Assembly (NCBI GenBank): GCA_003116975.1
Contig: BGKB01000143.1
Location: forward strand, 1-64,000
DNA length: 64,000 nucleotides
Direction of reading: 5' to 3'
From: Aurantiochytrium sp. KH105
Lineage: Eukaryota > Sar > Bigyra > Thraustochytrida > Thraustochytriidae
A model generated the notes under the pieces. The model was given only the letters and a program-made list of their open reading frames with translations, had not been told where the DNA came from and ran no database searches. A program made the translations under genes and the position numbers. Below are positions 1 through 64,000 of this stretch, in pieces. Position 1 is the stretch's first letter. Each line of letters starts with the position of its first letter.

Positions 1-531
1 GGTCGCGCCTGTCTGCACGAGATCCCGCACCTGCTGCACGTTTTCCTCAAGAGCCTGCTTGGCGCTGAGCACATAGGCCTCGACCAGAGCGATGAGGTCG
101 GTCATGCTGCGCGGTACATCGTCCGTTGCCCAGGTGATGAAAGAGTTGATCGAGCCGCACGTCTCGTACGAGTAGTACAGGTCATAGCCCGGAAAGTACG
201 AGGACTCGTATCGATCGCTCGAGCACGAGCTGTCAACGAAGCAGAAGCTCTGATCGCAAAAGTCAGGAGGAAAGAGTGCCGAGCAAAAGGGGTCGAGGTC
301 CTCATCATGCGCCGCGCACTCGTTGAGTCCGTAGGAGAGAGGGTAGCAGTATCTTAATCCACCGTCCTCATAGTACAAGCAGTTCTCGGTCTCGTCGTAG
401 AGGTCAGACTGGCGCAGCGCCAGGGGGAACTCCGTCAGACACTCGCAGCCTGCCTCGGCTCCCAAGGTCGCCACGAGGATCGTCGCGACTGTTCCCGCCC
501 TGAGCGCCATCCCCTCGAAGTTCGCCCACAT
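1..531 (-). CDS. Secreted Cys-rich protein, N-terminal part (runs off the left edge)
   Basis: An open frame runs on the minus strand from an ATG at 531 to the window edge (177 codons, no stop). The N-terminus is MWANFEGMALRAGTVATILV followed by a small-residue stretch ending in EAGCEC, which reads as a signal peptide; a second in-frame ATG at 510 would also give one. The mature part is rich in Cys and aromatic residues, with CYPLSYGLNEC near residue 55, DFCDQSFCFVDSSC near 85 and YYSYETCGSINSF near 120, and then becomes helical. I think this resembles Cys-rich ectodomains placed ahead of receptor-type cyclases in stramenopiles, but that is recollection and not proof. The frame stays open upstream to about 732 without an ATG, so 531 is the best start. 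The downstream part and the function are outside the window. Confidence 0.7.
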   Translation of the reverse strand, partial: MWANFEGMALRAGTVATILVATLGAEAGCECLTEFPLALRQSDLYDETENCLYYEDGGLRYCYPLSYGLNECAAHDEDLDPFCSALFPPDFCDQSFCFVDSSCSSDRYESSYFPGYDLYYSYETCGSINSFITWATDDVPRSMTDLIALVEAYVLSAKQALEENVQQVRDLVQTGAT

Positions 532-1478
532 CGTGATCGATCCTCCAGCGAGCGTCCCTTCGTCTGTCGTACTGCTCGTTTCTGGTTTGCTGCCGCCGGC
601 CGGTCTCGCGCTCCTTCCGACATCACCAGTTGCCGTACCAGCTGAGTAGTTAGCAGCCTGATCGGGGTTCTCCCGCGAGGTTCTCCCGCGTCCGGTTCCC
701 GTCTGGGTCGCAGTCGCGTCACGTCCGGAGTGTTATTCATCACACGGGTGTCGCTGGGTGAGGGCTCTCCGCAAGTGGGCGTGCGCACACTCTCTACTGC
801 GGGTGTGCGGGACAAGTGCAGCTGCAGCTGGCACGTGCAGCAGCCGGTGCAGTCGCAGGTGCTGCTGCTTCTGGCTCGAGCTCTGGGCGAATGCACGCGA
901 CTGGGCATGTGCGGGACGAAGCAGCAGCTGCAGCGATGCTAATGAGGAAGAATTGCCTGTTGCGGTTGCTGTCCACGGAGCTTGAAAGTTAGCGAATTCA
1001 TATGCAGGTGTGCGGCGGCGTTCCCTGTCGTGTTGTCGCAAGAAGCATATGCCTGTTCGCGGCTTGGCGGACCGTTGCAAGGGGCAGAGATGTTAGGGCT
1101 TGGTAGAAAGGTGCTGCTCAACTCTACCGCGATTGGTGATGCCATGCGGCACGATGGATTTGGGCATTCTTCGGCAGTCCGAGCTGGGCGAGGTTGTGAG
1201 CAGGTGATCACAAGCCCGTTTGAATACTTTCTACCGCACTCCAGGCAAATCTTCATCCTCCCTTCACGGACAAGATCAAATGAATGCTCCTGTAGATGAT
1301 GACCTTTTCCAGAATTGTAGGCGAGCGAGCTGGGCGATGCGAACATTGAGCGGCCAACGTAAACCTCCCCCAGCTAAATGTGATAATGTAGACCAGCATC
1401 AGGTAAGCAAATCAGATGCTCCCATGATCTTTCTTCTTTTCTTTTTCTTTGTCAAGATTACAAAACAAAACAAAACAA
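532..1478. other. Intergenic region between two minus-strand genes
   Basis: This should hold the 3' UTR of the cyclase gene (T-rich on the minus strand just after its stop at 1479) and the promoter of the Cys-rich gene. A CTG/CAG-rich patch lies at about 815-935. Short open frames occur on both strands, including one with a few paired cysteines at 939-1346, but none has family features, so I call no gene. Confidence 0.5.
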
Positions 1479-4400
1479 TCAAAAGCTCTTCGACGCCAGC
1501 GTATTGACGCCGGTCCAGCCCTGCTCCTGCGCGTCGATCGCATCGACACCGAAACGCTCAAGTTGTTCGCGAGTGCGCTCTAGCAGCAGTGTTTCCGCCG
1601 TGTTGAGATCGCCGTCCAGATCCGAGACGCTCAAAAGGGTCCGCTCCGCAATTCGAAAGCGGCCCTCCTGAAATGCGTGCAGGGCCACCTCATAACGATT
1701 AATACGAGCAGTCTCGCGCGCTAGCATCGGTATGTCGGTCACAGGATGGAAGCTCTTGAGGACATCCGCCTGAGACTCCATCGTAGGCGTTGCATATAGT
1801 GATCGTCCTGCGCCGTTCGACTCTCCATTCAGCGTCAGATGGGATCCTTGCGAGGACTCTTGGTCGAGCGGCTCGCTCTGTGGGCTATCCGAAGCGTCCG
1901 AGTCTCGAGAAGGCGGCGACGGCGCCGCTTTGGGGAGCAAGGGTCTGAACGACGTGAAGAAGAACTTGCTATTCTTGCCCTGCCGCCGTCTAGTTTTATC
2001 GCGTTTGCCAGCATCGGCACTGCCCCGAGCGTCCCGTCTTTTTCTGCCCTGATCCATGGCATCGTTTTGTGCATCTTGTTCATCGGCGTCGGATTCTCCA
2101 TCCGCATCCTCATCCTCATCCTCATCTTCCTCTTCGTCGCTTTCGCTATCGCTATCGCTGTCCGTCTCTGTCGCCACGTATGGCGCCAAAAACTTGCACT
2201 CGATCGGTTCTTTTTGTAAGACGACTTCGAAAATGCGGGCCGCCTGCTCTTTACCCTTGACTTGAACGAGGTCGAGCTCACGGAGTAAAAAGCTATGACG
2301 AAACGCGCACAAGGAGAGAGTATCTTCCGAGCATATAATTTGCGTGCCATACAGTTTGGAAAGACCCTCGAGACGACTTGCCATGTTCACCGCATCGCCA
2401 AGACTTCCGAACTTGTACTTTGTCAGCGACCCGATCGTCCCACTCAAAACAGGCCCCGTGTGGATGCCAATACGCACACGGAACTCGCCCAGGTCGTATT
2501 TTTCCTTGAACTCTTCTTGAAATTGCACCGAGAGAGTCCTGAGATACTGCTGCTGGGCGATCGCCGCGCTCAGCGCCTTGGTCGCATGGTCGTCAATCGT
2601 TTCTGGTGTATTCCAGAACGCAAGCAGACCATCTCCCTGGATCTCGGCCACCACGCCCTCGTACTGCTCCACGATGGCTGTCATAGCCGTCAGGTAGCGC
2701 GTAATGAGATACATGAGGTCCACGCGCTCCAGTTTTTCTGCGATCGATGTGAATCCCTGAATGTCGGAAAACATGGTCGTGACCACACGCTCCTTCACGT
2801 TGAGGCGCCGCCCGCGCTTGGTCCGCAAAATGTTACGTACCACGGCTGCTGGAACAAAACGCGCAAAGGTTTCCAGAGCATAGTACATCTTTACAAATTC
2901 GCGCTGCGTGCGCGCCACTTCCTTGATACGTGATCGTTCCTCCCGCGGCATGACCGCGCCCTTGTTCCGAAACTCCAGTTTGGTCAATCGCCGTATCTCG
3001 GACGTCAGTCGACGGATAGGACGCGCCAGCAGCGCGGCAATGACGTAGGAGAGTACCAAGGTCAGTAAAATCAGCCCCACCTCGACGCCAGCGCTTGTGC
3101 CCGCGAGTTTTTGTAGCACTTGATTCGTTTCCTCGGTGCTCCGCTGAAGCTGTTCCCGTGGCTCTTGCAGTGCATTCGTGTAGTTGACAATGCTCCACGA
3201 TACAGGCACGGCCAAGACAGCGCGCCAGATAAAAGGATACAAGACGGGGAAGTTATCGTCGGTCGATTCGCCTGACAGGGGACCCACGGTCAAGACCACG
3301 CAATCGCGATAAAGCTGATCAAGGTTGGCGTCAAAGTCAGCGTCATCGTCACTCACGTTGCAAAGGGTGCCATCGCTTGCGTTCCGAATCACCGTAATGG
3401 ACTCGTTGGCTTCCAAATTCAAATTCTCCACCACGTTTGTGTACTGACGGACAATCTCACTTTCGGTGTAATTCATGGCGAACACGGGCGCTGTGATGTT
3501 GAGCTCTCTTCCATCGACAGCACCTCCCACGAGCAGGCCGGTCTGATTGATGTCACTCTCGATCGACGGCACCGATTTGAGCACATAGAAGAATTGCGCG
3601 CACTGCGGGCAACTTAGTGATGTTGCTGCGCTTTCGTTCTGCACGCTGCGTAAAACAGAGACACTCACCGCGCTAATGGCAGACGTCAGAACATTCGTCT
3701 GCGCATACCCCTGGAAACAAGAATACGTTCCACAAAAATTGATCGGGTATGTCAGCAGGAAGCCGTATGTCAGAGATGGATCAAGATAGCCGTCCAGCCA
3801 ATACCCAAAGTTCGTGTATGCTCCAAAGCTTCGAGAGTTGTTTCCAGCCTCGGAAAGAACGTGAAGCTGCGATGAAAGTCCGCTCAGCGAAAATGCGTCA
3901 AGAGGAATGACTTGTCCTGGTTCGATCGGGCTACCATCGGTGCGGTCGAGTTCCCACAGCATCAAGTCGTTACCACTTTCGCTTAGAGCAAGTGTAAACG
4001 ACTCAGAGACGACTTGTCGATCGAAGATAAACGCATTGGGATCAATGTCTGTAGGATCCGTCCCGGAAGTGCTTGCCTGGACAATTGCGCCGCCTGCGAC
4101 GAGACTGACAAAGCTTGAGTTCAGCGTCTGAAATAGCATGTTTGACGTCAGTGACGAAATGAGGGTGGTGTTATCGGTGGCTTGCTGCAGCGAGTCCATC
4201 AGCGTCAGCGTTGAAAGAATGGTCTGAAAGGAGTCCGAAATGATGCTCAGGTCGATCAGGCTCACCGTCGTCTGCAGCGTTGAGGCGAGCTGAGTTCTGC
4301 TGTTGTCAAGCTCCACAAAGAGAGAAGTGTTGATGAAAACATTGAGGCTGCTGTTGCACGATTGCTCGTACGTATCCTGTATCCTTTGCGTAAAGAAGTG

Positions 4401-5219
4401 CTGCACCACAATGATAATGATCGCACCGAAGAGCACGAGCGCCATGAAGGGATACATGATAGCGTCGCGCAGCTGAAATTGCGCTGCGCGATTGCATAGG
4501 CACCAGCACGTCCGCTCGCGGTTTTGCCTAATGTTACGCTCAATGTCAATTTCTAGTTTGCTCTTTCGGCGCCCCAATATGCGTGAATCGCCCGCGCTCC
4601 ATCGACCTGTCGAATACATGCTGTCTGACTTGTCCGAAGCCATCCCCGCGGCCGCGGCCCACGCGGCCTGGTCGAGTACAGGGCCGTTTGACGATGCATC
4701 ACCAGGTGTGAGCATATCAATCTCTTGTCCTAATTGACTCAAGCTGTGCATACGCTTTTGCACGGACGCCATGACACTTTGCGTGCGCGCCATACGTGTG
4801 GCAAATTCTTCGTTTAAAACGGCATCCTGGGCTTCGAGGTCCGCGGGCGCAGACATGGCGGCCTGGGAGATGCCTTCGGTCCATGCAACTCTTTTCTCCG
4901 CGTCATACATAATGCCAGGCCCGCGTCCGCCGAGAGGCGGGCTCGAAGCGATATTGCTGAGGCCAGGCGGTTCATCGAAATGTGATATCGGGTTTTCTTT
5001 TTCCGCCTCGCCACCAAAGGCGGTTTTCTTGGCATCGAGTCGAGGCCCAGCGCAATCATCTTCGCCCTCTTGTTTCTCGTCGCCATCCTGTTCTCGCAGC
5101 ACTTGCTGCCTTTCTTCCGCGTCTTCCTCTGACCGCAAGGTCCTCTCCGAGGCCGACTTTTCGTCGTCACGCTTGTCCTGCGTCCGTCTCTTCGCCGCGG
5201 CATCTCGCTCGTCCTCCAT
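1479..5219 (-). CDS. Receptor-type class III nucleotidyl cyclase (two TM, HAMP)
   Basis: The 1246-residue product has an acidic cytosolic N-terminus, TM1 at about 252-276, an ectodomain of about 430 residues, TM2 at about 710-734, a HAMP-type linker (ARPIRRLTSEIRRLTKLEF), a short signalling helix (FARFVPAAVVRNIL) and a class III cyclase domain at about 800-1000. Catalytic motifs are FSDIQGFTS (first metal Asp), EIQGDGLLAFW (second metal Asp) and GSLGDAVNMASRLEG (transition-state Asn and Arg). A Glu occupies the purine-lysine site and a Gly the Asp/Cys site, so ATP or GTP preference cannot be read off. An Asp/Glu/Ser-rich stretch (about 1017-1043) and a TPR-like helical pair (about 1170-1200) follow. 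The frame is open upstream to 5588, but that part is Arg/Ala-rich low complexity; the ATG at 5219 (MEDERDAAAKRR) is the likely start. Probable role: a plasma-membrane sensor producing a cyclic nucleotide. Confidence 0.9.
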   Translation of the reverse strand: MEDERDAAAKRRTQDKRDDEKSASERTLRSEEDAEERQQVLREQDGDEKQEGEDDCAGPRLDAKKTAFGGEAEKENPISHFDEPPGLSNIASSPPLGGRGPGIMYDAEKRVAWTEGISQAAMSAPADLEAQDAVLNEEFATRMARTQSVMASVQKRMHSLSQLGQEIDMLTPGDASSNGPVLDQAAWAAAAGMASDKSDSMYSTGRWSAGDSRILGRRKSKLEIDIERNIRQNRERTCWCLCNRAAQFQLRDAIMYPFMALVLFGAIIIIVVQHFFTQRIQDTYEQSCNSSLNVFINTSLFVELDNSRTQLASTLQTTVSLIDLSIISDSFQTILSTLTLMDSLQQATDNTTLISSLTSNMLFQTLNSSFVSLVAGGAIVQASTSGTDPTDIDPNAFIFDRQVVSESFTLALSESGNDLMLWELDRTDGSPIEPGQVIPLDAFSLSGLSSQLHVLSEAGNNSRSFGAYTNFGYWLDGYLDPSLTYGFLLTYPINFCGTYSCFQGYAQTNVLTSAISAVSVSVLRSVQNESAATSLSCPQCAQFFYVLKSVPSIESDINQTGLLVGGAVDGRELNITAPVFAMNYTESEIVRQYTNVVENLNLEANESITVIRNASDGTLCNVSDDDADFDANLDQLYRDCVVLTVGPLSGESTDDNFPVLYPFIWRAVLAVPVSWSIVNYTNALQEPREQLQRSTEETNQVLQKLAGTSAGVEVGLILLTLVLSYVIAALLARPIRRLTSEIRRLTKLEFRNKGAVMPREERSRIKEVARTQREFVKMYYALETFARFVPAAVVRNILRTKRGRRLNVKERVVTTMFSDIQGFTSIAEKLERVDLMYLITRYLTAMTAIVEQYEGVVAEIQGDGLLAFWNTPETIDDHATKALSAAIAQQQYLRTLSVQFQEEFKEKYDLGEFRVRIGIHTGPVLSGTIGSLTKYKFGSLGDAVNMASRLEGLSKLYGTQIICSEDTLSLCAFRHSFLLRELDLVQVKGKEQAARIFEVVLQKEPIECKFLAPYVATETDSDSDSESDEEEDEDEDEDADGESDADEQDAQNDAMDQGRKRRDARGSADAGKRDKTRRRQGKNSKFFFTSFRPLLPKAAPSPPSRDSDASDSPQSEPLDQESSQGSHLTLNGESNGAGRSLYATPTMESQADVLKSFHPVTDIPMLARETARINRYEVALHAFQEGRFRIAERTLLSVSDLDGDLNTAETLLLERTREQLERFGVDAIDAQEQGWTGVNTLASKSF

Positions 5220-5735
5220 GGTGCGTCCGCGTCTTCGTCTTGCTCTCGCGGCGCGGCGCGCGCTCCCTGCAGGCGCTGGCGCCTGGCCCCGGCGCTCGCT
5301 CGCTCGCGCGCACGGGCTCGCGACGCGGACGACGCGCGGTCGCGCGCGCGAACTTGCGCAGCTCGAATCTGCGAACTTCGGCCCCTCGTCAGGCAGGGCA
5401 GGGCAGGCCAGGGCACCTCTCGCTCGCGCAGGGCGCCGTGCCTGCGCGATGGGGCGCGCGGTCTGCAGGTCCGCGCCGCCGCGGAGAGAGCCCGAGCAGA
5501 TGCAGCTTTGCCGGGTCGGGAGGGAGGGGTTCGAGCAAGGATTGCACTGTGAAAAACGAGTCAAGTGTCCAGGGCCGCTCGCTCTCACCGGTCACTTTGG
5601 CCATCATTCGGCAACATCGTCAAACTTCTTCGTGCATCGATCCATTATCATCATCATCACTATGGAGTCTCATTGCGAACCTGTCCCGCGTGGAGCGCTG
5701 CAGGCAGGCGGTTGGGGGTGAAGAGACTAATTAGC
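5220..5735. other. Intergenic: cyclase promoter and 3' flank of the B12/PP-loop gene
   Basis: The region is very GC-rich near the cyclase start and contains a short run of ATC/ATT units at about 5641-5660. Minus-strand frames continue open through much of it by composition only. No RNA gene or conserved motif was recognised. Confidence 0.4.
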
Positions 5736-7685
5736 CTAGCTCTTGGCGCGGCGGCGGCGACGGCGCAACATTAAGGGATCGGGAAAGCGAACGATCGTGT
5801 GGAATTCGCCGCACTCGCCAAAGGTATCGGGACCATTCGGGACAGACTTGAGACGGTCCACGAGTTCCGCCGTGTACGGCGTGCCGGTTTCGAGGGCGAT
5901 GCCTCTGGTGCTCAGCGTTGAGACGGCCGCGTCGTCAATATTGCACGCTGAGACCGTTACCGTGGCCTCGAGATCGTCGAGTGCCGTCCAGAGCTGCTGC
6001 TCGAGCTGCGCATAGGGAACCTTGAAGAGAGGGAACTCGCTTCTCCAAGAAGCAAAATTCGCCGCACGCCAGGCCCGAATGTCTTCCAAATGCAAGTCGC
6101 CAAAGACGAGACACACTTGCTCACGAGCAAAGTTGTACTCGCGCAACAGAAGCTCCAAACTGCGCTCCACGGTCTCCACGTAGTCTGTGTTAGCGCTCGC
6201 CCGCGGAAGCGGAGCCACGAGCAAGTCAACGTCGAGCGAGCGCGCTTGGTCCATAATGTCAGAAAGGGGGACTTCTTGCTCGGGGACCACGTTCGTATTG
6301 GCGTCAAAGGTCGTGAGGAGGACGATTTTGTCCCCCGCATCGGCCGTCTCACGCGTGCGAAGATATGTCAAAAAAGAGTCTTTGCCACCACTCCAGAACA
6401 CAATGCGCAGCTTGGCGTCCGGGTCTGCTGCGAGGCCTCGCTTGCGACGAGGAACGGGCCGCGCACGAAGCAGACGCGGGGCTTGGATCGGATCCGATCG
6501 ATGGAGCTTGCGCTGGTCAGCTGGCACAGCGCAGTGACCGTACGGGCAATGACGGCACGCCTTGCCGCAGCAATAGCCCCGTTCGAGAGCAGTTTGCGCT
6601 GTAAAGACCATGTATCCTGTAGCGGGGTCAGTATAAGTCTTGTCACCGCGCTCCATGGCGGCTTGATGCAGGTCTTCGAGATCGCGAAGCCGCTTCGTCT
6701 CGGCAGCTTCGCGTTCCGTCTCTGAAGGAGGCGCCTGCGTTTCAGCAGGACGAACATATGGCTTCCAAGGGAAGCCCTCCTTGGCAGCACCGGGTTTCGC
6801 GGCATTGGCGGGATGCAGCCAATCCACCAGCCACTCAAGGCAGTCCACGAGACGTGGCCCGGGGCGATTGAACATTTGGTTGCCGTCAACAAGGGCGACA
6901 TGATCTTGCTGTACAGCGCGCAGAGAAGGCCACCACGTGGAGGACTCCATGTCACGTGTAAGGCTCTCTGTTTTTGCAAGATCAAGGCCGCAAGGGCAGA
7001 CGATGATTGCGTCGGGGTCATCCTCTTGCAGACGTTCGGTCGGGATGGCAAACGATTTACTTCCGGGATCATCGTTTACGCCCTGGCGTGCGCCTGCCAT
7101 GCGGAGGATCTCGGGCGTCCAGTGTCCACCGACGTAGATAGGGTCGGGCCATTCGATGAAGGCGATGTTTCTGAAGCGAGGCTCCCCGCTCGCGGCGACA
7201 CGTTGACAAGCAGCGTCTACTCGCGCTTGAAGTCTTGCGCGCGAGGTGACGGCTTCCTTGGCGAGTCCGACAGCATTGCCAACTTCATTGAGAGATTCCA
7301 AGACCTCGTCCAAGGTGTGCGGGTTCAGGCTAATGACGCGTGGACGTGGGTCGAGCTGTCGCGCGAGCTGGACGACCTCGTTCATGTCAATGGAACATAC
7401 CTGACAAAGACTCTGCGTGATGATAACATCGGGCTTGAGTTCTTTGAGTAAGCCGGCATTCACCGTGTAGAGACTCTCATTGTTTGCGAGTGCTGAGCGA
7501 ACCTGGTCGTCCACCTCGCGCGGCGTCGTAAAGGTCGTCTTTTGCGCGGTCAGAACGGGAAGGTGCTGGACCTGCGGCGGCCAGTCGCATTCGTGCGATC
7601 TGCCCACGAGCAAATGCGCGCCTCCGATTTCGCAAAGCGCCTCCGTGGCGCTCGGCAGCAGCGAGACCACGCGGAGTGCGCTCAT
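5736..7685 (-). CDS. BtuF-like / DUF5522-type / DUF71 (COG2102) PP-loop ATPase fusion, putative B12 salvage
   Basis: This 649-residue single-frame protein has three parts. Residues 1 to about 290 match the cobalamin/iron substrate-binding protein fold (SLLPSATEALCEIGG, GRSHECDWPP, EWPDPIYVGGHWTPEI) but have no signal peptide, so the protein should be cytosolic. Residues about 345-385 hold a Cys-rich segment of DUF5522 type (GYCCGKACRHCPYGH). Residues about 425-635 are a PP-loop ATP pyrophosphatase of the DUF71/COG2102 family, with FWSGGKDSFL, FGDLHLEDIRAW and GECGEFHT. DUF71 proteins include the diphthamide amidase Dph6 and a separate group predicted from comparative genomics to act in B12 salvage next to btuF. 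The fused BtuF domain favours the latter; this is inference. The protein ends in a basic RRRRRRAKS tail. It is divergent from the GRAM gene across 330 bp. Confidence 0.88.
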   Translation of the reverse strand: MSALRVVSLLPSATEALCEIGGAHLLVGRSHECDWPPQVQHLPVLTAQKTTFTTPREVDDQVRSALANNESLYTVNAGLLKELKPDVIITQSLCQVCSIDMNEVVQLARQLDPRPRVISLNPHTLDEVLESLNEVGNAVGLAKEAVTSRARLQARVDAACQRVAASGEPRFRNIAFIEWPDPIYVGGHWTPEILRMAGARQGVNDDPGSKSFAIPTERLQEDDPDAIIVCPCGLDLAKTESLTRDMESSTWWPSLRAVQQDHVALVDGNQMFNRPGPRLVDCLEWLVDWLHPANAAKPGAAKEGFPWKPYVRPAETQAPPSETEREAAETKRLRDLEDLHQAAMERGDKTYTDPATGYMVFTAQTALERGYCCGKACRHCPYGHCAVPADQRKLHRSDPIQAPRLLRARPVPRRKRGLAADPDAKLRIVFWSGGKDSFLTYLRTRETADAGDKIVLLTTFDANTNVVPEQEVPLSDIMDQARSLDVDLLVAPLPRASANTDYVETVERSLELLLREYNFAREQVCLVFGDLHLEDIRAWRAANFASWRSEFPLFKVPYAQLEQQLWTALDDLEATVTVSACNIDDAAVSTLSTRGIALETGTPYTAELVDRLKSVPNGPDTFGECGEFHTIVRFPDPLMLRRRRRRAKS

Positions 7686-8015
7686 GTCAAATCAAACGAA
7701 ACCAAACCAAAACAACTTCGTGGCGTTGTGTGTTCGTTTGCTTGCTTGCTTGCTTGCTTTCTCGGCAAGCCTAGATTCTTAGTTGGCACCTTGCAAAGTA
7801 CTCTTGCCGCGCAAACAAGCGGTCCTCGCTTGTGTTCGAGCGTCCTCCAAGCCTGGTGCTCGCTGCCGTCCTCTTGGTTTTCCTTTTGCTGCTTGCCATC
7901 GTCGGACGTCCGTCGTGGTATAGTAGGCCCGACGAGAGAGAGGCCAAATAAAAATAATGAAATCAAGATGAAATAGAAAAAGCATTCCAGCTTCTGAGAG
8001 GCTCGTCGAGGCACC
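7686..8015. other. Divergent promoter region (B12/PP-loop gene and GRAM gene)
   Basis: A 330 bp spacer lies between two divergently oriented start codons. It carries a CTTG array near the minus-strand start. No convincing TATA box was seen. It probably contains both 5' UTRs and a shared promoter. Confidence 0.5.
7737..7759. repeat. (CTTG)n tetranucleotide repeat
   Basis: About five tandem CTTG units, read as CAAG/AAGC on the strand of the minus-strand gene, sit some 50-75 bp upstream of its ATG, probably in its 5' UTR. Confidence 0.9.
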
Positions 8016-10766
8016 ATGGATGAGGCGAGCGCGCGCGCTGGCACGGAGGAAGACGACGCGCAGCACGGCGCGGCCATCCTCGCGGAAACTGCCAGCCTGC
8101 TCATGGATAACGGCGACGACGACGACGACAACGACAGGCAGCACCAGGAGCAGCGAGAGCGGCAGGATGCACCGCCAGAACCAGCTTCGTTGACAACGAC
8201 GACAACGACGAGCAGAGGGGGAGAAGGGGGACGAGGAGAACCAAAGGACGCAGGCCCGGGCGCTAGACTAGATGAAATTGGTGGAGCTCCAGACGCAGAC
8301 TCGCAGGAAGGCGACGCTGACGTGCTATTGGCGCAAACAGCAGCCCTTCTCGCCGGGAGCGAGGACGACGATACGGAAACCGAGCCGAGCCGTGACATTG
8401 CAAAAGAGCCCCCATCCGGCGCGAGGGCGAGCAGCTCGACCTCTCTGCCTTCTTCCTCTCGTGCTGCTGCTGCTGCTGCTGCCTTTCCTCCTTCCGGATT
8501 GGCAGAAGAGTCGTCAACATCATCATCTTTGCGGCCGCTGCAATCGTCAACATTGGCCTCATCGTCGACGGCACCGACTTCGTCGTCCTTGTCGATGACG
8601 GCAATCAAAAGCCCAGTTTCTGAATTTTACTCGAGACCGGAGAACGCATTGAAATCAGTAGTAGGAGCATCCAGTTCGTCGCAACTAGCCGACGATGCTG
8701 GCGACGTGCGCGAAGAGCGCGCCGACAGCACACTCTCTGAAGAGAGAAACGGGGCTGAGCTCCTGGCGGAGACAGAGGCGCTTCTTACAGGCGAGACTCT
8801 TCAAGAGTCAAAGACCTCAGCAGGACATGCTCGAGAAGCCGTTGAGCAGGCCGTCAGAGACGAGCTTGGTCGTGTTCACAAGCGTCTTGCGAACGACGTG
8901 ACGCTGGTGTGTTCTGGTTCGGGTGTCCAATTGCGGGATCTTTTCCTTCTCGATGCCTGTCTCTTTGTTCCCCTTCGGGTTGATCTTTCAAATAATGATG
9001 CGCTCGAACAGATTACCGAGGCCCTCTCTGATCACGGGTACGAAGTTCGTGCGAGGGATGAGGGCCAACTACGCGCGAGTTACACGCCAACACCGGAAGA
9101 ATTGCACCGCTTATCGAGCTCTGTTAACCTTGCTGCAAGGACTACGACTACGCCGCCTGGTTCGCCAAATTCAAATTCGATCGGTCCTTCCTCCTCTTCT
9201 TCCTCGTCATCATCGTCAGCATCATCATTATCGACAACACCAACAAGAACAACAGCAGCAAATGCAGGATCGGGTCAACCTCTGCAGCTTCAAGCGCCAT
9301 CGATTGGTGACGAACCGCGCGAGTTTGTGTCCAAGGCCATGAATTTTTCCCTTGGCAAGTTGCAGCGCGCCCTTCAGCACGTCGATGCCTTGCAACTAAA
9401 GGCTTCCTCGGGGCGACCCTTGAATGAGGAGGCAAGCGTGCAAAACAGGCCTGATGCCGGCTCGGTGTCAGTCGAACCATACGCCAGCGCAGCTGTTGGT
9501 GTAGAGGTGGAAAGCAAGCAACGTGGGATTTTCATTTGCGGTGCGGAGCATGAAACCGAGCCGCTCCTCAAAGGTCTTATCCAGCGCGGCATCACGCGAC
9601 TTCCGAGTGGGGTGGCCTCCTTACACGCAGATTATGTGCGAGACCTCGAGGAAGCCTGGCGCCTTGGCGCTGAGCGTAAGTTGCACGCGCTTGTGCGTCC
9701 CCAAGAGAAGGAAATGCTTGCTCTCGAATTCCAGACGGCGCAGCTTGTGACTCTCATCAAGGCGGAATACAGGGCCTTTGGAGTGCAAATTCCAGAGCTT
9801 GAGCGCCCCCCCTTTGTTTCGCAGCTTCCGCTGACGTACGAAGACGACGACGATGGTGGACAAGAAGAAAACATCGGGTCCAAGGGAGATGGTGGGGAGA
9901 TGCACGCGGATGGCAGCAGTAACACAGACGATGAGCGTGCAGGAGCTGAAGCCGAAGACGTTGCACTTCGTTCAAGCTTATCGCGGCAATGGTCGCGCGA
10001 GGTAAGCGCGCGTGTGGCGCGCAAAGAACGGCAGCTGGAGATGCGACAAGACGTTTGTGCGCGAAACAAGACTCTACTGATTCAACGCCTCCGCGACAGT
10101 GAGGTGGCGCGAACGTCGCGCGACACACTTGTGCTGTGCAATGAGATGAACATCAGCCCAAGTGTTGTGTTGGGCCATGTATCCTGCATCTTTGAGCGAC
10201 GACCCGGGAAGCTCTTTGTCACTTACGACCACATCCTCTTCAATTCGCGTGTGCTCGGATTTAAGCGATCTCTGGCTGTTCCCCTGACCGATGTTGCCTC
10301 GTACGGAAGCGCCCAGGCCACGGGGGCGGCCACAATCGTCGGCGCGGCTGCGCTCGTAATTCAGGTTTTGTCAACCGGGGCGTCGATCCGCTTCCTCATG
10401 AGCAGTAAGGTCGACTGCGATCGTGTCCTCGCTCTCCTGCAGCAAATTGAGGTGATGCGTCGCGCAAGTGCCGCAGAGCGTCAACGACGGTCCTCGCACG
10501 AATCGAAAACAAGCGACTCGGAGGCCCAGCGCACGGGAGGTGAACTGTCGCGGAGATCGGCCGGGGCTGACGTGCGCCCGGACCTTCATCGCCGTCGCAG
10601 TGCGGACTCTCAAGCAAGCGAGAGTAGTCATCACGTCGGGGCGGGAAATACCGCTGGAAGCGGTGGCCTCGGGACACCGCCGACGGAACCCTCGGATGAT
10701 TCGGGCGCCGACCTGCAGAGAATGATGGCAAGCACTTTCCTCAACGACGACGAGGAAGCGTTTTGA
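8016..10766 (+). CDS. GRAM-domain protein with a long disordered N-terminus
   Basis: The ATG at 8016 sits in a good eukaryotic context (GGCACCATGG) and opens a 916-residue frame. The first 270 residues are acidic, Ser-rich and disordered and contain three copies of a short motif: AILAETASLL (20), VLLAQTAALL (103) and ELLAETEALL (248). A mixed helical segment with Ser and Thr runs follows. Residues about 715-812 form a GRAM/PH-type fold (FERRPGKLFVTYDHILFNSR, then a strand-rich stretch), a domain that generally binds membrane lipids or proteins. The tail is basic and Ser-rich and ends DDEEAF. There is no TM segment. A membrane-recruited adaptor role is inferred; I cannot assign an orthologue. 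The stop is followed at once by AATAAA. Confidence 0.85.
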   Translation: MDEASARAGTEEDDAQHGAAILAETASLLMDNGDDDDDNDRQHQEQRERQDAPPEPASLTTTTTTSRGGEGGRGEPKDAGPGARLDEIGGAPDADSQEGDADVLLAQTAALLAGSEDDDTETEPSRDIAKEPPSGARASSSTSLPSSSRAAAAAAAFPPSGLAEESSTSSSLRPLQSSTLASSSTAPTSSSLSMTAIKSPVSEFYSRPENALKSVVGASSSSQLADDAGDVREERADSTLSEERNGAELLAETEALLTGETLQESKTSAGHAREAVEQAVRDELGRVHKRLANDVTLVCSGSGVQLRDLFLLDACLFVPLRVDLSNNDALEQITEALSDHGYEVRARDEGQLRASYTPTPEELHRLSSSVNLAARTTTTPPGSPNSNSIGPSSSSSSSSSSASSLSTTPTRTTAANAGSGQPLQLQAPSIGDEPREFVSKAMNFSLGKLQRALQHVDALQLKASSGRPLNEEASVQNRPDAGSVSVEPYASAAVGVEVESKQRGIFICGAEHETEPLLKGLIQRGITRLPSGVASLHADYVRDLEEAWRLGAERKLHALVRPQEKEMLALEFQTAQLVTLIKAEYRAFGVQIPELERPPFVSQLPLTYEDDDDGGQEENIGSKGDGGEMHADGSSNTDDERAGAEAEDVALRSSLSRQWSREVSARVARKERQLEMRQDVCARNKTLLIQRLRDSEVARTSRDTLVLCNEMNISPSVVLGHVSCIFERRPGKLFVTYDHILFNSRVLGFKRSLAVPLTDVASYGSAQATGAATIVGAAALVIQVLSTGASIRFLMSSKVDCDRVLALLQQIEVMRRASAAERQRRSSHESKTSDSEAQRTGGELSRRSAGADVRPDLHRRRSADSQASESSHHVGAGNTAGSGGLGTPPTEPSDDSGADLQRMMASTFLNDDEEAF

Positions 10767-10772
10767 AATAAA
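10767..10772 (+). terminator. Candidate poly(A) signal AATAAA
   Basis: AATAAA begins at the base after the TGA of the GRAM gene. It is a perfect canonical hexamer, but a 3' UTR this short would be unusual, so it may be one of several sites. Confidence 0.4.
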
Positions 10773-11085
10773 AAGGGAGAAGTCACATCGTCAAGCCAAC
10801 GAAGCTGGTGCGGCAGTCCTGTGTCAGTCGAAAGAGCCAAGATGCTTCTTTTGCTCGGCAACGCAAGATAAAAGGATCCAGCGCGGCTCAATGCGATGTG
10901 TCGCGTGAATGCGTGGTGAACAAAAAGAGAAGTAAAAGGAAAGATACCTCAGCACGCGTCGCATGGCGAAAGACGTGAGAGAGGCTATATGAACGACGCA
11001 AGATGCTATGAAAAAGAAATACGTAACACGTTCAAATCGAGTTTGTACACAAATAGAGGCAGTTAAGAAAAAGCCATGATGTCGT
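10767..11085. other. Convergent intergenic spacer
   Basis: 319 bp between the 3' ends of the GRAM gene and the BUD20-like gene. The composition is more AT-rich than the coding DNA, as expected for back-to-back 3' UTRs. Nothing else was recognised. Confidence 0.5.
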
Positions 11086-11571
11086 CTATGTGGATGCTGA
11101 TGCCGCAGAAGGCGCTGGTGCTGCCGCTGGTGCTGTTGCGGCGGACGCCGACGACGATGAAGAAGAGGCGGTTTCGGCACTAGGGACAAACGTGGGATTG
11201 TTGATGATGTTACCGTCCGCGTCACGGCGGATGGGAGGGAGTTTCTCCTTCATGATACCTGCGCCTGCTTCAGCCTCGGCTTGCGTGTACTGTTCCTCGG
11301 CCAATTCCTTGAGACGCTTCTTGTAGGGCTTGGTCTTTTTGTGCGCGGCCAAGGCGTCGGCGGAGATGAAGTGCCTACCTGTTTCGACGCAGTAGAACTG
11401 GCCGCCGCCCGGAAGGTCCGGGTCGTACTCGAAGTTGACCCCACCCTTGGCGATGTCGTCCTGGATCTGGTCTACGTCCCGCGTGCGGTGCTTCGTGGCG
11501 AGGAAATACTTCTTGAAGCCCTTCTTCTTGGCCGTGGCGCGCTTCTTGCGCCCATAGCTGCCGGTGCCCAT
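11086..11571 (-). CDS. BUD20: BUD20/ZNF593-like pre-60S export factor with altered zinc ligands
   Basis: A 161-residue protein beginning MGTGSYGRKKRATAKKKGF. It keeps the family hallmarks: the basic N-terminus, HRTRDVDQIQDDI, then LPGGGQFYCVETGRHFIS and ALAAHKKTKPYKKRLKEL. The family acts in nuclear export and maturation of the large ribosomal subunit and normally carries one C2H2 zinc finger. Here the ligand positions read C61, T64, H77 and Y83, so two of four ligands are replaced while the surrounding fold sequence stays recognisable. The C-terminal 40 residues are Ala/Ser/Pro low complexity. The gene is divergent from ribose-5-phosphate isomerase across 413 bp, so the two may share a promoter. 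Confidence 0.88.
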   Translation of the reverse strand: MGTGSYGRKKRATAKKKGFKKYFLATKHRTRDVDQIQDDIAKGGVNFEYDPDLPGGGQFYCVETGRHFISADALAAHKKTKPYKKRLKELAEEQYTQAEAEAGAGIMKEKLPPIRRDADGNIINNPTFVPSAETASSSSSSASAATAPAAAPAPSAASAST

Positions 11572-11984
11572 CCTGGTGCTCCCTCTGCAGCCCGGCGACC
11601 GGCCCTGCCCGCCTGGTCTTCTCCGCCCCGCCGCCCGTGCGCGCTCCAGCTCCGGTCTCGGTCCCGGGCCAGCCCAGCCGCGCGGTTGGTTCTGGCGGCG
11701 CAGGACTGGCCTCGCGCTTTGTCTCTCTGTCTGTCATGTGGTTGGCTGCGGCGGGCCCGACTTGGGCCGCCGCGCGCAAGTGGAGATTCGCGCCGCGCGA
11801 AGTGGAGTATGGGCCGCCGCACAGTGGGCGCGGGCGCGGCACAGTGGCGAATCGGAATCGGTGGCGCAGTCCCAGCACGAGCGGAGCGGAGCGGAGCAGA
11901 GCAAAGAAGAGTCGCGAGAGCTGCGGCGAGCGGGAGAGAGACGGCGACGCGGCGCTTGGAGAAGAAGAACTTGAAGGAGCGAAG
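11572..11984. other. Divergent promoter region (BUD20-like and RPI)
   Basis: 413 bp between two start codons, strongly GC-rich. A GGAGC-type pentamer run (about 11878-11910) and purine-rich sequence lie on the sense strand of RPI just ahead of its ATG. The upstream frame is open with RPI but low complexity, so it is read as 5' UTR. Confidence 0.5.
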
Positions 11985-12710
11985 ATGGCGGGCGTGGAGA
12001 AGGCCAAGGATCTCGCGGCGCGTGCCGCCGTGGACGAGTTCGTCAAGGACGGGATGGCCGTGGGCATCGGGTCCGGGTCGACCATTGCGTACGGCGTTGT
12101 GCGGCTCGCAGAGCGCGTCAAGGAGGAGGGCCTCAAGGTTGTCTGCGTGCCAACCTCGTTCCAGGCGAAGCAGCTCATCACTGAGAACAACCTGCCGCTC
12201 TCCGACTTGGAGAACCATCCCCAGCTTGACGTGGCCATCGATGGCGCTGATGAGGTCGACGATGACCTGAACCTTATCAAGGGCGGCGGCGGCTGCCAGA
12301 CGCAGGAGAAGATCGTGGCGTCGTGCGCCAAGACCTTGGTTATTTGCGCCGATTATCGCAAGGACTCCAAGGCACTCGGCGAGGCCTGGCTCAAGGGCAT
12401 CCCCATTGAGGTCATCCCTATCGCGTACGTGCCCATCATGGCCAAGCTCAAGGCCATGTCAGCCGAGACGGTGACGCTGCGCATGGCCAAGGCCAAGGCT
12501 GGCCCTTGCGTCACGGATAATGGCAACCTCATTATTGATGCTCACTTTGGCCAGATCAAGGACCCCGCCAAGCTTGAAGCCCAACTGAACGGCATTCCTG
12601 GAGTTGTCTGCACCGGTCTCTTTGTCGGCATGGCCGTCAAGGTATTTTTTGGCCAGGAGGACGGAAGCGTGACGACGCGCACGCCTCGCAACGCCGGTCT
12701 CTCGGCCTAG
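11985..12710 (+). CDS. RPIA: Ribose-5-phosphate isomerase (RpiA type)
   Basis: A 241-residue enzyme of the usual length for RpiA, interconverting ribose 5-phosphate and ribulose 5-phosphate in the non-oxidative pentose phosphate pathway. Visible motifs are VGIGSGSTIAYGVV (phosphate loop, residues 26-39), DGADEVDDDLNLIKGGGG with D86, D89 and K99, QEKIVA with the catalytic-type Glu108, and the C-terminal GNLIIDAHFG. The frame is open upstream to 11637, but the added residues are Arg/Ala low complexity, so the ATG at 11985 (AAGATGG) is chosen. No transit peptide is evident, which suggests a cytosolic enzyme. Confidence 0.96.
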   Translation: MAGVEKAKDLAARAAVDEFVKDGMAVGIGSGSTIAYGVVRLAERVKEEGLKVVCVPTSFQAKQLITENNLPLSDLENHPQLDVAIDGADEVDDDLNLIKGGGGCQTQEKIVASCAKTLVICADYRKDSKALGEAWLKGIPIEVIPIAYVPIMAKLKAMSAETVTLRMAKAKAGPCVTDNGNLIIDAHFGQIKDPAKLEAQLNGIPGVVCTGLFVGMAVKVFFGQEDGSVTTRTPRNAGLSA

Positions 12711-13134
12711 ATTTGGACTTTTGTTGCGTAGTACAAGGCCCAAAAATTGATTTGTTTATTTCACATTGGCAAAAACGACAACGAGACTTGATTTTTCTTT
12801 TTGGCACGTGACGATACGTCCGAATTATGTGCAAGAAGCCTTTTTCTCTCAGAAACTCACTGACGTTACTGGCAAACGGGCAGACAGACTGACTGTCAGA
12901 TAGATAGATGGACAGGTAGGCAGGCTGAAAAAGATGGGCCATCTCTTGTTACCATACATTCCTTTTCTTATTCTTGACGCGCGCGCGACTGCAACGAGTT
13001 TTTCTGGCCCAGCCCTCCTTGAAGACCAAGCTTCTTCCTTCAGTTTCAAAGACAATCATGGAAACAGCCCGCGGTGGAAAAAAGCGCACGTCTTCCTTTT
13101 CCGCAACATTCTTTTCTGCAACCCACCCCTTACG
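12711..13134. other. Convergent intergenic spacer (RPI and RNase T2)
   Basis: 424 bp between two 3' ends. It contains degenerate 4-bp repeats (GACA, GATA and CAGG units) at about 12885-12927 and a minus-strand AATAAA at 12755-12760. No gene was recognised. Confidence 0.5.
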
Positions 13135-13866
13135 TTAGGCTTCTTCTTGAGCAATCCGAGCGGAATCGCGGACAGAATCAGGGGGCAGAAACCAGATGGG
13201 TCGACTCGTGTGGCAGTTGTTGACCTCGTCGTGGATTCGCGTCACAGAGGAATGACACTCGCTGATTGCGAGCGATTTGTCGAGACAGAGACCCATTTCG
13301 GACAAGAGCTGGCGACCACTGCGATTGCGACACCCGAGCATCGGCTTGACGCCGTAGGTGGCCTGAAATGCCGCCTCGAGCGTCTCTGCGTCAAAGGAGT
13401 CCGTATCAGAGGGTTTGACTCCAGCCGCCTCAAAGGCGCGTAGAGGATCATATCTTGCACGCGCATCGAGGGTGCTGTTAAAGTACGTGGGTTGCGACAT
13501 GGCCGAGCACGTTCCATGCTTGGACCACTCGTGCGACCAAAAGTGCTCATTCGAGTTGTGTCCAATGAGCGTGCCCCAAAACTTGCGCATTTCCATTTGC
13601 ACGTCATCGCTAAGAGAGTCCTTGTCAAAAGCCTCGGACGAGCACTCGCACGGGTACGTGTTCGCTGTCTGTGTGCCGAAGCGCGAAGGCCACAGACCAT
13701 GCAGAGAGAACCAGCCTCTTGGGACCTCGAATTCGGGCGGCCACTGGATGGCCATCATGAAGAAGTCGAATGAGCCGTCTCCGCGCGAGTCGCACCCGGC
13801 CTGCACTGTCTTCGCCTGCGCGAGCGCAAGCAGGACGAGCGCCACAAGGTGCGCGTATCTGGCCAT
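13135..13866 (-). CDS. RNASET2: Secreted RNase T2
   Basis: A 243-residue RNase T2 family endoribonuclease. The first 23 residues (MARYAHLVALVLLALAQAKT then VQA) form a clear signal peptide, so it should enter the secretory pathway toward the lysosome, vacuole or outside. Both active-site segments are intact: CAS I as WFSLHGLWPS with His56, and CAS II as HFWSHEWSKHGTC with His112, Glu113 and His117. Several Cys pairs (C73/C75, C120 and later ones) fit the disulfides of the family. Two codons precede this ATG in frame, but the first is TTG, so 13866 is the start. Likely role: RNA scavenging or rRNA turnover. Confidence 0.94.
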   Translation of the reverse strand: MARYAHLVALVLLALAQAKTVQAGCDSRGDGSFDFFMMAIQWPPEFEVPRGWFSLHGLWPSRFGTQTANTYPCECSSEAFDKDSLSDDVQMEMRKFWGTLIGHNSNEHFWSHEWSKHGTCSAMSQPTYFNSTLDARARYDPLRAFEAAGVKPSDTDSFDAETLEAAFQATYGVKPMLGCRNRSGRQLLSEMGLCLDKSLAISECHSSVTRIHDEVNNCHTSRPIWFLPPDSVRDSARIAQEEA

Positions 13867-14201
13867 CTTCAAGTTCCTCTGTCCTCGGCGTGTATCTTTT
13901 GTTTTTTCTTCGTGCTACTACACCGATTCGCAAACGATCGTGCGTGGGCGCGTGCGTGCGCGCGCGAGCGTGCCCGTTTGTCTGCCTACCCTTCGCGCTG
14001 CCTGCAGCAGCAGCTGGCTGTGTCCCTCCTCGCGCGCTTCGTTCGTCGTTGCGTATCTATCATATCCTCCTCTGCATTCCCAACGGGTTCAACAACAGGA
14101 ATAGTCTCCGTCCTAACCGCCACCGCCCCTTGCTGCCTTCCTGCCTAGGCATAAAGAAAGAAAGGCCCCACGCCGCGATGCCCACCGTGCCGCGCGCAGC
14201 G

Positions 14202-14259
14202 CAGCAAGCAAGCAAGCAAGCGAGGCAAGCAAACCAAGCAAGCAAGCAAACCAAGCAAG
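14202..14259. repeat. (AAGC/AACC)n tetranucleotide array
   Basis: Interrupted CAAG units with CGAGG and AACC variants over nearly 60 bp. Confidence 0.9.
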
Positions 14260-15217
14260 TCCTACGTTCGCTCGCTCGCCTTCCGCGCGCTGTCCACGCA
14301 CGATCGCCGCCTCCTCGCCCTCGGTGCGGCGTCCTCGGCCCCGCTCTGGATCCTGCTGCAGTAGGCTACTACGCTGCTTTTGGTTTCTTCGAAATTAAAA
14401 TTAAAAATCCTGGGAAGGAAGGGAAGCTGCGCGATGATGGCGGCGGCGTCGGCATCAGGCCATGTCCTCTCCTCCGCGGGCGCGGGGCGCGGGACTTCCT
14501 GCTCGCAGCGACACGGGACCGCCGGCCGTGGCGGCTGCGGCCCGTGCACACAGTCTGCCAGTCGGTCGGCCGGTCGGTCGGTTGACAGAGCAATCCGACG
14601 CAGACAGCTCAACAAACAGCGGGAGGCCATGGAATGAAAGGAGGCAGTGCAGCACCGTGACATATTTTTACAGTTAGGCCGCAACCACGGCGAGAGAGGA
14701 GAGCGGCACGCGCGCGATCATGATGATGGCGACGCTCGAGCCGGACGAAGCGAGACGACGAGACGAGACGAGACGAGGCCAGGGCGGCGACGCGGACGCA
14801 GACTGGGAGGGGGAGGAAGGCTGCGCTCTGAAGGACGAGAGGGCGAGGAGGCGCCGCGGAGGGGCCAAGAGGTACGAGGCGCCGCGGAGGGTGGGAAGCT
14901 CGGGAAGGTGACGTAACCACCGCTTCTGGCCCTGTGCACCCTCGAAGGCCAGCTGCACCGGCATCATCATCCTCCTCCCTCCGTACATCCGGCAAAGCAT
15001 CGTGCACACGCGCACACGCGCACCTTGACAGAACGACGCGAGGCTTTCCTGGCGCTCCTCTCCTTTCCTCGCGAGGTGGACGGGGCCCGTCTGTCACGAG
15101 GAAGCCGAGCTCTGCGAGGCAGGCCTCGAAGCGGGGCTGCTGCTGATTTCATTCCATGCCATTCCATTCTTTCCGTGCCTTTCTAGTATCGCTAGCCAGA
15201 AGTGCGCGCGTGTCTCC

Positions 15218-15255
15218 GTCTGTCTGTCTGTCTCTCTGTCTGTCTGTCTGTCTGT
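15218..15255. repeat. (CTGT)n repeat
   Basis: Tandem CTGT units with one CTCT interruption, within the DHCR24 upstream region. Confidence 0.9.
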
Positions 15256-15411
15256 GAGAACGGTGCACATGGCCAATCTGATTGCGCACTCGGGAGGGAG
15301 GGCGGGGCCGCGGCGTGCCAAGCGTGCGCGTGCGGGAGGAAGGGCGCCACCAACAGCAGGAGGGAGGATGGATGCCAGCGAGGCGACCGACCGCGCGGAC
15401 GCGGCGACGCA

Positions 15412-15452
15412 GCAGGGCAGGGCAGGGCAGGGCAGGGCAGAGCAGAGCAGAT
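15412..15452. repeat. (GGGCA)n pentanucleotide repeat
   Basis: GGGCA units decay into AGAGC units, purine-rich on the sense strand of DHCR24. Confidence 0.85.
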
Positions 15453-15593
15453 TGGAGATCGACGCCGACGCCGAGTTGCGGCGGCACAAGCGCGACGCGA
15501 GGCCAGCCAGGCAGGGCAAGAGCGAGCCGCGGCAGAGAGGGGGAAAGGCTCGTTGGAGCAGCGAGAGCGAGAAAGTGGAGCCAGCGAGAGGAC

Positions 15594-15653
15594 CAAGCAA
15601 GCAAGCGAGCGAGCAAGCGAGCAAGCGAGCAAGCAAGCGAGTAGGCGAGCAAG
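15594..15653 (+). repeat. (AAGC/GAGC)n leader repeat abutting the DHCR24 start codon
   Basis: About fourteen AAGC or GAGC units run on the sense strand directly into AAGATGG, the DHCR24 start. The array is almost certainly transcribed as the 5' leader. Confidence 0.85.
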
Positions 15654-17258
15654 ATGGGCTTCCTCTATGACATGGCGGTGAACTTCATGACGGAGCAGCG
15701 GGGCATCTTCGTGACAGTCTTCCTGATGCCCGTGAGCGTGGTCTGGGACATCATGTTCGCACTGCGCTCGTGGCTCATCATGGCGCTGTACTCCGCGCCA
15801 GAGCTGCACAAACAGCGTGTGCAAGAAGCCTCCGCTCAGGTCCGCGACGCCACGACCAACGCCCCGCCCGGCACCAAGCTGTGCACCGCGCGCGGGGGAT
15901 GGCTCTCCATCTCGCTTAGTCTGCGGCCGTACAAAAAGGTGGCCACCAACATCGCCATTAACATGTACGACATCCTCGAGCTTAACGAAACCGAAAGCTA
16001 TGTCCATGTCGAGCCCATGGTCAACATGGGCCAGCTCAGCCACTACCTCATCCCCCGCGGCTACACCATCCCGGTGCTCCCCGAAATGGACGACCTCACC
16101 GTCGGAGGTCTCTTCATGGGCACCGGCATCGAGGCCAGCTCGCACAAATTCGGTCTCTTTGACGAGTTCGTCATCGAGGCCGAGGTCATCCTCGCCTCCG
16201 GCGAGGTCGTCACTTGCAGCAAGACCCAGAACCGCGACCTCTTCGACGCGCTCCCCTGGTCGTACGGCACGCTCGGCTTCCTCGTTTCCTGCAAGATCAA
16301 GGTCATCCCCTGCAAGCCCTTTATCCGCATCGAGTACCGCGGCTGCCACAACAAAAAGCAGGGCCTCGAGCTCTTCACCAAGGCCTCCTGCATGGACGTC
16401 CCGCCCGACTTTGTCGAGTGCATCGCCTACTCCACCGAAACAATGGTAGTTATGACCTCCGATATGGTCGACGAAGATGCCGTCGAAAAGGACAAGATCA
16501 ACAAGATCGGCCGCTGGTACAAACCCTGGTACTTTAAGCACGTCGAGAAGATGCTCGAGATCTCCTCGCCCGAAAAGCCCCACGTCGAGTACATCCCCGT
16601 CCGCCAGTTCTTCCACCGCTGGACCTCGGCCATCTTCTGGGAGCTCGAGCAGATCATCCCCTTTGGCAATCATCCGCTCTACCGCGCCCTCCTCGGATGG
16701 TTCACACCTTCAGTCGCCCTGCTTAAACTCACGCAGACGGAGGCCATCCGCAAGACCTACGAGGAGCAGCACATTGTCCAGGACATGCTCGTGCCCATCT
16801 CAAAGACCTCCGAGGCGCTCGATGTCTTTGACACGCACTACCAAATCTACCCCCTCTGGATTTGCCCCTACCGCCAGTACGACTACAGCGACGCCACCAC
16901 GGAGCACCGCCACTTTCTTCGCAAGCCCAACAAGCCCAACAAGGAGGGCTACGAGATGTATGTCGATCTCGGCGCCTACGGTGTCCCGCGCCCCTGCCTC
17001 GAGAAGAAGCCTTTTGATGTTATCAAGTCCTCTCGCGCTGTCGAAAAGTATGTCACCGAAGCCAATGGTAGCCAGATGCTCTACGCCACCAGCTACCTCA
17101 GCCGCGATGAGTTCAGGGAAATGTTCAACCATGCACACTACGACAAGATGAAGCAAAAGGTTGACCCCAACGACTTCTTTCCTCAGGTCTACGAGAAGGT
17201 GTGCAAGGGCGCCATGAACTTTTGGCAGGCAAAAGCTGGTGACAAGAAGCTTGACTGA
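15654..17258 (+). CDS. DHCR24: Delta(24)-sterol reductase (DHCR24/DWF1 family)
   Basis: A 534-residue FAD-dependent reductase, close to the length of plant DWF1 and human DHCR24. An N-terminal hydrophobic stretch at about 17-47 (GIFVTVFLMPVSVVWDIMFA) is the expected ER membrane anchor. The FAD-binding PCMH domain follows, with VHVEPMVNMGQLSHYLIPRG, LTVGGLFMGTGIEASSHKFG, then EVILASGEVVTC and LPWSYGTLGFLV. The C-terminal half carries the family signatures PYRQYDYSD and FVEMY-like DLGAYGVPRP. The reaction is NADPH-dependent reduction of the C24 double bond (or isomerisation and reduction of 24-methylene sterols in plants), so the organism makes side-chain-reduced sterols. It is convergent with the VPS13-like gene. 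Confidence 0.95.
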   Translation: MGFLYDMAVNFMTEQRGIFVTVFLMPVSVVWDIMFALRSWLIMALYSAPELHKQRVQEASAQVRDATTNAPPGTKLCTARGGWLSISLSLRPYKKVATNIAINMYDILELNETESYVHVEPMVNMGQLSHYLIPRGYTIPVLPEMDDLTVGGLFMGTGIEASSHKFGLFDEFVIEAEVILASGEVVTCSKTQNRDLFDALPWSYGTLGFLVSCKIKVIPCKPFIRIEYRGCHNKKQGLELFTKASCMDVPPDFVECIAYSTETMVVMTSDMVDEDAVEKDKINKIGRWYKPWYFKHVEKMLEISSPEKPHVEYIPVRQFFHRWTSAIFWELEQIIPFGNHPLYRALLGWFTPSVALLKLTQTEAIRKTYEEQHIVQDMLVPISKTSEALDVFDTHYQIYPLWICPYRQYDYSDATTEHRHFLRKPNKPNKEGYEMYVDLGAYGVPRPCLEKKPFDVIKSSRAVEKYVTEANGSQMLYATSYLSRDEFREMFNHAHYDKMKQKVDPNDFFPQVYEKVCKGAMNFWQAKAGDKKLD

Positions 17259-17986
17259 TCTCCTGCCATTTGGTTGGCTCCTGTGAATATGGCGTAGCCG
17301 CGTCACGTTCAGATCCGAAGTCAAAGCTTCTCGTAACTCGTCTCAATTTGTCCCCCTGTCCCCATCCAGCCCCTCTTCCCCCCGCCCCCAAAGAGGGCAA
17401 AAAAACAAATCAAAAAAACAGAACAGAACAAAAAAAAAAAGTATCGTGCGTCACTCCTTCGTCTCGTCCAAATTTCTCCCAAGAGAAAATCCACACAAAA
17501 GAGGACGGACACGCGGGACACTCAACACGTCGTCGACAAATCTGCAGGCAATCGTGTTTACTTTTAAAAAAGCTTGCGTCCAGACCTTCTTCCCTGGCCA
17601 CCCACTTCATCACCAAACTTCCTTTCTGGAATAGTAATGCTTTTGAAAATGCAGGTTTGTGAGGTATACCACGTATTTTGTTTTAGTTATGGAGACCAGA
17701 GTAAGGATCACCAATGCAAGGTCGAGACACTCGATAGTCTGGGTGAGAAAGATCGAAACTTGAAAATCACCAATTCTCCACTTTTTCGCAGCTGCTGTTC
17801 CTTCTTTCCCAATTCCAGTCCGCGAACTTCATAGTATACAACAAACGAATACGAACCACACGCACGCACACACACACACACACACACACGCACACACACA
17901 CGAGGTCGAACAAGAAAAGCAAAGAAAAACGCCTCAAAACGCAGGTTTATGATGAGTTATGGTTGCAGGCCCTCACGCAATCAACG
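17259..17986. other. Convergent intergenic spacer (DHCR24 and VPS13B-like)
   Basis: 728 bp between two 3' ends, noticeably more AT-rich than the genes. It contains an A-rich tract at about 17399-17440 and a CA microsatellite at 17856-17901. Short open frames show no family features. Confidence 0.5.
17856..17901. repeat. (CA)n microsatellite
   Basis: About 20 CA dinucleotides with a few CG interruptions, in the 3' flank of the VPS13-like gene. Confidence 0.92.
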
Positions 17987-20900
17987 TTAGCGGGATATCG
18001 CGCGCGCATGACGCTGGAGAGTTACCGCTTCCTTGACCAACAATCTACGATCCTGCTTCGAGGCAAAAACTAAAACAAGATCCCGCCCGGCCCCCGGTTC
18101 AACACGCACAGACAGGACCAAAGGATCTCGAAACGAGGAATCGAGCGCAGCCACCTGGGGCCACGCAAGATCCAGAATCGGCAAAGTATCCGTACCATCA
18201 AGGACGCTAAACAAGCGAAATGCCTCGGTGGTGACGACCACGAGCACAAGACGTCGCTGCACGTGCGGAGCAGACCCGTACTGCTGCTGCGCGCGCTCGT
18301 GGTGCACATATCGTTCATGCTGAGGTAAGAGCTTCCAATCAAAGCGCAAAGCGTGGTGAGGCGCTGACGTGAGCATGCTCCGCTCACGCATGATCGGAGG
18401 ACCTGCTGCCGCGCCAATGCCAACGTCCTGCATGATACCGCCCGAGGTTTGAGCTACTAGGTCTGCAGCGCCTCCAATTGGTTTTGTCACAGCGCCCAGG
18501 AGACCGCGGCCAACACCTTGCAAGACGCTACCGACTCCCCACCCCTGCTGAGAGGCCACTTCAAAGGGCTGTACAACAATACCCGTAGCAGCACCAAACA
18601 TGCCCTGCCCGAGACCGACGACGCCGCGAGCAAGACCTCTCGCCGTACCATAACGCATCGATTCACGTGGACCGCCAAGGCCAACCGAAAAATCTCGTAA
18701 GTGCCGCAAGGTGACCTGTTCTTGGCTGCTACTGCCTTGCCCATTGCCATGACTCTCTCGGAAACTTGCTTGCTCGTCGGTGTCCCTCCCCCCAGCCCAG
18801 TATCCGGTATTTTCCTCCTGTTCGTTGAGCGCCTCCCGCAGGACCACAGCAAGACGCATGGAGAGCGCCCGCGCCCCGCCAGACGAGTGGGTTCGCCGCC
18901 GCCGCATCTGCTCGCGCCTCGTTGCATACGCTGCGTCAAGTGAGAGGCGATCCAAGTTGCGAGCAATGCTGTTACTAAAGCCTGACACACTCATCAGCGC
19001 GCCCTCGCTCAGATGAATCAAAAGCGAGCTCCAGCCTCGCGCCACACCGCGCAAGATCCCACCGGGCCCATACCCGTGTCGAATTGCCTTCAAGGGCTGA
19101 AAGACAAGGTCGTAAACACCAGCGCCAACAGACCTTGCAAAGCCCACAGGATTTCCCAAAATCTCGAGCGACCCTAAAAGGGCCGGAGATCCCAGCAAGG
19201 CGTCCGCGATGTAGTTTGCAGCCAGCTCGTTTCGCAGAGCCTTGGCACCTTCAAATACGCGGACCAGGGACACCTCTGAAAAGCGTAGCGGGGTACGATC
19301 AATCCCCACAAACATTGGCAGCGTGGTCGTGCGTACGGTGGCAATCACACTTAGTTCGCCAATCACCAGATTCTCGATGAATATGCGGTCATCCACATCG
19401 ACGAGCTGCGCAGGGCAGACCGACTTGGCTTTAACCGTTGTATATTTGCCCTTTCGTATGGCCAACAACTTTTGCTGCGCAATAAGCGTCGCAGCAATGG
19501 GCATTAGCGACGAAGCAAGTCGCTTCAGCAGTGCGTCCTCCACTGCAACAGTCAGGGGAGCCAGACGCAAGTGCACCTTTCCAAATTGCTTTGGTAACTT
19601 GTGCCCTGCACAAGTTACCTCCGTCCAAGACGCACCAGCCAAGACACGGTCCCGCACGGCCCATGCTTCGCGGAACGATTTCGCGGCGCTCCGAGGGTCA
19701 TTGTAGCCAAACTTGCACAAAGCCACTTCGGTTTCCCCGTCATCCTCGGACTCAACAAAGTGCATCACCACGGGAATTTCACTTTCCGGAACGAATGAGT
19801 CCATTTGAATCCATTGCGCACGGCCAGCCGTGGTGTGCTGCACACTCAGTTCGCGCCATGATTCTGAACCGCGAGACTCTTGCATAATGTGAGAAACCTC
19901 CACTCCGGCTACACGCAAGTGCACAGTCTCCAACGACTGATCAAAAAGACACACCTCGAGATCCGACACCGTGGCCAGGACCTGCAAACTCTTGGTCTTC
20001 ACGGAACTCGACGAGACCACATCGTCGAAAGACGAGGACTGCACATCAGCTCCGTCTGTCGTCTCGATCTCGCCCAGAGTCCCTGCATCCTTGGCGCCTG
20101 CTTGCAAATCCAACGCTGGAGCACTGTTCACGTCATGCACAGAGATTTCCCACCAGGCATGCGGCCGTGACATAACTACGCGATAGCGCTCCAATGGCAA
20201 TATTTTCGTACCTGTCTCGCGCTGCAAGAATCGAGTTTCGACCTTGCCTGGTGGCATAGCTTTGCCAGTTTGTGTCTTGTCGTCCATTTCTAGCGCACTG
20301 CCAGTGTCGATTTCGCGAACAACGCCATCCCACGATCCAATACCGGTATTTGTAAACTTGTGGCGTTGAAACAGCAACAGCCTGTCCTTTCGTTGCTGAC
20401 CTTCAAAGACCTCGGAAGGTTTGCGAAGCCATGCTGGATCATCCTCTTCAATAACGCACAAGTACTCGTCGCGCACAAGCCGTTGGCGAGCCAGACTCAC
20501 GTGGAGTTGCATCGCAAGCTTGGCGGGGTCGTCGTCATCGCCAAAGCTCTCCTCCTGAACAGCTGGCCCATCCATGACGACGGGGCTCATCCGCCCCCGC
20601 GGTTGAGGAGAGGCCGCTGCGCTTGAAAGAATCGTCTCTGCAACGGGACCCATTTCCCCGCCAGCATACTCGCTCGTGCTGTCATCTACATTCTGCCGCA
20701 TCACTTCGAATAAGGGCTTGCGCACACGCTGCGAAAGTGCGAGCCAATTCACGGTCGCGCTGTGTTTGGGGGCAAGATAGAGTCCCCAACATGAGCCCCG
20801 AGCTTGACCACTTGTCCATTTATGCTTTTGCGATGCGTTCCCCAAGCCAACCGAGAGAAAATTTGCCGATTTGTTCATCACAATACACTCTGGCTGCGTC

Positions 20901-23900
20901 TCGCGTTGAAGGACAACGTGGACGACTCCGTCGACCTCATTGCAGATGCATGTGATGGTCTCCACATGTGCTGGCCCCACGTGCAGCTGCACGAGCTGTT
21001 TCCAGCCCTGTGCAATATCCAAAGAGGATACTGGAATCGGCTCTGTCCAAACGCCGGGCGCTGCGGTTGTGTTAAGCCTCAGTACAGTACTGAGTAACTT
21101 CTGCTCGGGGCTATCGCCCGCCTCTGAGTTCGCATTCGACCCTGACTGACTGGGCCCGAGCCCACTTCCCAAGCCCAACAGGCTGCTCACCGAACTAGCG
21201 GACGCAGAACGTTGAGAGCGATTTAGAATCCACGTTGAGAACCCACTCGAGCGACGCTCACTGGCCGGCCTTGTCGCGTCAGACCCATCCGAGCGTGATG
21301 CAGACTCTGTCTGTACACCATCCTTTTCCTCCTCCTTGTTCGCGAGCCCGGGGAGCGTACCAGCACTCACATCGCAAAAGTAGCTCATGGGTGACCACGC
21401 CTCACTCTCGGCAATCTCAACAAAGTCGAGAGCCTCGGAAAATGGCGATTCAACGCGCAACCGCACAGGCGGCCCCTTCATGCGATTGTGCACCATAATT
21501 CTATCCCTTGTGGTAATGATAAGACGCCCGTCCTCCTCGCGTGACATGTCGCACCAATATTGTGAAACCCACGCAGCGTGCTCGGCGTCTTTGACACTCT
21601 CGAGCACAGGAATGGCAACAATGTGCTGGTCGTCATCACTGAGCGGAAGCGGGGATGACCAGGCAATGGTTTCTTCATCCTGGCCAATGCACTCCCGTCC
21701 CAGACAAAGCTCCATCATATGGAAATCATCATCCTCGATACTACCCAGCGAAGACTTTGGCCACCATGCCACGGGGACGCTCGCGCCTTGATCGACAGAG
21801 ACAACCTCGTCACCGCAGCGGAAATGAAGCTTGCTCCGAGACTCATTGCGAAGGCACATCGGAGCGGATGCGCGAATAAAGAGCGATGCAAAACCTGAGA
21901 CAGCTGAAGCCTGCATTGTAATCATGCCTCCTCGCAGGTGCGCCTCGTGATGGGCCAGGGCCATACGAAGACGAGTCCCAGTTGCGTACATTGACGCTCC
22001 AAAGGCTGTTATGCAGTTTGCGAATAACGGCTCGTGGATGCGGAGCGCTGGAGAGCCGGCCAAACTATCGCTCGCTTCGCCGCGACTGCCTTCTCCCGCG
22101 GCACTCGACACGATCAGGGCCTGAGATCGGGTGGGATGTAAAAAGAGGGCGGCAATTGTGTTTGGTTCAACCGTCTGCACGCGAATCTCCCCTCGGCCTT
22201 CCTCTGTAGGAGTCGCTCGACCCAACGTTGAATTCTCAGTATTGCCATGCTGGTGCTCAGATTTGACAAGAGGCCAATATCCTTTGCTAAAGTCTTCCTC
22301 ATGCTTCACCATGGCATACTGTAAAAGCTCAAGGCGCGTCTGGGGGCGAATTTTGCAGAGTAGAGGCCACGGCGCATCGTTGCACAAATACGCAGTTGGC
22401 CAGATCTCGACCATGACCCACGAACGTAGACGACCGCCTTGTGGGGAACGAATATGTGCACGCCGAACATGAACCCAAAGCCACATTGATGACACGCCGA
22501 GAGGTCCAGGTACTTCGACGAGCTGCGGAGCACTACGACCATCGACCTTGAGAAGCGAGATCGGCGCGGACCAGTCGATCTGACGTCCAATTTGAATGCT
22601 CATTTCTCGATCAGCCTTTTCCTGCGTCGCATCGTCCATTGACGCCAAAAGATTCACGTCGGGGCACATGAGAGGTAGCGTGCCTGCGCCTGCAAAGGAA
22701 AAGTCGAACTCCTTCTCGTCGATATAGCCAACGGGCGAATGATCCCCGCCCCACCTCAGAGGTTCCGTCGAATTTTGGCGCTTGGAAACCCTTATTCCAT
22801 GCGATTTCTGCCCGCCAGAACCCGAAAACGAATCCGAATGCCCTGGCCCGACGCTTGCCACGCTAGACGACGAGGACATGCGCTGCAGACGCTCCACCTG
22901 CACCCCATGAATGGGAGAGTCCATATCGTCATCGTCACCATCGTCATGTCCTTTGGCGCGAGCAAATGTTTCGCGAAGGACTTTTGCGTCGCAAGCTGGA
23001 ACTTCACGCGTGCTGGACGCGAAGCGGATCTGCAAAGGCTCTGGAACACGACTCACGACAAAATGGCTTGGCAAGAGCCGAACAATCGTCTGCAGACCGT
23101 TTTCCCCACGCTGTGCGCTCACCCAGAGACGGCTCTGCGGTTCGTTGCCGAAAAAGACACTTTTGGCATTCTTGTTCACGCCGCCAAACACGAGACTTCG
23201 CAAGTGCACGCCAATGTTATCGATCGAGGTTGGCCGCGTCCATGTCCCGGGTTCGTCGTCGCTGCGGTCTGAAGATAGCGCGAATCGCATCAGAGGGATA
23301 AATTCAGCAGCGCGTTCAATTTGCGCACGCAAGGAGGCGTCGAGGCTCGCAAACTCGGACTCTTTTCTACCATAGCGGACGAGCGTGTGGTCTTTCGCGT
23401 GCGGCATGAGGTGCGTGCTTGTGACGCGCCACGAATAAGAGCGCGTTTTTTCTGAATCAACTCGAATAACCTCCGCAGTCCCGTACTGCCCAAACCAAAC
23501 TGTCCGGCCTGTTGAATTGACGATCCGGTACTGCAGTGACGCATCGTCATCGTTGTTGTTGTTATCCTTGTCTTCGCCGCCGCCGTCGCCATGAGTCTGT
23601 TCTTGGTTGTCTGCCGGAGTAATTTTGCCGCTCGCAGGAGGTCCTGAGCAGATTTGCACGTTAGCTTCTTTGGCAATCTCATCACGCCGGAAGAGAAGCT
23701 TTTCCATGTCATGAGCAAAGGACTGCACGGCAAAATGAACTGCAGGAAGCGTCTGCTTGCTAATATTCCAGCGCCAGTGGCGACAGTCAATCCACACACT
23801 TTCAGCGCGCGACGCAGCGCTCTTCTCATATACCACCGCCAAATGGTGCACCCGCGCAAAATGCAAAAGAGCGAGGTGACCAAAGTCCTGCACGTGAACA

Positions 23901-26900
23901 TCGAGATCTGCACTGACGCGAACCCTCTCGCGCTCTCTGGGTCGCTGTTGCAGGTGCACACCAAAGTTGCGGGCCCGTAATACGAAGAGCATTTCCTCCT
24001 TACGGGAATTCAGGTTTGCCTGGCGCAGCACCGCAAGACCCAAGCGCCGTGCCGAAACATGGATTTCCATCGGATACCAAAAGGCATCGGAGCAAGCACT
24101 CTCGACGCACAACGAGCGCACGAGTGCTGAGCACACAGCCAGTCGATCGTCCACAGGAAGACTTTCACGGTCCACTGTCTCGGCAGCGTGCCATCGCAGG
24201 ATCCACGATTTGGAAGCAGCGCTGCGACGGACCTGTAGAGGGAAAGTACTCGCATGAAGCTTTTTTCGGGCCCCGAGGAATCCTCCTTCTTGGTCCGAAT
24301 CTTCGGCAGGGTCATTATTTGTCGCATCATCCACCATAGACATGTCCACGAGATTCGAAAAGGCGTCAACAAAGTCTTCTACGCCAGGACGTCTCCACGG
24401 GGAAGCGAGGGCCTCCTCCTCGAGAGGCACGTTGAAATGTGCGACGACTACATAGCACCCTTGGATAGCGTCCCAATATGCAAGCTGACACTCCACAACG
24501 CTTGCTTCCAATCCGGTCGGATGAATGGCGGCGTCTGCAACGCCACGAGGAATCGGAGGTGCGTTAAGAAGCCGGATGCGCTCGAGCTTTCGCGGCTCAA
24601 AGTACTGCCATCGCAATGTGACCCAATCTGACATTGACGAGGTCGAAAGAGGCGCAAAGGATCGCTTCCACTGCCCGCCTGCCTGCAGCCCCTGTGTGGC
24701 GTCAACAGGGTTTGCAGCGCTCCACATTTGCTCGGGACCTGCAAGCGAGCCGGGCATTCCCAGCGCGCCAAGCACAATCTGACCTGGTGCCGGATGCACG
24801 TACTCGCTGTTATTGTCCATTTCGTAGATGCGCTTGAGGCTGGCAAAGTCGTTCGTGCGCGGCGTAGGAAGCTTGGAAAAGTAAATGTTGTCCTGCATTG
24901 ATGATGCAATGCTCAAAGCCACCGAGGCAATAGATGAGGCGGACGGATACCCCGTGCGCACACTTGCACTTGCTGCTGCTGCTGCTGCTGCTGCTGCTGT
25001 CCCCTTCGTCTTTGGAGTGTATGCTTCCGCAACAGCCATGAGCGTTGCCAGAGACTCCAGAGAAATAAACGTCTCAGCTGCAACAGTCTCGATTCCTAGC
25101 GACATCCGTGCAGCATGATTAAGAACCTTGCTTCCAACGAAGCGGAGGTCTGTCGGCTCGATCATCACCATGGTTCTCTCCAACGTCGTTCTTGCCGTGA
25201 GGGAGGTGCGGATTACAACAACCTCAAATTCGCCACGAGTCTGACGCAATGCTTGCTGAAAGAAAACCTGATCCGCAGTGAGGCGAAGTCCCGGTGAAGA
25301 TGAAGACTCTGTAAGATGAAGCCGAGCATCGAAGGACGCCAGAACGAATTTGAGAGTCATTCGGACATGTGCGCCAGCGTCCACCTCCTCGCGTGGAATG
25401 TTGTCCGTTTGTGCAGTCGCCAAAAGTTTACGCGCCTTGACAAACGTATGAAACTTGACAGACGCCTTGATCGTTTCGTCCGACTGCGCAGCAAAACGCT
25501 CCAAAGGAAAGTGTCGAGTCACGGCCTGCACGAGTCCCGCGTCGGCGCTGATAAGCAATCCACGTGGAAGCTCAACAACACAGGAACTTACTCCCTGGGG
25601 CATGGACGCCGACAGGCTTGGTGAGGATCCTTTAAGCGGGGCAACAACACTCTTACGGCCACCAGCATCGAGACCCCAGTCCATGATTTCGAACATGGTG
25701 TCTTTGCTGCTCGAAAGACGCATCTCCGATACCCAAACACGAGCTACCTCCGCCGTCTCGTCGTCCAGAACTCGAACCTCAACACCAGGCACGCTCGCCG
25801 AGATTGAAACGAGAGGGTCTCTCGTCACGACCTGGTCCTCCGAGGTCGCTATTTCCTCGACCGGTTTCTCCTCGGCGCTCGGAAGAACAGCACGATCGAA
25901 TCCTTGTAAAAGAACGTTTTGAAAGATTGCTTCGCGGACGCTCAGAGAGTCATTGAGCAAAAATGCTAAATGAGCCTTGTTGGTGAGCGTGGCGACTTCG
26001 CCTTGTAAAGTTTGCAATTGGCGAATCTGATTCACTGCAACTTGAATTTTCACCTCATCGCAAGCAAGTTCGAGGTGGCCGCTCGGGCCAATCATCATTC
26101 GGACGGAAAAAGGAAGCATGACAGGAGAACCCTTGACAGCTACATCGCGATGGTACGCGAATCTGTAGAACGAGTCGAGCGCGCCTGCCCGCAGAGAGCT
26201 CTCCTCGTTTACATCATCTTCACACGGCGGATTCATTTCAACTGTACAAGTTGACGCAGACAATGGTCCAAGAGTACATGAGGCGCCCACGCCATCTTGC
26301 GTCTGAGACGCACGCACTGTAGCGCATTCGATAACAAGAGCGTGCGATGGATGAGATGCTGGAGAAAAGGAAGTGCCCAATGGAACGAATGCACGAAGGC
26401 GACCTAGCTGCAACTGCACCTGGGGCCACTTGGGCTTCCCTCGCGACTCTTCCAGGCCGTGCGTCGTTTTTTCTTGTTTTTGGGGGACTCGGTTGCGCTT
26501 TCCTTTTGCAACAACACGAACGTGGGATGCGAGCAACAGAAACGCTGCAATGAGTCCCGGTCGAAACACAAAGTCCAAGGGCAGCAAACCTCCTTCGACG
26601 AGAAGTCGGCCATTTGTGGGCTTGATTACAGCGCAAGAGAGCAGAGTCGGTTTGTTCGTAGGTACCTCGTCGATCGAGGGCGAACAGGCAACAGGAACAG
26701 AAAGGTCCAAAGCCTCAAAGAATGCATCGTCCTCATTTTGAGGCTGCAGCGATAGCATGTCTGTCATCGCTTGCGTGGCGCGGGTCGTCTGCGTCGAAGA
26801 CAATGGCACACCAAAGGCTGTTGCCAATGACATAATGTCGTGCGCGGGGAGAAAGGCTACAATGGCCCCGATCGCGGAAGCGGGGAGACTGCAGAGGCTC

Positions 26901-29900
26901 GTGGCGTCGTCAGCTGATGTCGACTCGTCGGAAGGAGACCGAGACGAAGAGCGCAAGCGTTCAAAGGCGCATAAATCTCGCACGGTCACTCTTACAGCCA
27001 AAGAGGAAGTGTCTTGGCGCAAACTAAAATGCAAATGTTCCATCACGAACTCAATGTTTTCAGCAACCTGATAAGGTGTTCCCACATGAGCCTGTACGCT
27101 ACTCATGCGCGCATGAGGGAATAAGTTCAGATGCACGCCAGCAAGATCACCCTGAATGTTGAGCACAATGAGTGGCCAATCCATCTCGTCGGGATGCTTC
27201 GCTGCGACCGCGATCGAAGTTCGCGTCAAAACCTTGGAGACACCCTGCGTGCCGTTGTCTCGCGCATTCAAGGAAGGTGCGTCAGCCTCTTTCGTCTTTT
27301 GGAGAAAATGTGCTCCTCTCTTGAACAGTGGGGAATCTAGCACAGCGCTCAGGACAAGAAGACGTTCCGGGTCGAGATCCATTTGCACCTGATCGCAAAT
27401 AACGGATAGGCGAAGCTCCACGGCCTCTCCCAGCGCACAGGAACACGATCCGTGGAAATGAGTATCGCGGAGGACACGCCGAAGGCCTCCGCGATGCCCT
27501 CGTACGCACAATGCCAACGGTCCAGCCTTCCAACGAAAGTCATTGTGTTCTCGTCCATTTTGCACGAGACTTATTGCCGGGACCTTCATCATGACTTTAC
27601 TCGTAATGTAAGCCTCCCCTTCGCGCGCGTCAACGTGCACAAACACGCGCGTTCCTTGTACCCATGGTAGTAGGCTGCTGCTTCGACGAGGGCGGACTGG
27701 AATGTCATTGTATACAGCAATTTCACCAGAATCGACAGGAGCTGCGCGATCGTCCGGAAAGGGATTTTTCGGGACAATTACCTCCTCCGCTGCCCGGTTG
27801 CGGTCTTGGCCGACGTAAACCTTGAGGATGTCAGCAATGCGCGAGCGGGCCTGCCAGATCCAGACCAAGAGACCGTGTCCGCCGATGGCATCGAGATGGG
27901 TGACACCGAGCGTAGCGCCGAAACCCAGGCGCGCTTCGACCGTACGTTGCTCGGCGTGAAATCTCGCGACAACACTTTTCGAAAGAAAACGCGATGCGGC
28001 CTTGATTCGTTGCAAAGACGCCGTCACGGGATGGCCCTCGCCAAAGACGTGACCGGAAAGAGCAACTGCAGCCTTGCCCTTTGGGGTCCTAAGAGACAGC
28101 ACTGTGGTTCCCTGGCACTGTAGACTAGCTCCGCCAAGACTGAATGCTGCAGATGCCAAACCCTTGGCAAGACCGTCGACGCTCACGTCTGTACGCAATG
28201 TGTCGAGATTCAGAGCGACCCCTGGCAGAAGTGGTGCTTCTTTTTGAAGAAAAAGTGGATCCACTGGCGCCGCAGCAGCAGAAGAGATGGGTCGCAGAAC
28301 AGCGCCAACCACCTCGACCGCTTGACAGACGTGCATGAGATTCGCCTGCGCAAGAAAGCGTGCCAGGTCCATCCTGACGCGCGCTTTGCGCCCGGTCTCA
28401 TTTCGATCGACGGGGGCAACCAGGGTGAGTAGAGCGCGTGCCTGCACAAACTGCGCAAGAACAGCATTATATGAAGACCCTCCCGTGGACTCGGGGCCCG
28501 AGACCCCATCAAACCCTTGCTTTTCGTGCACGTGCTGATGAATCTTCTGTGGTTTGTGTTCCAATCGAGATGGCCGCTCGGCCAGAAACACAGTAACGTG
28601 GCCCAAGCTAGCCTGAGCCGCAGTAGTCTTTCGATCCGTTCGACTGACCTCAGTAGCCCTGTGTGTGAGCTGATCGAAAACGTGCGGAGGGAAAAGGCTG
28701 ACTGGAGGCGTCGGTGCGCCCTTTGACACGGCAAAGATACCCCTCTCTGCACGATGAAGATCGGCTCCGAACCGAAGGACTGTGTCGCGAACGAGAACGC
28801 CGAGACAGGAGTGCGCTTCTTCTCGTGTCGCGCCCGGAGGTACGGTTGACAATTCGCCTACAATTTTGGGGAAGCTGGCAAGGACTTCCACAGGTCGCGA
28901 GACGCGTTGTAATTGCTGTGGACGGGTTAAACTTGAATACTCTGCAGCAAGTTCTTTTAAGGCGGCGCCGGCTGTGCCCTTGCGGAGCTCTGGAAGCCCC
29001 GAGCGGGTCCCAAGTTCGTCTGGGGATGCAGCTGAGAGGCCAAAGAACTCGTAGATGCCCTCGACCGAGAGAAGGTCAAGTCTGCACGACACGGGTCCTA
29101 CTGCAGCGTCTACATAGATGGGCGCCGTGGCCGGGGATAATGCTGGGGTGTCAACGTCCACGGTTGGATTTCCGGAGGAGGTCGGTGGATTGAGCTGCCC
29201 TGTGGGTGCATGGCAGTGGAAGCGGAGGGCCTTGTCAGACCGTCGATAAAGAGAGGTCCCAACGCAGCACTCCTTTTCGCAGTGTTCGGGATACGTTGCC
29301 ATGCCGTTTGCGCTATTGAAAAAACTCCAGCAGAACCAAGGGTGTGGCATTGCATCAAGAATTGCGCTGTTTGTGTTGCCCGTAAATTCTGTCGATTCTC
29401 CCCACAGCGCCACGTCATGGGATACGGACGTTGCCGCTTCCAGGCGGCAAATTCGCACAAGATCAACATCTGCATAAATGTCAACAAAGGCCTTTGTGTG
29501 ATCCTCAATGAGATCGTCAACTTTTCGGACCTCCAACGTGATACCTTGGACAGCGAAGCGTAAAAGTTCGTCAAGCCTGGTGCCTGCAACTTTTTGCCTG
29601 CGCTGCGGCAGAGTTGACCCTTGTTGAGTGCGATCCAAACGCACCTTTACCATGCCAACATTGGCAACGGGCACAGAAACGAACTCTCCTCCGTCTTCGC
29701 GGTCTCCCCCTTCTTCGTCGATCGTCAGGGCCGAATCGTCGCCGAACAATGCACTCGTCATGCTTGATTGGTTCAAATTTGCGTTGCCTTGAACTGTATG
29801 CTTGGTCTTGTCGTCGCGCGTTTCTTTGTGAACGAGAAATGTAAAGCTGATCGAGTCCACGCGAGTTCCAGCGACGACAAGAAGTCTCTTTCGCTCCCGC

Positions 29901-31903
29901 GCAAGACGTGCAGCTTGCATGCGTGCCGCTTCCCTGCGCTTTGCGGTCTCTGCAGCATCATAGAGCATTTCGACTTCGACATCGTCAAGTTCTTGCTCGA
30001 CATCTCCCACTAAGACACCCCACGCCCAGCTTCCCCAGCCGCCTTCCTGGTTTTCGGCGGCTGTGCTTTCGACGGCGACGCCCGCGGCGCCCTCTTCCTC
30101 AATCGCTTGTTCCGCGGAGGCTTCAAGATCTCGCTTGATATTCTCTCGAACGGCATCTCGCTTTTGTGTTTCGTTCACAGAAACGAGGGAGGAAGGCGAT
30201 GAAGATGAAGCATCCGACGAGTTCGACGAGTCTGACGAGTCCGATGAAGATGATGAAGCAGAAGAAGGAGATGCTGGGGATGTCGTGTCTGCATCGCCTT
30301 TTTCTCCAGACGGAGCAGCAGCAGAAGCATCGGAATCATCGACAGAGTCTTCATCGTCAGGCAAGACCATGAGTTCCTCGAGCATGATAAACTGTTCGTT
30401 ACTCACAGAAAGGTCAAGCTTACGAATATGCATGTCCGAGATGGAAATCACTGTCCAATCCAATTCGGGATGCTCTGCATCCTGCGAGCTGCGAGCGCGC
30501 CAGCGAGACGTGTCTTCCTCGCAGAGTATTGGCAACAGACAAGGTGCTCCTTTGAACGGATCAACACTTGTATCTGGGAGATCGACATCTCTGGTTCCCG
30601 CTGCTGACTTTGCATTCGAGGCACCTAACTTGGCAACGCTAGACGCTTCGCTCGAGGAGCGCGGCAACTGGAAACGCGAGCCTTCCAAACTACGAGACCG
30701 ACCGTGAGGATGCGACGAAGTCTGGAGCGAAGTAGCTGAAGAGGACGTCCGAATCCCGTTTTCTTCAGGATACCCTTGCTGGCGAGCAGCAAAAGCTTCA
30801 TTATCATCTCCGTCATTGGCACCTGCAGCGCCATAACGTGAAGCAAATGGGTCTGTGCTTACCCGGGCACGAACCGAGATACTCGCACGTCGAAGGATCG
30901 GAAGCTCAGTCGCTGTGACTCTCGCGCGTCGCCTTGGGCTGCCGCCGAGGAGAGTCTCTTCGGCGGAGGATCCTGACGTGCTGCGGTGTCGAAGAGAGCG
31001 CGGCGTTACATTACCGCCCAAGGAGATACGGCGCGAGCTTTCGCCGTGAATTCGGTCCAAATTAATGGTGAGGTCGCGCACGTCAATCGCCTTGAAAATG
31101 CTGCGATTGACGCCCTTGGGCTCTTGAAAGGCCACCTTCCAGCCTTGACTAGGGTCCGCGGACGAAACACGCAGCGACCGAAAGGAGGTGGAGAGGACGA
31201 CATTTGCGTGCTCGTACTTGAGCACCAGGTCGTTGATTTCCACAGTTGCATTAGCGATAATCTTTCGAATGGCGTCGTGCAGCCAGCCTCCGCTTTCGCT
31301 GGCATCAGTCCCTGCACCGGCCAAGGTGTTTGCGGCAGCGCCACCGCCTCCTCCTCCTCCTCCTCCTCCTCCTCCTCCTGCTGCTGCTGCTGCTGCCGAA
31401 GAAGCACGCGAGGGAGACTGCGGGCCGGCACCATTGGTCCCGGACTTGCGCCCGGGCGTTTGCGATCCATTGGCGAGCTTGCCGCTCTTGGCTGTTGATT
31501 TCGCAGCTGCATGCGCGGCCTTGGCGTCTTGTGAAGAGTCTGCGCCTGACTTTGAGGTGTGGCGCTGGTATGCGAGCTGAAGACGGCGGAACTGCAGCTC
31601 GCTACGCGCAGTCAAAATAATCTCAATGGTGCTCACCTTCACGTGAATAGGCTGTGACATGAGCTTAGTCCAGTGAATCTGGATGCGAAGCTCTTTGATG
31701 AAACCTCTCGAGAACTCAAAGGCAAGCGGGATCTTGAGGCTTTCCTGGAGAACATCTAACCGTAACTCCAAGTCACGCAGGATGATATCGCCGCCGACGC
31801 CGAGGGTATCAACATTGATGTTGGAAATGTACTTTGACAAACTGGTGCTCAACGTCTGTGTCAGATACCGCTTCAGCGGGCCGAGGAGATAGTCGCTGAG
31901 CAT
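17987..31903 (-). CDS. VPS13B: Giant VPS13 protein, VPS13B-like (bridge lipid transfer)
   Basis: One uninterrupted 4638-residue frame. The chorein N-terminus (MLSDYLLGPLKRYLTQTLST, then GGDIILRDLELRLDVLQESL and FIKELRIQIHWTKLMSQP) matches VPS13, and the spacing with WTKL..QP is closest to VPS13B/COH1. A poly-Ala/poly-Gly insert follows (about 169-187). The long middle would form the hydrophobic groove. Beta-rich repeats at about 2780-3950, each with an Asn near a hydrophobic strand (IVNSTGRTVW, CLRNESRSKL, VMNKSANFLS), fit the VPS13 adaptor-binding region. The C-terminus has the ATG2/VPS13 homology (LRFSEVSLVRVFEGAKAL, LGSLEILGNPVGFA, about 4210-4480) and a PH-like end at about 4555-4630. Known role of the family: bulk lipid transfer at membrane contacts; VPS13B acts at Golgi and endosomes. 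It is longer than human VPS13B (about 4000 residues). The B assignment is less certain than VPS13 itself. Confidence 0.93.
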   Translation of the reverse strand: MLSDYLLGPLKRYLTQTLSTSLSKYISNINVDTLGVGGDIILRDLELRLDVLQESLKIPLAFEFSRGFIKELRIQIHWTKLMSQPIHVKVSTIEIILTARSELQFRRLQLAYQRHTSKSGADSSQDAKAAHAAAKSTAKSGKLANGSQTPGRKSGTNGAGPQSPSRASSAAAAAAGGGGGGGGGGGGGAAANTLAGAGTDASESGGWLHDAIRKIIANATVEINDLVLKYEHANVVLSTSFRSLRVSSADPSQGWKVAFQEPKGVNRSIFKAIDVRDLTINLDRIHGESSRRISLGGNVTPRSLRHRSTSGSSAEETLLGGSPRRRARVTATELPILRRASISVRARVSTDPFASRYGAAGANDGDDNEAFAARQQGYPEENGIRTSSSATSLQTSSHPHGRSRSLEGSRFQLPRSSSEASSVAKLGASNAKSAAGTRDVDLPDTSVDPFKGAPCLLPILCEEDTSRWRARSSQDAEHPELDWTVISISDMHIRKLDLSVSNEQFIMLEELMVLPDDEDSVDDSDASAAAPSGEKGDADTTSPASPSSASSSSSDSSDSSNSSDASSSSPSSLVSVNETQKRDAVRENIKRDLEASAEQAIEEEGAAGVAVESTAAENQEGGWGSWAWGVLVGDVEQELDDVEVEMLYDAAETAKRREAARMQAARLARERKRLLVVAGTRVDSISFTFLVHKETRDDKTKHTVQGNANLNQSSMTSALFGDDSALTIDEEGGDREDGGEFVSVPVANVGMVKVRLDRTQQGSTLPQRRQKVAGTRLDELLRFAVQGITLEVRKVDDLIEDHTKAFVDIYADVDLVRICRLEAATSVSHDVALWGESTEFTGNTNSAILDAMPHPWFCWSFFNSANGMATYPEHCEKECCVGTSLYRRSDKALRFHCHAPTGQLNPPTSSGNPTVDVDTPALSPATAPIYVDAAVGPVSCRLDLLSVEGIYEFFGLSAASPDELGTRSGLPELRKGTAGAALKELAAEYSSLTRPQQLQRVSRPVEVLASFPKIVGELSTVPPGATREEAHSCLGVLVRDTVLRFGADLHRAERGIFAVSKGAPTPPVSLFPPHVFDQLTHRATEVSRTDRKTTAAQASLGHVTVFLAERPSRLEHKPQKIHQHVHEKQGFDGVSGPESTGGSSYNAVLAQFVQARALLTLVAPVDRNETGRKARVRMDLARFLAQANLMHVCQAVEVVGAVLRPISSAAAAPVDPLFLQKEAPLLPGVALNLDTLRTDVSVDGLAKGLASAAFSLGGASLQCQGTTVLSLRTPKGKAAVALSGHVFGEGHPVTASLQRIKAASRFLSKSVVARFHAEQRTVEARLGFGATLGVTHLDAIGGHGLLVWIWQARSRIADILKVYVGQDRNRAAEEVIVPKNPFPDDRAAPVDSGEIAVYNDIPVRPRRSSSLLPWVQGTRVFVHVDAREGEAYITSKVMMKVPAISLVQNGREHNDFRWKAGPLALCVRGHRGGLRRVLRDTHFHGSCSCALGEAVELRLSVICDQVQMDLDPERLLVLSAVLDSPLFKRGAHFLQKTKEADAPSLNARDNGTQGVSKVLTRTSIAVAAKHPDEMDWPLIVLNIQGDLAGVHLNLFPHARMSSVQAHVGTPYQVAENIEFVMEHLHFSLRQDTSSLAVRVTVRDLCAFERLRSSSRSPSDESTSADDATSLCSLPASAIGAIVAFLPAHDIMSLATAFGVPLSSTQTTRATQAMTDMLSLQPQNEDDAFFEALDLSVPVACSPSIDEVPTNKPTLLSCAVIKPTNGRLLVEGGLLPLDFVFRPGLIAAFLLLASHVRVVAKGKRNRVPQKQEKTTHGLEESRGKPKWPQVQLQLGRLRAFVPLGTSFSPASHPSHALVIECATVRASQTQDGVGASCTLGPLSASTCTVEMNPPCEDDVNEESSLRAGALDSFYRFAYHRDVAVKGSPVMLPFSVRMMIGPSGHLELACDEVKIQVAVNQIRQLQTLQGEVATLTNKAHLAFLLNDSLSVREAIFQNVLLQGFDRAVLPSAEEKPVEEIATSEDQVVTRDPLVSISASVPGVEVRVLDDETAEVARVWVSEMRLSSSKDTMFEIMDWGLDAGGRKSVVAPLKGSSPSLSASMPQGVSSCVVELPRGLLISADAGLVQAVTRHFPLERFAAQSDETIKASVKFHTFVKARKLLATAQTDNIPREEVDAGAHVRMTLKFVLASFDARLHLTESSSSPGLRLTADQVFFQQALRQTRGEFEVVVIRTSLTARTTLERTMVMIEPTDLRFVGSKVLNHAARMSLGIETVAAETFISLESLATLMAVAEAYTPKTKGTAAAAAAAAASASVRTGYPSASSIASVALSIASSMQDNIYFSKLPTPRTNDFASLKRIYEMDNNSEYVHPAPGQIVLGALGMPGSLAGPEQMWSAANPVDATQGLQAGGQWKRSFAPLSTSSMSDWVTLRWQYFEPRKLERIRLLNAPPIPRGVADAAIHPTGLEASVVECQLAYWDAIQGCYVVVAHFNVPLEEEALASPWRRPGVEDFVDAFSNLVDMSMVDDATNNDPAEDSDQEGGFLGARKKLHASTFPLQVRRSAASKSWILRWHAAETVDRESLPVDDRLAVCSALVRSLCVESACSDAFWYPMEIHVSARRLGLAVLRQANLNSRKEEMLFVLRARNFGVHLQQRPRERERVRVSADLDVHVQDFGHLALLHFARVHHLAVVYEKSAASRAESVWIDCRHWRWNISKQTLPAVHFAVQSFAHDMEKLLFRRDEIAKEANVQICSGPPASGKITPADNQEQTHGDGGGEDKDNNNNDDDASLQYRIVNSTGRTVWFGQYGTAEVIRVDSEKTRSYSWRVTSTHLMPHAKDHTLVRYGRKESEFASLDASLRAQIERAAEFIPLMRFALSSDRSDDEPGTWTRPTSIDNIGVHLRSLVFGGVNKNAKSVFFGNEPQSRLWVSAQRGENGLQTIVRLLPSHFVVSRVPEPLQIRFASSTREVPACDAKVLRETFARAKGHDDGDDDDMDSPIHGVQVERLQRMSSSSSVASVGPGHSDSFSGSGGQKSHGIRVSKRQNSTEPLRWGGDHSPVGYIDEKEFDFSFAGAGTLPLMCPDVNLLASMDDATQEKADREMSIQIGRQIDWSAPISLLKVDGRSAPQLVEVPGPLGVSSMWLWVHVRRAHIRSPQGGRLRSWVMVEIWPTAYLCNDAPWPLLCKIRPQTRLELLQYAMVKHEEDFSKGYWPLVKSEHQHGNTENSTLGRATPTEEGRGEIRVQTVEPNTIAALFLHPTRSQALIVSSAAGEGSRGEASDSLAGSPALRIHEPLFANCITAFGASMYATGTRLRMALAHHEAHLRGGMITMQASAVSGFASLFIRASAPMCLRNESRSKLHFRCGDEVVSVDQGASVPVAWWPKSSLGSIEDDDFHMMELCLGRECIGQDEETIAWSSPLPLSDDDQHIVAIPVLESVKDAEHAAWVSQYWCDMSREEDGRLIITTRDRIMVHNRMKGPPVRLRVESPFSEALDFVEIAESEAWSPMSYFCDVSAGTLPGLANKEEEKDGVQTESASRSDGSDATRPASERRSSGFSTWILNRSQRSASASSVSSLLGLGSGLGPSQSGSNANSEAGDSPEQKLLSTVLRLNTTAAPGVWTEPIPVSSLDIAQGWKQLVQLHVGPAHVETITCICNEVDGVVHVVLQRETQPECIVMNKSANFLSVGLGNASQKHKWTSGQARGSCWGLYLAPKHSATVNWLALSQRVRKPLFEVMRQNVDDSTSEYAGGEMGPVAETILSSAAASPQPRGRMSPVVMDGPAVQEESFGDDDDPAKLAMQLHVSLARQRLVRDEYLCVIEEDDPAWLRKPSEVFEGQQRKDRLLLFQRHKFTNTGIGSWDGVVREIDTGSALEMDDKTQTGKAMPPGKVETRFLQRETGTKILPLERYRVVMSRPHAWWEISVHDVNSAPALDLQAGAKDAGTLGEIETTDGADVQSSSFDDVVSSSSVKTKSLQVLATVSDLEVCLFDQSLETVHLRVAGVEVSHIMQESRGSESWRELSVQHTTAGRAQWIQMDSFVPESEIPVVMHFVESEDDGETEVALCKFGYNDPRSAAKSFREAWAVRDRVLAGASWTEVTCAGHKLPKQFGKVHLRLAPLTVAVEDALLKRLASSLMPIAATLIAQQKLLAIRKGKYTTVKAKSVCPAQLVDVDDRIFIENLVIGELSVIATVRTTTLPMFVGIDRTPLRFSEVSLVRVFEGAKALRNELAANYIADALLGSPALLGSLEILGNPVGFARSVGAGVYDLVFQPLKAIRHGYGPGGILRGVARGWSSLLIHLSEGALMSVSGFSNSIARNLDRLSLDAAYATRREQMRRRRTHSSGGARALSMRLAVVLREALNEQEENTGYWAGGRDTDEQASFRESHGNGQGSSSQEQVTLRHLRDFSVGLGGPRESMRYGTARGLARGVVGLGQGMFGAATGIVVQPFEVASQQGWGVGSVLQGVGRGLLGAVTKPIGGAADLVAQTSGGIMQDVGIGAAAGPPIMRERSMLTSAPHHALRFDWKLLPQHERYVHHERAQQQYGSAPHVQRRLVLVVVTTEAFRLFSVLDGTDTLPILDLAWPQVAALDSSFRDPLVLSVRVEPGAGRDLVLVFASKQDRRLLVKEAVTLQRHARAISR
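24971..25000 (-). repeat. GCT/GCA codon run encoding poly-Ala in VPS13B-like
   Basis: Nine or more GCA/GCT triplets in frame give a poly-alanine tract near residue 2305. It lies between VPS13 structural segments and is probably a length-variable loop. Confidence 0.9.
31342..31397 (-). repeat. Triplet run encoding poly-Ala/poly-Gly in VPS13B-like
   Basis: Adjoining GCA and GGA/GGC codon runs encode about six Ala and thirteen Gly residues shortly after the chorein domain. A length-polymorphic linker is likely. Confidence 0.92.
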
Positions 31904-33277
31904 CTTTGCGGGCCCCGGCTCCGCCTGCTAGGCAAGAGGCAGCACCGCGCGATTTTCGAGTCTTTCTCCCGCGACGCTCTCGTCCCAGGTCGACGACGAT
32001 CGACTAGCTGTTGCAGCTAGCTGCACACGTGCCAAGCTCGCCGGCTCGACTCGTGCCAAGTCGAATCGGGTCGGGCCGACGCGGGCGCCAGGGCGCGGAC
32101 GTGTCCGCGCTCTGGTGGCCGCGACCGCCGGGCGGCCCTGGCGGCGGGCGGCGGGCCGTGCCTTCCGCAGAGGCCAGGCAGACCCCAGCGCCGGCGCCCG
32201 CGCGCCGCTCCTGGAGTTCGAACTTCGTCTTCGTCTCGCTCGCTCGCTCGTCGAAAATCTGCGGCGCCGCCCACTCCGACTCGATTCAAACTCGGCGTCC
32301 TGCTTCTCCGTAGCCAGTTCTCCTGAAGAGACCCATTGCACGGTTGGGCCGCCGCGCGGCCGCAGAAACCGCAACGCGCGTAACCTCCGCAACCCTTTCC
32401 CCGCGCCTCCTTGGGGCGAGGCTGCGAGCGATCCGCGGCGTCGAATGTGAGCGTCACATCCCGCGCGAGCTCGCGCGAGCTCGCCCGCTCGAGCTCGCGG
32501 CGCACGGACGCGCGGGGCAGACCCGCGCTGGCGGCGGCTGCGGAGGGCCGCGCGCAGGAGGGCCGGCGGGCGGGCGGGCGTGCGAGCGAGCGCAGCAGCG
32601 GCAGGCGAGGCGAGCCTCAGCCAACGGGGTTGACGCACACGGGGCGAGCGCGCGAGTCTCTTGCTTGGCTCCTTCGAAAAGCAGGTCGTGTAAGTACTAC
32701 TACAAGTGCTACGCGGCGCCAGGTATAACTAACTGTAAATAGAGACGTGTCCATCGAGACGCGCAAAACCTGAGCTCGCGCGCGGGGACCGGGCAGCGCC
32801 TGCGCGGCGAGGCCGGCGTTGGCGGCGAGGAGGAGGGAGCGAGGGAGCGGGGGAAGGGAGGGCGCCCTGGCCCGCTCGCCTGCGGTCCGCGCGCCGAGCT
32901 CGCCTCGGACCTCTTGTTTGAGTGTGGGCGACCGCGCCTCGACGCCGAGAAAGGAGACGCGGTGATCGTCATCGTCTGCTTCTTCTTCTTCGTCGTCGGC
33001 GTCCAGGTCGTCGTCGTGGTCGTCTGGTCCAGGACGGAGACGACCGCCTCGATCAGCTCATCAGCTCAGCGCAGCGCAGCTCATCTCAGCGCAGCTCAGC
33101 TCTGCGCCAGACTGCCGAGTCCGCGCTGAGCAAGGAGATCAGCGCAGCTATAAATCTGTCAATCTATCCGTCTATCTGCCGCGACGCAGAGACCGGCAGT
33201 GGCATTGAACCAGCTAGAGTCGGGCGGCGAAGCTCGTAGACTGGTCCGAAGGCAAGGAAGGGGCAAGCAAAGCCACG
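31904..33277. other. Divergent promoter region (VPS13B-like and DUF1769/PH/DUF547 gene)
   Basis: 1.37 kb, extremely GC-rich in the middle, between two start codons. CAGCTCAGCGCAG-like repeats occur at about 33053-33110. Long open frames on both strands are compositional only (Arg/Ala/Ser-rich). A TATA-like element near the plus-strand gene is listed separately. Confidence 0.45.
33149..33155 (+). promoter_or_regulatory. TATA-like element (TATAAAT)
   Basis: TATAAAT stands out in a GC-rich region about 123 bp before the ATG at 33278. Position and rarity fit a core promoter; there is no transcript evidence. Confidence 0.35.
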
Positions 33278-36200
33278 ATGGAGTTTGCCTGGGGCGTCGT
33301 GGTGGGCACGATTCTGGGCGTGCTGCTCATGCAGGCAATCTCGTGGATGATGGCCAAACGCGGCGACAGCACCGACGCGGGCCGACGACAAGCGAAGGAA
33401 GCTGATGATAAATACGTTGAGGCAGGCGCGACGGCCAAGGCGAGCGCGAGCGAGAACGGTGATCAAAACGAAGCCTCGGCCAGCAAAAATACCAGCCATC
33501 TCCCCGACTTTGGCAACGTTGACGCTGTGCCGCCATCCCCAACGAATATGGGAATGGGGTCCAGGGCTGCGACTTCTTCACGGGGACGCTCCGTCTCCTC
33601 GTCCGTGCGATCGCCATCGATGTCATCCATCGACTCGTGGAACCCTCATGGGTCGCGAAAATCGAATGGGAATGGCCCGGTAGCCGGCGTTTTGAATAGC
33701 GGCGCAAGCGGCGTGGGCAGCGAGGAACCTGGCGACGAGGAGTACGAAGAAGACTCCGAAGGTAGGCTCAGCCAGGGCCCCGTGGTGGACACGGAGAAAC
33801 CCCCACCCGACGCCCCCTTGTTCCCGTTTATTCGTATCCGAAATCTGATGGAGCAAGCGGAGCCCAAACACTTTTACCCGAATTTGCGAAGCGGACCGCA
33901 GGAGTTTCAAAATGAAAACGCAAGCGGCAAGACGGTTCTTGCCTTGCGCGCGAAGGAGTGTGAGGATCCGGCGTTCGCTTCATACTTTTCGGGCAAGCAG
34001 CGACGCTTCCAGCTCAAATTCCAAATCACTCTGTCCAAGACGCCGCGTGGCCCGCTGTATCTAGGTGGAAAGGTCCCCGGGGACATGCAACTTGGTATGG
34101 TGACCAAAGGCCTCTGCCGCGGCATCCTTTCCATCCTCCGAAAAGTGAGTTCCGGTATGCACTACTCATTTGGAAAACATCTCGACAGCAAAGACGGACA
34201 CAAGGAGCTGCCGCACATTGCCTTTCCCGTCTTCATTGGTGCGACGGCTCTGCAAGTGACCAAGGCAGGAGAGGAAGTTCCGAACATTGAAGATGAAATC
34301 ATCGAGACGCCAGAACAGGTCAAGTCCCGCAAGAAGAACGGCCAAGGGACGCTGCACGCAGGTGACACCATCACATTTGAAGTGCACTCCATGTATATTG
34401 ACGTCATCGAATGGAAGGTGACCAATCTCGGCGCCCTGGGCAACATCGACTTGAGTCTCTTTTGGGACACGATGCCACTCCATTTGGTCTTATATGACGT
34501 ACCCGAAAACGCAAAACATCACTACGAGGATGAAAAGCGATCGTACTTTGGCATCACTATTGAGAACACGTGGTACGCTCGGGAAAAAGACGAGCCCTCT
34601 ATCATTCTCCCCGAGAATAGAGAAGACGTAGGCGCCTCTGCATCTGGGGCTGACGCAACTTCAGAAGTGGGACCAGCCGGATCGCGAAGGAAATCCGCCA
34701 AGGTACCGCTCTCCCGTGTGAACAGTGTCGGCCTCTATGTCGGTTCCGAGGACGGCGGAGACGGCGATCACGACTTGATGTACGAGGATGAAGAGGAATC
34801 TGGGTCCCGCGACAGCCGTGACTCCAATGCTGACGAGGAAATATCTGTTCAACGCACGGCCTCCGGCACCGAGCCACGCAGCCTCACCACTCGCGATCTC
34901 ATTGTCCTTGCGTGGATCGAGCATGCCGGATCGAAACGCAAGAGCATCTCCTTTGTGCTCTCCCGTTCTGATGGTTCGCTCCTCTTTCTGCAGCAGCGTG
35001 AGCACTTCGCCAAACTCGATCAATTTGCCAAGTATTGCGAAGCCGATCTTTCCAAGAAGCCGCGCAAAACGTGGGAATGGGAATCTTTGCGCGAGCAGCT
35101 CGACAAAACGCTTGCTGCAGCGCCAGCTACCCGCGTTGCCCCGTCGTGGCTCAGGTCGCGACACCGTCTCCTTGCTGCCAGTCGATGCGAAGACCTGCAT
35201 GTCTCCGTTTCGAGCAAGTACACGGATGGCTCCAAGTTCTTTTCTCTCTGGGAAGGTCCCGTGCTGAGACCTCTATGGGAGACAAAGTGGAATGAAGAGT
35301 GGGCGGTTCTGGTTCGGGGCAAGGCCAAGGGCGATGTTTACCTCTTGCTATTTGCGTGCAACAGCAAATCGCCGGCTGTTGTGCTTTCTGCTTCGCGTGT
35401 CCTCGAGGTACGCGCGGTCTCCAGCGCCACGCTCGTGCCTTTTGCGACTTACTTCCCATGCCTTGAGATACACACCAAGGGTCGAGTTATCATGCTTGGA
35501 TTGCCTTCCCCAGAGAAGCGTGTCGCTTTCCAAGACATTCTCGCCGACGCTGCGCAGCGTGAGCGGCGCGACGACGGTGGTTCGGGCTCGAACTCAGATG
35601 ACGCAGACTCTTTGCTCACGTCAGACATGACCACGGATTCTCTTAATGTCGAGTCAAGCCGATGGGGAAGCCAGAAGCGCATGATTATCAACTGCCGCCG
35701 CCTACACTTTAACAATGACTTCTCGCGGAGACTTTCATACTCTGAAGCTGGCGAGGAGGCCAATGGAAACGGTGCGAGTGCGAGTAGTGGCTGTTTTCGG
35801 AGCGGCAATGTGACGGATGTGGACTCGGCTGGACCCGCCGCATGGTCTGGCCGGCGCTACAGTGAAGTCGGAACCAATGGCGCGGTATCTGCACGACCTC
35901 ACGGTAGGCTCGCGTCCATTGAGTCTTCCAACACTGTGTCGACTGTGTATGAACAGGATCTTCTCGATGCGCGCACCCACCTTGAGCAAAAGTGGCCTAT
36001 GAAGCCTTGGGAGTTGAGCAGTATTTTGCTTCGGACAGCTCTTTCCTTGCACGACTCATCGTCGCTGGAGGACCAGATACGATTCTTTGACCAAGCCTCG
36101 CAGCTGCGCGAACTGAACATTTACGGCTGGAGTCGCGTCATGACGCACGAGGAGACAACCTGTTTTGCTCTCAATCTCTATCACGCCTTGCGCTTGCATG

Positions 36201-36802
36201 CCAAGTACCTTGTGGGTCAGCCTTCGAGTCTGCTGGGCTGGGCCTCGTTTGGATCTCGCGTTTCGTACGCGATTGGCGCCGGGCCCAGTGGACAGGCCAT
36301 GGTCCTCTCGCTGGCGGAGATCGAGCACTGTATTTTGCGCAAACCCATGAGTCTTGCGCGTACGATGGTCTCGACCTCGTATCCGACGAGCCGATTCACC
36401 CGTTTGCTCGAGCTCCGTACGCCAGAGCCACGCATCAACTTGGTCATCAACTATGGTACCAAGTGCACATCTTCCAAGATTGTCGTCTTCAACTCACCGT
36501 CCCAGTTGGACAAGCTTCTGGACGTAGCAGCCGCGGACTTTTTGCGGGAGCATCTCAAGATCGAAACTGTCAAGCACATTATTGGTCTGCCGAAGCTAGT
36601 CTATTGGTATGGCAAGGACTTTGCTGCCAACAAAAGTATGCGCGATTATTCGACAAAATCAATTGGCCTCGAGGTCATTGAGTACTGTGCTGAGGACCAG
36701 CGCCAACTCGTTGACAGGGTTCTGCGTCATCCCGAGGGCACCTTTCGTGTCCGAACCTTTAAATGGAAAGCCCAATCGCGTCAGAGCGAACTTGTACCAT
36801 AA
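33278..36802 (+). CDS. Membrane-anchored DUF1769-like / PH-like / DUF547 protein
   Basis: A 1174-residue protein. Residues about 4-23 (WGVVVGTILGVLLMQAISWM) form an N-terminal TM anchor. After a Ser-rich linker, residues about 240-430 resemble the fungal UPF0590/DUF1769 family (TPRGPLYLGGKVPGDMQLGM, HYSFGK, ELPHIAFPVFIG, then an RKK and YIDV..W segment). Residues about 670-760 look PH-like (EEWAVLVRGKAKGDVYLLLF and EIHTKGRVIMLGLPS). Residues about 905-1121 are a clear DUF547 domain (CFALNLYHALRLHAKYL, FGSRVSYAIGAGPSGQAMVL, PEPRINLVINYGTKCTSS, LPKLVYWYGKDF). No enzymatic function is known for DUF1769 or DUF547. Anchor plus PH-like domain suggests a membrane-contact or lipid-related role (inference). 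It is head-to-head with the VPS13B-like gene. The last 22 bp overlap the 3' end of the next gene. Confidence 0.85.
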   Translation: MEFAWGVVVGTILGVLLMQAISWMMAKRGDSTDAGRRQAKEADDKYVEAGATAKASASENGDQNEASASKNTSHLPDFGNVDAVPPSPTNMGMGSRAATSSRGRSVSSSVRSPSMSSIDSWNPHGSRKSNGNGPVAGVLNSGASGVGSEEPGDEEYEEDSEGRLSQGPVVDTEKPPPDAPLFPFIRIRNLMEQAEPKHFYPNLRSGPQEFQNENASGKTVLALRAKECEDPAFASYFSGKQRRFQLKFQITLSKTPRGPLYLGGKVPGDMQLGMVTKGLCRGILSILRKVSSGMHYSFGKHLDSKDGHKELPHIAFPVFIGATALQVTKAGEEVPNIEDEIIETPEQVKSRKKNGQGTLHAGDTITFEVHSMYIDVIEWKVTNLGALGNIDLSLFWDTMPLHLVLYDVPENAKHHYEDEKRSYFGITIENTWYAREKDEPSIILPENREDVGASASGADATSEVGPAGSRRKSAKVPLSRVNSVGLYVGSEDGGDGDHDLMYEDEEESGSRDSRDSNADEEISVQRTASGTEPRSLTTRDLIVLAWIEHAGSKRKSISFVLSRSDGSLLFLQQREHFAKLDQFAKYCEADLSKKPRKTWEWESLREQLDKTLAAAPATRVAPSWLRSRHRLLAASRCEDLHVSVSSKYTDGSKFFSLWEGPVLRPLWETKWNEEWAVLVRGKAKGDVYLLLFACNSKSPAVVLSASRVLEVRAVSSATLVPFATYFPCLEIHTKGRVIMLGLPSPEKRVAFQDILADAAQRERRDDGGSGSNSDDADSLLTSDMTTDSLNVESSRWGSQKRMIINCRRLHFNNDFSRRLSYSEAGEEANGNGASASSGCFRSGNVTDVDSAGPAAWSGRRYSEVGTNGAVSARPHGRLASIESSNTVSTVYEQDLLDARTHLEQKWPMKPWELSSILLRTALSLHDSSSLEDQIRFFDQASQLRELNIYGWSRVMTHEETTCFALNLYHALRLHAKYLVGQPSSLLGWASFGSRVSYAIGAGPSGQAMVLSLAEIEHCILRKPMSLARTMVSTSYPTSRFTRLLELRTPEPRINLVINYGTKCTSSKIVVFNSPSQLDKLLDVAAADFLREHLKIETVKHIIGLPKLVYWYGKDFAANKSMRDYSTKSIGLEVIEYCAEDQRQLVDRVLRHPEGTFRVRTFKWKAQSRQSELVP

Positions 36803-39800
36803 AGTTCTTCATTTTCGCGATTGTGTCTCTGGCTGTCTTGCTGGTGTTGGTGTGAAACTTGTTGTTGTTGTTGTTGTTGCTGGTGCTGCTGGTGCCGCTG
36901 ATGTTGTTGGAGACGAATGCGAGAACTTCTCTCTGCGAGCGCGCTCGTTCTCGTCTCGTGAAGGGCCGGCACCTGCTGTTGCTGTTGTTGCTGATTCAAG
37001 TGCTGGAGATGCAGGTGGGCCTGTTGCATTGATGATGCCATGTCTTCCATGCTCCCGACAGTGTTTGCACTTTCTGTGTACGTGATCATGGGCGCAGAAA
37101 GGCGGCGCGCGCCCGATTCTCCGACGGCAGCAACGTTCTTGTTTGCCGTGCCGTCGTGCTTGGATGAGGGCAGAGATGGCTCCACTTCATTCTCTCCCCA
37201 AGGTATATCTGCGGATGACGTGGCTTTCATGTCTCGAGCTGCCAAACACTTTGGCACCGGGATCTTGCGCAAGCTATGAAATGGATGGAAACATCTCTTG
37301 CAGAGTGCAACGTGACACACGGAGCACCACTTGCTTGTCCCGCGACCGACACGATACTCGTGGTCCTTGCCAGAGGCACAGAGCCGACAGCAGATAGCAC
37401 AGCTCAAACGAGCGACGTCCTTGCCTTTGCGTGGCGGCGCATATACATGAAAATGTTGCAAACTCGAGTTGAGTCGCGTTCGAGAGCCCTCGACGGTGTT
37501 CGCCGCGTGAATGCGGTTGTATTTTGCGCCCTCTACGGCGACCAGACGCTGCGAGCCCTGGTGTTGAGACCCTCGTGATTGCGCGAGCGCAATTGCCGAA
37601 TCTTGTGACTGTTGCTGTTGTTGATGGTGGTACAAGCTCACCTCGTCGTGCGTTGTGTTAAGATCTTCATTCGCCGGAGGATCAAAATGACTGCCTTCGC
37701 CCGAACCATGCGCACCCCACAAGCTCGACTCAGTTTGATGTCGTTCCTGCGATGGCTGTGGTTGCTGCTGCTGCAAATGTGTGGCAGTCTGGCGCTCGCC
37801 CCCAGCGCTCGCCATGCCGGAACAGAGATCCAAGAGAAAACTTGAAAGCGGTCTGGATGTCTGCAGTTCGCGCTGCAGGTCCTTGTGGCTCTTTGTGACC
37901 ATGATCGCTTCGAATCTCGAAGCAAGAGCGTGTGTCCGCCACGCGTTAAAGGCTACCTGGAAACAGACAAGCGCAAGCTTTTGCATTGCTAAAGACTCTT
38001 CTCCGGAGAGACAATGCGCTACGAATCGAGTCATAAAAGCCTGAATTTCGCGATGCGGAGGTGCTGACGCGCTCAAAATGAGCTCCCAGAGCCCTGCGAC
38101 ACGAGGAACGAGTGAAAGTGACGTATGCGGGCTTTTGGGTTCGGAGTCCATTCGTAGGCGTTGCGCTCGCCAGAGTAAAACGCGCGTCTCGAAAGTGTAA
38201 AAGTCTCGGGCACCAGCGTACAAGTCCGTTCCGTCCTCGGCGCGGATCCTGGGGATGTCTGCTCTATTCACGCTCGTCCTCTGCTCAGGAAATGCAAACG
38301 GAAGATATTGGGTGGCTACATTGGCAATGCCTTCGAGAATGCGTGCGCGTGTGCTCTCACCTACGTGGACGAGGAGTATCGGGCGCTCCTCGGAGACGAG
38401 CAAGGCATACTGTGTTCCTGCAACTGCGCATTTGTGGCGAACACGAACTCGCGCTTTGTCAGACTTTACTGCGACACGAAACGTCTTGGAGTCATCATTG
38501 CAAACAAGAGATTTTTCGTTTGCCTGAAAGTATGACGGGTCAATAGCAAGCCTTCCGACGTGCTCCACAACAACACTCTCCCTGAGCAGTGATGGCGTAC
38601 CATCCAATGTGATACTAGCAAGCGTAAGGGCTGCAATTGCCGCGCAAGGCACCTTCGGTGACTCCACGAGGCCAAAATAGCGTGGTTGCTCTAGCTTCCA
38701 GCCACAAAGCTTCAAAGCTGCTTCCAGCTTGTCCGTCACCACAACAGCTTTGCTATCGAAAGGAGAACGATCGGTAGGAAACCAATGACGCATAGCGAGG
38801 CGGAAGAAGTTTTCGCGGGTCCTTTCATTTGGTGAATTAGGCACAACTTTTCGCCGCTTAAAGCGAGAATCTTGTTCCAAGTTCGAGTCCTGCCATGGAG
38901 TGAAATCTGGATGTTGCGAAGAAGAAGAAGTAGAAGACGTCGCGAGGTCTGCGGCGACATGCTCATCAATATGAAAGAGTCTTGCAAGAGCCCAGTCCGC
39001 GTTCTGGTCCCACGCAGCATCGGGCGTACTTAGCACACGCAGACCTTCCTGCACGATAAAAAGCGATTCCACTCCTCGACCTGCGCCATCCTGGTCACGC
39101 TTATAAGAAGTCTGACGAAAGCAAAGGCTCCAGTCAAGCAATGTTTGGCAGGGAAACCCAGTCCAGAAAAAATTTCCTCTTTGGACATGATGCACACCTT
39201 GCTGCTGTACTTCGATAAAAGCAGCATGGGCTTTGTCATCCGACGCAGTGCCCTCGCTTCCATTATTGACTCTGGACTCGGCGAAGAGCGCGCGGCAGCT
39301 GATACCTTGTCCAGAGGGCAAACCGACCGCTGGGCCACATTGCGTCAATGCGCTCGCATTCCTCCTCGTACTGCCGCTGTCAGAGCGCTTAACAAAGACT
39401 ATTTCCGCGTTCTCGAGAACGGGAACGTGCTCTGTGAGCTCCATCTGACCTTGAGACCCTATCGCGAAAATGATTTTCGGGAGCGATGCGCTCGACGCAG
39501 AGCTTTCTGCGGATTTGACAAAATCTACCAGAATAGAAAGACCCTCAGGTTGCGTGCGTTGGTCCGGAAAAAGTATCTGGGCCGAGAGAAGCAGCCCCGT
39601 TGAGCATGCAACACACATTTCAAGGTCGGGAGACCTGCTGGAACTATCCATGGCTTCAGCGCCCTCGCTGTCGCAACCTGAATGCCCTTTTTGTGCAGTA
39701 GAAAATCGTGATTTCTCAAGTGACGCAAATGACAGATTGACGTGCGCGAGCTGGTTTCTCCAGTGTGCTAGACATTGGGACTGAATGCTTTCCTCAAAGG

Positions 39801-40515
39801 CTGTCATCCTCGAAGCCTCGGCTCGGAACGCACTAGCGACCTTGGCGCAGGACTGAACCGGGTCGAAAGGAAGCTTTGCCAAAAGCCCAATTTGGTGAAG
39901 CGGTACATTCAGAGCTCCGACCAAGAAAACGGTGCACATAAATTCCTCGAGGTCTTGCGAGATCAGCATGCCAGCGGCGCGAACTGCTTCTGGAGATCGC
40001 TCCACAGTTGGCTCGAGATATGAACATGCGTTGGTGAAAAGATTGGGAGGCAGGCTGCACTGAAGAGCGAGCTCTGGCGTAATGACGGCTGTACTTTCGA
40101 GCCCAAGTCGTTCGCGCACGCGCTCCACATAGCCGCGAACCTCCGTCTGCATTTGGTTTCGAACAAGATCGTCGTCATCCGTATGGAGATTCACGGGAGC
40201 ACTTCGCATTACGATGGGTACATGTCTTTCAACCTGGTCTTGTATGCTTTCCACTGCTGAGTCGTTGGACGCAAGGACTGCCCATCCCGGTCGAACAGAG
40301 AGCCGCAAAGAGTTTTCACCGCTACCAGCAGCAACACCCTCAGCGATGTCGGGCGTTGCATTTGCTCTGCGCTGCACCTCCTGGATTGCGCCAAGTTCTT
40401 GCTGCAGCTCTTCGGACAAAAGGCTCGGAGATCTTGATTGGTCTTGGGCGCGGGATGCCTCCAGGTTATCATCAACCACAACAAAAGCCCCAAGCGTGTG
40501 CGTGACCTCGCTCAT
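36781..40515 (-). CDS. Unrecognised Gln-rich protein with a C-terminal zinc ribbon
   Basis: A 1244-residue frame starting MSEVTHTLGAFVVVDDN. Most of the protein is mixed helix and strand without a family I recognise. At about residues 1035-1085 it carries a treble Cys/His cluster (CAICCRLC, then WCSVCHVALCKRCFHPFHSL), in the style of the C-terminal zinc ribbons of piggyBac-like transposases and their domesticated relatives. The rest shows no transposase core, so it is treated as a host gene. From about 960 on it is rich in Gln, His and Ser, and the last 70 residues are almost pure Q/H runs. Such composition is common in nuclear regulators, but that is only inference. Its stop lies inside the 3' end of the neighbouring convergent gene. 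Confidence 0.75.
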   Translation of the reverse strand: MSEVTHTLGAFVVVDDNLEASRAQDQSRSPSLLSEELQQELGAIQEVQRRANATPDIAEGVAAGSGENSLRLSVRPGWAVLASNDSAVESIQDQVERHVPIVMRSAPVNLHTDDDDLVRNQMQTEVRGYVERVRERLGLESTAVITPELALQCSLPPNLFTNACSYLEPTVERSPEAVRAAGMLISQDLEEFMCTVFLVGALNVPLHQIGLLAKLPFDPVQSCAKVASAFRAEASRMTAFEESIQSQCLAHWRNQLAHVNLSFASLEKSRFSTAQKGHSGCDSEGAEAMDSSSRSPDLEMCVACSTGLLLSAQILFPDQRTQPEGLSILVDFVKSAESSASSASLPKIIFAIGSQGQMELTEHVPVLENAEIVFVKRSDSGSTRRNASALTQCGPAVGLPSGQGISCRALFAESRVNNGSEGTASDDKAHAAFIEVQQQGVHHVQRGNFFWTGFPCQTLLDWSLCFRQTSYKRDQDGAGRGVESLFIVQEGLRVLSTPDAAWDQNADWALARLFHIDEHVAADLATSSTSSSSQHPDFTPWQDSNLEQDSRFKRRKVVPNSPNERTRENFFRLAMRHWFPTDRSPFDSKAVVVTDKLEAALKLCGWKLEQPRYFGLVESPKVPCAAIAALTLASITLDGTPSLLRESVVVEHVGRLAIDPSYFQANEKSLVCNDDSKTFRVAVKSDKARVRVRHKCAVAGTQYALLVSEERPILLVHVGESTRARILEGIANVATQYLPFAFPEQRTSVNRADIPRIRAEDGTDLYAGARDFYTFETRVLLWRAQRLRMDSEPKSPHTSLSLVPRVAGLWELILSASAPPHREIQAFMTRFVAHCLSGEESLAMQKLALVCFQVAFNAWRTHALASRFEAIMVTKSHKDLQRELQTSRPLSSFLLDLCSGMASAGGERQTATHLQQQQPQPSQERHQTESSLWGAHGSGEGSHFDPPANEDLNTTHDEVSLYHHQQQQQSQDSAIALAQSRGSQHQGSQRLVAVEGAKYNRIHAANTVEGSRTRLNSSLQHFHVYAPPRKGKDVARLSCAICCRLCASGKDHEYRVGRGTSKWCSVCHVALCKRCFHPFHSLRKIPVPKCLAARDMKATSSADIPWGENEVEPSLPSSKHDGTANKNVAAVGESGARRLSAPMITYTESANTVGSMEDMASSMQQAHLHLQHLNQQQQQQQVPALHETRTSALAERSSRIRLQQHQRHQQHQQQQQQQQVSHQHQQDSQRHNRENEELYGTSSL

Positions 40516-40968
40516 GTCTTGTTCTTTCTTTGTCGACAGCCTGAGACCCGCGCTTTTTTTTTTGACAAAAGCTTGCCGGGCCAGCCCAAGCCACGCCAGG
40601 CCTTTAGGCCAGGCCGGGTCGCGCCGCGCCGTACCAGGCTGGGCTGGGCCGGAGCGGACCGGCTAGAGTCCCAGGCGCGCGCGCGGTGCGCGACTGGGGA
40701 CTCGGCCTTGGTCTCCGGCCAGGTCTGCCCGATCTAGCTCTCTAGTATCTACTGATTGGGCCTGCCAAATTCGACCTAACCACCACGGTGACTTGCCAAC
40801 CGCCATCGTGCAGAAGCAGAACGCGCTCGCCGGCGCGAGGCTGGCGCGGACGAGCACGCCTGTCTGCCTGGCGCGAGCGGAAGCCGCGGCCGGGACGCAG
40901 GAGCGTCGCGACCGCGAAACGCAGAGGCCTGCGCACCTTGCAGCGGAGAGAAGCTCGAACGTAAAAAG
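40516..40968. other. Divergent promoter region (Gln-rich gene and STIL)
   Basis: 453 bp between two start codons, GC-rich. A T-run on the plus strand at about 40555-40563 lies in the 5' UTR of the minus-strand gene, and GGCCAGGCC-type inverted units lie at about 40580-40615. No core promoter element is obvious. Confidence 0.45.
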
Positions 40969-43900
40969 ATGGCGTCGCGGCTCCCCAGACCGCGACTCGC
41001 AGCGACGCGACAAAGCGAGCACGCACGCGACGCCGGCGCGGGCCGTGTAAAAGCTGAGCAAGGTCATCGTGGGTGGGACGGTGCGCAAGAGGACGAGTCA
41101 GTAGAGCTGGCGTCTCATGCTGAGATGGAAAAACTCGGCAACGACGTCATGATGTGGGACGAGCCCGAGTCCATGACACCAACTCGGGTGGAGGATCGAG
41201 TACATGGTTTCCAGCAGCTCGATCCGAACACCAGCCGATCATCGACACGATCGAAACGATCGTTGCGCAAGGGATCGGCCCGCAAGTCTTCAGCGACAAA
41301 GCAGCGATCTAAAACAACGAAGAAAGGAGCCCCCGGCAGCACATCGCGCGCAAGACGCTCAGACCGCGGCCCGAACGTCAGCAAAAACACTTTCAACGAG
41401 ACGAGCTTGGTGGAGAATATGGCATCCTCGCATAATACGAGTCTGCGGCAGAGCTCAAGAAACAGCCCAGCCGAAGACGCTCTCGCTGTATTCCAAGACG
41501 TAGTTTTTCCGCCTTTGCGGACTGTCCTTTGGGACAGGACACCCCTGGGGGACTCTTGTGTCCTGGGTGCGGAAGCCCATGTACCAACATTGCGTTTCCG
41601 CCGAGCCACGCTGGCGTCTCTGTACAATGACGCCGCTGCCAAAACAGACTATTTTGGAAGCCTGGACTCGCGCAGACGCCGAGAGATTATCGCCTTGACG
41701 CGTGGTTTTCCCATGCAAGAGGACACGCCGACGCTCGCCGGCTATGCGGGACGGACTCTTGACTATGGCCCAGTCGGAGATTGGGTTGGTGGTGCCTGGG
41801 AAGCCACAATCCAAAGCTTTCACGCCACACCACGCGCGCGAAAAGCGGACGAGATGCGCATCTTTTGCGCGTATAAGCGCGCACTTGACGAAGAAATGGC
41901 CGAGGCGCACAAGCAGGTTTCGAGCGGCGGCTTTCAACATGCATTTGAAGCAAACACAGACCGCTCCCTCGGCGAAGGTGCAAGCTTCACCACAGACGAA
42001 TACACAGGGATTATTCGCAAAGCCGTCGAGAAATTTAGAACCAAGGGTCCTGCGGATCCGGTCCAGTATCTCGATGGCTATGCTGTCTGCAAAGCGCTTC
42101 CGGGAAATCGACTCGCAATGCGCGTGGAAGTGATCCTTCCCTCGATCTCGCTCGAGTTCACCCCAATCACTCCGCTTTCTATTCTTGGAACACCTTTGGC
42201 GCGACAGCTTGATCAATGGGCAAGCGCCGGTACAAAGATGGGTACTCAGGTCGACCCATCGGACCCGACCGCTTGCGGCTTTGTCACTTTGAATCAGACG
42301 CGAAAAGCTGTCTTTCTTCTCGAAGATGACCCTATGGCGTACGAGTTACCACTGGTGGGAATTTGGCTCCGTAGTGCTGCAGCGTCTGATCTTGGCCGCC
42401 ATCAGACGGCAGATTGGCAGACAATGTTGAATGGGCCGTTTCTCTGGTCTGTCTGTTTGCGCTACATCCACAATGACCGTATCAAAGAGAAGGTTTCGCC
42501 GCCTGAAGCTCCCTCCACTTTTCTCGTCGTCGTCTACCCACCGGGTTCGCCTTTGCCTCAGTTTTTGGAGTGCTCTTATTCTATGTTTCAAGATAAGGAG
42601 GCTTTGTCCAAGGTGGGAGTCGAGCCGCGGCCCTTTTTGCAACTTGAAACAGCCTTTGAGGTGGATGTGAGTATGATGGGGAGTCCACAGACTGGTCAGC
42701 GCGGAGATGCTGTCGATGCGAAATTCTATCATGTCGATGCTCTCTCCCGAAGACGATGCTTTCAGGATGCCTTTGACGAAATTGCGGGACGATGGCGCAA
42801 CGACGAGGAGCAAGCTGCTCAGGAATTGCGCGACTTCCATGAGTTGAGCTCCCATGAGCGCCAATCCTCTCCTTCCAATCAGCAGCATCACCAGCACCAC
42901 CACCATCGTCATCATCGTCAACGGCATCACTCCCGGGGAAGTGATGCGTCTTCACGTCCACCTTCGCCACCACATTCGACGCCGCCGCCGCCGCCACCTT
43001 CCTACGCGCCCCCGGGCGTGGCGACACGAGATCTTCGGCAACGCCAACAGCCACAGCAACAGCGAGGAGAAGAGTCAACCCAGTTTGGACATGTTTCCTC
43101 CATGTATTTCCGGCCGGACGCTGGTGACAATGGGAAGGAAGGTGGGCTTGCTGGTGCTGGTCAAGGTGCCTTTGGAGGCCTCTTTGATGATGAGGAAGAA
43201 TTTGGCTTTCGAGGTAACGAGACCATCAACGAGATGGACGAATTTCTTGGAATTGAGAGAGATCGGAGGGGGCGCGACGGATATGAGCATGACGACACCT
43301 TTGATTTTCCGGGACACGAACCGCCTGCTCAGCACACAATGTTATCGACCATATACGGTGCTAACTTGACACGTCTCAACGAAAGTATGGCGCCGTCATT
43401 TTCGCCTTTGCAAACTAGTCGCGCAAGTGAGACGCATGCTGGGCGCGGCGGGTCGTTGCGCGCGCGCAAAAATCCCCGCACGCACCGCGGAGAGGGGCCT
43501 TCGTACATGACGAGCTCGTTTGATACTTCTGCTCTTGGGCCATCGAATCAGTCCATGAGCTCTTCGCGAACAAGGCGATCCAAGACTCGCAGTCGCCAAT
43601 ATCAAAGCATGCTGACCGCGCAACAACAGCAGATTTCCTTGATGCAGCAACAGATTCTTGGCTTGCAAAAGCTCATGGAGGAACAAATACGTATCAATTC
43701 ATTGTCTCGCGCGCAGACGATCTCGCTTGCTGCGGAAACGGAGAAATCGGATTCGACCTCGAAACCAGAATCTGCCGTTTCGAAAGAAGAAAACACTGCG
43801 CGTGTCGCGGCTCCTGCTGTGGAAAAATCTAATCAAGATTTGGGAGAAAGTGCCACGGCGGTGTACCTTGCAGGTTTGCAGCAATACGATGAGGACGATG

Positions 43901-44643
43901 AGGAAGATGATGGCGAGGATGATGAGGACGAAGTGGAAGAGGAGGGAGAGAAGAGCGAGAGTACTGCCAAGAATAAAGATGACGGAAACACGAGCGGTCC
44001 GACAGACACGAATCGGGAAATGTCATCAAGTGAAGCTAAAGAGGGAAAAGCACCAGATTCGACGAGCGAAGAAAAGCATCGAAGTGGTGGCGAATCGCGA
44101 GATACGAGGCTGGGGCCTGCCGCGACGGCTGCAGCGTCGGCAAGTATGAGCGCACGACGCGAGGCTGCAAGCAAGGAAGAAGGCGTATTAAGCGTGCAAG
44201 AGCCGCCTTCTGTGGCATCGTCTTCGGGTGTTGGGTCTACGATGTTGCGCATCCCGTCGAATAGCACCGACAGCGCATCGGAACCGCCGAGCATCATACG
44301 CGAAGATCCTGACGCTGAGGATCCCCAAGTCAGCGCAACACAAAGTCAGGCACGTCCGTACCAGGGTGGGCCAATGGACCAAGCATCCATATCAAATATT
44401 TACGCCGAAATGGATACAGAGTTCGGTATTCCCCAAATTCGTGAAGTGGCCTTTTCCGGTGGTTCGCGGCGGCGCCGCCTGGACACGGGACATTCCGAGA
44501 GTAGTCGTCAATCGAACAGAGGAGCGAATGGCGTTCTACATGCCGCTTACGAAGATGAAGAGGATGAGGATGACGACGATGAGTGGCTTGCTGCTGTAGA
44601 GGCAAAATACCTCAAGCAGGCTCGGGAGTCTGGACGCACATGA
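40969..44643 (+). CDS. STIL: STIL/Ana2-family centriole duplication protein
   Basis: A 1224-residue protein starting at an ATG in the context AAAGATGG. Residues about 178-535 align with the STIL N-terminal domain: FPPLRTVLWDRTPLGD, LEFTPITPLSILGTPLARQL, GFVTLNQTRKAVFLLEDDP, YELPLVGIWL, LWSVCLRYI and FLVVVYPPG. Human STIL has matching stretches (ALWDSTPTGD, SLPLVGIWLS, CCLRYIF). A His-rich then Pro-rich linker follows (about 640-690), where metazoan STIL binds CPAP. A Gln/Leu coiled coil at about 878-910 (MLTAQQQQISLMQQQILGLQ) matches the position and style of the PLK4-binding coiled coil. A Glu/Asp-rich stretch and a short C-terminal helix (SISNIYAEMDTEFGIP, about 1139) follow; the helix might stand in for a STAN motif, but weakly. 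Known role: cartwheel assembly with SAS-6. Confidence 0.88.
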   Translation: MASRLPRPRLAATRQSEHARDAGAGRVKAEQGHRGWDGAQEDESVELASHAEMEKLGNDVMMWDEPESMTPTRVEDRVHGFQQLDPNTSRSSTRSKRSLRKGSARKSSATKQRSKTTKKGAPGSTSRARRSDRGPNVSKNTFNETSLVENMASSHNTSLRQSSRNSPAEDALAVFQDVVFPPLRTVLWDRTPLGDSCVLGAEAHVPTLRFRRATLASLYNDAAAKTDYFGSLDSRRRREIIALTRGFPMQEDTPTLAGYAGRTLDYGPVGDWVGGAWEATIQSFHATPRARKADEMRIFCAYKRALDEEMAEAHKQVSSGGFQHAFEANTDRSLGEGASFTTDEYTGIIRKAVEKFRTKGPADPVQYLDGYAVCKALPGNRLAMRVEVILPSISLEFTPITPLSILGTPLARQLDQWASAGTKMGTQVDPSDPTACGFVTLNQTRKAVFLLEDDPMAYELPLVGIWLRSAAASDLGRHQTADWQTMLNGPFLWSVCLRYIHNDRIKEKVSPPEAPSTFLVVVYPPGSPLPQFLECSYSMFQDKEALSKVGVEPRPFLQLETAFEVDVSMMGSPQTGQRGDAVDAKFYHVDALSRRRCFQDAFDEIAGRWRNDEEQAAQELRDFHELSSHERQSSPSNQQHHQHHHHRHHRQRHHSRGSDASSRPPSPPHSTPPPPPPSYAPPGVATRDLRQRQQPQQQRGEESTQFGHVSSMYFRPDAGDNGKEGGLAGAGQGAFGGLFDDEEEFGFRGNETINEMDEFLGIERDRRGRDGYEHDDTFDFPGHEPPAQHTMLSTIYGANLTRLNESMAPSFSPLQTSRASETHAGRGGSLRARKNPRTHRGEGPSYMTSSFDTSALGPSNQSMSSSRTRRSKTRSRQYQSMLTAQQQQISLMQQQILGLQKLMEEQIRINSLSRAQTISLAAETEKSDSTSKPESAVSKEENTARVAAPAVEKSNQDLGESATAVYLAGLQQYDEDDEEDDGEDDEDEVEEEGEKSESTAKNKDDGNTSGPTDTNREMSSSEAKEGKAPDSTSEEKHRSGGESRDTRLGPAATAAASASMSARREAASKEEGVLSVQEPPSVASSSGVGSTMLRIPSNSTDSASEPPSIIREDPDAEDPQVSATQSQARPYQGGPMDQASISNIYAEMDTEFGIPQIREVAFSGGSRRRRLDTGHSESSRQSNRGANGVLHAAYEDEEDEDDDDEWLAAVEAKYLKQARESGRT

Positions 44644-44859
44644 GTCGAGCAATACGCCATCAGATAGAGATAACTTTTGTTTTCTTATAAAGTTCTTTCT
44701 TGCACATTCGCAATTCAAATAGCAAAGGAGTTGATGGTGAATACTATCAAGCAAAATTAATCAAAGCAATTGGGCGTGCGAGAGCTCTCATCGTCAAAAG
44801 GAAAGAAAAAAAAAGAAGTAAAAAGCAGCCCAGACGTGTATGCTGGCAAAAGATCCATG
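44644..44859. other. Convergent spacer (STIL and KDEL protein)
   Basis: 216 bp AT-rich spacer between two 3' ends, with an A-rich run near 44803-44822. No gene. Confidence 0.5.
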
Positions 44860-46725
44860 CTAGAGCTCGTCCTTGAACACCATTTTACTGGGCTTCTTAT
44901 TTCTCCTTTGGTGCTCGTTGGCGTACTTTTCTGTGACGTGATCAGCGGGAAACTCGCCCTGACCCGGAATAGCCGAGTCTGCACTCCAATACGGCTGTAG
45001 CGCAGCGTACTCGGGCTTGCCAACGAAACCAACGCCAAAAATAAGGTCGACAACACTGAAGCGTCCCTCCTGGCGACTGATCTCAAGATCGAGACTACCC
45101 GCGCGTGCATCCGCCAGAATGGCCTTGATGCAGCGGAGAACCTGCCGTGTGGACAGATCCTCGCAGGGCACAACTGCAAGGAAGACATCCGTATTGACGG
45201 AAGATTGGACGTGCTTGCCGTGTGTCGCATACCGATCCTCCGTGATGCCCTCTGGGATGCTTGCATTCTTGTAGCAAAGGGAAACCATCAGGGCCTCTTG
45301 GCGATCGCCGACGCCAAGATCGCCCTCAATGCCTCCTTCGTACACTGGCACGATGGAGGCCATGAGGGCAATTTCTGCGTTCCGACTGGAAGCAATTCCG
45401 GACGTGCCATCATTATCGCTTGGCTGCTGGGACTGTTTCGCGAATCGACGAGCTTCGTTTTGTTGAAAGCTCATCACTGAACGCCATGTGGTAAGCGCAT
45501 GCTTCCAAAGCGTGCCCTCGGAGTCGACGACACCCATTTGCTTCACCATGAGAGCATAACGTTCGTAATCAATGTCTCCGCGATGCGCGGTAAGATCCTG
45601 TTCGTCATCTTCGTGAATATCCTCGCAAAACTCTGCTAGCGCTTCCATGTGATGCTCATCCTTGCCGTGAACGAGGTCTTGCTTGAAGCGCGGCCCGAGG
45701 ACAATGCGCGCAACCTGAAGGCATGCCTGGAGTGGAAGGCGCTCACGAGATTGGGGTTGATCGAATCGCTCAAGAATGTAATGAAGGGCTCCGGCGAGAT
45801 CACCCGCGACGCCGAAAGGATCGAGCTCGCGCAGAATATCCTCATTCCCAAAGTCGAACTCATGAAGGAAGCGCCAGTGTTTGGAGCTGTGGACGACATC
45901 GAAGACGTCCCAGACAATTTCCCCGTCTTCAATAAGGCTCATGGTAGCTCTACCCCATCCACCAAATGATTCTGGCACGCTTTGCCAAGGTCTTTGCTGG
46001 GACGCGGAGGCATGTTGGTCACGCCACCATGCCATGACGTCTGCATCATTTGGGTGCCAGCCGGCATAGCGGTAGATGATGGGACTAAGTTGACTGTGCT
46101 TTTGTTTGCGTAGGTCCGAAGCAAGCTTTGCGAGCTCGCTTCGCGCTTGGCGCGAGTGGTCCGGGTGCGCAAAGACACGAGATTCCCAGAGAACGAGGTA
46201 GCGTCCATGCTTGTTCTTTTCGAAAAGGCGAGGCACTTGTGCACGAGGAATTTCCTCGAGTGCCTTGCACTCGACCTCGCAGTGCCAAAGGGCGTCCATT
46301 GCCATGGCGTCGACAGGTTCTCGCTCATCAGAAGGTTCTTCGCTGGTGTGAGGGGCAGAAGACTCGTCGTTGTCTGCTGCAGCTCGCACCGTCTCTTCGT
46401 GTTCGTCGTCATTTTCGTCGCCTTCAGCTTGATGCTGAGCGGCGTACTGCCGATGAAGGTGCTCTAGCTCCGGCGGTAGGCAGGATTTCATGCACTCGCT
46501 CGCCACGAGCTCTTCGTGGACGAAGGCGGCAAGGTCCGGAAGTTCGCCGTTATCAATGCACGGCCACTCGAGCAGCTCGCACAACGCACGGTCTTTGAAG
46601 ACATCTCCAGGGCGCGCAGTCGCCGCCGTCGCCGCTGCCGCCACCCTCGTGAGCCGCGGAGCAAGCAGCGCGGCGAGCTGTAGGGTCAGCAGCGCCATGG
46701 CCGGGGCGCTACGTGTCCTTGGCAT
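44860..46725 (-). CDS. ER-lumen protein with signal peptide and C-terminal KDEL
   Basis: Starting at the ATG at 46725 (MPRTRSAPAMALLTLQLAAL) the product is 621 residues. The N-terminus is a clear signal peptide running to about residue 32, and the last residues are KPSKMVFKDEL followed by the stop, a canonical ER-retrieval signal. It should therefore be a soluble resident of the ER lumen. The mature part has Cys near the N-terminus (ALCELLEWPC, ECMKSCLPP, WHCEVECKAL), an acidic linker, and a helical body with Trp-rich patches (GWHPNDADVMAWWRDQ, GGWGRATMSL, HSSKHWRFLHEFDFG). I recognise no family. No thioredoxin CxxC or chaperone motif is present. The frame is open upstream to 47220, but that part is Ala-rich low complexity encoded by a CTG repeat. 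It is convergent with STIL, 216 bp away. Confidence 0.85.
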   Translation of the reverse strand: MPRTRSAPAMALLTLQLAALLAPRLTRVAAAATAATARPGDVFKDRALCELLEWPCIDNGELPDLAAFVHEELVASECMKSCLPPELEHLHRQYAAQHQAEGDENDDEHEETVRAAADNDESSAPHTSEEPSDEREPVDAMAMDALWHCEVECKALEEIPRAQVPRLFEKNKHGRYLVLWESRVFAHPDHSRQARSELAKLASDLRKQKHSQLSPIIYRYAGWHPNDADVMAWWRDQHASASQQRPWQSVPESFGGWGRATMSLIEDGEIVWDVFDVVHSSKHWRFLHEFDFGNEDILRELDPFGVAGDLAGALHYILERFDQPQSRERLPLQACLQVARIVLGPRFKQDLVHGKDEHHMEALAEFCEDIHEDDEQDLTAHRGDIDYERYALMVKQMGVVDSEGTLWKHALTTWRSVMSFQQNEARRFAKQSQQPSDNDGTSGIASSRNAEIALMASIVPVYEGGIEGDLGVGDRQEALMVSLCYKNASIPEGITEDRYATHGKHVQSSVNTDVFLAVVPCEDLSTRQVLRCIKAILADARAGSLDLEISRQEGRFSVVDLIFGVGFVGKPEYAALQPYWSADSAIPGQGEFPADHVTEKYANEHQRRNKKPSKMVFKDEL

Positions 46726-46801
46726 GGTCGCGCTTCGTTGTGGACTTGAACAAGGCAGGGGCCAACCAACGCCGTCGGCTACCGTGGCAAAAGCTGCCGT
46801 G

Positions 46802-46868
46802 GCTGCTGCTGCTGCTCCGGCTGTTACTGCTGCTGTTGCTGCTGCTGCTGCAGCGGCGGCGGCGGCAG
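46802..46868. repeat. (CTG)n-type triplet repeat
   Basis: Imperfect CTG/GCT triplets then CGG triplets, about 60-140 bp upstream of the KDEL-protein ATG on its minus strand. Probably in its 5' UTR. Confidence 0.88.
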
Positions 46869-47562
46869 ACTGAGCTGAGCTACAGCCGTGGCAAAGCCAG
46901 GAGAGATCTGATCGGGATTCGAGGTCGAGGAGATCAAAAACTCGTAGAACTTGGTTCGCCCAAGCAAAGTGCGGCTCCAAAGTATTCACGGAGAGCGTCC
47001 GCCGCCCGCACAAATGGCCATGGTGAGATGGATGATGCTTGGCCGCTGCCACAAGAAGACCAGGTCTAGGTCGAGGCCCTAGGTTAGATGAATTGCTGAC
47101 TTTTGCGATTCGTGTCTGTTTTTCTTGAATGAAAAGGCAGGGAAAAGAAAGGGCTGGAAGGCCTGCCTGCCTCCCAGGTCCGGAATTAGCGCTCGAGGCT
47201 GGTGCGATCGATGCCAACAACTGCGTGCTGCTGTGGACCGGCCCCTAAGGAAGGCCATACACCAGGAGGGCGAAACCATTTCTGGCCGTTCGAATTTCTC
47301 AGAAAAGCTACGGTGTAGGAGGGTGGGTGTTTACAGTTATTCGTTTGATGACAAAGCAAGCTGGCAAGGCTGCTTCAATAGTCAAATTTCGCCTCTGAAA
47401 TTTGCATACATGCTTGCACTGGCCGCGCATTTTCCAGAGCATCGATTGCTATTCTTTAGGAGGAAGGAAAGCTACGCTGCAGCAGCTACAGCTGCGACCT
47501 TGGCTTCGTGTTCAAGAGCGCAAGAAGCGCAAGGAGCGCAAGGCCATCCCACAGTGCTTGTC

Positions 47563-47615
47563 GATCAATCAACCAACCAACCAACCAACCAAGCAACTAA
47601 ACAAATAAACAGACA
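47563..47615. repeat. (AACC)n tetranucleotide repeat
   Basis: CAACCAAC units decaying into AAC/AAT units. Not coding. Confidence 0.85.
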
Positions 47616-48532
47616 AGAAAACAAGAAAAGAAAGCAAGCGCATGACTACATAGCGATCGCCGCACGGCAGCATGGGCAGCCAGCCAGTCTGTCTCCGGTA
47701 AGCGAGTACCGCGCCGCAACCTGCCTGCCTGCCTGTCTACGTTTCCGTCTCGCTGACGCGGCACACAGTCCAAGTCCACAGCATTCTCAACGGATACATC
47801 AAGGACCCCCCCAGCTGCGCCCGGTCTCTGCCAATCCTGCGCGGGCCTCCCTCCTTGCGCGCCTAGTCTTCCCGCGCAGATCATTCTTTACCGGTTCTCT
47901 CCCGTTCTCCTCTACGCCCTCTAGCATCACGAGGAACGAAGCGGAACGGCGGCCGCGGCCTAGCTTGGGGGGTGGCGCCGCGGCCACCCTCTCGGCGCGC
48001 CCGGCCTCGTCAGTCCCTCGCCGCCTCTTCGCCTCTTCGCGCTCGCCTCGCGCCCGCGCCGGCCTCGCGGCCTCCCTCCTCTCCCCCGCCCGCCTGCCCT
48101 CCTCGCCTCCGCGGCAGGTCTCCGGCAAGCAAGCAGCGAGCCGGCCAGCCAGCAACGAGCGAGCAGGCACAGCAGCAGAGCAGAGCAGAGCAGAGCAGCA
48201 GAGCCGAGCCAGCAGCGCGAGACCGAGCGGCGGCAGCGCCTCGAGGCTCCGCTCCGCTCCGCTCCGCTCCGCCGCGCCCGCCCGCGCCGCGCCCTCGCGC
48301 CCCCCGCCCCTCCCTCGCCCCCTCCCTCCGCGCGCGCAGGCGGCGGCAGCGCGAGGCGGCGGCGGCAGAGGGAAAGCAGCGGCGGCGAGGCCAAGGCGAG
48401 CAGGCGAGCCCGGCCGAGAGAGGGGAGAGAGAGGCAGAGTTGCAAAGAAGGCGGAGGCAGGCAGGCAGGCAGCAGGCGCGAAGCACGCCGCCGCGCCGCG
48501 CCCGCGTACCGCCGCGCCGGCAGAGGCCGGGA

Positions 48533-48579
48533 GAGCGAGCGAGCGAGCGAGCAGGCAGGCAGGCAGGCAGGCAGGCAGG
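48533..48579. repeat. (GAGC)n/(CAGG)n tetranucleotide array
   Basis: GAGC units pass directly into eight or so CAGG units on the PP1 sense strand, some 370 bp before the ATG. Confidence 0.9.
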
Positions 48580-48944
48580 AAGGGAGGAAGGGCGAGCGCC
48601 CGCCCCGCGCGCGTCCAGCTGGCGAGCGAGCGAGCGAGGCCGCGCGGTCGTTCTTCATCCATTCGCGCGGGCAGCCATCCACACCCATCCATCCGTCCAC
48701 GGCCGGGGCAAGCAGGCAGAGAGAGGCAGCCTTAGGCATCCGTCCGTCCGGTCAACGCCGCGTCTCGCGTGCACGGCGCCTCGCCCCCCTTTCTTCGCCC
48801 GCTCGTGCCCGTCCGGCGGAACGCGCAGCGGCCCCGTTCGCCCTCTCTGCGGCGAAATCCAGCGAGCGAGCGAGCCGGCGCAGGTCCCTGCGCCAGAGCC
48901 ACGCCACGCCACGCCACGCCACACCGTAGCGAGCCGCGAGCACC

Positions 48945-50121
48945 ATGGCGGGCGCCACCAGGGTTCTGGAGGTGGACGCGATCATCTCCAAGCTGCTCTC
49001 CGTGCGCAAGGCCAAACCCGGCACCCAGGTCGACCTCGCGCAGGATGACATCGTGGCGATCCTCGCCAAGGCTCGCGAGGTCCTACTGAACCAGCGAATG
49101 CTGTTGGAGATCCGGGGACCCATTAACATCTGCGGAGATATCCATGGTCAGTACTATGATCTGCTGCGACTCTTCGAAATGGGAGGTTTCCCGCCCATGG
49201 CCAATTATCTCTTTCTCGGAGACTATGTGGATCGCGCCTCGCAGAGCATCGAAACAATCTGCCTGTTGCTCTGCTATAAGATCAAGTACCCAGAAAACTT
49301 TTTTCTCTTGCGGGGAAACCACGAGAGCAGTTCTATCAACCGGTAAGTCACGCCTCGCGCACAATTGTCGTCGCCCCTCTTAAAAAAATATGGACACACA
49401 CACGCCGTCCTTCCTTTTCGATATCCTGTTTCGAAGGAAAGAAAGAGAGAAGGAAAGAAAGAAAGAAAGAAAAGCCATCAACAACTCTCAAAATCGAATC
49501 GCAAACGCATGCGAGCATCGCGCAGACCACTAACGAACCAACCAATCAACCAACCAACATCGCGCTCTTAAAAATCGAAACACGCACAGCATCTACGGGT
49601 TCTATGACGAATGTAAGCGGCGCTACTCAATCAAGCTATGGCGCACCTTTGGCGACGTCTTCAATTGCCTCCCTGTCGCAAGTCTCGTGGAGGACAAGAT
49701 TCTCTGCATGCACGGCGGCCTGTCAAACGAGCTTATCGACCTGCATCAAATCAACCTAATTGCGCGGCCCTGCAATGTCCCAGACGAAGGTCTCCTGTGC
49801 GACCTTCTTTGGGCTGATCCGGACCGAGACCTCGTCGGCTGGGCGCACTCTGATCGGGGTGTGTCGTACACGTTCGGTGCGGATGTCATTTGCGATTTTC
49901 TCACCAAGCATGACCTGGACCTCATTTGCCGAGCGCATCAAGTCGTCGAGGACGGCTACGAGTTTCAGGCCGACCGCAAGCTTGTCACCATCTTCTCTGC
50001 TCCAAACTATTGTGGCGAGTTCGAGAATGCCGGTGGTATGATGAGTGTCTCGCAGGACCTCATGTGCTCCTTTTCGGTCCTCAAGCCTGCGAGTTCCAAG
50101 GGCGTGGTCAAGCGCAAATGA
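48945..50121 (+). CDS. PPP1C: Protein phosphatase 1 catalytic subunit, divergent (two exons)
   Basis: Exons 48945-49342 and 49590-50121 join to a 309-residue Ser/Thr phosphatase; the split codon restores [15 protein letters not shown], as in PP1. Metal and catalytic residues are present: [55 protein letters not shown] and [28 protein letters not shown] and [10 protein letters not shown] mark it as PP1 and not PP2A or PP2B. Oddities: the near-invariant GDYVDRG reads GDYVDRA (Ala98), and RGNHEC reads RGNHES. The N- and C-termini are short, giving a protein slightly smaller than typical PP1 (about 330). The start lies in CACCATGG, a strong context. PP1 acts with regulatory subunits that dock through RVxF motifs; the docking strand near the C-terminus is preserved. 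Confidence 0.95.
49343..49589 (+). other. Spliceosomal intron in PP1
   Basis: A 247 bp GT-AG intron with donor GTAAGT and acceptor CACGCACAG. Splicing keeps the frame (split Arg codon 133) and joins two parts of the conserved PP1 core. It contains an in-frame stop right after the donor, AAAG-type purine repeats at about 49434-49473 and AACC units near 49536-49558. Confidence 0.93.
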
Positions 50122-50375
50122 ACATTGAGAACACGACGCTTGCTCCTGTACTTCTTCAAACTGCGCCACTCTTTTCCAACATGTCACCTCCTCTCTCGTT
50201 CGCAGCGTGAAATCAGCGCGCTCTTTGCTCTGCAGCGTGTCTCTCACGCAGCGTGTGGTGCCCAGACGTTTCGGCGCTCTTTCTCTTGCTGTAGACCTGC
50301 GAATGATGAACTCATGGATGGATGCAACCCTTTCTTCCATTTACCTTATACTCCGCAAGTCAGCCTTTCCATGCA

Positions 50376-50402
50376 TGCTTGCTTGCTTGCTTGCTTGCTT
50401 GC
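50376..50402. repeat. (CTTG)n tetranucleotide repeat
   Basis: About six CTTG/GCTT units in the 3' flank of PP1. Confidence 0.9.
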
Positions 50403-50695
50403 ATGAGTGGCATCCTTTTTCCAGAGCCGGCTTGCCAGCACGTCCGTTAAAGCTCCCAGCTGGAGTTCTTTCCTTCATCTTATTCTACCTTTTTCCTCTT
50501 CAAGCTCCAAGCCGACCATGACCCACAAGCTAAGCAGACGTTGCGGCTGCTGCGCCCATCACTTACGTACGATCCCGCACCCTCACTTACCCCGCCCAAT
50601 ACTGTGCGGTGCCCGAATTGCGCGCCGCAAAATCAAATCGACATCGCAAATTTATACATTTTTCTCTTGATCCGCTCGCGCACACTCCAACCACT

Positions 50696-50734
50696 GCTTG
50701 CTGCTGCTGCTGCTGCTGCGGCTGCTGCTGCTGC
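50696..50734. repeat. (CTG)n triplet repeat
   Basis: About twelve CTG units with one CGG interruption, non-coding. Confidence 0.9.
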
Positions 50735-51177
50735 ATTCTCTAGGTCGCCAGCCAGGTCCTTTTGATGCAACCCTACTTCCTCCCCTTACAGCCATGACAC
50801 GCCACGCTTGGTTGATGTGAGTGGGTGACAGTGAGTGAGTGAGTGGATCTTACTTTTTTTCTTTATTTTTGGCGATTTTGGCCGACTTGCCGACTCAGTG
50901 TCTCAGTTTGTTTTGCAGCTCGAGTATTTTGGTGTTTTTCGTTTTGTTCTGTTTTTCCAAAGCGGCCGCCCACGACCACAGGGTGCCGACGAGAGCGATC
51001 AGGAGAACGAGCGTCTACGCCTGCCACCCTCGCCTCCCTTTCTACTTCGGACTCACCACCCGCTCCGCCCCCGTCATACGTTCCTATCCACGCTTCGCCC
51101 CTTCACCCCGCTCCACTTCCGCCAAAAGAGATTCCAATTCAAGTTCATCCATTACCATTATCCAAGCCTTGGCAAGT

Positions 51178-51211
51178 AAGCAGGCGAGCAAGCGAGCAGG
51201 CGAGCGAGCAC
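51178..51211 (+). repeat. (AAGC/GAGC/AGGC)n leader repeat abutting the EPT/CPT start
   Basis: Alternating CAGG, CGAG and CAAG units end two bases before the ATG at 51213. It is closely similar in sequence and placement to the DHCR24 leader repeat. Confidence 0.85.
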
Positions 51212-51212
51212 G

Positions 51213-52484
51213 ATGCTGAGCGCAGTCCGGAGCGAGGAGGAGTGGAAAGACTTCGAAACGGCTGTCCACGCCTACAAGTACTCGAGCCCGACGCTCTCTC
51301 TCTTCGAGCGCCTGTACCTTGAGGCGTTCTGGAATAAGGTCGTTTTTCTGTACCCAACATGGCTGGCGCCCAACGTGATTACGCTCAGCGGCTATGCCTG
51401 CGTCTGGATTGCGTACATTATCACCATCTCGGGGTCCCCGAACCTTGACGGCAACCTTGAGAATTGGAAATACGTCGTCTGCGGCGTGCTCTACTTCATG
51501 TACCAGACTCTCGACGGTTCGGATGGCAAACAGGCGAGACGTACGGGATCCGGCTCAGCGCTCGGAGAGCTCATGGACCACGGCGCAGACGCAGTCGTGA
51601 CGGCGCTTCTTTGCATTGTCACCTCCGACGTTTTCGCCTTCGGCATCAACTCGGTGTGGATCTGGGTCTTCATTCTGGTCGCACAAACGAACTTTTTCAT
51701 GAGCAACATGACCCTTGTGCATTCTGGCCGCCAAAAGTTTTTCGACCTCGATGTTATGGAGGTTCAAACGGCCATGATTCTTACTCTCATTGCTGCAGGC
51801 ATCTTTGGCCCCGAGGCGCTCACATCCATTACTGTTCCGGTTCCCGACTTCGCCCGGGCCATCTACATCGACTGCGCTGGAATGGTGCCCAAATCACAGG
51901 CTATTGATCTTTCCGATGGCCGCCTTAGCATGCGCAACATTGTTCTCCTTGGCGGACTTTTTGGTTGCCTTTTCAACTACCCGCAATACGTCTTCGCCTC
52001 GCTCCGTCCCTACATTCTGCTCAAGCAAGAAGACCGCCCACAGCACGTCAAGGACGGTGTCACTGGCTCTGGCATCAAGGCTCTCATGTTTCACCTGCTT
52101 CTGATTCACTCCTACGTTGTTCTCGCGGCCTCGTGCGTCTACTCTGCTTTACAGATCTCCGATTCTGCGCGCTCTGCCTCGGCGATGCGCGCACTGGTTT
52201 TCGTTGCAAGCTTTGGTTTTGCCGATCTCATGGACCGCGTTCTGCTCATGCGCGTAGCGCGCCGCCCTCTTCCCTATCTCCCGCCGGGTTTCTGGCCCCT
52301 CATTCTCTTCTTTATCGGCGCGCGCTTTTTCGAGCCTGTGGAGCTCATTGAGGGACCGTGGTGGTGGGCACTTGCTCTTCTGAGTTTTGTCTTCCATCAT
52401 GCTTACTTTCTCTCTGCTGTGAAAAATCTCGCCAAGGCGCTCGGCATCCACCCGCTCAAGATTCGGCCCAAGAAGAAGGACTAG
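51213..52484 (+). CDS. EPT1: Ethanolamine/choline phosphotransferase (CDP-alcohol phosphotransferase)
   Basis: A 423-residue multi-pass membrane enzyme of the CDP-alcohol phosphatidyltransferase family, transferring phosphoethanolamine or phosphocholine from its CDP form to diacylglycerol, the last step of the Kennedy pathway at ER or Golgi. The catalytic motif DG-x2-AR-x8-G-x3-D-x3-D is complete: DGKQARRTG starting at D104, then D122 and D126. N-terminal YKYSSPTLSLFERLYLEAFW and WLAPNVITLSG are typical of eukaryotic EPT/CPT proteins. About eight to ten hydrophobic segments follow. The C-terminus ends in a basic PKKKD tail, compatible with an ER-retrieval dilysine. There is no sign of the selenocysteine extension of animal SELENOI. 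Choline or ethanolamine preference cannot be decided. Confidence 0.95.
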   Translation: MLSAVRSEEEWKDFETAVHAYKYSSPTLSLFERLYLEAFWNKVVFLYPTWLAPNVITLSGYACVWIAYIITISGSPNLDGNLENWKYVVCGVLYFMYQTLDGSDGKQARRTGSGSALGELMDHGADAVVTALLCIVTSDVFAFGINSVWIWVFILVAQTNFFMSNMTLVHSGRQKFFDLDVMEVQTAMILTLIAAGIFGPEALTSITVPVPDFARAIYIDCAGMVPKSQAIDLSDGRLSMRNIVLLGGLFGCLFNYPQYVFASLRPYILLKQEDRPQHVKDGVTGSGIKALMFHLLLIHSYVVLAASCVYSALQISDSARSASAMRALVFVASFGFADLMDRVLLMRVARRPLPYLPPGFWPLILFFIGARFFEPVELIEGPWWWALALLSFVFHHAYFLSAVKNLAKALGIHPLKIRPKKKD

Positions 52485-53222
52485 ATCACTTTGCCTTGGT
52501 CCATTTGTCTAGGTCTTCGTCAAATGCTGGACGTTCATGCCGCGCGCGATTCAAGCTGGAGGCCATTCCTTTCTTTCGGTAAGGTGAGATCAAGCGAGAG
52601 ATCATTCAGGATGAACGCAAAGCAGAGTCTGAAGCGGCTCGAGAAACATCTTTTACAAGCCTTCATCCTCCCCTACCCCTTTCGTCCCTTCCCCCCCGGC
52701 TTTCTGCATTTTATCTTTTCCTCCTCCCCCGAAAAACAGAACAAGAAAAAATCCTTTTATTTGATAGACCTTGCGTCCTTTGACTCGTTTTCTCTCCTCT
52801 TATGCACTTGAAAAGATGCCGCGGCAAGTCCCACGCGATATCTTTGAATGGCGCGGAACGCACTCGGGAGGCATGGAAAGTAGAGCGATGCCGCCGATCC
52901 ATGTCAAGCACAGAACCTCCCACATCATACTAGTAGCCTACTATTTAACTTGTGGTCCGCGTCGTGAAGAGTACACACCCCTTTCAACCAAAACGAAAGC
53001 ACAGTACAACACAACACGACACAATCAGGCGCGGGCGCGCCTTCACTCAAACCTGAGCGAGAGTGCAACGGAGACGAGAACAAGGCGAGGTGGTGACCGC
53101 TGCTGCTCCCTTGCGGAAATTAGCCTCGCTTGCGCAGTCGAAAGGCAATCGTCTGTCCCAGGGCGGAGAACGTGAAAGACAAGAACCTTGGCGGACGCGG
53201 CGCATACTCACCGCTCTCAACA
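52485..53222. other. Intergenic spacer before the Tyr-rich protein gene
   Basis: 738 bp with T/C-rich stretches at about 52670-52800 and an ACACAACACGACACA stretch near 53010. The frame upstream of the next ATG is open for about 30 codons, but only from a TTG. No gene was recognised. Confidence 0.45.
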
Positions 53223-56200
53223 ATGTCTTCGCGACCCGAACGTAGGCGAAGACCCGGACCACGCGAAGAGTTTGGCGTGCCTGCTCAATGGCGTCATCGC
53301 AATGATGGGATATTGAATGTTGACCTGCAGCGTCCAGGTAAAGTGCATTCCCAAAAGGTCGCGTCGGTCTGTGAGAGGCCGGCACTGCCTTCTTGGCAAG
53401 CGCGCCGCTCTAAGGTTTCCAAGAAGCGTGCCAAATCTACGCGGGCAGTAAGCTCTTCAAAAGCAGCTTTCGCGCATACTTTGCAGCGCGCAATGTTGAC
53501 CATTCCCAGGCAAAATGTGCAGTCAAATACCTCTCCAAAACCAGAGAAGCTTTTGCGTCTTCCTCAAGTTCTGGTTTCTGAACTGTCCACCGAAGCGATT
53601 CGTACACTAGAGACGAGACAGCAAGAAGCTGCAATGAATAACTTCATCACCGCGTGTCACAGGGCAGCCCGTCAAATGAAGAAGAATTCCGTCCTTCCAG
53701 CAAATAAAACGCCAGACTCACCGCCGCCACGCTCGCGCACGACTTCAATCCTGTCTGCCAAACCCTCGCTAATGCCAACAAAGCCCTTGTCCATGGCGAA
53801 GCTTCCGCCTACCTTTGAGCACGAGCTGCTTGTCAATTGTGAGATTGAGGCACGACGAGGAGCGACACCGCAAAGAAGACTGAAGGCTTGTGAGCAAATG
53901 TTTGAACTTGCACTTCGCTCGAACCAGCAAGAGTTCTTTGTGCACGTTCCTGGCGTCTTAGAGGTCCTGATTGAGCTTGCCAATCATGGCCAAGTCTGCG
54001 AAAAAAAAGATGCACTCTTCCGCTGGCCGCGTGCAAAATGCAGGCAGCTTGCCGTCCGAGCATTAGAATCGCTCTCACTCGAGTCTACGAGTCAATTTGT
54101 CAAGCGCGAGGCTATTCGTCGAGGTGCTCTCGTGGCGCTTTGCCGCGCCGCGACGGAGGCCACTCCTGCGCCGCTGATCCTAGAGACGCGGTACGAACGA
54201 ATTGATTCCGAAACCAAGGCCATCGTAAACGCGGTGCTGAAGCGTGTGGACCACGAGGGTCTCGTACGCTCCCTTCCCATCTCAATCAAAAGAGCGCCCC
54301 AAGCAGCACAAGAACTCTTGCGGTCCGAGCTAAATAGAAGGACATCAAATGAGAACATAAAAGTCCGGCATCGTGACGCAGAACTCTTCTGCGCTCACAT
54401 TCGGCTTGGCAAAGACCGAAGCGTCGAGGAAAAGCTACTCGCACTCAGGCTCGAATCTACTGCAAAGGCTCAACGCACTCGGTGTCAACGAAATCTCGAG
54501 CGCTTGCTCAGCAAAGATGGTCAGTTTGTATTGTCTCAACTCGCTGTCGATCTCGCCGAGGAGCAGCCTCCTGACCTTGAGGAGGAGGCCCTGGCAGTCG
54601 CCAAACTTGCTGCTGTGGACGCCGAGAAAGCCAAAGCTTTGCAGGAGAAACTTGACCGCGAGCGCGCAGCACGCGAGCGAGAAGAACGCCGTATTCGGCA
54701 TGAGGTGACTTCTTCACTCGACGCTGTCATCTTTGCTGTTGAGGCTCGTGAATATTCCCGCCAAATCTTCCTCGAAGATGTCTTGCAAAATGGTGTACTT
54801 GTCACCATCGACAGACTCGAGGCCGACCGTGCACAAGAGGCCCAGCGAGTCAAGGACTGCAAGATCATGGAGGTGGAAGATGCTCTTGCTTCTCTGGTCC
54901 GAGATGATGAACACCGCAAGCTCCGCGAGGAGCGTGACTGTATGACGAATGAAGACAAGGAAGGTGTGCGAAAGGCAATCAAGAGGATGCCAAAAGATTT
55001 GCGTCGTCAATTCCTTCTTCAAGAAGAGGAGTACCTTCGTCGCTGTGAAAACAGGGACGTCCTTCGCGAACAAAAGAGAATTCAAGCCGAAATGCTTCTC
55101 ATGGGAGAAGAGGATGCGACGGCATTGCAATTGCGCACAAGAGAAATGTACGCCATCAAGTTCGAGCAGCACAAAATTGCCCGCGAACTCCAACCGCAAG
55201 CGCAGGACCTTTCCATTTCGGCGTCTGGAGAATACGCGCTTGATCCCAGATCAGGGGAAGATTCTTACGAGTACTATGAACATGGACATGCAGCAGCGAG
55301 CGAAATCGTCCATGACGAATATGCTCAGCACGATGACTCGACTATGAGGAATAACACGAGCGGCGATTTGTACAAGGAGTACTTTGGCGGGGCATATGGA
55401 CAAGGGGAAAAACAACAAGAAGGAGAGGAGTATGCTTCATTCGAGTATGATGCGAACGAACCAGGTGCATATGCTGATTATGAGGTGGCACAGGATCAGT
55501 ATGCAGCGCACCAAGGCGGTGATGTTGACGGATATGACGAGGAGCACACCAAGTACTACGCTGGTCACGAAACACCTTATTCTTATGGGCAAGCAACTTA
55601 TGACAATGCGAACACTGACGAGCACTATGGCGAACACCAGCACCAAGAAACTACACCTCATGACTACTACTACGCAGACCATGCAGAGCACGCAGATGCA
55701 GCTGAGTATGATCATAATGCGTACGATCAATACCAAGAGGGGGATTTAGCACAGAGCCATAACTATGCAATGCAGCAAGAGCAAGCAGGATATGACAATG
55801 CGTATGCCGGAGAACAATATGACCACCAGCAGCACCAGCAACAAGACTTTGCACACTATGACAACTACTACGCAGAGCACGCAGACGCTGTTGAGTATGA
55901 CTACAATGCATACAATCAATACCAAGCAGAGGGTCAATATTATGAAGTGCAGCAAACTGAGCCCGCGCAGGACTATTCTGCATACTACAATGAAGACTAT
56001 TCTGCATACTACAATGAAGACGCGGCGGTTGTTGCACACCAAGAAATGCAGGACAATTATTACGAGAGCGCCGCTGCTGATGTCGGGAACACCGCGAATA
56101 CGACAGGGGTAGAATTTCCGGACGAACAAACAGGTTACTACGATGAGAACACGGGTGAATACGTTCAGCATGCCGCATTTGAAAACGGTCATGAGCATGG

Positions 56201-56366
56201 CACGACGACGCAAATGGAACAGGAAGAAACTCACGCTGCGAACGATACGATTGATCAAGGTCAGTGGGAGTACGAAAACTTTGATGCAGGCGAGGCGTCG
56301 GCTCAGGGCTGGATTTGGGACGAAGCGCAACAGATGTGGGTGGAATCTAACGACAATCAAACCTAG
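53223..56366 (+). CDS. Helical (ARM-like) protein with a Tyr-rich prion-like C-terminus
   Basis: From the ATG at 53223 (MSSRPERRRRPGPREEFG) the product is 1047 residues. A basic N-terminus is followed at about 220-350 by helical repeats reminiscent of an armadillo fold (ACEQMFELAL, PGVLEVLIELANHG, RQLAVRALESLSL). A charged coiled-coil-rich region with many Glu and Arg runs to about 660. From there to the end it is low complexity rich in Tyr, Gln, Asp, Glu and His, with two larger Tyr-rich repeats and a perfect tandem repeat of DYSAYYNE. The final segments, TGYYDENTGEYV and GWIWDEAQQMWV, resemble OCRE or WW-like aromatic motifs. No orthologue was recognised. The tail suggests condensate formation or RNA-linked assembly (inference). 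It is convergent with the Sfi1-GAF gene, 118 bp away. Confidence 0.82.
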   Translation: MSSRPERRRRPGPREEFGVPAQWRHRNDGILNVDLQRPGKVHSQKVASVCERPALPSWQARRSKVSKKRAKSTRAVSSSKAAFAHTLQRAMLTIPRQNVQSNTSPKPEKLLRLPQVLVSELSTEAIRTLETRQQEAAMNNFITACHRAARQMKKNSVLPANKTPDSPPPRSRTTSILSAKPSLMPTKPLSMAKLPPTFEHELLVNCEIEARRGATPQRRLKACEQMFELALRSNQQEFFVHVPGVLEVLIELANHGQVCEKKDALFRWPRAKCRQLAVRALESLSLESTSQFVKREAIRRGALVALCRAATEATPAPLILETRYERIDSETKAIVNAVLKRVDHEGLVRSLPISIKRAPQAAQELLRSELNRRTSNENIKVRHRDAELFCAHIRLGKDRSVEEKLLALRLESTAKAQRTRCQRNLERLLSKDGQFVLSQLAVDLAEEQPPDLEEEALAVAKLAAVDAEKAKALQEKLDRERAAREREERRIRHEVTSSLDAVIFAVEAREYSRQIFLEDVLQNGVLVTIDRLEADRAQEAQRVKDCKIMEVEDALASLVRDDEHRKLREERDCMTNEDKEGVRKAIKRMPKDLRRQFLLQEEEYLRRCENRDVLREQKRIQAEMLLMGEEDATALQLRTREMYAIKFEQHKIARELQPQAQDLSISASGEYALDPRSGEDSYEYYEHGHAAASEIVHDEYAQHDDSTMRNNTSGDLYKEYFGGAYGQGEKQQEGEEYASFEYDANEPGAYADYEVAQDQYAAHQGGDVDGYDEEHTKYYAGHETPYSYGQATYDNANTDEHYGEHQHQETTPHDYYYADHAEHADAAEYDHNAYDQYQEGDLAQSHNYAMQQEQAGYDNAYAGEQYDHQQHQQQDFAHYDNYYAEHADAVEYDYNAYNQYQAEGQYYEVQQTEPAQDYSAYYNEDYSAYYNEDAAVVAHQEMQDNYYESAAADVGNTANTTGVEFPDEQTGYYDENTGEYVQHAAFENGHEHGTTTQMEQEETHAANDTIDQGQWEYENFDAGEASAQGWIWDEAQQMWVESNDNQT
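55660..55935 (+). repeat. Duplicated Tyr-rich coding segment
   Basis: Two copies, at about 55665-55738 and 55863-55930, encode YYADHAEHADAAEYDHNAYD and YYAEHADAVEYDYNAYNQYQ-like peptides. Their centres are about 195 bp apart. Confidence 0.8.
55971..56018 (+). repeat. Perfect 24-bp tandem duplication in coding sequence
   Basis: The unit coding for DYSAYYNE occurs twice in a row with no mismatch, which indicates a recent in-frame duplication in the Tyr-rich tail. Confidence 0.95.
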
Positions 56367-56484
56367 AGGCCAATGCCAATAACGTGGTAGTAATTTTGAT
56401 TGAAGCGAAGCAAATGTAGCAAAAAAGTGTCAACGTTTACGGAAAAAGGCAAGTAAACGAAGGAAAGACGTCCCCAAGTCGAGC
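56367..56484. other. Convergent spacer (Tyr-rich and Sfi1-GAF genes)
   Basis: 118 bp between two stop codons, AT-rich. It must hold both 3' UTR ends or overlapping transcripts. Confidence 0.5.
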
Positions 56485-59400
56485 CTAATGCATGAGCGAA
56501 GGAAAACTTTCCAGAAGGGCTCGCTGGTCCGCCTCGAGCTGTTCAAGCTCAATGTCCGTTCTGCCAGTGGCAGACGCAGTTCTATGGCCTCTACTACTGC
56601 TCGTTTCACGAGATGCAGCAGGAAGACTTGTTGTAAAATCGCGCCGATCCGCAGGCGCCGTCGCGGATCGCTCCACAACAGAATCGTACTCGTTGAGGAG
56701 ACGTTTCACGTCGGACTCAATGCGTGCAACGGAAGCGGATCGTGTTTGCAGCTGGTCAATCTTGCGCTGCGCCGCACGAAGGCGTTTAGCAAGGTGCGAC
56801 GTGGAAAATGTAGACTCGTTTGCCATTTGATCGAGATGATTTTTCAGTTCCGACTTGGCACGTTGGGTCGCCAAGAGATCATGCTTGAGGCCGTCTGCTT
56901 CATCGCGCAAACACTCAATCTGGTCCTGCCGATGCGCAAGTGCGCGCGCCCACTGCAAAAGCACCGATATTGAATCGGCTGCCACGCTGAGAACGCCGAT
57001 GCAGGCATCGAGATAATGCTCATCTGGAATGCATCCCTCGGCGCCAAGACAGCTACGTGACGTGCGACTCGCTTGGATGATGCCAATGACTTGCTCTTCT
57101 TGGTTGAAAATTGGTACGCAAACGAATGCTGCCGAAGGGAGGTCATGACCCTTTCCAGCGGCGAAACTATGACTGCCAGGCGAGGACATCGGCCGGAAGG
57201 GACTTGATCGTGGAGCACCTCTCGATGCAGTAGATCCTCTTTCATTGACATAATCCACGTTCATGCCAATCGCTCCAGGCACCCCCGCTTGACCTGGACT
57301 CACGGGGAACAGTCCAGCACGCATACGAAGGTATGGCGCATCGATCTCAGGATTAAATCGAGCGTCGAGCGAGGCGTCGGCAACAGCAACGGTTTGACCA
57401 AGACGAATCGTGTATGCAGAAAGACTCGAACCGGCCGGGAACGACCTGGCTGGAGAGCCCTGGGGGTCGTGCTGAATAAGAACATCATTTGCGACCTCAA
57501 AGACTTGAAGAGAGTCTGAGGTAAAAAGATGATGCGATGCGCTTCCCATGGCTTGCATGACAGCACCCCAAACCATGCCGCACGCGCTAAATGAGCCGCC
57601 AACCAATCGTTGCGATGGATCAACGAGTGAGGGCTCATTGCGAAGAATCGCAGTTGTATGCGCTTGACTCTCTTCTCCAAGCGAGTCTGTGCCGATAGCT
57701 TGCAAGGAGGGGAAGATGACTGCGTTGCAAACGATTTGCACAAGTCCTGATTGCATGGCGGCCATGACACCATGGCGCTCTTGCAAATGATAAGCCTCGG
57801 CGTATCGAGTGAGCGTGACCTGTTTCCATTTATTCATTGCAGCCAGGAGTGCTCTCTCGTGCATGCGCTTTGCAGAGGCGAGCAAAGTCTTTGTTGCTCG
57901 GATTTTGGCCAACCGGACCTCGGCAAGGCGAAGCCACGCGCGAAAAGCGCGCGACAGCGTGGAAATTCGACCCTTTTGCCAGCAAGCGAGAACAAGGCTC
58001 TCTTCCGCGCTTTCTCGAAGACGAATGACCAGGAGCATGTCTGTGGCATGAATCCAGGTTCGCAAGCCGAGTGCCAGGGACTGCTTGCGCCAGCGCAGCA
58101 ACAAGGCCCGGATACGGTCTCTCTTTTCTCGTTGCTCGCGACAGAACGAGACCCACCCTCTCCAGGCCGCAGCAGCACGCATGTTTCGCCATCGATACAG
58201 GAAAGTCGCGACTCGTCGACGTTGCGCCTTGCGACCGTCCGCGTTCGTTCGCCACGCAGTAAAGGCCTTGGCCATTGCCATTTTTTGCCAGGTGACTATA
58301 GATGCATGCACGCAGCGGTCGCGCATGGATGACATCGAAGCGCTGTAAGTCTCGAGAGCGTCCGCTGCAACATTTCCACAAACCAAGAGCCACTTTCGCC
58401 ATGCTCTTGCCAGACGATGTTGCAAGAGTCTGCGCGCAGTGCGAACCATGCGCTCCACGGCTTGCTCGCGCAATTTGCGTGCACTTACAGCCGCGGAAAG
58501 AGAGGCAAAGGACCGCGCCAAAGTTCGCTCGCGGGCCTTTTGCACGCTGCGGAGAACGAGCTGACGCCTTCGTTTTCGCTCTTGGGCACAGAAGGCCCAG
58601 CCGCTAAACGCACGCGACTTCAAAGCATTGACACTTCGCGTCACAAACTGAGCGAGCAGGCGTCTCTTTCGGCGGGTCTCTGCGGCCACGGTTCGCCATT
58701 GTTGCACGACCTTGAGTAGAAGCTGGTTTCGCCAGGACCATACGACGGAATCTGCATGTTTCTCGCGAATGCGATCCCGATGCGCGACAAGCACACGAAC
58801 CTGGTCCCCGAGAGATGCCTCAATTGCTTCTCGATCCCATTCGGCTTGACCTAGCTGAGCACGCAGCGTCGCGACTTCGTCCGCATAGGCCTGCATTGTC
58901 TCAGCGAGAGCGCGCTGCGCGAAGGAGGCCCACTTGCGAAAGGCTGCGAACAGCATTTTCGAATCAAGACGGACAAGGCACTTTCGCGTGAGCGCGCGAA
59001 GGCGCTGGCGGTCGCGCGCGTTTTCGAGCCAAGCGTCAAAGGCTCGCGCGACGCTCTGCATTCGCCACCGTTGCACAAAGTGCACAACCCGCTCGCGTCG
59101 AAGGCGACGTTCAGAAGTGTATTCGTACCACGTGCGGAAAGCCCTGCTTGCTGCACTTTTGCGCATGCGACCCACAACACGCTCAACAACTTGTTCTGAC
59201 TTGTAAAGCTCTTCCTTTGCCTCCTTGACGTCTTGAACATAGAGCGTCCACTGATCGAAGCGATTTTGGAGATTGTCGCGAGTGAGAGCGAGCAAGACGC
59301 GTTGTGCGCGCTCCTTCACGAGAGCGCTCTCGCGAGCATGCCTTTTCCACATTTCAAAGCACCGCCAGAAGGTTTGCTGTTCCTGGCGACGGAAGAACAT

Positions 59401-62388
59401 GAGCACCTTGGCGCGGTTGGCCCTGCGTTCTTGCGCCGCGACCCGCCAGGCACGAAAGGCTGCGGCGAGATTACCCCGTTGCATTTGCGCCACAAAGCGC
59501 TGCACGATGTTGCGATTTCGCTTGTTTTCTTGTGCGCGGGCAGCCCAGGCAGCAAATGCTCGCGAAGCAGTCTGGTTACGCCAGCGCTGCGAGAAGCGCT
59601 GCAAGATGATGCGGTCGTGACGGGCACGCTCAGCATTTGCACGAAGCGCGGCAAAGGACTTATGCAATATTTTTGCATCTGACGCAGTCGAAAGCTTTTC
59701 GGCGAGTCGCCGGCATACGTCGTTGCGCTGCGCTTGAAAGCGGTGAACATCGGCCTCGTAGCGGGCAGACAGGGCATCGCGTTCTGCAGTGAGTTCGCTT
59801 ACTTGTTCCTGTAACTCGTGGATCAAGTGACCGGCTGACGCATACCTGTGCCACACGCGAAACCCTGACGACATGAGCACCTGCGCTTTGCTCTTCAAAG
59901 CGGACTCCAGAATCTTGCGAAGGAATCTGCGCCTGGAGACCAAGGAACGCCAGGCCAAAAGTGCCTGGAAGGCGCGCCGGTTCCTCCACTTTTCGACAAA
60001 TCCACCGAGCACCTTGCGCTGGTGCACGAGAACTTGTACATTCGTCTTGAAACGCGAGAAGACACGCGCAAGCTGACGATTCCGCATAAGACCAATGACG
60101 TGAGCAATGTGCATTTCGCGCTCGCGTGACGTCCGCGCAGCGAGGTTAACAAGCTCTGCGCCAGCTTGTTCGCGAAAGACGGCGAGTTCCCTCTGCGAAG
60201 CCGCAAGCGCGCTTTCAAGACGCGATAACCTCATGGTGATGTCTTCGTGTAAAATGGATCGCCATCTGGAAAACGCCGAAAAAAGCTCCTTTTGCAGAAT
60301 TGCGCGCAGCATGCGTTGCATAAATCGACGGAGGAACTTTCGATTGGACGCAATCTCTGCCCACGTGGAGAAGACGCGAGCGACGGCGCGGTTGCGCCAG
60401 CGTGCGCTGTATTTTGCCAAAAGATTGGCCTCTCTCCGCAGAGTGTTTGTGTCATTGATACGTGCTTCGCGACGAGAGGCAACCTCGGAGGCCCAAGCGT
60501 GAAAGCGCGCTGCCAGCTCGTCGTGTCGGAGAAGGTTCATGATGGCCCGCGCACGCTTCTTCTTCTCGATACTTGATTGTGCGAAGGAGGCCCAGTGCAT
60601 AAAGAGACGTGAGAGCTGGGCATTTCGCATGCGACCTAAGAACCGACCTATTTTGGCCTTGTACGCGAGGCGGCTCTGCACGTTGTTGTTCCAAGAGGCG
60701 AAAGCGCTGGCTATGCGACGGTTCAAAATACGGGAGACGGCGCGCTCCATGACGCGCCGTTCCCGCGTCTGTGTCATCGCTTTCTCGCGCCACAGCATAA
60801 AGAAGTGCCGGCGGCGAAAGGAGCGCGCCGCGGCAGCGTTCTCTCGCCACTGTACGAGCACAAGGCGGAGAAAGTCGCCCTGCCACTGCGCCACACACTT
60901 GTCCGCGAGAGCGAGCATGCTTTCGTGCTTGCGCGACATCTCGGCATCGTGCGTGACCCTCAATGTCGAGATTCGTTCGAGAGTGGATCGCTGTGCCGCC
61001 TCTCGTTGCCACGTCCAAAATGCTCTGGCCAGGGCGCGATTTAGCACAAGGGCGGCGACTCGTCTCAGCACTCTTCGGACAATGCGTTGTCGCCCAACAT
61101 GGTCTTTCCATGCTGACACCGACGTTGCGAGCGCGCGGTGGTGCATACGGAACAGAATACTCTCTCTGACATTGTTACAACGCCGCGCTTCCTGCGCGGC
61201 CGCGCGCCATGTCAGAACGGACTTTGCAAGCGAGCGACGGCGCAGGCGGCGCAAAGCAAGTTCGGCGAGCCGCTCGACCTGGTCTCGACGCTGCGCTAGC
61301 GCCACATGCTCGCTCCAGCTGTTCCAAGCAGCGCGCATTCGCGCGCGGCACCAGCGCCGCAAGCTTCCTTGTAATAATGTAGGCGCGCTGCCGCGGATGC
61401 GGTCCATGCGTTCCAGCTGCGATTGCGAAAGCGCACGAAGCTCTGTGAGAGATTGCTCCATTTCAGATCGGTGTGCAGCTGCCTTTTCGAGAGAGACCGC
61501 CATGTCGGCCTTTTCGGCAGACGTCTCATCGAGCGCGCCGCGAAGCGCGTCAAGGGACTCTTGCTCCACAGCAAGATGCTCCTGCTTCCAGCGCACAAGG
61601 TCAGCCTTGGCAGACCTTGCGGCCCTGAGCTCGTCTTCGAGCTCCGCGATTCGCTTCTGCGCGGCATCGAGAGCGCGACTCTGGTCTTCCTTTGCAAGGG
61701 CCTGCATACGTTCGTTCTCGGCATTTTGGGCATCGGCATCTTGCGAGACGCGCAATAAGTCGGCGCAGCGGCGCTCAGATGCATGCAGGGCGGCCTTGAG
61801 GGAGTGTTGCTCGGAGACGACGCGCATGTAGGCTCGGTGCAAGCTCGTTACCGTGCGCGCCGATTGCCAATTGGACCCAACGCCTTCCAAACTTGCCATT
61901 CCGTCTCGGTGCTTTGTCTCTTCAGTTTCTACGCTAGCGACAAGGCTCGTTTGCTTTCCAGTTCGAGGGCTTGATATGGTAAAGCTGCCCGATCGGTGTA
62001 AGCGAACAACTGCGGATCCCTGGGACTGATTCGAGTCTAAAGGCCACGTGTCAATTGCATCATCATCGTGGCTGAGATCGCTTTTGCCCGTGAAGGAGCT
62101 CTTGCCAAGGCAACTATTGGCAATCTCGCCGTCGTAAACGCCGCTCTCGTCCAGAAGCAAGGACGAGGAGAGCTCGCGGAGCTCTTCCCAACTGCGCTCA
62201 CCCATTTTTTCGTGCCCGAGACGCGACGGACGCTCGTGCGAAACATGCGCGCGCGGCGATGCGCCGCGTGTGCCAAGACTTGCTGCTGCAGAGACGAGAG
62301 ATCGTGGAGACCCAGCGGCAGCAGCCCTCGACGCCAGCGAGGACGCCCCCGCGTCCTCACCGTTGAAGAAGTCGTCCGCGCCGCTCAT
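56485..62388 (-). CDS. Sfi1-repeat (centrin-binding) protein with coiled coils and a GAF domain
   Basis: A 1967-residue single-frame protein. Residues about 183-330 form a long coiled coil (RIAELEDELRAARSAKADLV). Residues about 340-1530 hold at least 25 Sfi1-type repeats, each with an (A/S)xxFxxW core: ARAFWTWQREA, SRLFMHWASFA, ARVFSTWAEIA, SRAFRTWYEYT, AKAFTAWRTNA, SRAFRAWLRLA. In yeast and animals such repeats form a long helix that binds a row of centrins at the spindle pole body or centriole. Residues about 1595-1815 are a GAF domain (LFTSDSLQVFEVAN, SAAFVCVPIFNQEEQVIGII), followed by another coiled coil. GAF domains bind small ligands such as cyclic nucleotides or serve in dimerisation; no ligand can be predicted. 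A basal-body or flagellar-root role is inferred. Confidence 0.9.
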   Translation of the reverse strand: MSGADDFFNGEDAGASSLASRAAAAGSPRSLVSAAASLGTRGASPRAHVSHERPSRLGHEKMGERSWEELRELSSSLLLDESGVYDGEIANSCLGKSSFTGKSDLSHDDDAIDTWPLDSNQSQGSAVVRLHRSGSFTISSPRTGKQTSLVASVETEETKHRDGMASLEGVGSNWQSARTVTSLHRAYMRVVSEQHSLKAALHASERRCADLLRVSQDADAQNAENERMQALAKEDQSRALDAAQKRIAELEDELRAARSAKADLVRWKQEHLAVEQESLDALRGALDETSAEKADMAVSLEKAAAHRSEMEQSLTELRALSQSQLERMDRIRGSAPTLLQGSLRRWCRARMRAAWNSWSEHVALAQRRDQVERLAELALRRLRRRSLAKSVLTWRAAAQEARRCNNVRESILFRMHHRALATSVSAWKDHVGRQRIVRRVLRRVAALVLNRALARAFWTWQREAAQRSTLERISTLRVTHDAEMSRKHESMLALADKCVAQWQGDFLRLVLVQWRENAAAARSFRRRHFFMLWREKAMTQTRERRVMERAVSRILNRRIASAFASWNNNVQSRLAYKAKIGRFLGRMRNAQLSRLFMHWASFAQSSIEKKKRARAIMNLLRHDELAARFHAWASEVASRREARINDTNTLRREANLLAKYSARWRNRAVARVFSTWAEIASNRKFLRRFMQRMLRAILQKELFSAFSRWRSILHEDITMRLSRLESALAASQRELAVFREQAGAELVNLAARTSREREMHIAHVIGLMRNRQLARVFSRFKTNVQVLVHQRKVLGGFVEKWRNRRAFQALLAWRSLVSRRRFLRKILESALKSKAQVLMSSGFRVWHRYASAGHLIHELQEQVSELTAERDALSARYEADVHRFQAQRNDVCRRLAEKLSTASDAKILHKSFAALRANAERARHDRIILQRFSQRWRNQTASRAFAAWAARAQENKRNRNIVQRFVAQMQRGNLAAAFRAWRVAAQERRANRAKVLMFFRRQEQQTFWRCFEMWKRHARESALVKERAQRVLLALTRDNLQNRFDQWTLYVQDVKEAKEELYKSEQVVERVVGRMRKSAASRAFRTWYEYTSERRLRRERVVHFVQRWRMQSVARAFDAWLENARDRQRLRALTRKCLVRLDSKMLFAAFRKWASFAQRALAETMQAYADEVATLRAQLGQAEWDREAIEASLGDQVRVLVAHRDRIREKHADSVVWSWRNQLLLKVVQQWRTVAAETRRKRRLLAQFVTRSVNALKSRAFSGWAFCAQERKRRRQLVLRSVQKARERTLARSFASLSAAVSARKLREQAVERMVRTARRLLQHRLARAWRKWLLVCGNVAADALETYSASMSSMRDRCVHASIVTWQKMAMAKAFTAWRTNADGRKAQRRRVATFLYRWRNMRAAAAWRGWVSFCREQREKRDRIRALLLRWRKQSLALGLRTWIHATDMLLVIRLRESAEESLVLACWQKGRISTLSRAFRAWLRLAEVRLAKIRATKTLLASAKRMHERALLAAMNKWKQVTLTRYAEAYHLQERHGVMAAMQSGLVQIVCNAVIFPSLQAIGTDSLGEESQAHTTAILRNEPSLVDPSQRLVGGSFSACGMVWGAVMQAMGSASHHLFTSDSLQVFEVANDVLIQHDPQGSPARSFPAGSSLSAYTIRLGQTVAVADASLDARFNPEIDAPYLRMRAGLFPVSPGQAGVPGAIGMNVDYVNERGSTASRGAPRSSPFRPMSSPGSHSFAAGKGHDLPSAAFVCVPIFNQEEQVIGIIQASRTSRSCLGAEGCIPDEHYLDACIGVLSVAADSISVLLQWARALAHRQDQIECLRDEADGLKHDLLATQRAKSELKNHLDQMANESTFSTSHLAKRLRAAQRKIDQLQTRSASVARIESDVKRLLNEYDSVVERSATAPADRRDFTTSLPAASRETSSSRGHRTASATGRTDIELEQLEADQRALLESFPSLMH

Positions 62389-62754
62389 GACTTAGGAGAC
62401 GACTTGGACTCGTCGCGCCGTCCCCCGTTGCACAGGAAAACGGACAAGAGTCGGTCTGCGCGCCGCGGCAGGTGCGGCCCCTTGGCAACGCCGCAACGTG
62501 CCACGCGCTGCGCTGCGCGCGACTGCGCACCGCGCGATGTTCGACTTTGTTGCTCGATCCGTATGCGAGAACCCCGTCCCGCGAGTCCATTTTCGCCGTT
62601 TCGCAGTGGTCCACTTTTTTTCTTCTTTTTTGGGACTAGGGCTAGGTCTTGGTCTACTATGTAAGTACGTATTCACGAATACTAGGGGGCTTTGCTTTTC
62701 GCGGTCAACGAATGGAGCAAGAGCCACGATCTCTCATAGGAACCTTTGGTCCCG
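62389..62754. other. Intergenic spacer (zinc-ribbon gene to Sfi1-GAF gene, same strand)
   Basis: 366 bp holding the 3' end of the zinc-ribbon gene and the promoter of the Sfi1 gene. It includes a T-rich tract at about 62608-62630 on the plus strand. Nothing else was recognised. Confidence 0.5.
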
Positions 62755-64000
62755 CTACGACTGGAGCAAGCGCTGTAATTTCGTATAGTGGCCCTTGGTT
62801 CCACAGCGAAAGCAATTAAAGTGGCCATTCTCGCGATGGACGTTGAGCTTGTACATGTTGGATTTGTCGCCTTTAATGTCGTGGCAGAACGGGCACTCAC
62901 GAACTTGGCAAAATTCTTTGCCAGGAGTCTCTCTGAACGTGAGCCCTGCTTTCCGAAGCGTGTCAGAGACCACATTCCAGCTGGGGCCGTTTTGGTCTCC
63001 GACTGAGGCTGACTTGGCGTTTTGAGTCTTGAAGTTTTGATTGGCTGCGGAGCCAACTGTTTCATCTTTGGCATTCTGACCAGTGCTCGTGCTCGTACTA
63101 GGGCTGCTGGTGCCACCAGCATTCCCCCGTCTTCTTATCGTTCGCTTATTTATTGATTCAGCATACGCGCCGCGTCCTTTCATTGAGGAGACTTCTTCAC
63201 GAGTACCGCTAGCCATCCTTCCGTAGAAACCTTTGCTTTTCATGGTTCCCTCTTTTAATGTTACTTCGTCGAGCATTTCCTGAAATGCGCCCTCGCCAGC
63301 GAAAAACAACGGTGCTTCTTCTTCTATTTCTTCTTTTTCTTCTTTTTCTTCTTTCTCTTCTTTTTCTTCTTCTTTGGAAATTTTCATCTCCGTCTCTTTG
63401 AGAACCTTTGCTTTTGACTCTTCAGCAGCGGCGGTAGTCTTGCTAGTCTCGTGAGCTTCTACTGTGCCATTGCCAGCCTTGTTGGCGTCATTTATCTTGT
63501 CGGCCTCTACGTTATTTTTCATCTCGTCAGCCTCTGCGATATCGTTCGCCTTGCTAGCGTTGTCAGCGGCTTGAGCATTTGTCACCTCGTCAGGCTCGCT
63601 AGCCTTGCCAGTATCATTTGCTTCTGCAGACGTGCTTGCTTTAGGCGACATTGACTTGTTCTTTCGGTCTTTCGTGAGCGAGTCAGGATTCGTATCCTCA
63701 ACGGCATCCTGCGTTGCGAGATGTTCTTCTTGAGACTCGTCATCGGGTGGATAGCGAATGGCGTTCATTAAAATAGGTTTTGCATCGGGATCTTTCAATC
63801 CGCGACCCAAGACGAGAGATACGAATTGAGGGTCGTGCTTGTCCAGGTTGGTTTGGAAATTGCCAAGCTTCATCTTTTCAAGTTTGTCAATCATGCGCTC
63901 CAGGTCTTTGTCAAGACTTGCAGTCAGAGACATGATATGCTCAAGAGCTTTGAGGTCTGCATCTGCTGCTGCAGCACTGCGACCGCTCAGCTCTGTCTCA
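62755..64000 (-). CDS. Protein with a C-terminal Twinkle-type zinc ribbon (5' end outside the window)
   Basis: The minus-strand frame is open through the right edge; an internal Met lies at 63933, and 22 further in-frame codons to 64000 have no stop, so the protein probably begins outside. The visible 414 residues contain a helical stretch (SLDKDLERMIDKLEKMKLGN), a long acidic Lys/Glu/Ala linker with a KEE repeat, then a C-terminal zinc ribbon: RECPFCHDIKGDKSNMYKLN, NCFRCGTKGHYTKLQRLL and the stop. That ribbon has the Cys spacing and the KGK.DN.YKL..C.RCG.KG style of the zinc-binding domain of Twinkle-like mitochondrial or T7-type helicase-primases. In those proteins it is N-terminal and followed by primase and helicase domains; here it ends the protein. 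Role unknown; organelle DNA handling is a guess. Confidence 0.75.
   Translation of the reverse strand, partial: ETELSGRSAAAADADLKALEHIMSLTASLDKDLERMIDKLEKMKLGNFQTNLDKHDPQFVSLVLGRGLKDPDAKPILMNAIRYPPDDESQEEHLATQDAVEDTNPDSLTKDRKNKSMSPKASTSAEANDTGKASEPDEVTNAQAADNASKANDIAEADEMKNNVEADKINDANKAGNGTVEAHETSKTTAAAEESKAKVLKETEMKISKEEEKEEKEEKEEKEEIEEEAPLFFAGEGAFQEMLDEVTLKEGTMKSKGFYGRMASGTREEVSSMKGRGAYAESINKRTIRRRGNAGGTSSPSTSTSTGQNAKDETVGSAANQNFKTQNAKSASVGDQNGPSWNVVSDTLRKAGLTFRETPGKEFCQVRECPFCHDIKGDKSNMYKLNVHRENGHFNCFRCGTKGHYTKLQRLLQS

Follow-up and report, generated by a model that had tools for sequence, protein, structure and literature searches.

A BtuF-type domain, DUF5522 and a DUF71 PP-loop domain in one thraustochytrid gene: a candidate cobamide-handling protein

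A three-module gene present in two copies

The window, that is, the whole stretch of 64,000 nucleotides of Aurantiochytrium sp. KH105 DNA analyzed here, contains a gene that raises two questions: are a BtuF-type domain, DUF5522 and a DUF71 PP-loop domain really joined in one eukaryotic protein and, if so, may this protein act on cobamides? The protein begins MSALRVVSLLPSATEA. The gene and its modules are as follows:

5736..7685, minus strand: entire gene, a single open frame of 649 aa, with a second copy on G000:C77
6885..7670, minus strand: BtuF-type domain (Peripla_BP_2, class III substrate-binding fold), residues 6-267, without signal peptide (Pfam, AF2, profile)
6534..6671, minus strand: DUF5522 segment, residues 339-384 (Pfam E 6.7e-21 / 1.7e-20)
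5790..6404, minus strand: DUF71/COG2102 PP-loop ATP pyrophosphatase domain, residues 428-632 (weak Pfam match, bacterial fusion, PDB profile, tree, AF2)

The presence of all three modules in one frame, first proposed in a first-pass annotation of this DNA, is confirmed by Pfam and by a bacterial homologue. Peripla_BP_2 matches with an E-value of 2.8e-13 (50.3 bits for a cut-off of 27.5) and DUF5522 (PF17653) scores 74.6 bits for a cut-off of 25. The match of the third module to Diphthami_syn_2/DUF71 (E 0.053, 13.5 bits) lies below the cut-off of 23.2; its identity is nevertheless secured, because a bacterial homologue (L097:1534-2403:-), 43% identical over DUF5522 and the PP-loop domain, passes both Pfam cut-offs (DUF5522 1e-20; Diphthami_syn_2 5.5e-10, 39.6 bits). 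A profile built from relatives also matches PDB entries 3rjz/3rk1 (PF0828) at 4.5e-28; the bacterial fusion by itself, used as query against the PDB, gave no match. When the full-length protein was aligned with one-domain relatives by MAFFT, PP-loop sequences ended up against the N-terminal domain at identities of 12-22%, and this alignment was discarded; AF2 was run as two separate models instead, the placement of the domains relative to each other falling outside both. Residues 1-310 were modeled with a mean pLDDT of 94.2 and a pTM of 0.92, and residues 330-649 with 83.6 and 0.75, the linker after DUF5522 scoring below 50.

Since the copy on G000:C77 is collinear and encodes a protein 99% identical, 33 of the codon differences being synonymous and 9 nonsynonymous, we consider this a conserved gene rather than a chance frame. 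The flanks of the two copies are about 94-96% identical. Bacterial contamination, or a transferred gene decaying without function, might be suggested by the origin of the relatives, each of them from a bacterium or an archaeon, in a search set whose only eukaryotic genome was this one. Yet the frame is intact in both copies within a 76-Mb genome, the codon differences are mostly silent, and the gene adjoins a 1369-aa guanylate cyclase-type frame, all of which makes this explanation very hard to sustain. In the whole genome, a DUF5522 search detected solely this gene and the copy on G000:C77. Neither Rfam nor a tRNA scan gave any match within the window. Several gene labels (Dph6-RidA, MetH, methylmalonyl-CoA mutase or MCM, the L206 genes, IcmF-type and ClpB-type) were tested with Pfam.

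A PP-loop domain of the B12-linked type

Two motifs of the third module, both noted in the first-pass annotation, are those of DUF71/COG2102, namely SGGKDS and a C-terminal GExGE:

6375..6392, minus strand: PP-loop SGGKDS, residues 432-437 (ORF translation, alignment)
5796..5819, minus strand: GECGEFHT, residues 623-630, with His at the E188 position (motif comparison)

The DUF71 family includes Dph6, the diphthine-ammonia ligase, and a diverged Dph6 carrying extra domains has to be weighed, as it belongs to the same superfamily. Several observations speak for the B12 type instead, as had been surmised. The Dph6 motif EGGE/DxE188 is replaced by GECGEFH, with a His in place of Glu188; the DUF71-B12 signature, a His at PF0828 position 188 within ENGEF/YH, is present with C for N. 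The count for the DUF71-B12-type His188 motif was 55 of 58. The genome also encodes a separate Dph6-RidA gene, in two copies. In the tree, five Dph6 rows form a clade of their own (100/99) and the window protein lies outside it, grouping with bacterial DUF5522-DUF71 fusions (100/99) and then with unfused DUF71 proteins (98/91) whose genes adjoin a BtuF-like gene at 65 and 110 bp. The window branch is long (3.1) and carries a long-branch warning, and AU tests reject the placement of the window protein with the Dph6 clade only weakly (p 0.043, or p 0.067 if it is joined there by the bacterial fusions). Moreover, the fusion relatives are bacterial, and bacteria do not synthesize diphthamide according to the portion of PMC3541065 used here. 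Dph6 identity is largely rejected on motif, separate gene and tree, even if the AU tests are weak; we see scarcely any chance for it.

With the DUF71-B12 subgroup as described in that portion of PMC3541065, the window domain shares the PP-loop, the His at position 188 and relatives adjoining B12 transport-type genes. It differs in reading ECGEFH rather than ENGEF/YH, in its fusion partners (DUF5522 and a BtuF-like domain), in belonging to a eukaryote, and in its strong divergence, which places it below the Pfam cut-off. Closer counterparts are the DUF5522-DUF71 fusions of two Planctomycetota genomes (L096, L097), with the same two modules in the same order and 42-43% identity across the pair of modules; these have no BtuF-like domain, their PP-loop domain ends four residues past GERGEFHT, and their genes adjoin a nitroreductase-family gene.

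The N-terminal domain and its invariant cysteines

Pfam, profile and AF2 all assign the N-terminal domain to the class III substrate-binding fold of BtuF. The export signal with which BtuF reaches the periplasm to work with BtuCD is absent, as the first-pass annotation had also stated: the binding domain begins at residue 5-6, leaving no room for a signal peptide, and the fusion protein is therefore probably cytosolic. Four stretches stand out:

7578..7598, minus strand: loop S30-H-E-C-D-W-P36, after strand 26-29 (alignment rows; AF2 strand)
7395..7406, minus strand: Cys94-x-x-Cys97, invariant, after strand 87-90 (alignment; AF2 strand)
6987..6998, minus strand: CPCG, with invariant Cys232, after strand 226-229 (alignment; AF2 strand)
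6852..6887, minus strand: DGNQMFNRPGPR signature, aligned with BtuF SDWFERASPR (alignments)

Presumably, loops that follow these strands line the cleft in the class III fold, so that the first three stretches would face the binding cleft. The S30-P36 loop, in which Cys33 is invariant and His31 present in 98% of 56 rows, aligns with the Tyr50 loop of BtuF.

Is the ligand of this domain a cobamide? In E. coli BtuF, the pocket aromatics listed in the part of PMC5269720 used here are Y50, W66, W85, F162, F168 and W196. Only two of these six align with an aromatic residue (F162 with W179, F168 with Y184). Y50, W85 and W196 correspond to E32, Q91 and about S211, respectively, and W66 to about L72, beside the invariant Y73, where the alignment is gapped. 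The apparent replacement of four of the six tends to count against a cobamide, as do profile matches: the match of the domain to PDB entry 4m7o, an 'iron-binding protein' (7.3e-21), is better than that to 5ysc, a 'vitamin B12-binding protein' (1.1e-15), and haem-binding proteins are matched as well. E. coli BtuF itself shares the fold by profile (97% probability) and the FxR..PR signature; it differs in being periplasmic, in lacking such a cysteine set and in its N-lobe pocket.

Cys33, Cys94, Cys97 and Cys232 are invariant in 52 rows, and again in the 56-row alignment, which suggests a ligand other than a cobamide. We may thus envisage that these cysteines, placed on loops after strands, hold a metal, an iron-sulfur cluster, haem or another chelate, and that the PP-loop domain performs an ATP-dependent modification unrelated to cobamides. 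We think this possible, if rather unlikely: the iron-type profile matches and part of the neighborhood data below agree with it, while other neighborhoods and the B12-related genes of the genome oppose it.

Gene neighborhoods of the three modules in bacteria

The fusion was expected to mirror bacterial gene neighborhoods, and it does so for DUF71, with DUF5522 also brought in. Among 56 Planctomycetota DUF71 loci, 22 have genes of the BtuF-, BtuC- or TonB-receptor-like kinds no further than 4 kb away. In eight of these 22, a same-strand BtuF-like gene that matches the window N-terminal type at E 2e-50 or better lies within 1 kb. DUF6580 occurs in 8 of the 56. The B12-transport neighborhood of the DUF71-B12 subgroup is thus found in the relatives, and the eukaryotic gene carries its BtuF-like part by fusion. 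These neighborhoods argue against an unrelated ligand. The function of DUF71-B12 proteins is itself a prediction (de Crecy-Lagard et al. 2012, in the part of PMC3541065 used here), and this counts against the cobamide reading.

DUF5522 gives a mixed picture. Its four-cysteine motif is conserved in the window protein:

6546..6572, minus strand: CCGKACRHC, DUF5522 motif with Cys372, 373, 377 and 380 (alignment with bacterial fusions)

The four residues are invariant across the window protein and two bacterial fusion proteins. DUF5522 is found in a btuD-btuC-btuF-like operon (L229), a context opposed to an unrelated ligand, in a TonB receptor-DUF71-DUF6580 cluster (L152) and, in Aureibacter, directly after DUF71. 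Of 26 DUF5522 loci, four have a B12-dependent mutase-type gene nearby, and in three of these four the neighborhood is one and the same. Against the cobamide reading, and in keeping with another ligand, 21 of 25 DUF5522 loci have no DUF71, BtuF, BtuC, TonB receptor or DUF6580 gene within 4 kb. In L229, both BtuF-family neighbors of DUF5522 are only weakly similar to the window N-terminal domain (E 1e-8 to 1e-10), which also weighs against the cobamide reading. The DUF5522 segment matched nothing in viral contigs or in plasmids; the plasmid result means little, as this short query missed the Aureibacter DUF5522, which was the sole match when plasmids were searched with the Aureibacter sequence itself.

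B12-related or DUF71 neighbors were also expected around the nearest relatives of the N-terminal domain. They were not found: among 80 loci of these relatives, none has DUF71, DUF5522, BtuC, a TonB receptor, another BtuF or DUF6580 within 4 kb or, on short contigs with less than 4 kb on a side, up to the contig end (mean locus 10.1 kb). The operon-linked BtuF-like genes belong to another branch, and the result counts against the cobamide reading and for a different ligand.

Cobamide genes in the genome and a proposed function

Pseudocobalamin is the form of B12 made by many cyanobacteria, and CbiZ and CbiR are bacterial cobamide remodeling enzymes. Judged by its gene content, with MetH and MCM, this genome is that of a B12 user. 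It also encodes CobS and CobT, whereas CbiB, CobU and CbiZ were not found in genome searches; CbiZ (PF01955) was likewise absent from the Pfam matches of the fusion protein at E 1. In the algal genomes analyzed by Helliwell et al. (2016), COBT and COBS are present and cbiZ and cbiB were not found, as given in the part of PMC4850488 used here. The pattern in our genome, CobS/CobT with no CbiZ or CbiB found, thus resembles that of algae reported to remodel pseudocobalamin (PMC4850488, PMC7733943, both cited in part).

We propose that the fusion protein is an enzyme that handles cobamides in the cytosol at the expense of ATP, with salvage or remodeling as its likeliest role, and give this an even chance. 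PP-loop enzymes typically transfer AMP with release of PPi. In this scheme a corrinoid would sit in the BtuF-fold domain, and either it or its nucleotide loop would be the target of the ATP-using PP-loop domain, a member of the DUF71-B12 branch; the four-cysteine DUF5522 between them might bind a metal or serve in redox chemistry. With 5,6-dimethylbenzimidazole, the lower loop could afterwards be restored by CobT and CobS. We infer the ligand, the reaction and the order of steps alike. In favor of the proposal we count the fusion sisters, the DUF71 and DUF5522 neighborhoods, H188 and the MetH, MCM, CobS and CobT genes, the last four of which also disfavor an unrelated ligand. To the points raised against it above we add two. 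The genome has a second, stand-alone DUF71-B12-type gene (L003), which could do the same job. Moreover, as CbiB and CobU were both missing from the matches, cobyric acid released by a CbiZ-like cleavage could be used no further unless enzymes unrelated to these took over.

PP-loop enzymes are not known to deliver their substrate; they act by modifying it. This speaks against a cobamide chaperone or delivery protein, which would bind a corrinoid and spend ATP on loading or adenylating a partner, any remodeling being achieved through CobS; no such partner was seen, and we consider this improbable. It would fit the presence of CobS and CobT in the genome and the involvement of CobS in Vibrio cholerae remodeling, shown according to the portion of Mok et al. 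(2020, PMC7733943) used here.

A narrower and more speculative version of the cobamide proposal, which we hold only tentatively and deem unlikely as a whole, has the fusion protein carry out the first step, so far missing, of cobamide remodeling in eukaryotes, replacing CbiZ/CbiR and possibly CobU through lower-ligand displacement and ATP-driven cleavage or re-activation of the nucleotide loop. The lower-ligand side of the bound corrinoid would point to the N-lobe, and the residues His31, Cys33, Cys94 and Cys97 in that lobe could dislodge the lower ligand from cobalt. The PP-loop domain would then use ATP to cleave or re-activate the nucleotide loop, yielding a substrate for CobS and CobT. BtuF, DUF5522 and DUF71-B12 would accordingly form one functional unit, encoded by neighboring genes in bacteria and fused in the protist. 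CbiZ or CbiR would act at the same pathway step as this candidate.

Some algae convert pseudocobalamin to cobalamin. The enzyme that opens the molecule is not named in the parts of PMC4850488 and PMC7733943 used here, and algal remodeling genes are stated as not identified by Mok et al.; the fusion protein is a candidate. If so, the occurrence of the fusion, or of its parts, would be expected to follow that of COBT/COBS among remodeling protists. The gene-neighborhood prediction of 2012 (PMC3541065, in part) also becomes one purifiable protein, and DUF5522, an uncharacterized domain, is tied to the same module as the BtuF fold and DUF71. By description rather than by sequence, the protein may be likened to the algal CBA1, which is eukaryotic, has a BtuF-like model and is linked to B12; CBA1 differs in having a signal peptide, a predicted C-terminal membrane helix and a role in uptake (part of PMC10828217).

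Single-domain relatives of the N-terminal domain

The nearest clade to the N-terminal domain is from Phycisphaerae (SH-aLRT 99). BtuF-like proteins with no apparent signal peptide are found in Planctomycetota and on plasmids of Haloferax, Embleya, Qipengyuania and Cyanobacterium. They are 35-53% identical to the window domain and have the same invariant Cys, Glu and Trp residues; unlike the three-module window protein, they consist of a single domain. A side observation, uninformative on function, is that a ClpB-type gene (one representative Pfam-confirmed) recurs beside the N-terminal relatives: it is present in 31 of the 50 loci having a called BtuF-like gene, and 27 times it comes next on the same strand.

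A three-module gene in two copies

The frame at 5736-7685 on the minus strand encodes 649 amino acids. Pfam finds in it two of the three modules that the first-pass annotation had read in a single frame, and the match to the third, the PP-loop, lies below the cut-off:

Residues 6-267: Peripla_BP_2 (the BtuF-type N domain), E 2.8e-13
Residues 339-384: DUF5522, E 6.7e-21
Residues 428-632: Diphthami_syn_2 (the DUF71 PP-loop), E 0.053, below cut-off

The AF2 model is confident for the N domain (pLDDT 94.2); in the C half the PP-loop is modelled well (blocks mostly >90) and the linker poorly. The host genome (76 Mb, 367 contigs) holds a second, collinear copy on contig C77. The copies differ at 42 codons, 33 synonymously and 9 nonsynonymously, and their flanks are ~94-96% identical, which fits two haplotypes under purifying selection. 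On one side, the upper end of a 1369-aa frame (1479-5588, minus strand), in which Pfam recognises an adenylate/guanylate cyclase catalytic domain, is ~150 bp from the gene; on the other lies a 916-aa frame (8016-10766, plus strand) with no Pfam match at 0.001.

Assignment of the PP-loop domain within DUF71

Position 188 separates the diphthamide branch of DUF71/COG2102, Dph6, from the subgroup predicted for B12 salvage, DUF71-B12: the glutamate of Dph6 is replaced by histidine in the latter (ENGEF/YH; de Crecy-Lagard et al. 2012, PMC3541065). The motif GExG[ED][FY]H occurs in 55 of 58 kept DUF71 sequences, including the window protein (GECGEFH); five further frames failed the first filter for this set and were added later. 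In the 72-row tree set, with A permitted as the first G, the motif is found in 66 rows, the six exceptions being L190_2 (GEYGEFQ) and five Dph6 rows.

In the tree, the window protein groups with bacterial DUF5522-DUF71 fusions (100/99) and then with two unfused sisters from bacterial loci L164 and L165 (98/91); the Dph6 rows, one from the host and four haloarchaeal, form a separate clade (100/99). The window protein sits on a long branch (3.1), and the program warned of long branches meeting. A constraint that places it inside Dph6 carries a penalty of 31 log units (AU p 0.043), and one that moves the bacterial fusions with it a penalty of 33 (AU p 0.067). The tree by itself therefore does not settle the branch, and motif and gene content weigh more. 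A separate Dph6 gene was sought in the host genome and is present. Besides the fusion, the host has two DUF71 genes, each in two copies: a Dph6-RidA protein (L001/L002) with the motif GEGGEYE and Ribonuc_L-PSP domains by Pfam, and, in the same eukaryote, a stand-alone protein with the B12-type motif GENGEYH (L003/L004, contigs C11 and C50). Genome size and the RidA-type domains of its Dph6 gene mark the host as a eukaryote. The GECGEFH motif, the separate Dph6-RidA gene and, at the AU values just given, the position outside the Dph6 clade support the suggested DUF71-B12 type of the domain over Dph6.

Bacterial neighbourhoods of the three modules

The PP-loop part matched in 47 of the 294 Planctomycetota genomes searched, a subset of a larger group. 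Two stood out at 39-40% identity, each with a 289-aa protein that has two of the modules, DUF5522 and PP-loop, in the order of the window protein (Pfam on one); the bacterial gene adjoins a nitroreductase-family gene. A profile search matched 80 of 343 genomes. The DNA around PP-loop and DUF5522 matches, those in G321, G141 and G024 left out, made up 80 stretches, whose neighbours were scanned by tblastn with queries drawn partly from the same loci. The principal loci are:

L097:1534-2403 and L096:1534-2403, minus strand: DUF5522-DUF71 fusion in the two Planctomycetota genomes
L162, L163, L164, L165, L168, L179, L192, L194: DUF71 with an N-type gene
L229:3114-7175: btuD-btuC-btuF-like operon with DUF5522 and a second Peripla_BP_2 gene that lacks an obvious signal sequence
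L155:5124-8735 and L227:8266-11739; also L225 and L228: IcmF-type genes near DUF5522

A DUF71 PP-loop is present in 56 of the 80 stretches. At eight of these loci, L164 and L165 among them, a same-strand gene close to the window N domain (E 2e-50 or better) lies 65-953 bp away; counting these eight, a BtuF-, BtuC- or TonB-receptor-like gene lies no more than 4 kb away at 22 of 56. Locus L206 has the order TonB receptor, ABC ATPase, Peripla_BP_2, FecCD/BtuC-type permease, DUF71. DUF5522 accompanies DUF71 at three of the 56 loci, two of them being the fusion itself.

Seen from the 25 DUF5522 stretches, three contain DUF71: the two fusions and L152, a TonB receptor-DUF71-DUF6580-DUF5522 cluster. 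At L229, DUF5522 is flanked by two Peripla_BP_2 genes weakly similar to the window N domain (E 1e-8 and 1e-10); FecCD/BtuC-type and ABC ATPase genes come next. The other 21 have no DUF71, BtuF, BtuC, TonB receptor or DUF6580 within 4 kb by tblastn. Genes of the B12-dependent mutase kind lie within ~5 kb of DUF5522 in four of 26 stretches (cut-off E 0.01), three of which (L225, L227, L228) have one common neighbourhood and are not independent; the two genes scanned carry B12-binding, MeaB and mutase domains. Aureibacter tunicatorum (Bacteroidota) has DUF71 (L240:4004-4648) and, 5 bases beyond it in the same orientation, a DUF5522 gene (4654-5010) whose N-terminal part is also Cys-rich (a weak Cys_rich_CWC match, below cut-off).

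Since BtuF-DUF71 loci, DUF71-DUF5522 pairs (L152, Aureibacter) and a BtuF-DUF5522 pair (L229, seen once only and with a distant BtuF type) all occur, each pair of modules is found as neighbours in bacteria. The protist gene unites all three, and the proposal that the fusion mirrors bacterial gene neighbourhoods holds. Among the literature matches listed, on DUF71 and cobamides, algal remodelling and eukaryotic BtuF-like proteins, no title concerned a BtuF-DUF5522-DUF71 fusion, and the name DUF5522 was not found in the literature searched.

A membrane-type DUF6580 protein (L168:5661-6344; similar in L152, L162, L163, L179, L183, L192 and L194; Pfam on L168 and L152) adjoins DUF71 at eight of 56 loci, often between it and the BtuF-like gene, and is found at six of the eight N-type loci. 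We regard it as a candidate transporter of cobamides or their precursors.

The N domain and its possible ligand

Profile searches with the N domain match periplasmic binders of iron, haem and B12, and hhalign aligns it with E. coli BtuF at 97% probability. The fold is common to both proteins. Two of the six pocket aromatics listed for BtuF in PMC5269720 align with aromatics (F162 with the invariant W179, F168 with Y184); the other four have no aromatic partner in the alignment. Across the family (52 rows), Cys33, Cys94, Cys97, Cys232, Glu32 and Gln91 are instead invariant and His31 nearly so; judged by modelled strand positions, these residues would lie in the cleft-forming loops of this fold. 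Because the alpha side of the corrin is described as bound by the N-lobe of BtuF (PMC5269720), a thiolate or His set of this lobe could contact the lower-ligand face of a corrinoid.

The nearest relatives are Phycisphaerae proteins (40-53% identity). Of 59 thinned relatives, 17 have an in-frame stop no more than 20 codons before the aligned start, and 33 could gain at most 25 residues at any start, so that many have little or no space for a signal peptide. In a quick tree with SH-aLRT support only, the window protein joins the Phycisphaerae clade (99), and the eight operon-linked genes form another (98). Around 80 Phycisphaerae BtuF-like genes, tblastn within 4 kb, or to the end of shorter stretches, found no DUF71, DUF5522, BtuC, TonB receptor, other BtuF or DUF6580. 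The main rival explanation, that the protein acts on a ligand other than a corrinoid, draws on this negative result for the clade closest to the N domain and on the four cysteines. A ClpB-type gene often follows the Phycisphaerae gene and recurs as a neighbour at 31 of 50 loci with a BtuF-like call among L007-L086 (one scanned).

Host B12 genes and a possible function

B12-binding domains occur in two host genes, each in two copies, and CobS (E 1.3e-41) and CobT (E 1.9e-103) are present as well:

L119: MetH, by Pfam
L120: methylmalonyl-CoA mutase, by Pfam
C4:347969-350285 and C55:359919-362245: CobS and CobT, divergent, ~500 bp apart, in both copies

According to Mok et al. 2020 (PMC7733943), CobS was shown to take part in V. 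cholerae remodelling. Helliwell et al. 2016 (PMC4850488) report COBT/COBS, and neither cbiZ nor cbiB, from the algal genomes they analysed. CbiB, CobU and CbiZ had no host match at E 0.01 in an exon-by-exon search, which a strongly split gene could escape; the same queries matched in 8, 6 and 5 of 14 control genomes, respectively.

Our best reading is that the fusion is a corrinoid-acting enzyme. The BtuF fold would hold the corrinoid and the PP-loop domain would act on it with ATP inside the cell, at a stage before CobT and CobS. The bond made or broken may belong to a route that retains aminopropanol (as CbiR does) or to nucleotide transfer to cobinamide phosphate, replacing CobU. Either would suit the gene set better than a CbiZ-like amidohydrolase, the activity proposed for DUF71-B12, which suits the host less because it requires CbiB, not found here. 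The stand-alone DUF71-B12-type gene of the host may share this function or be the one that performs it.
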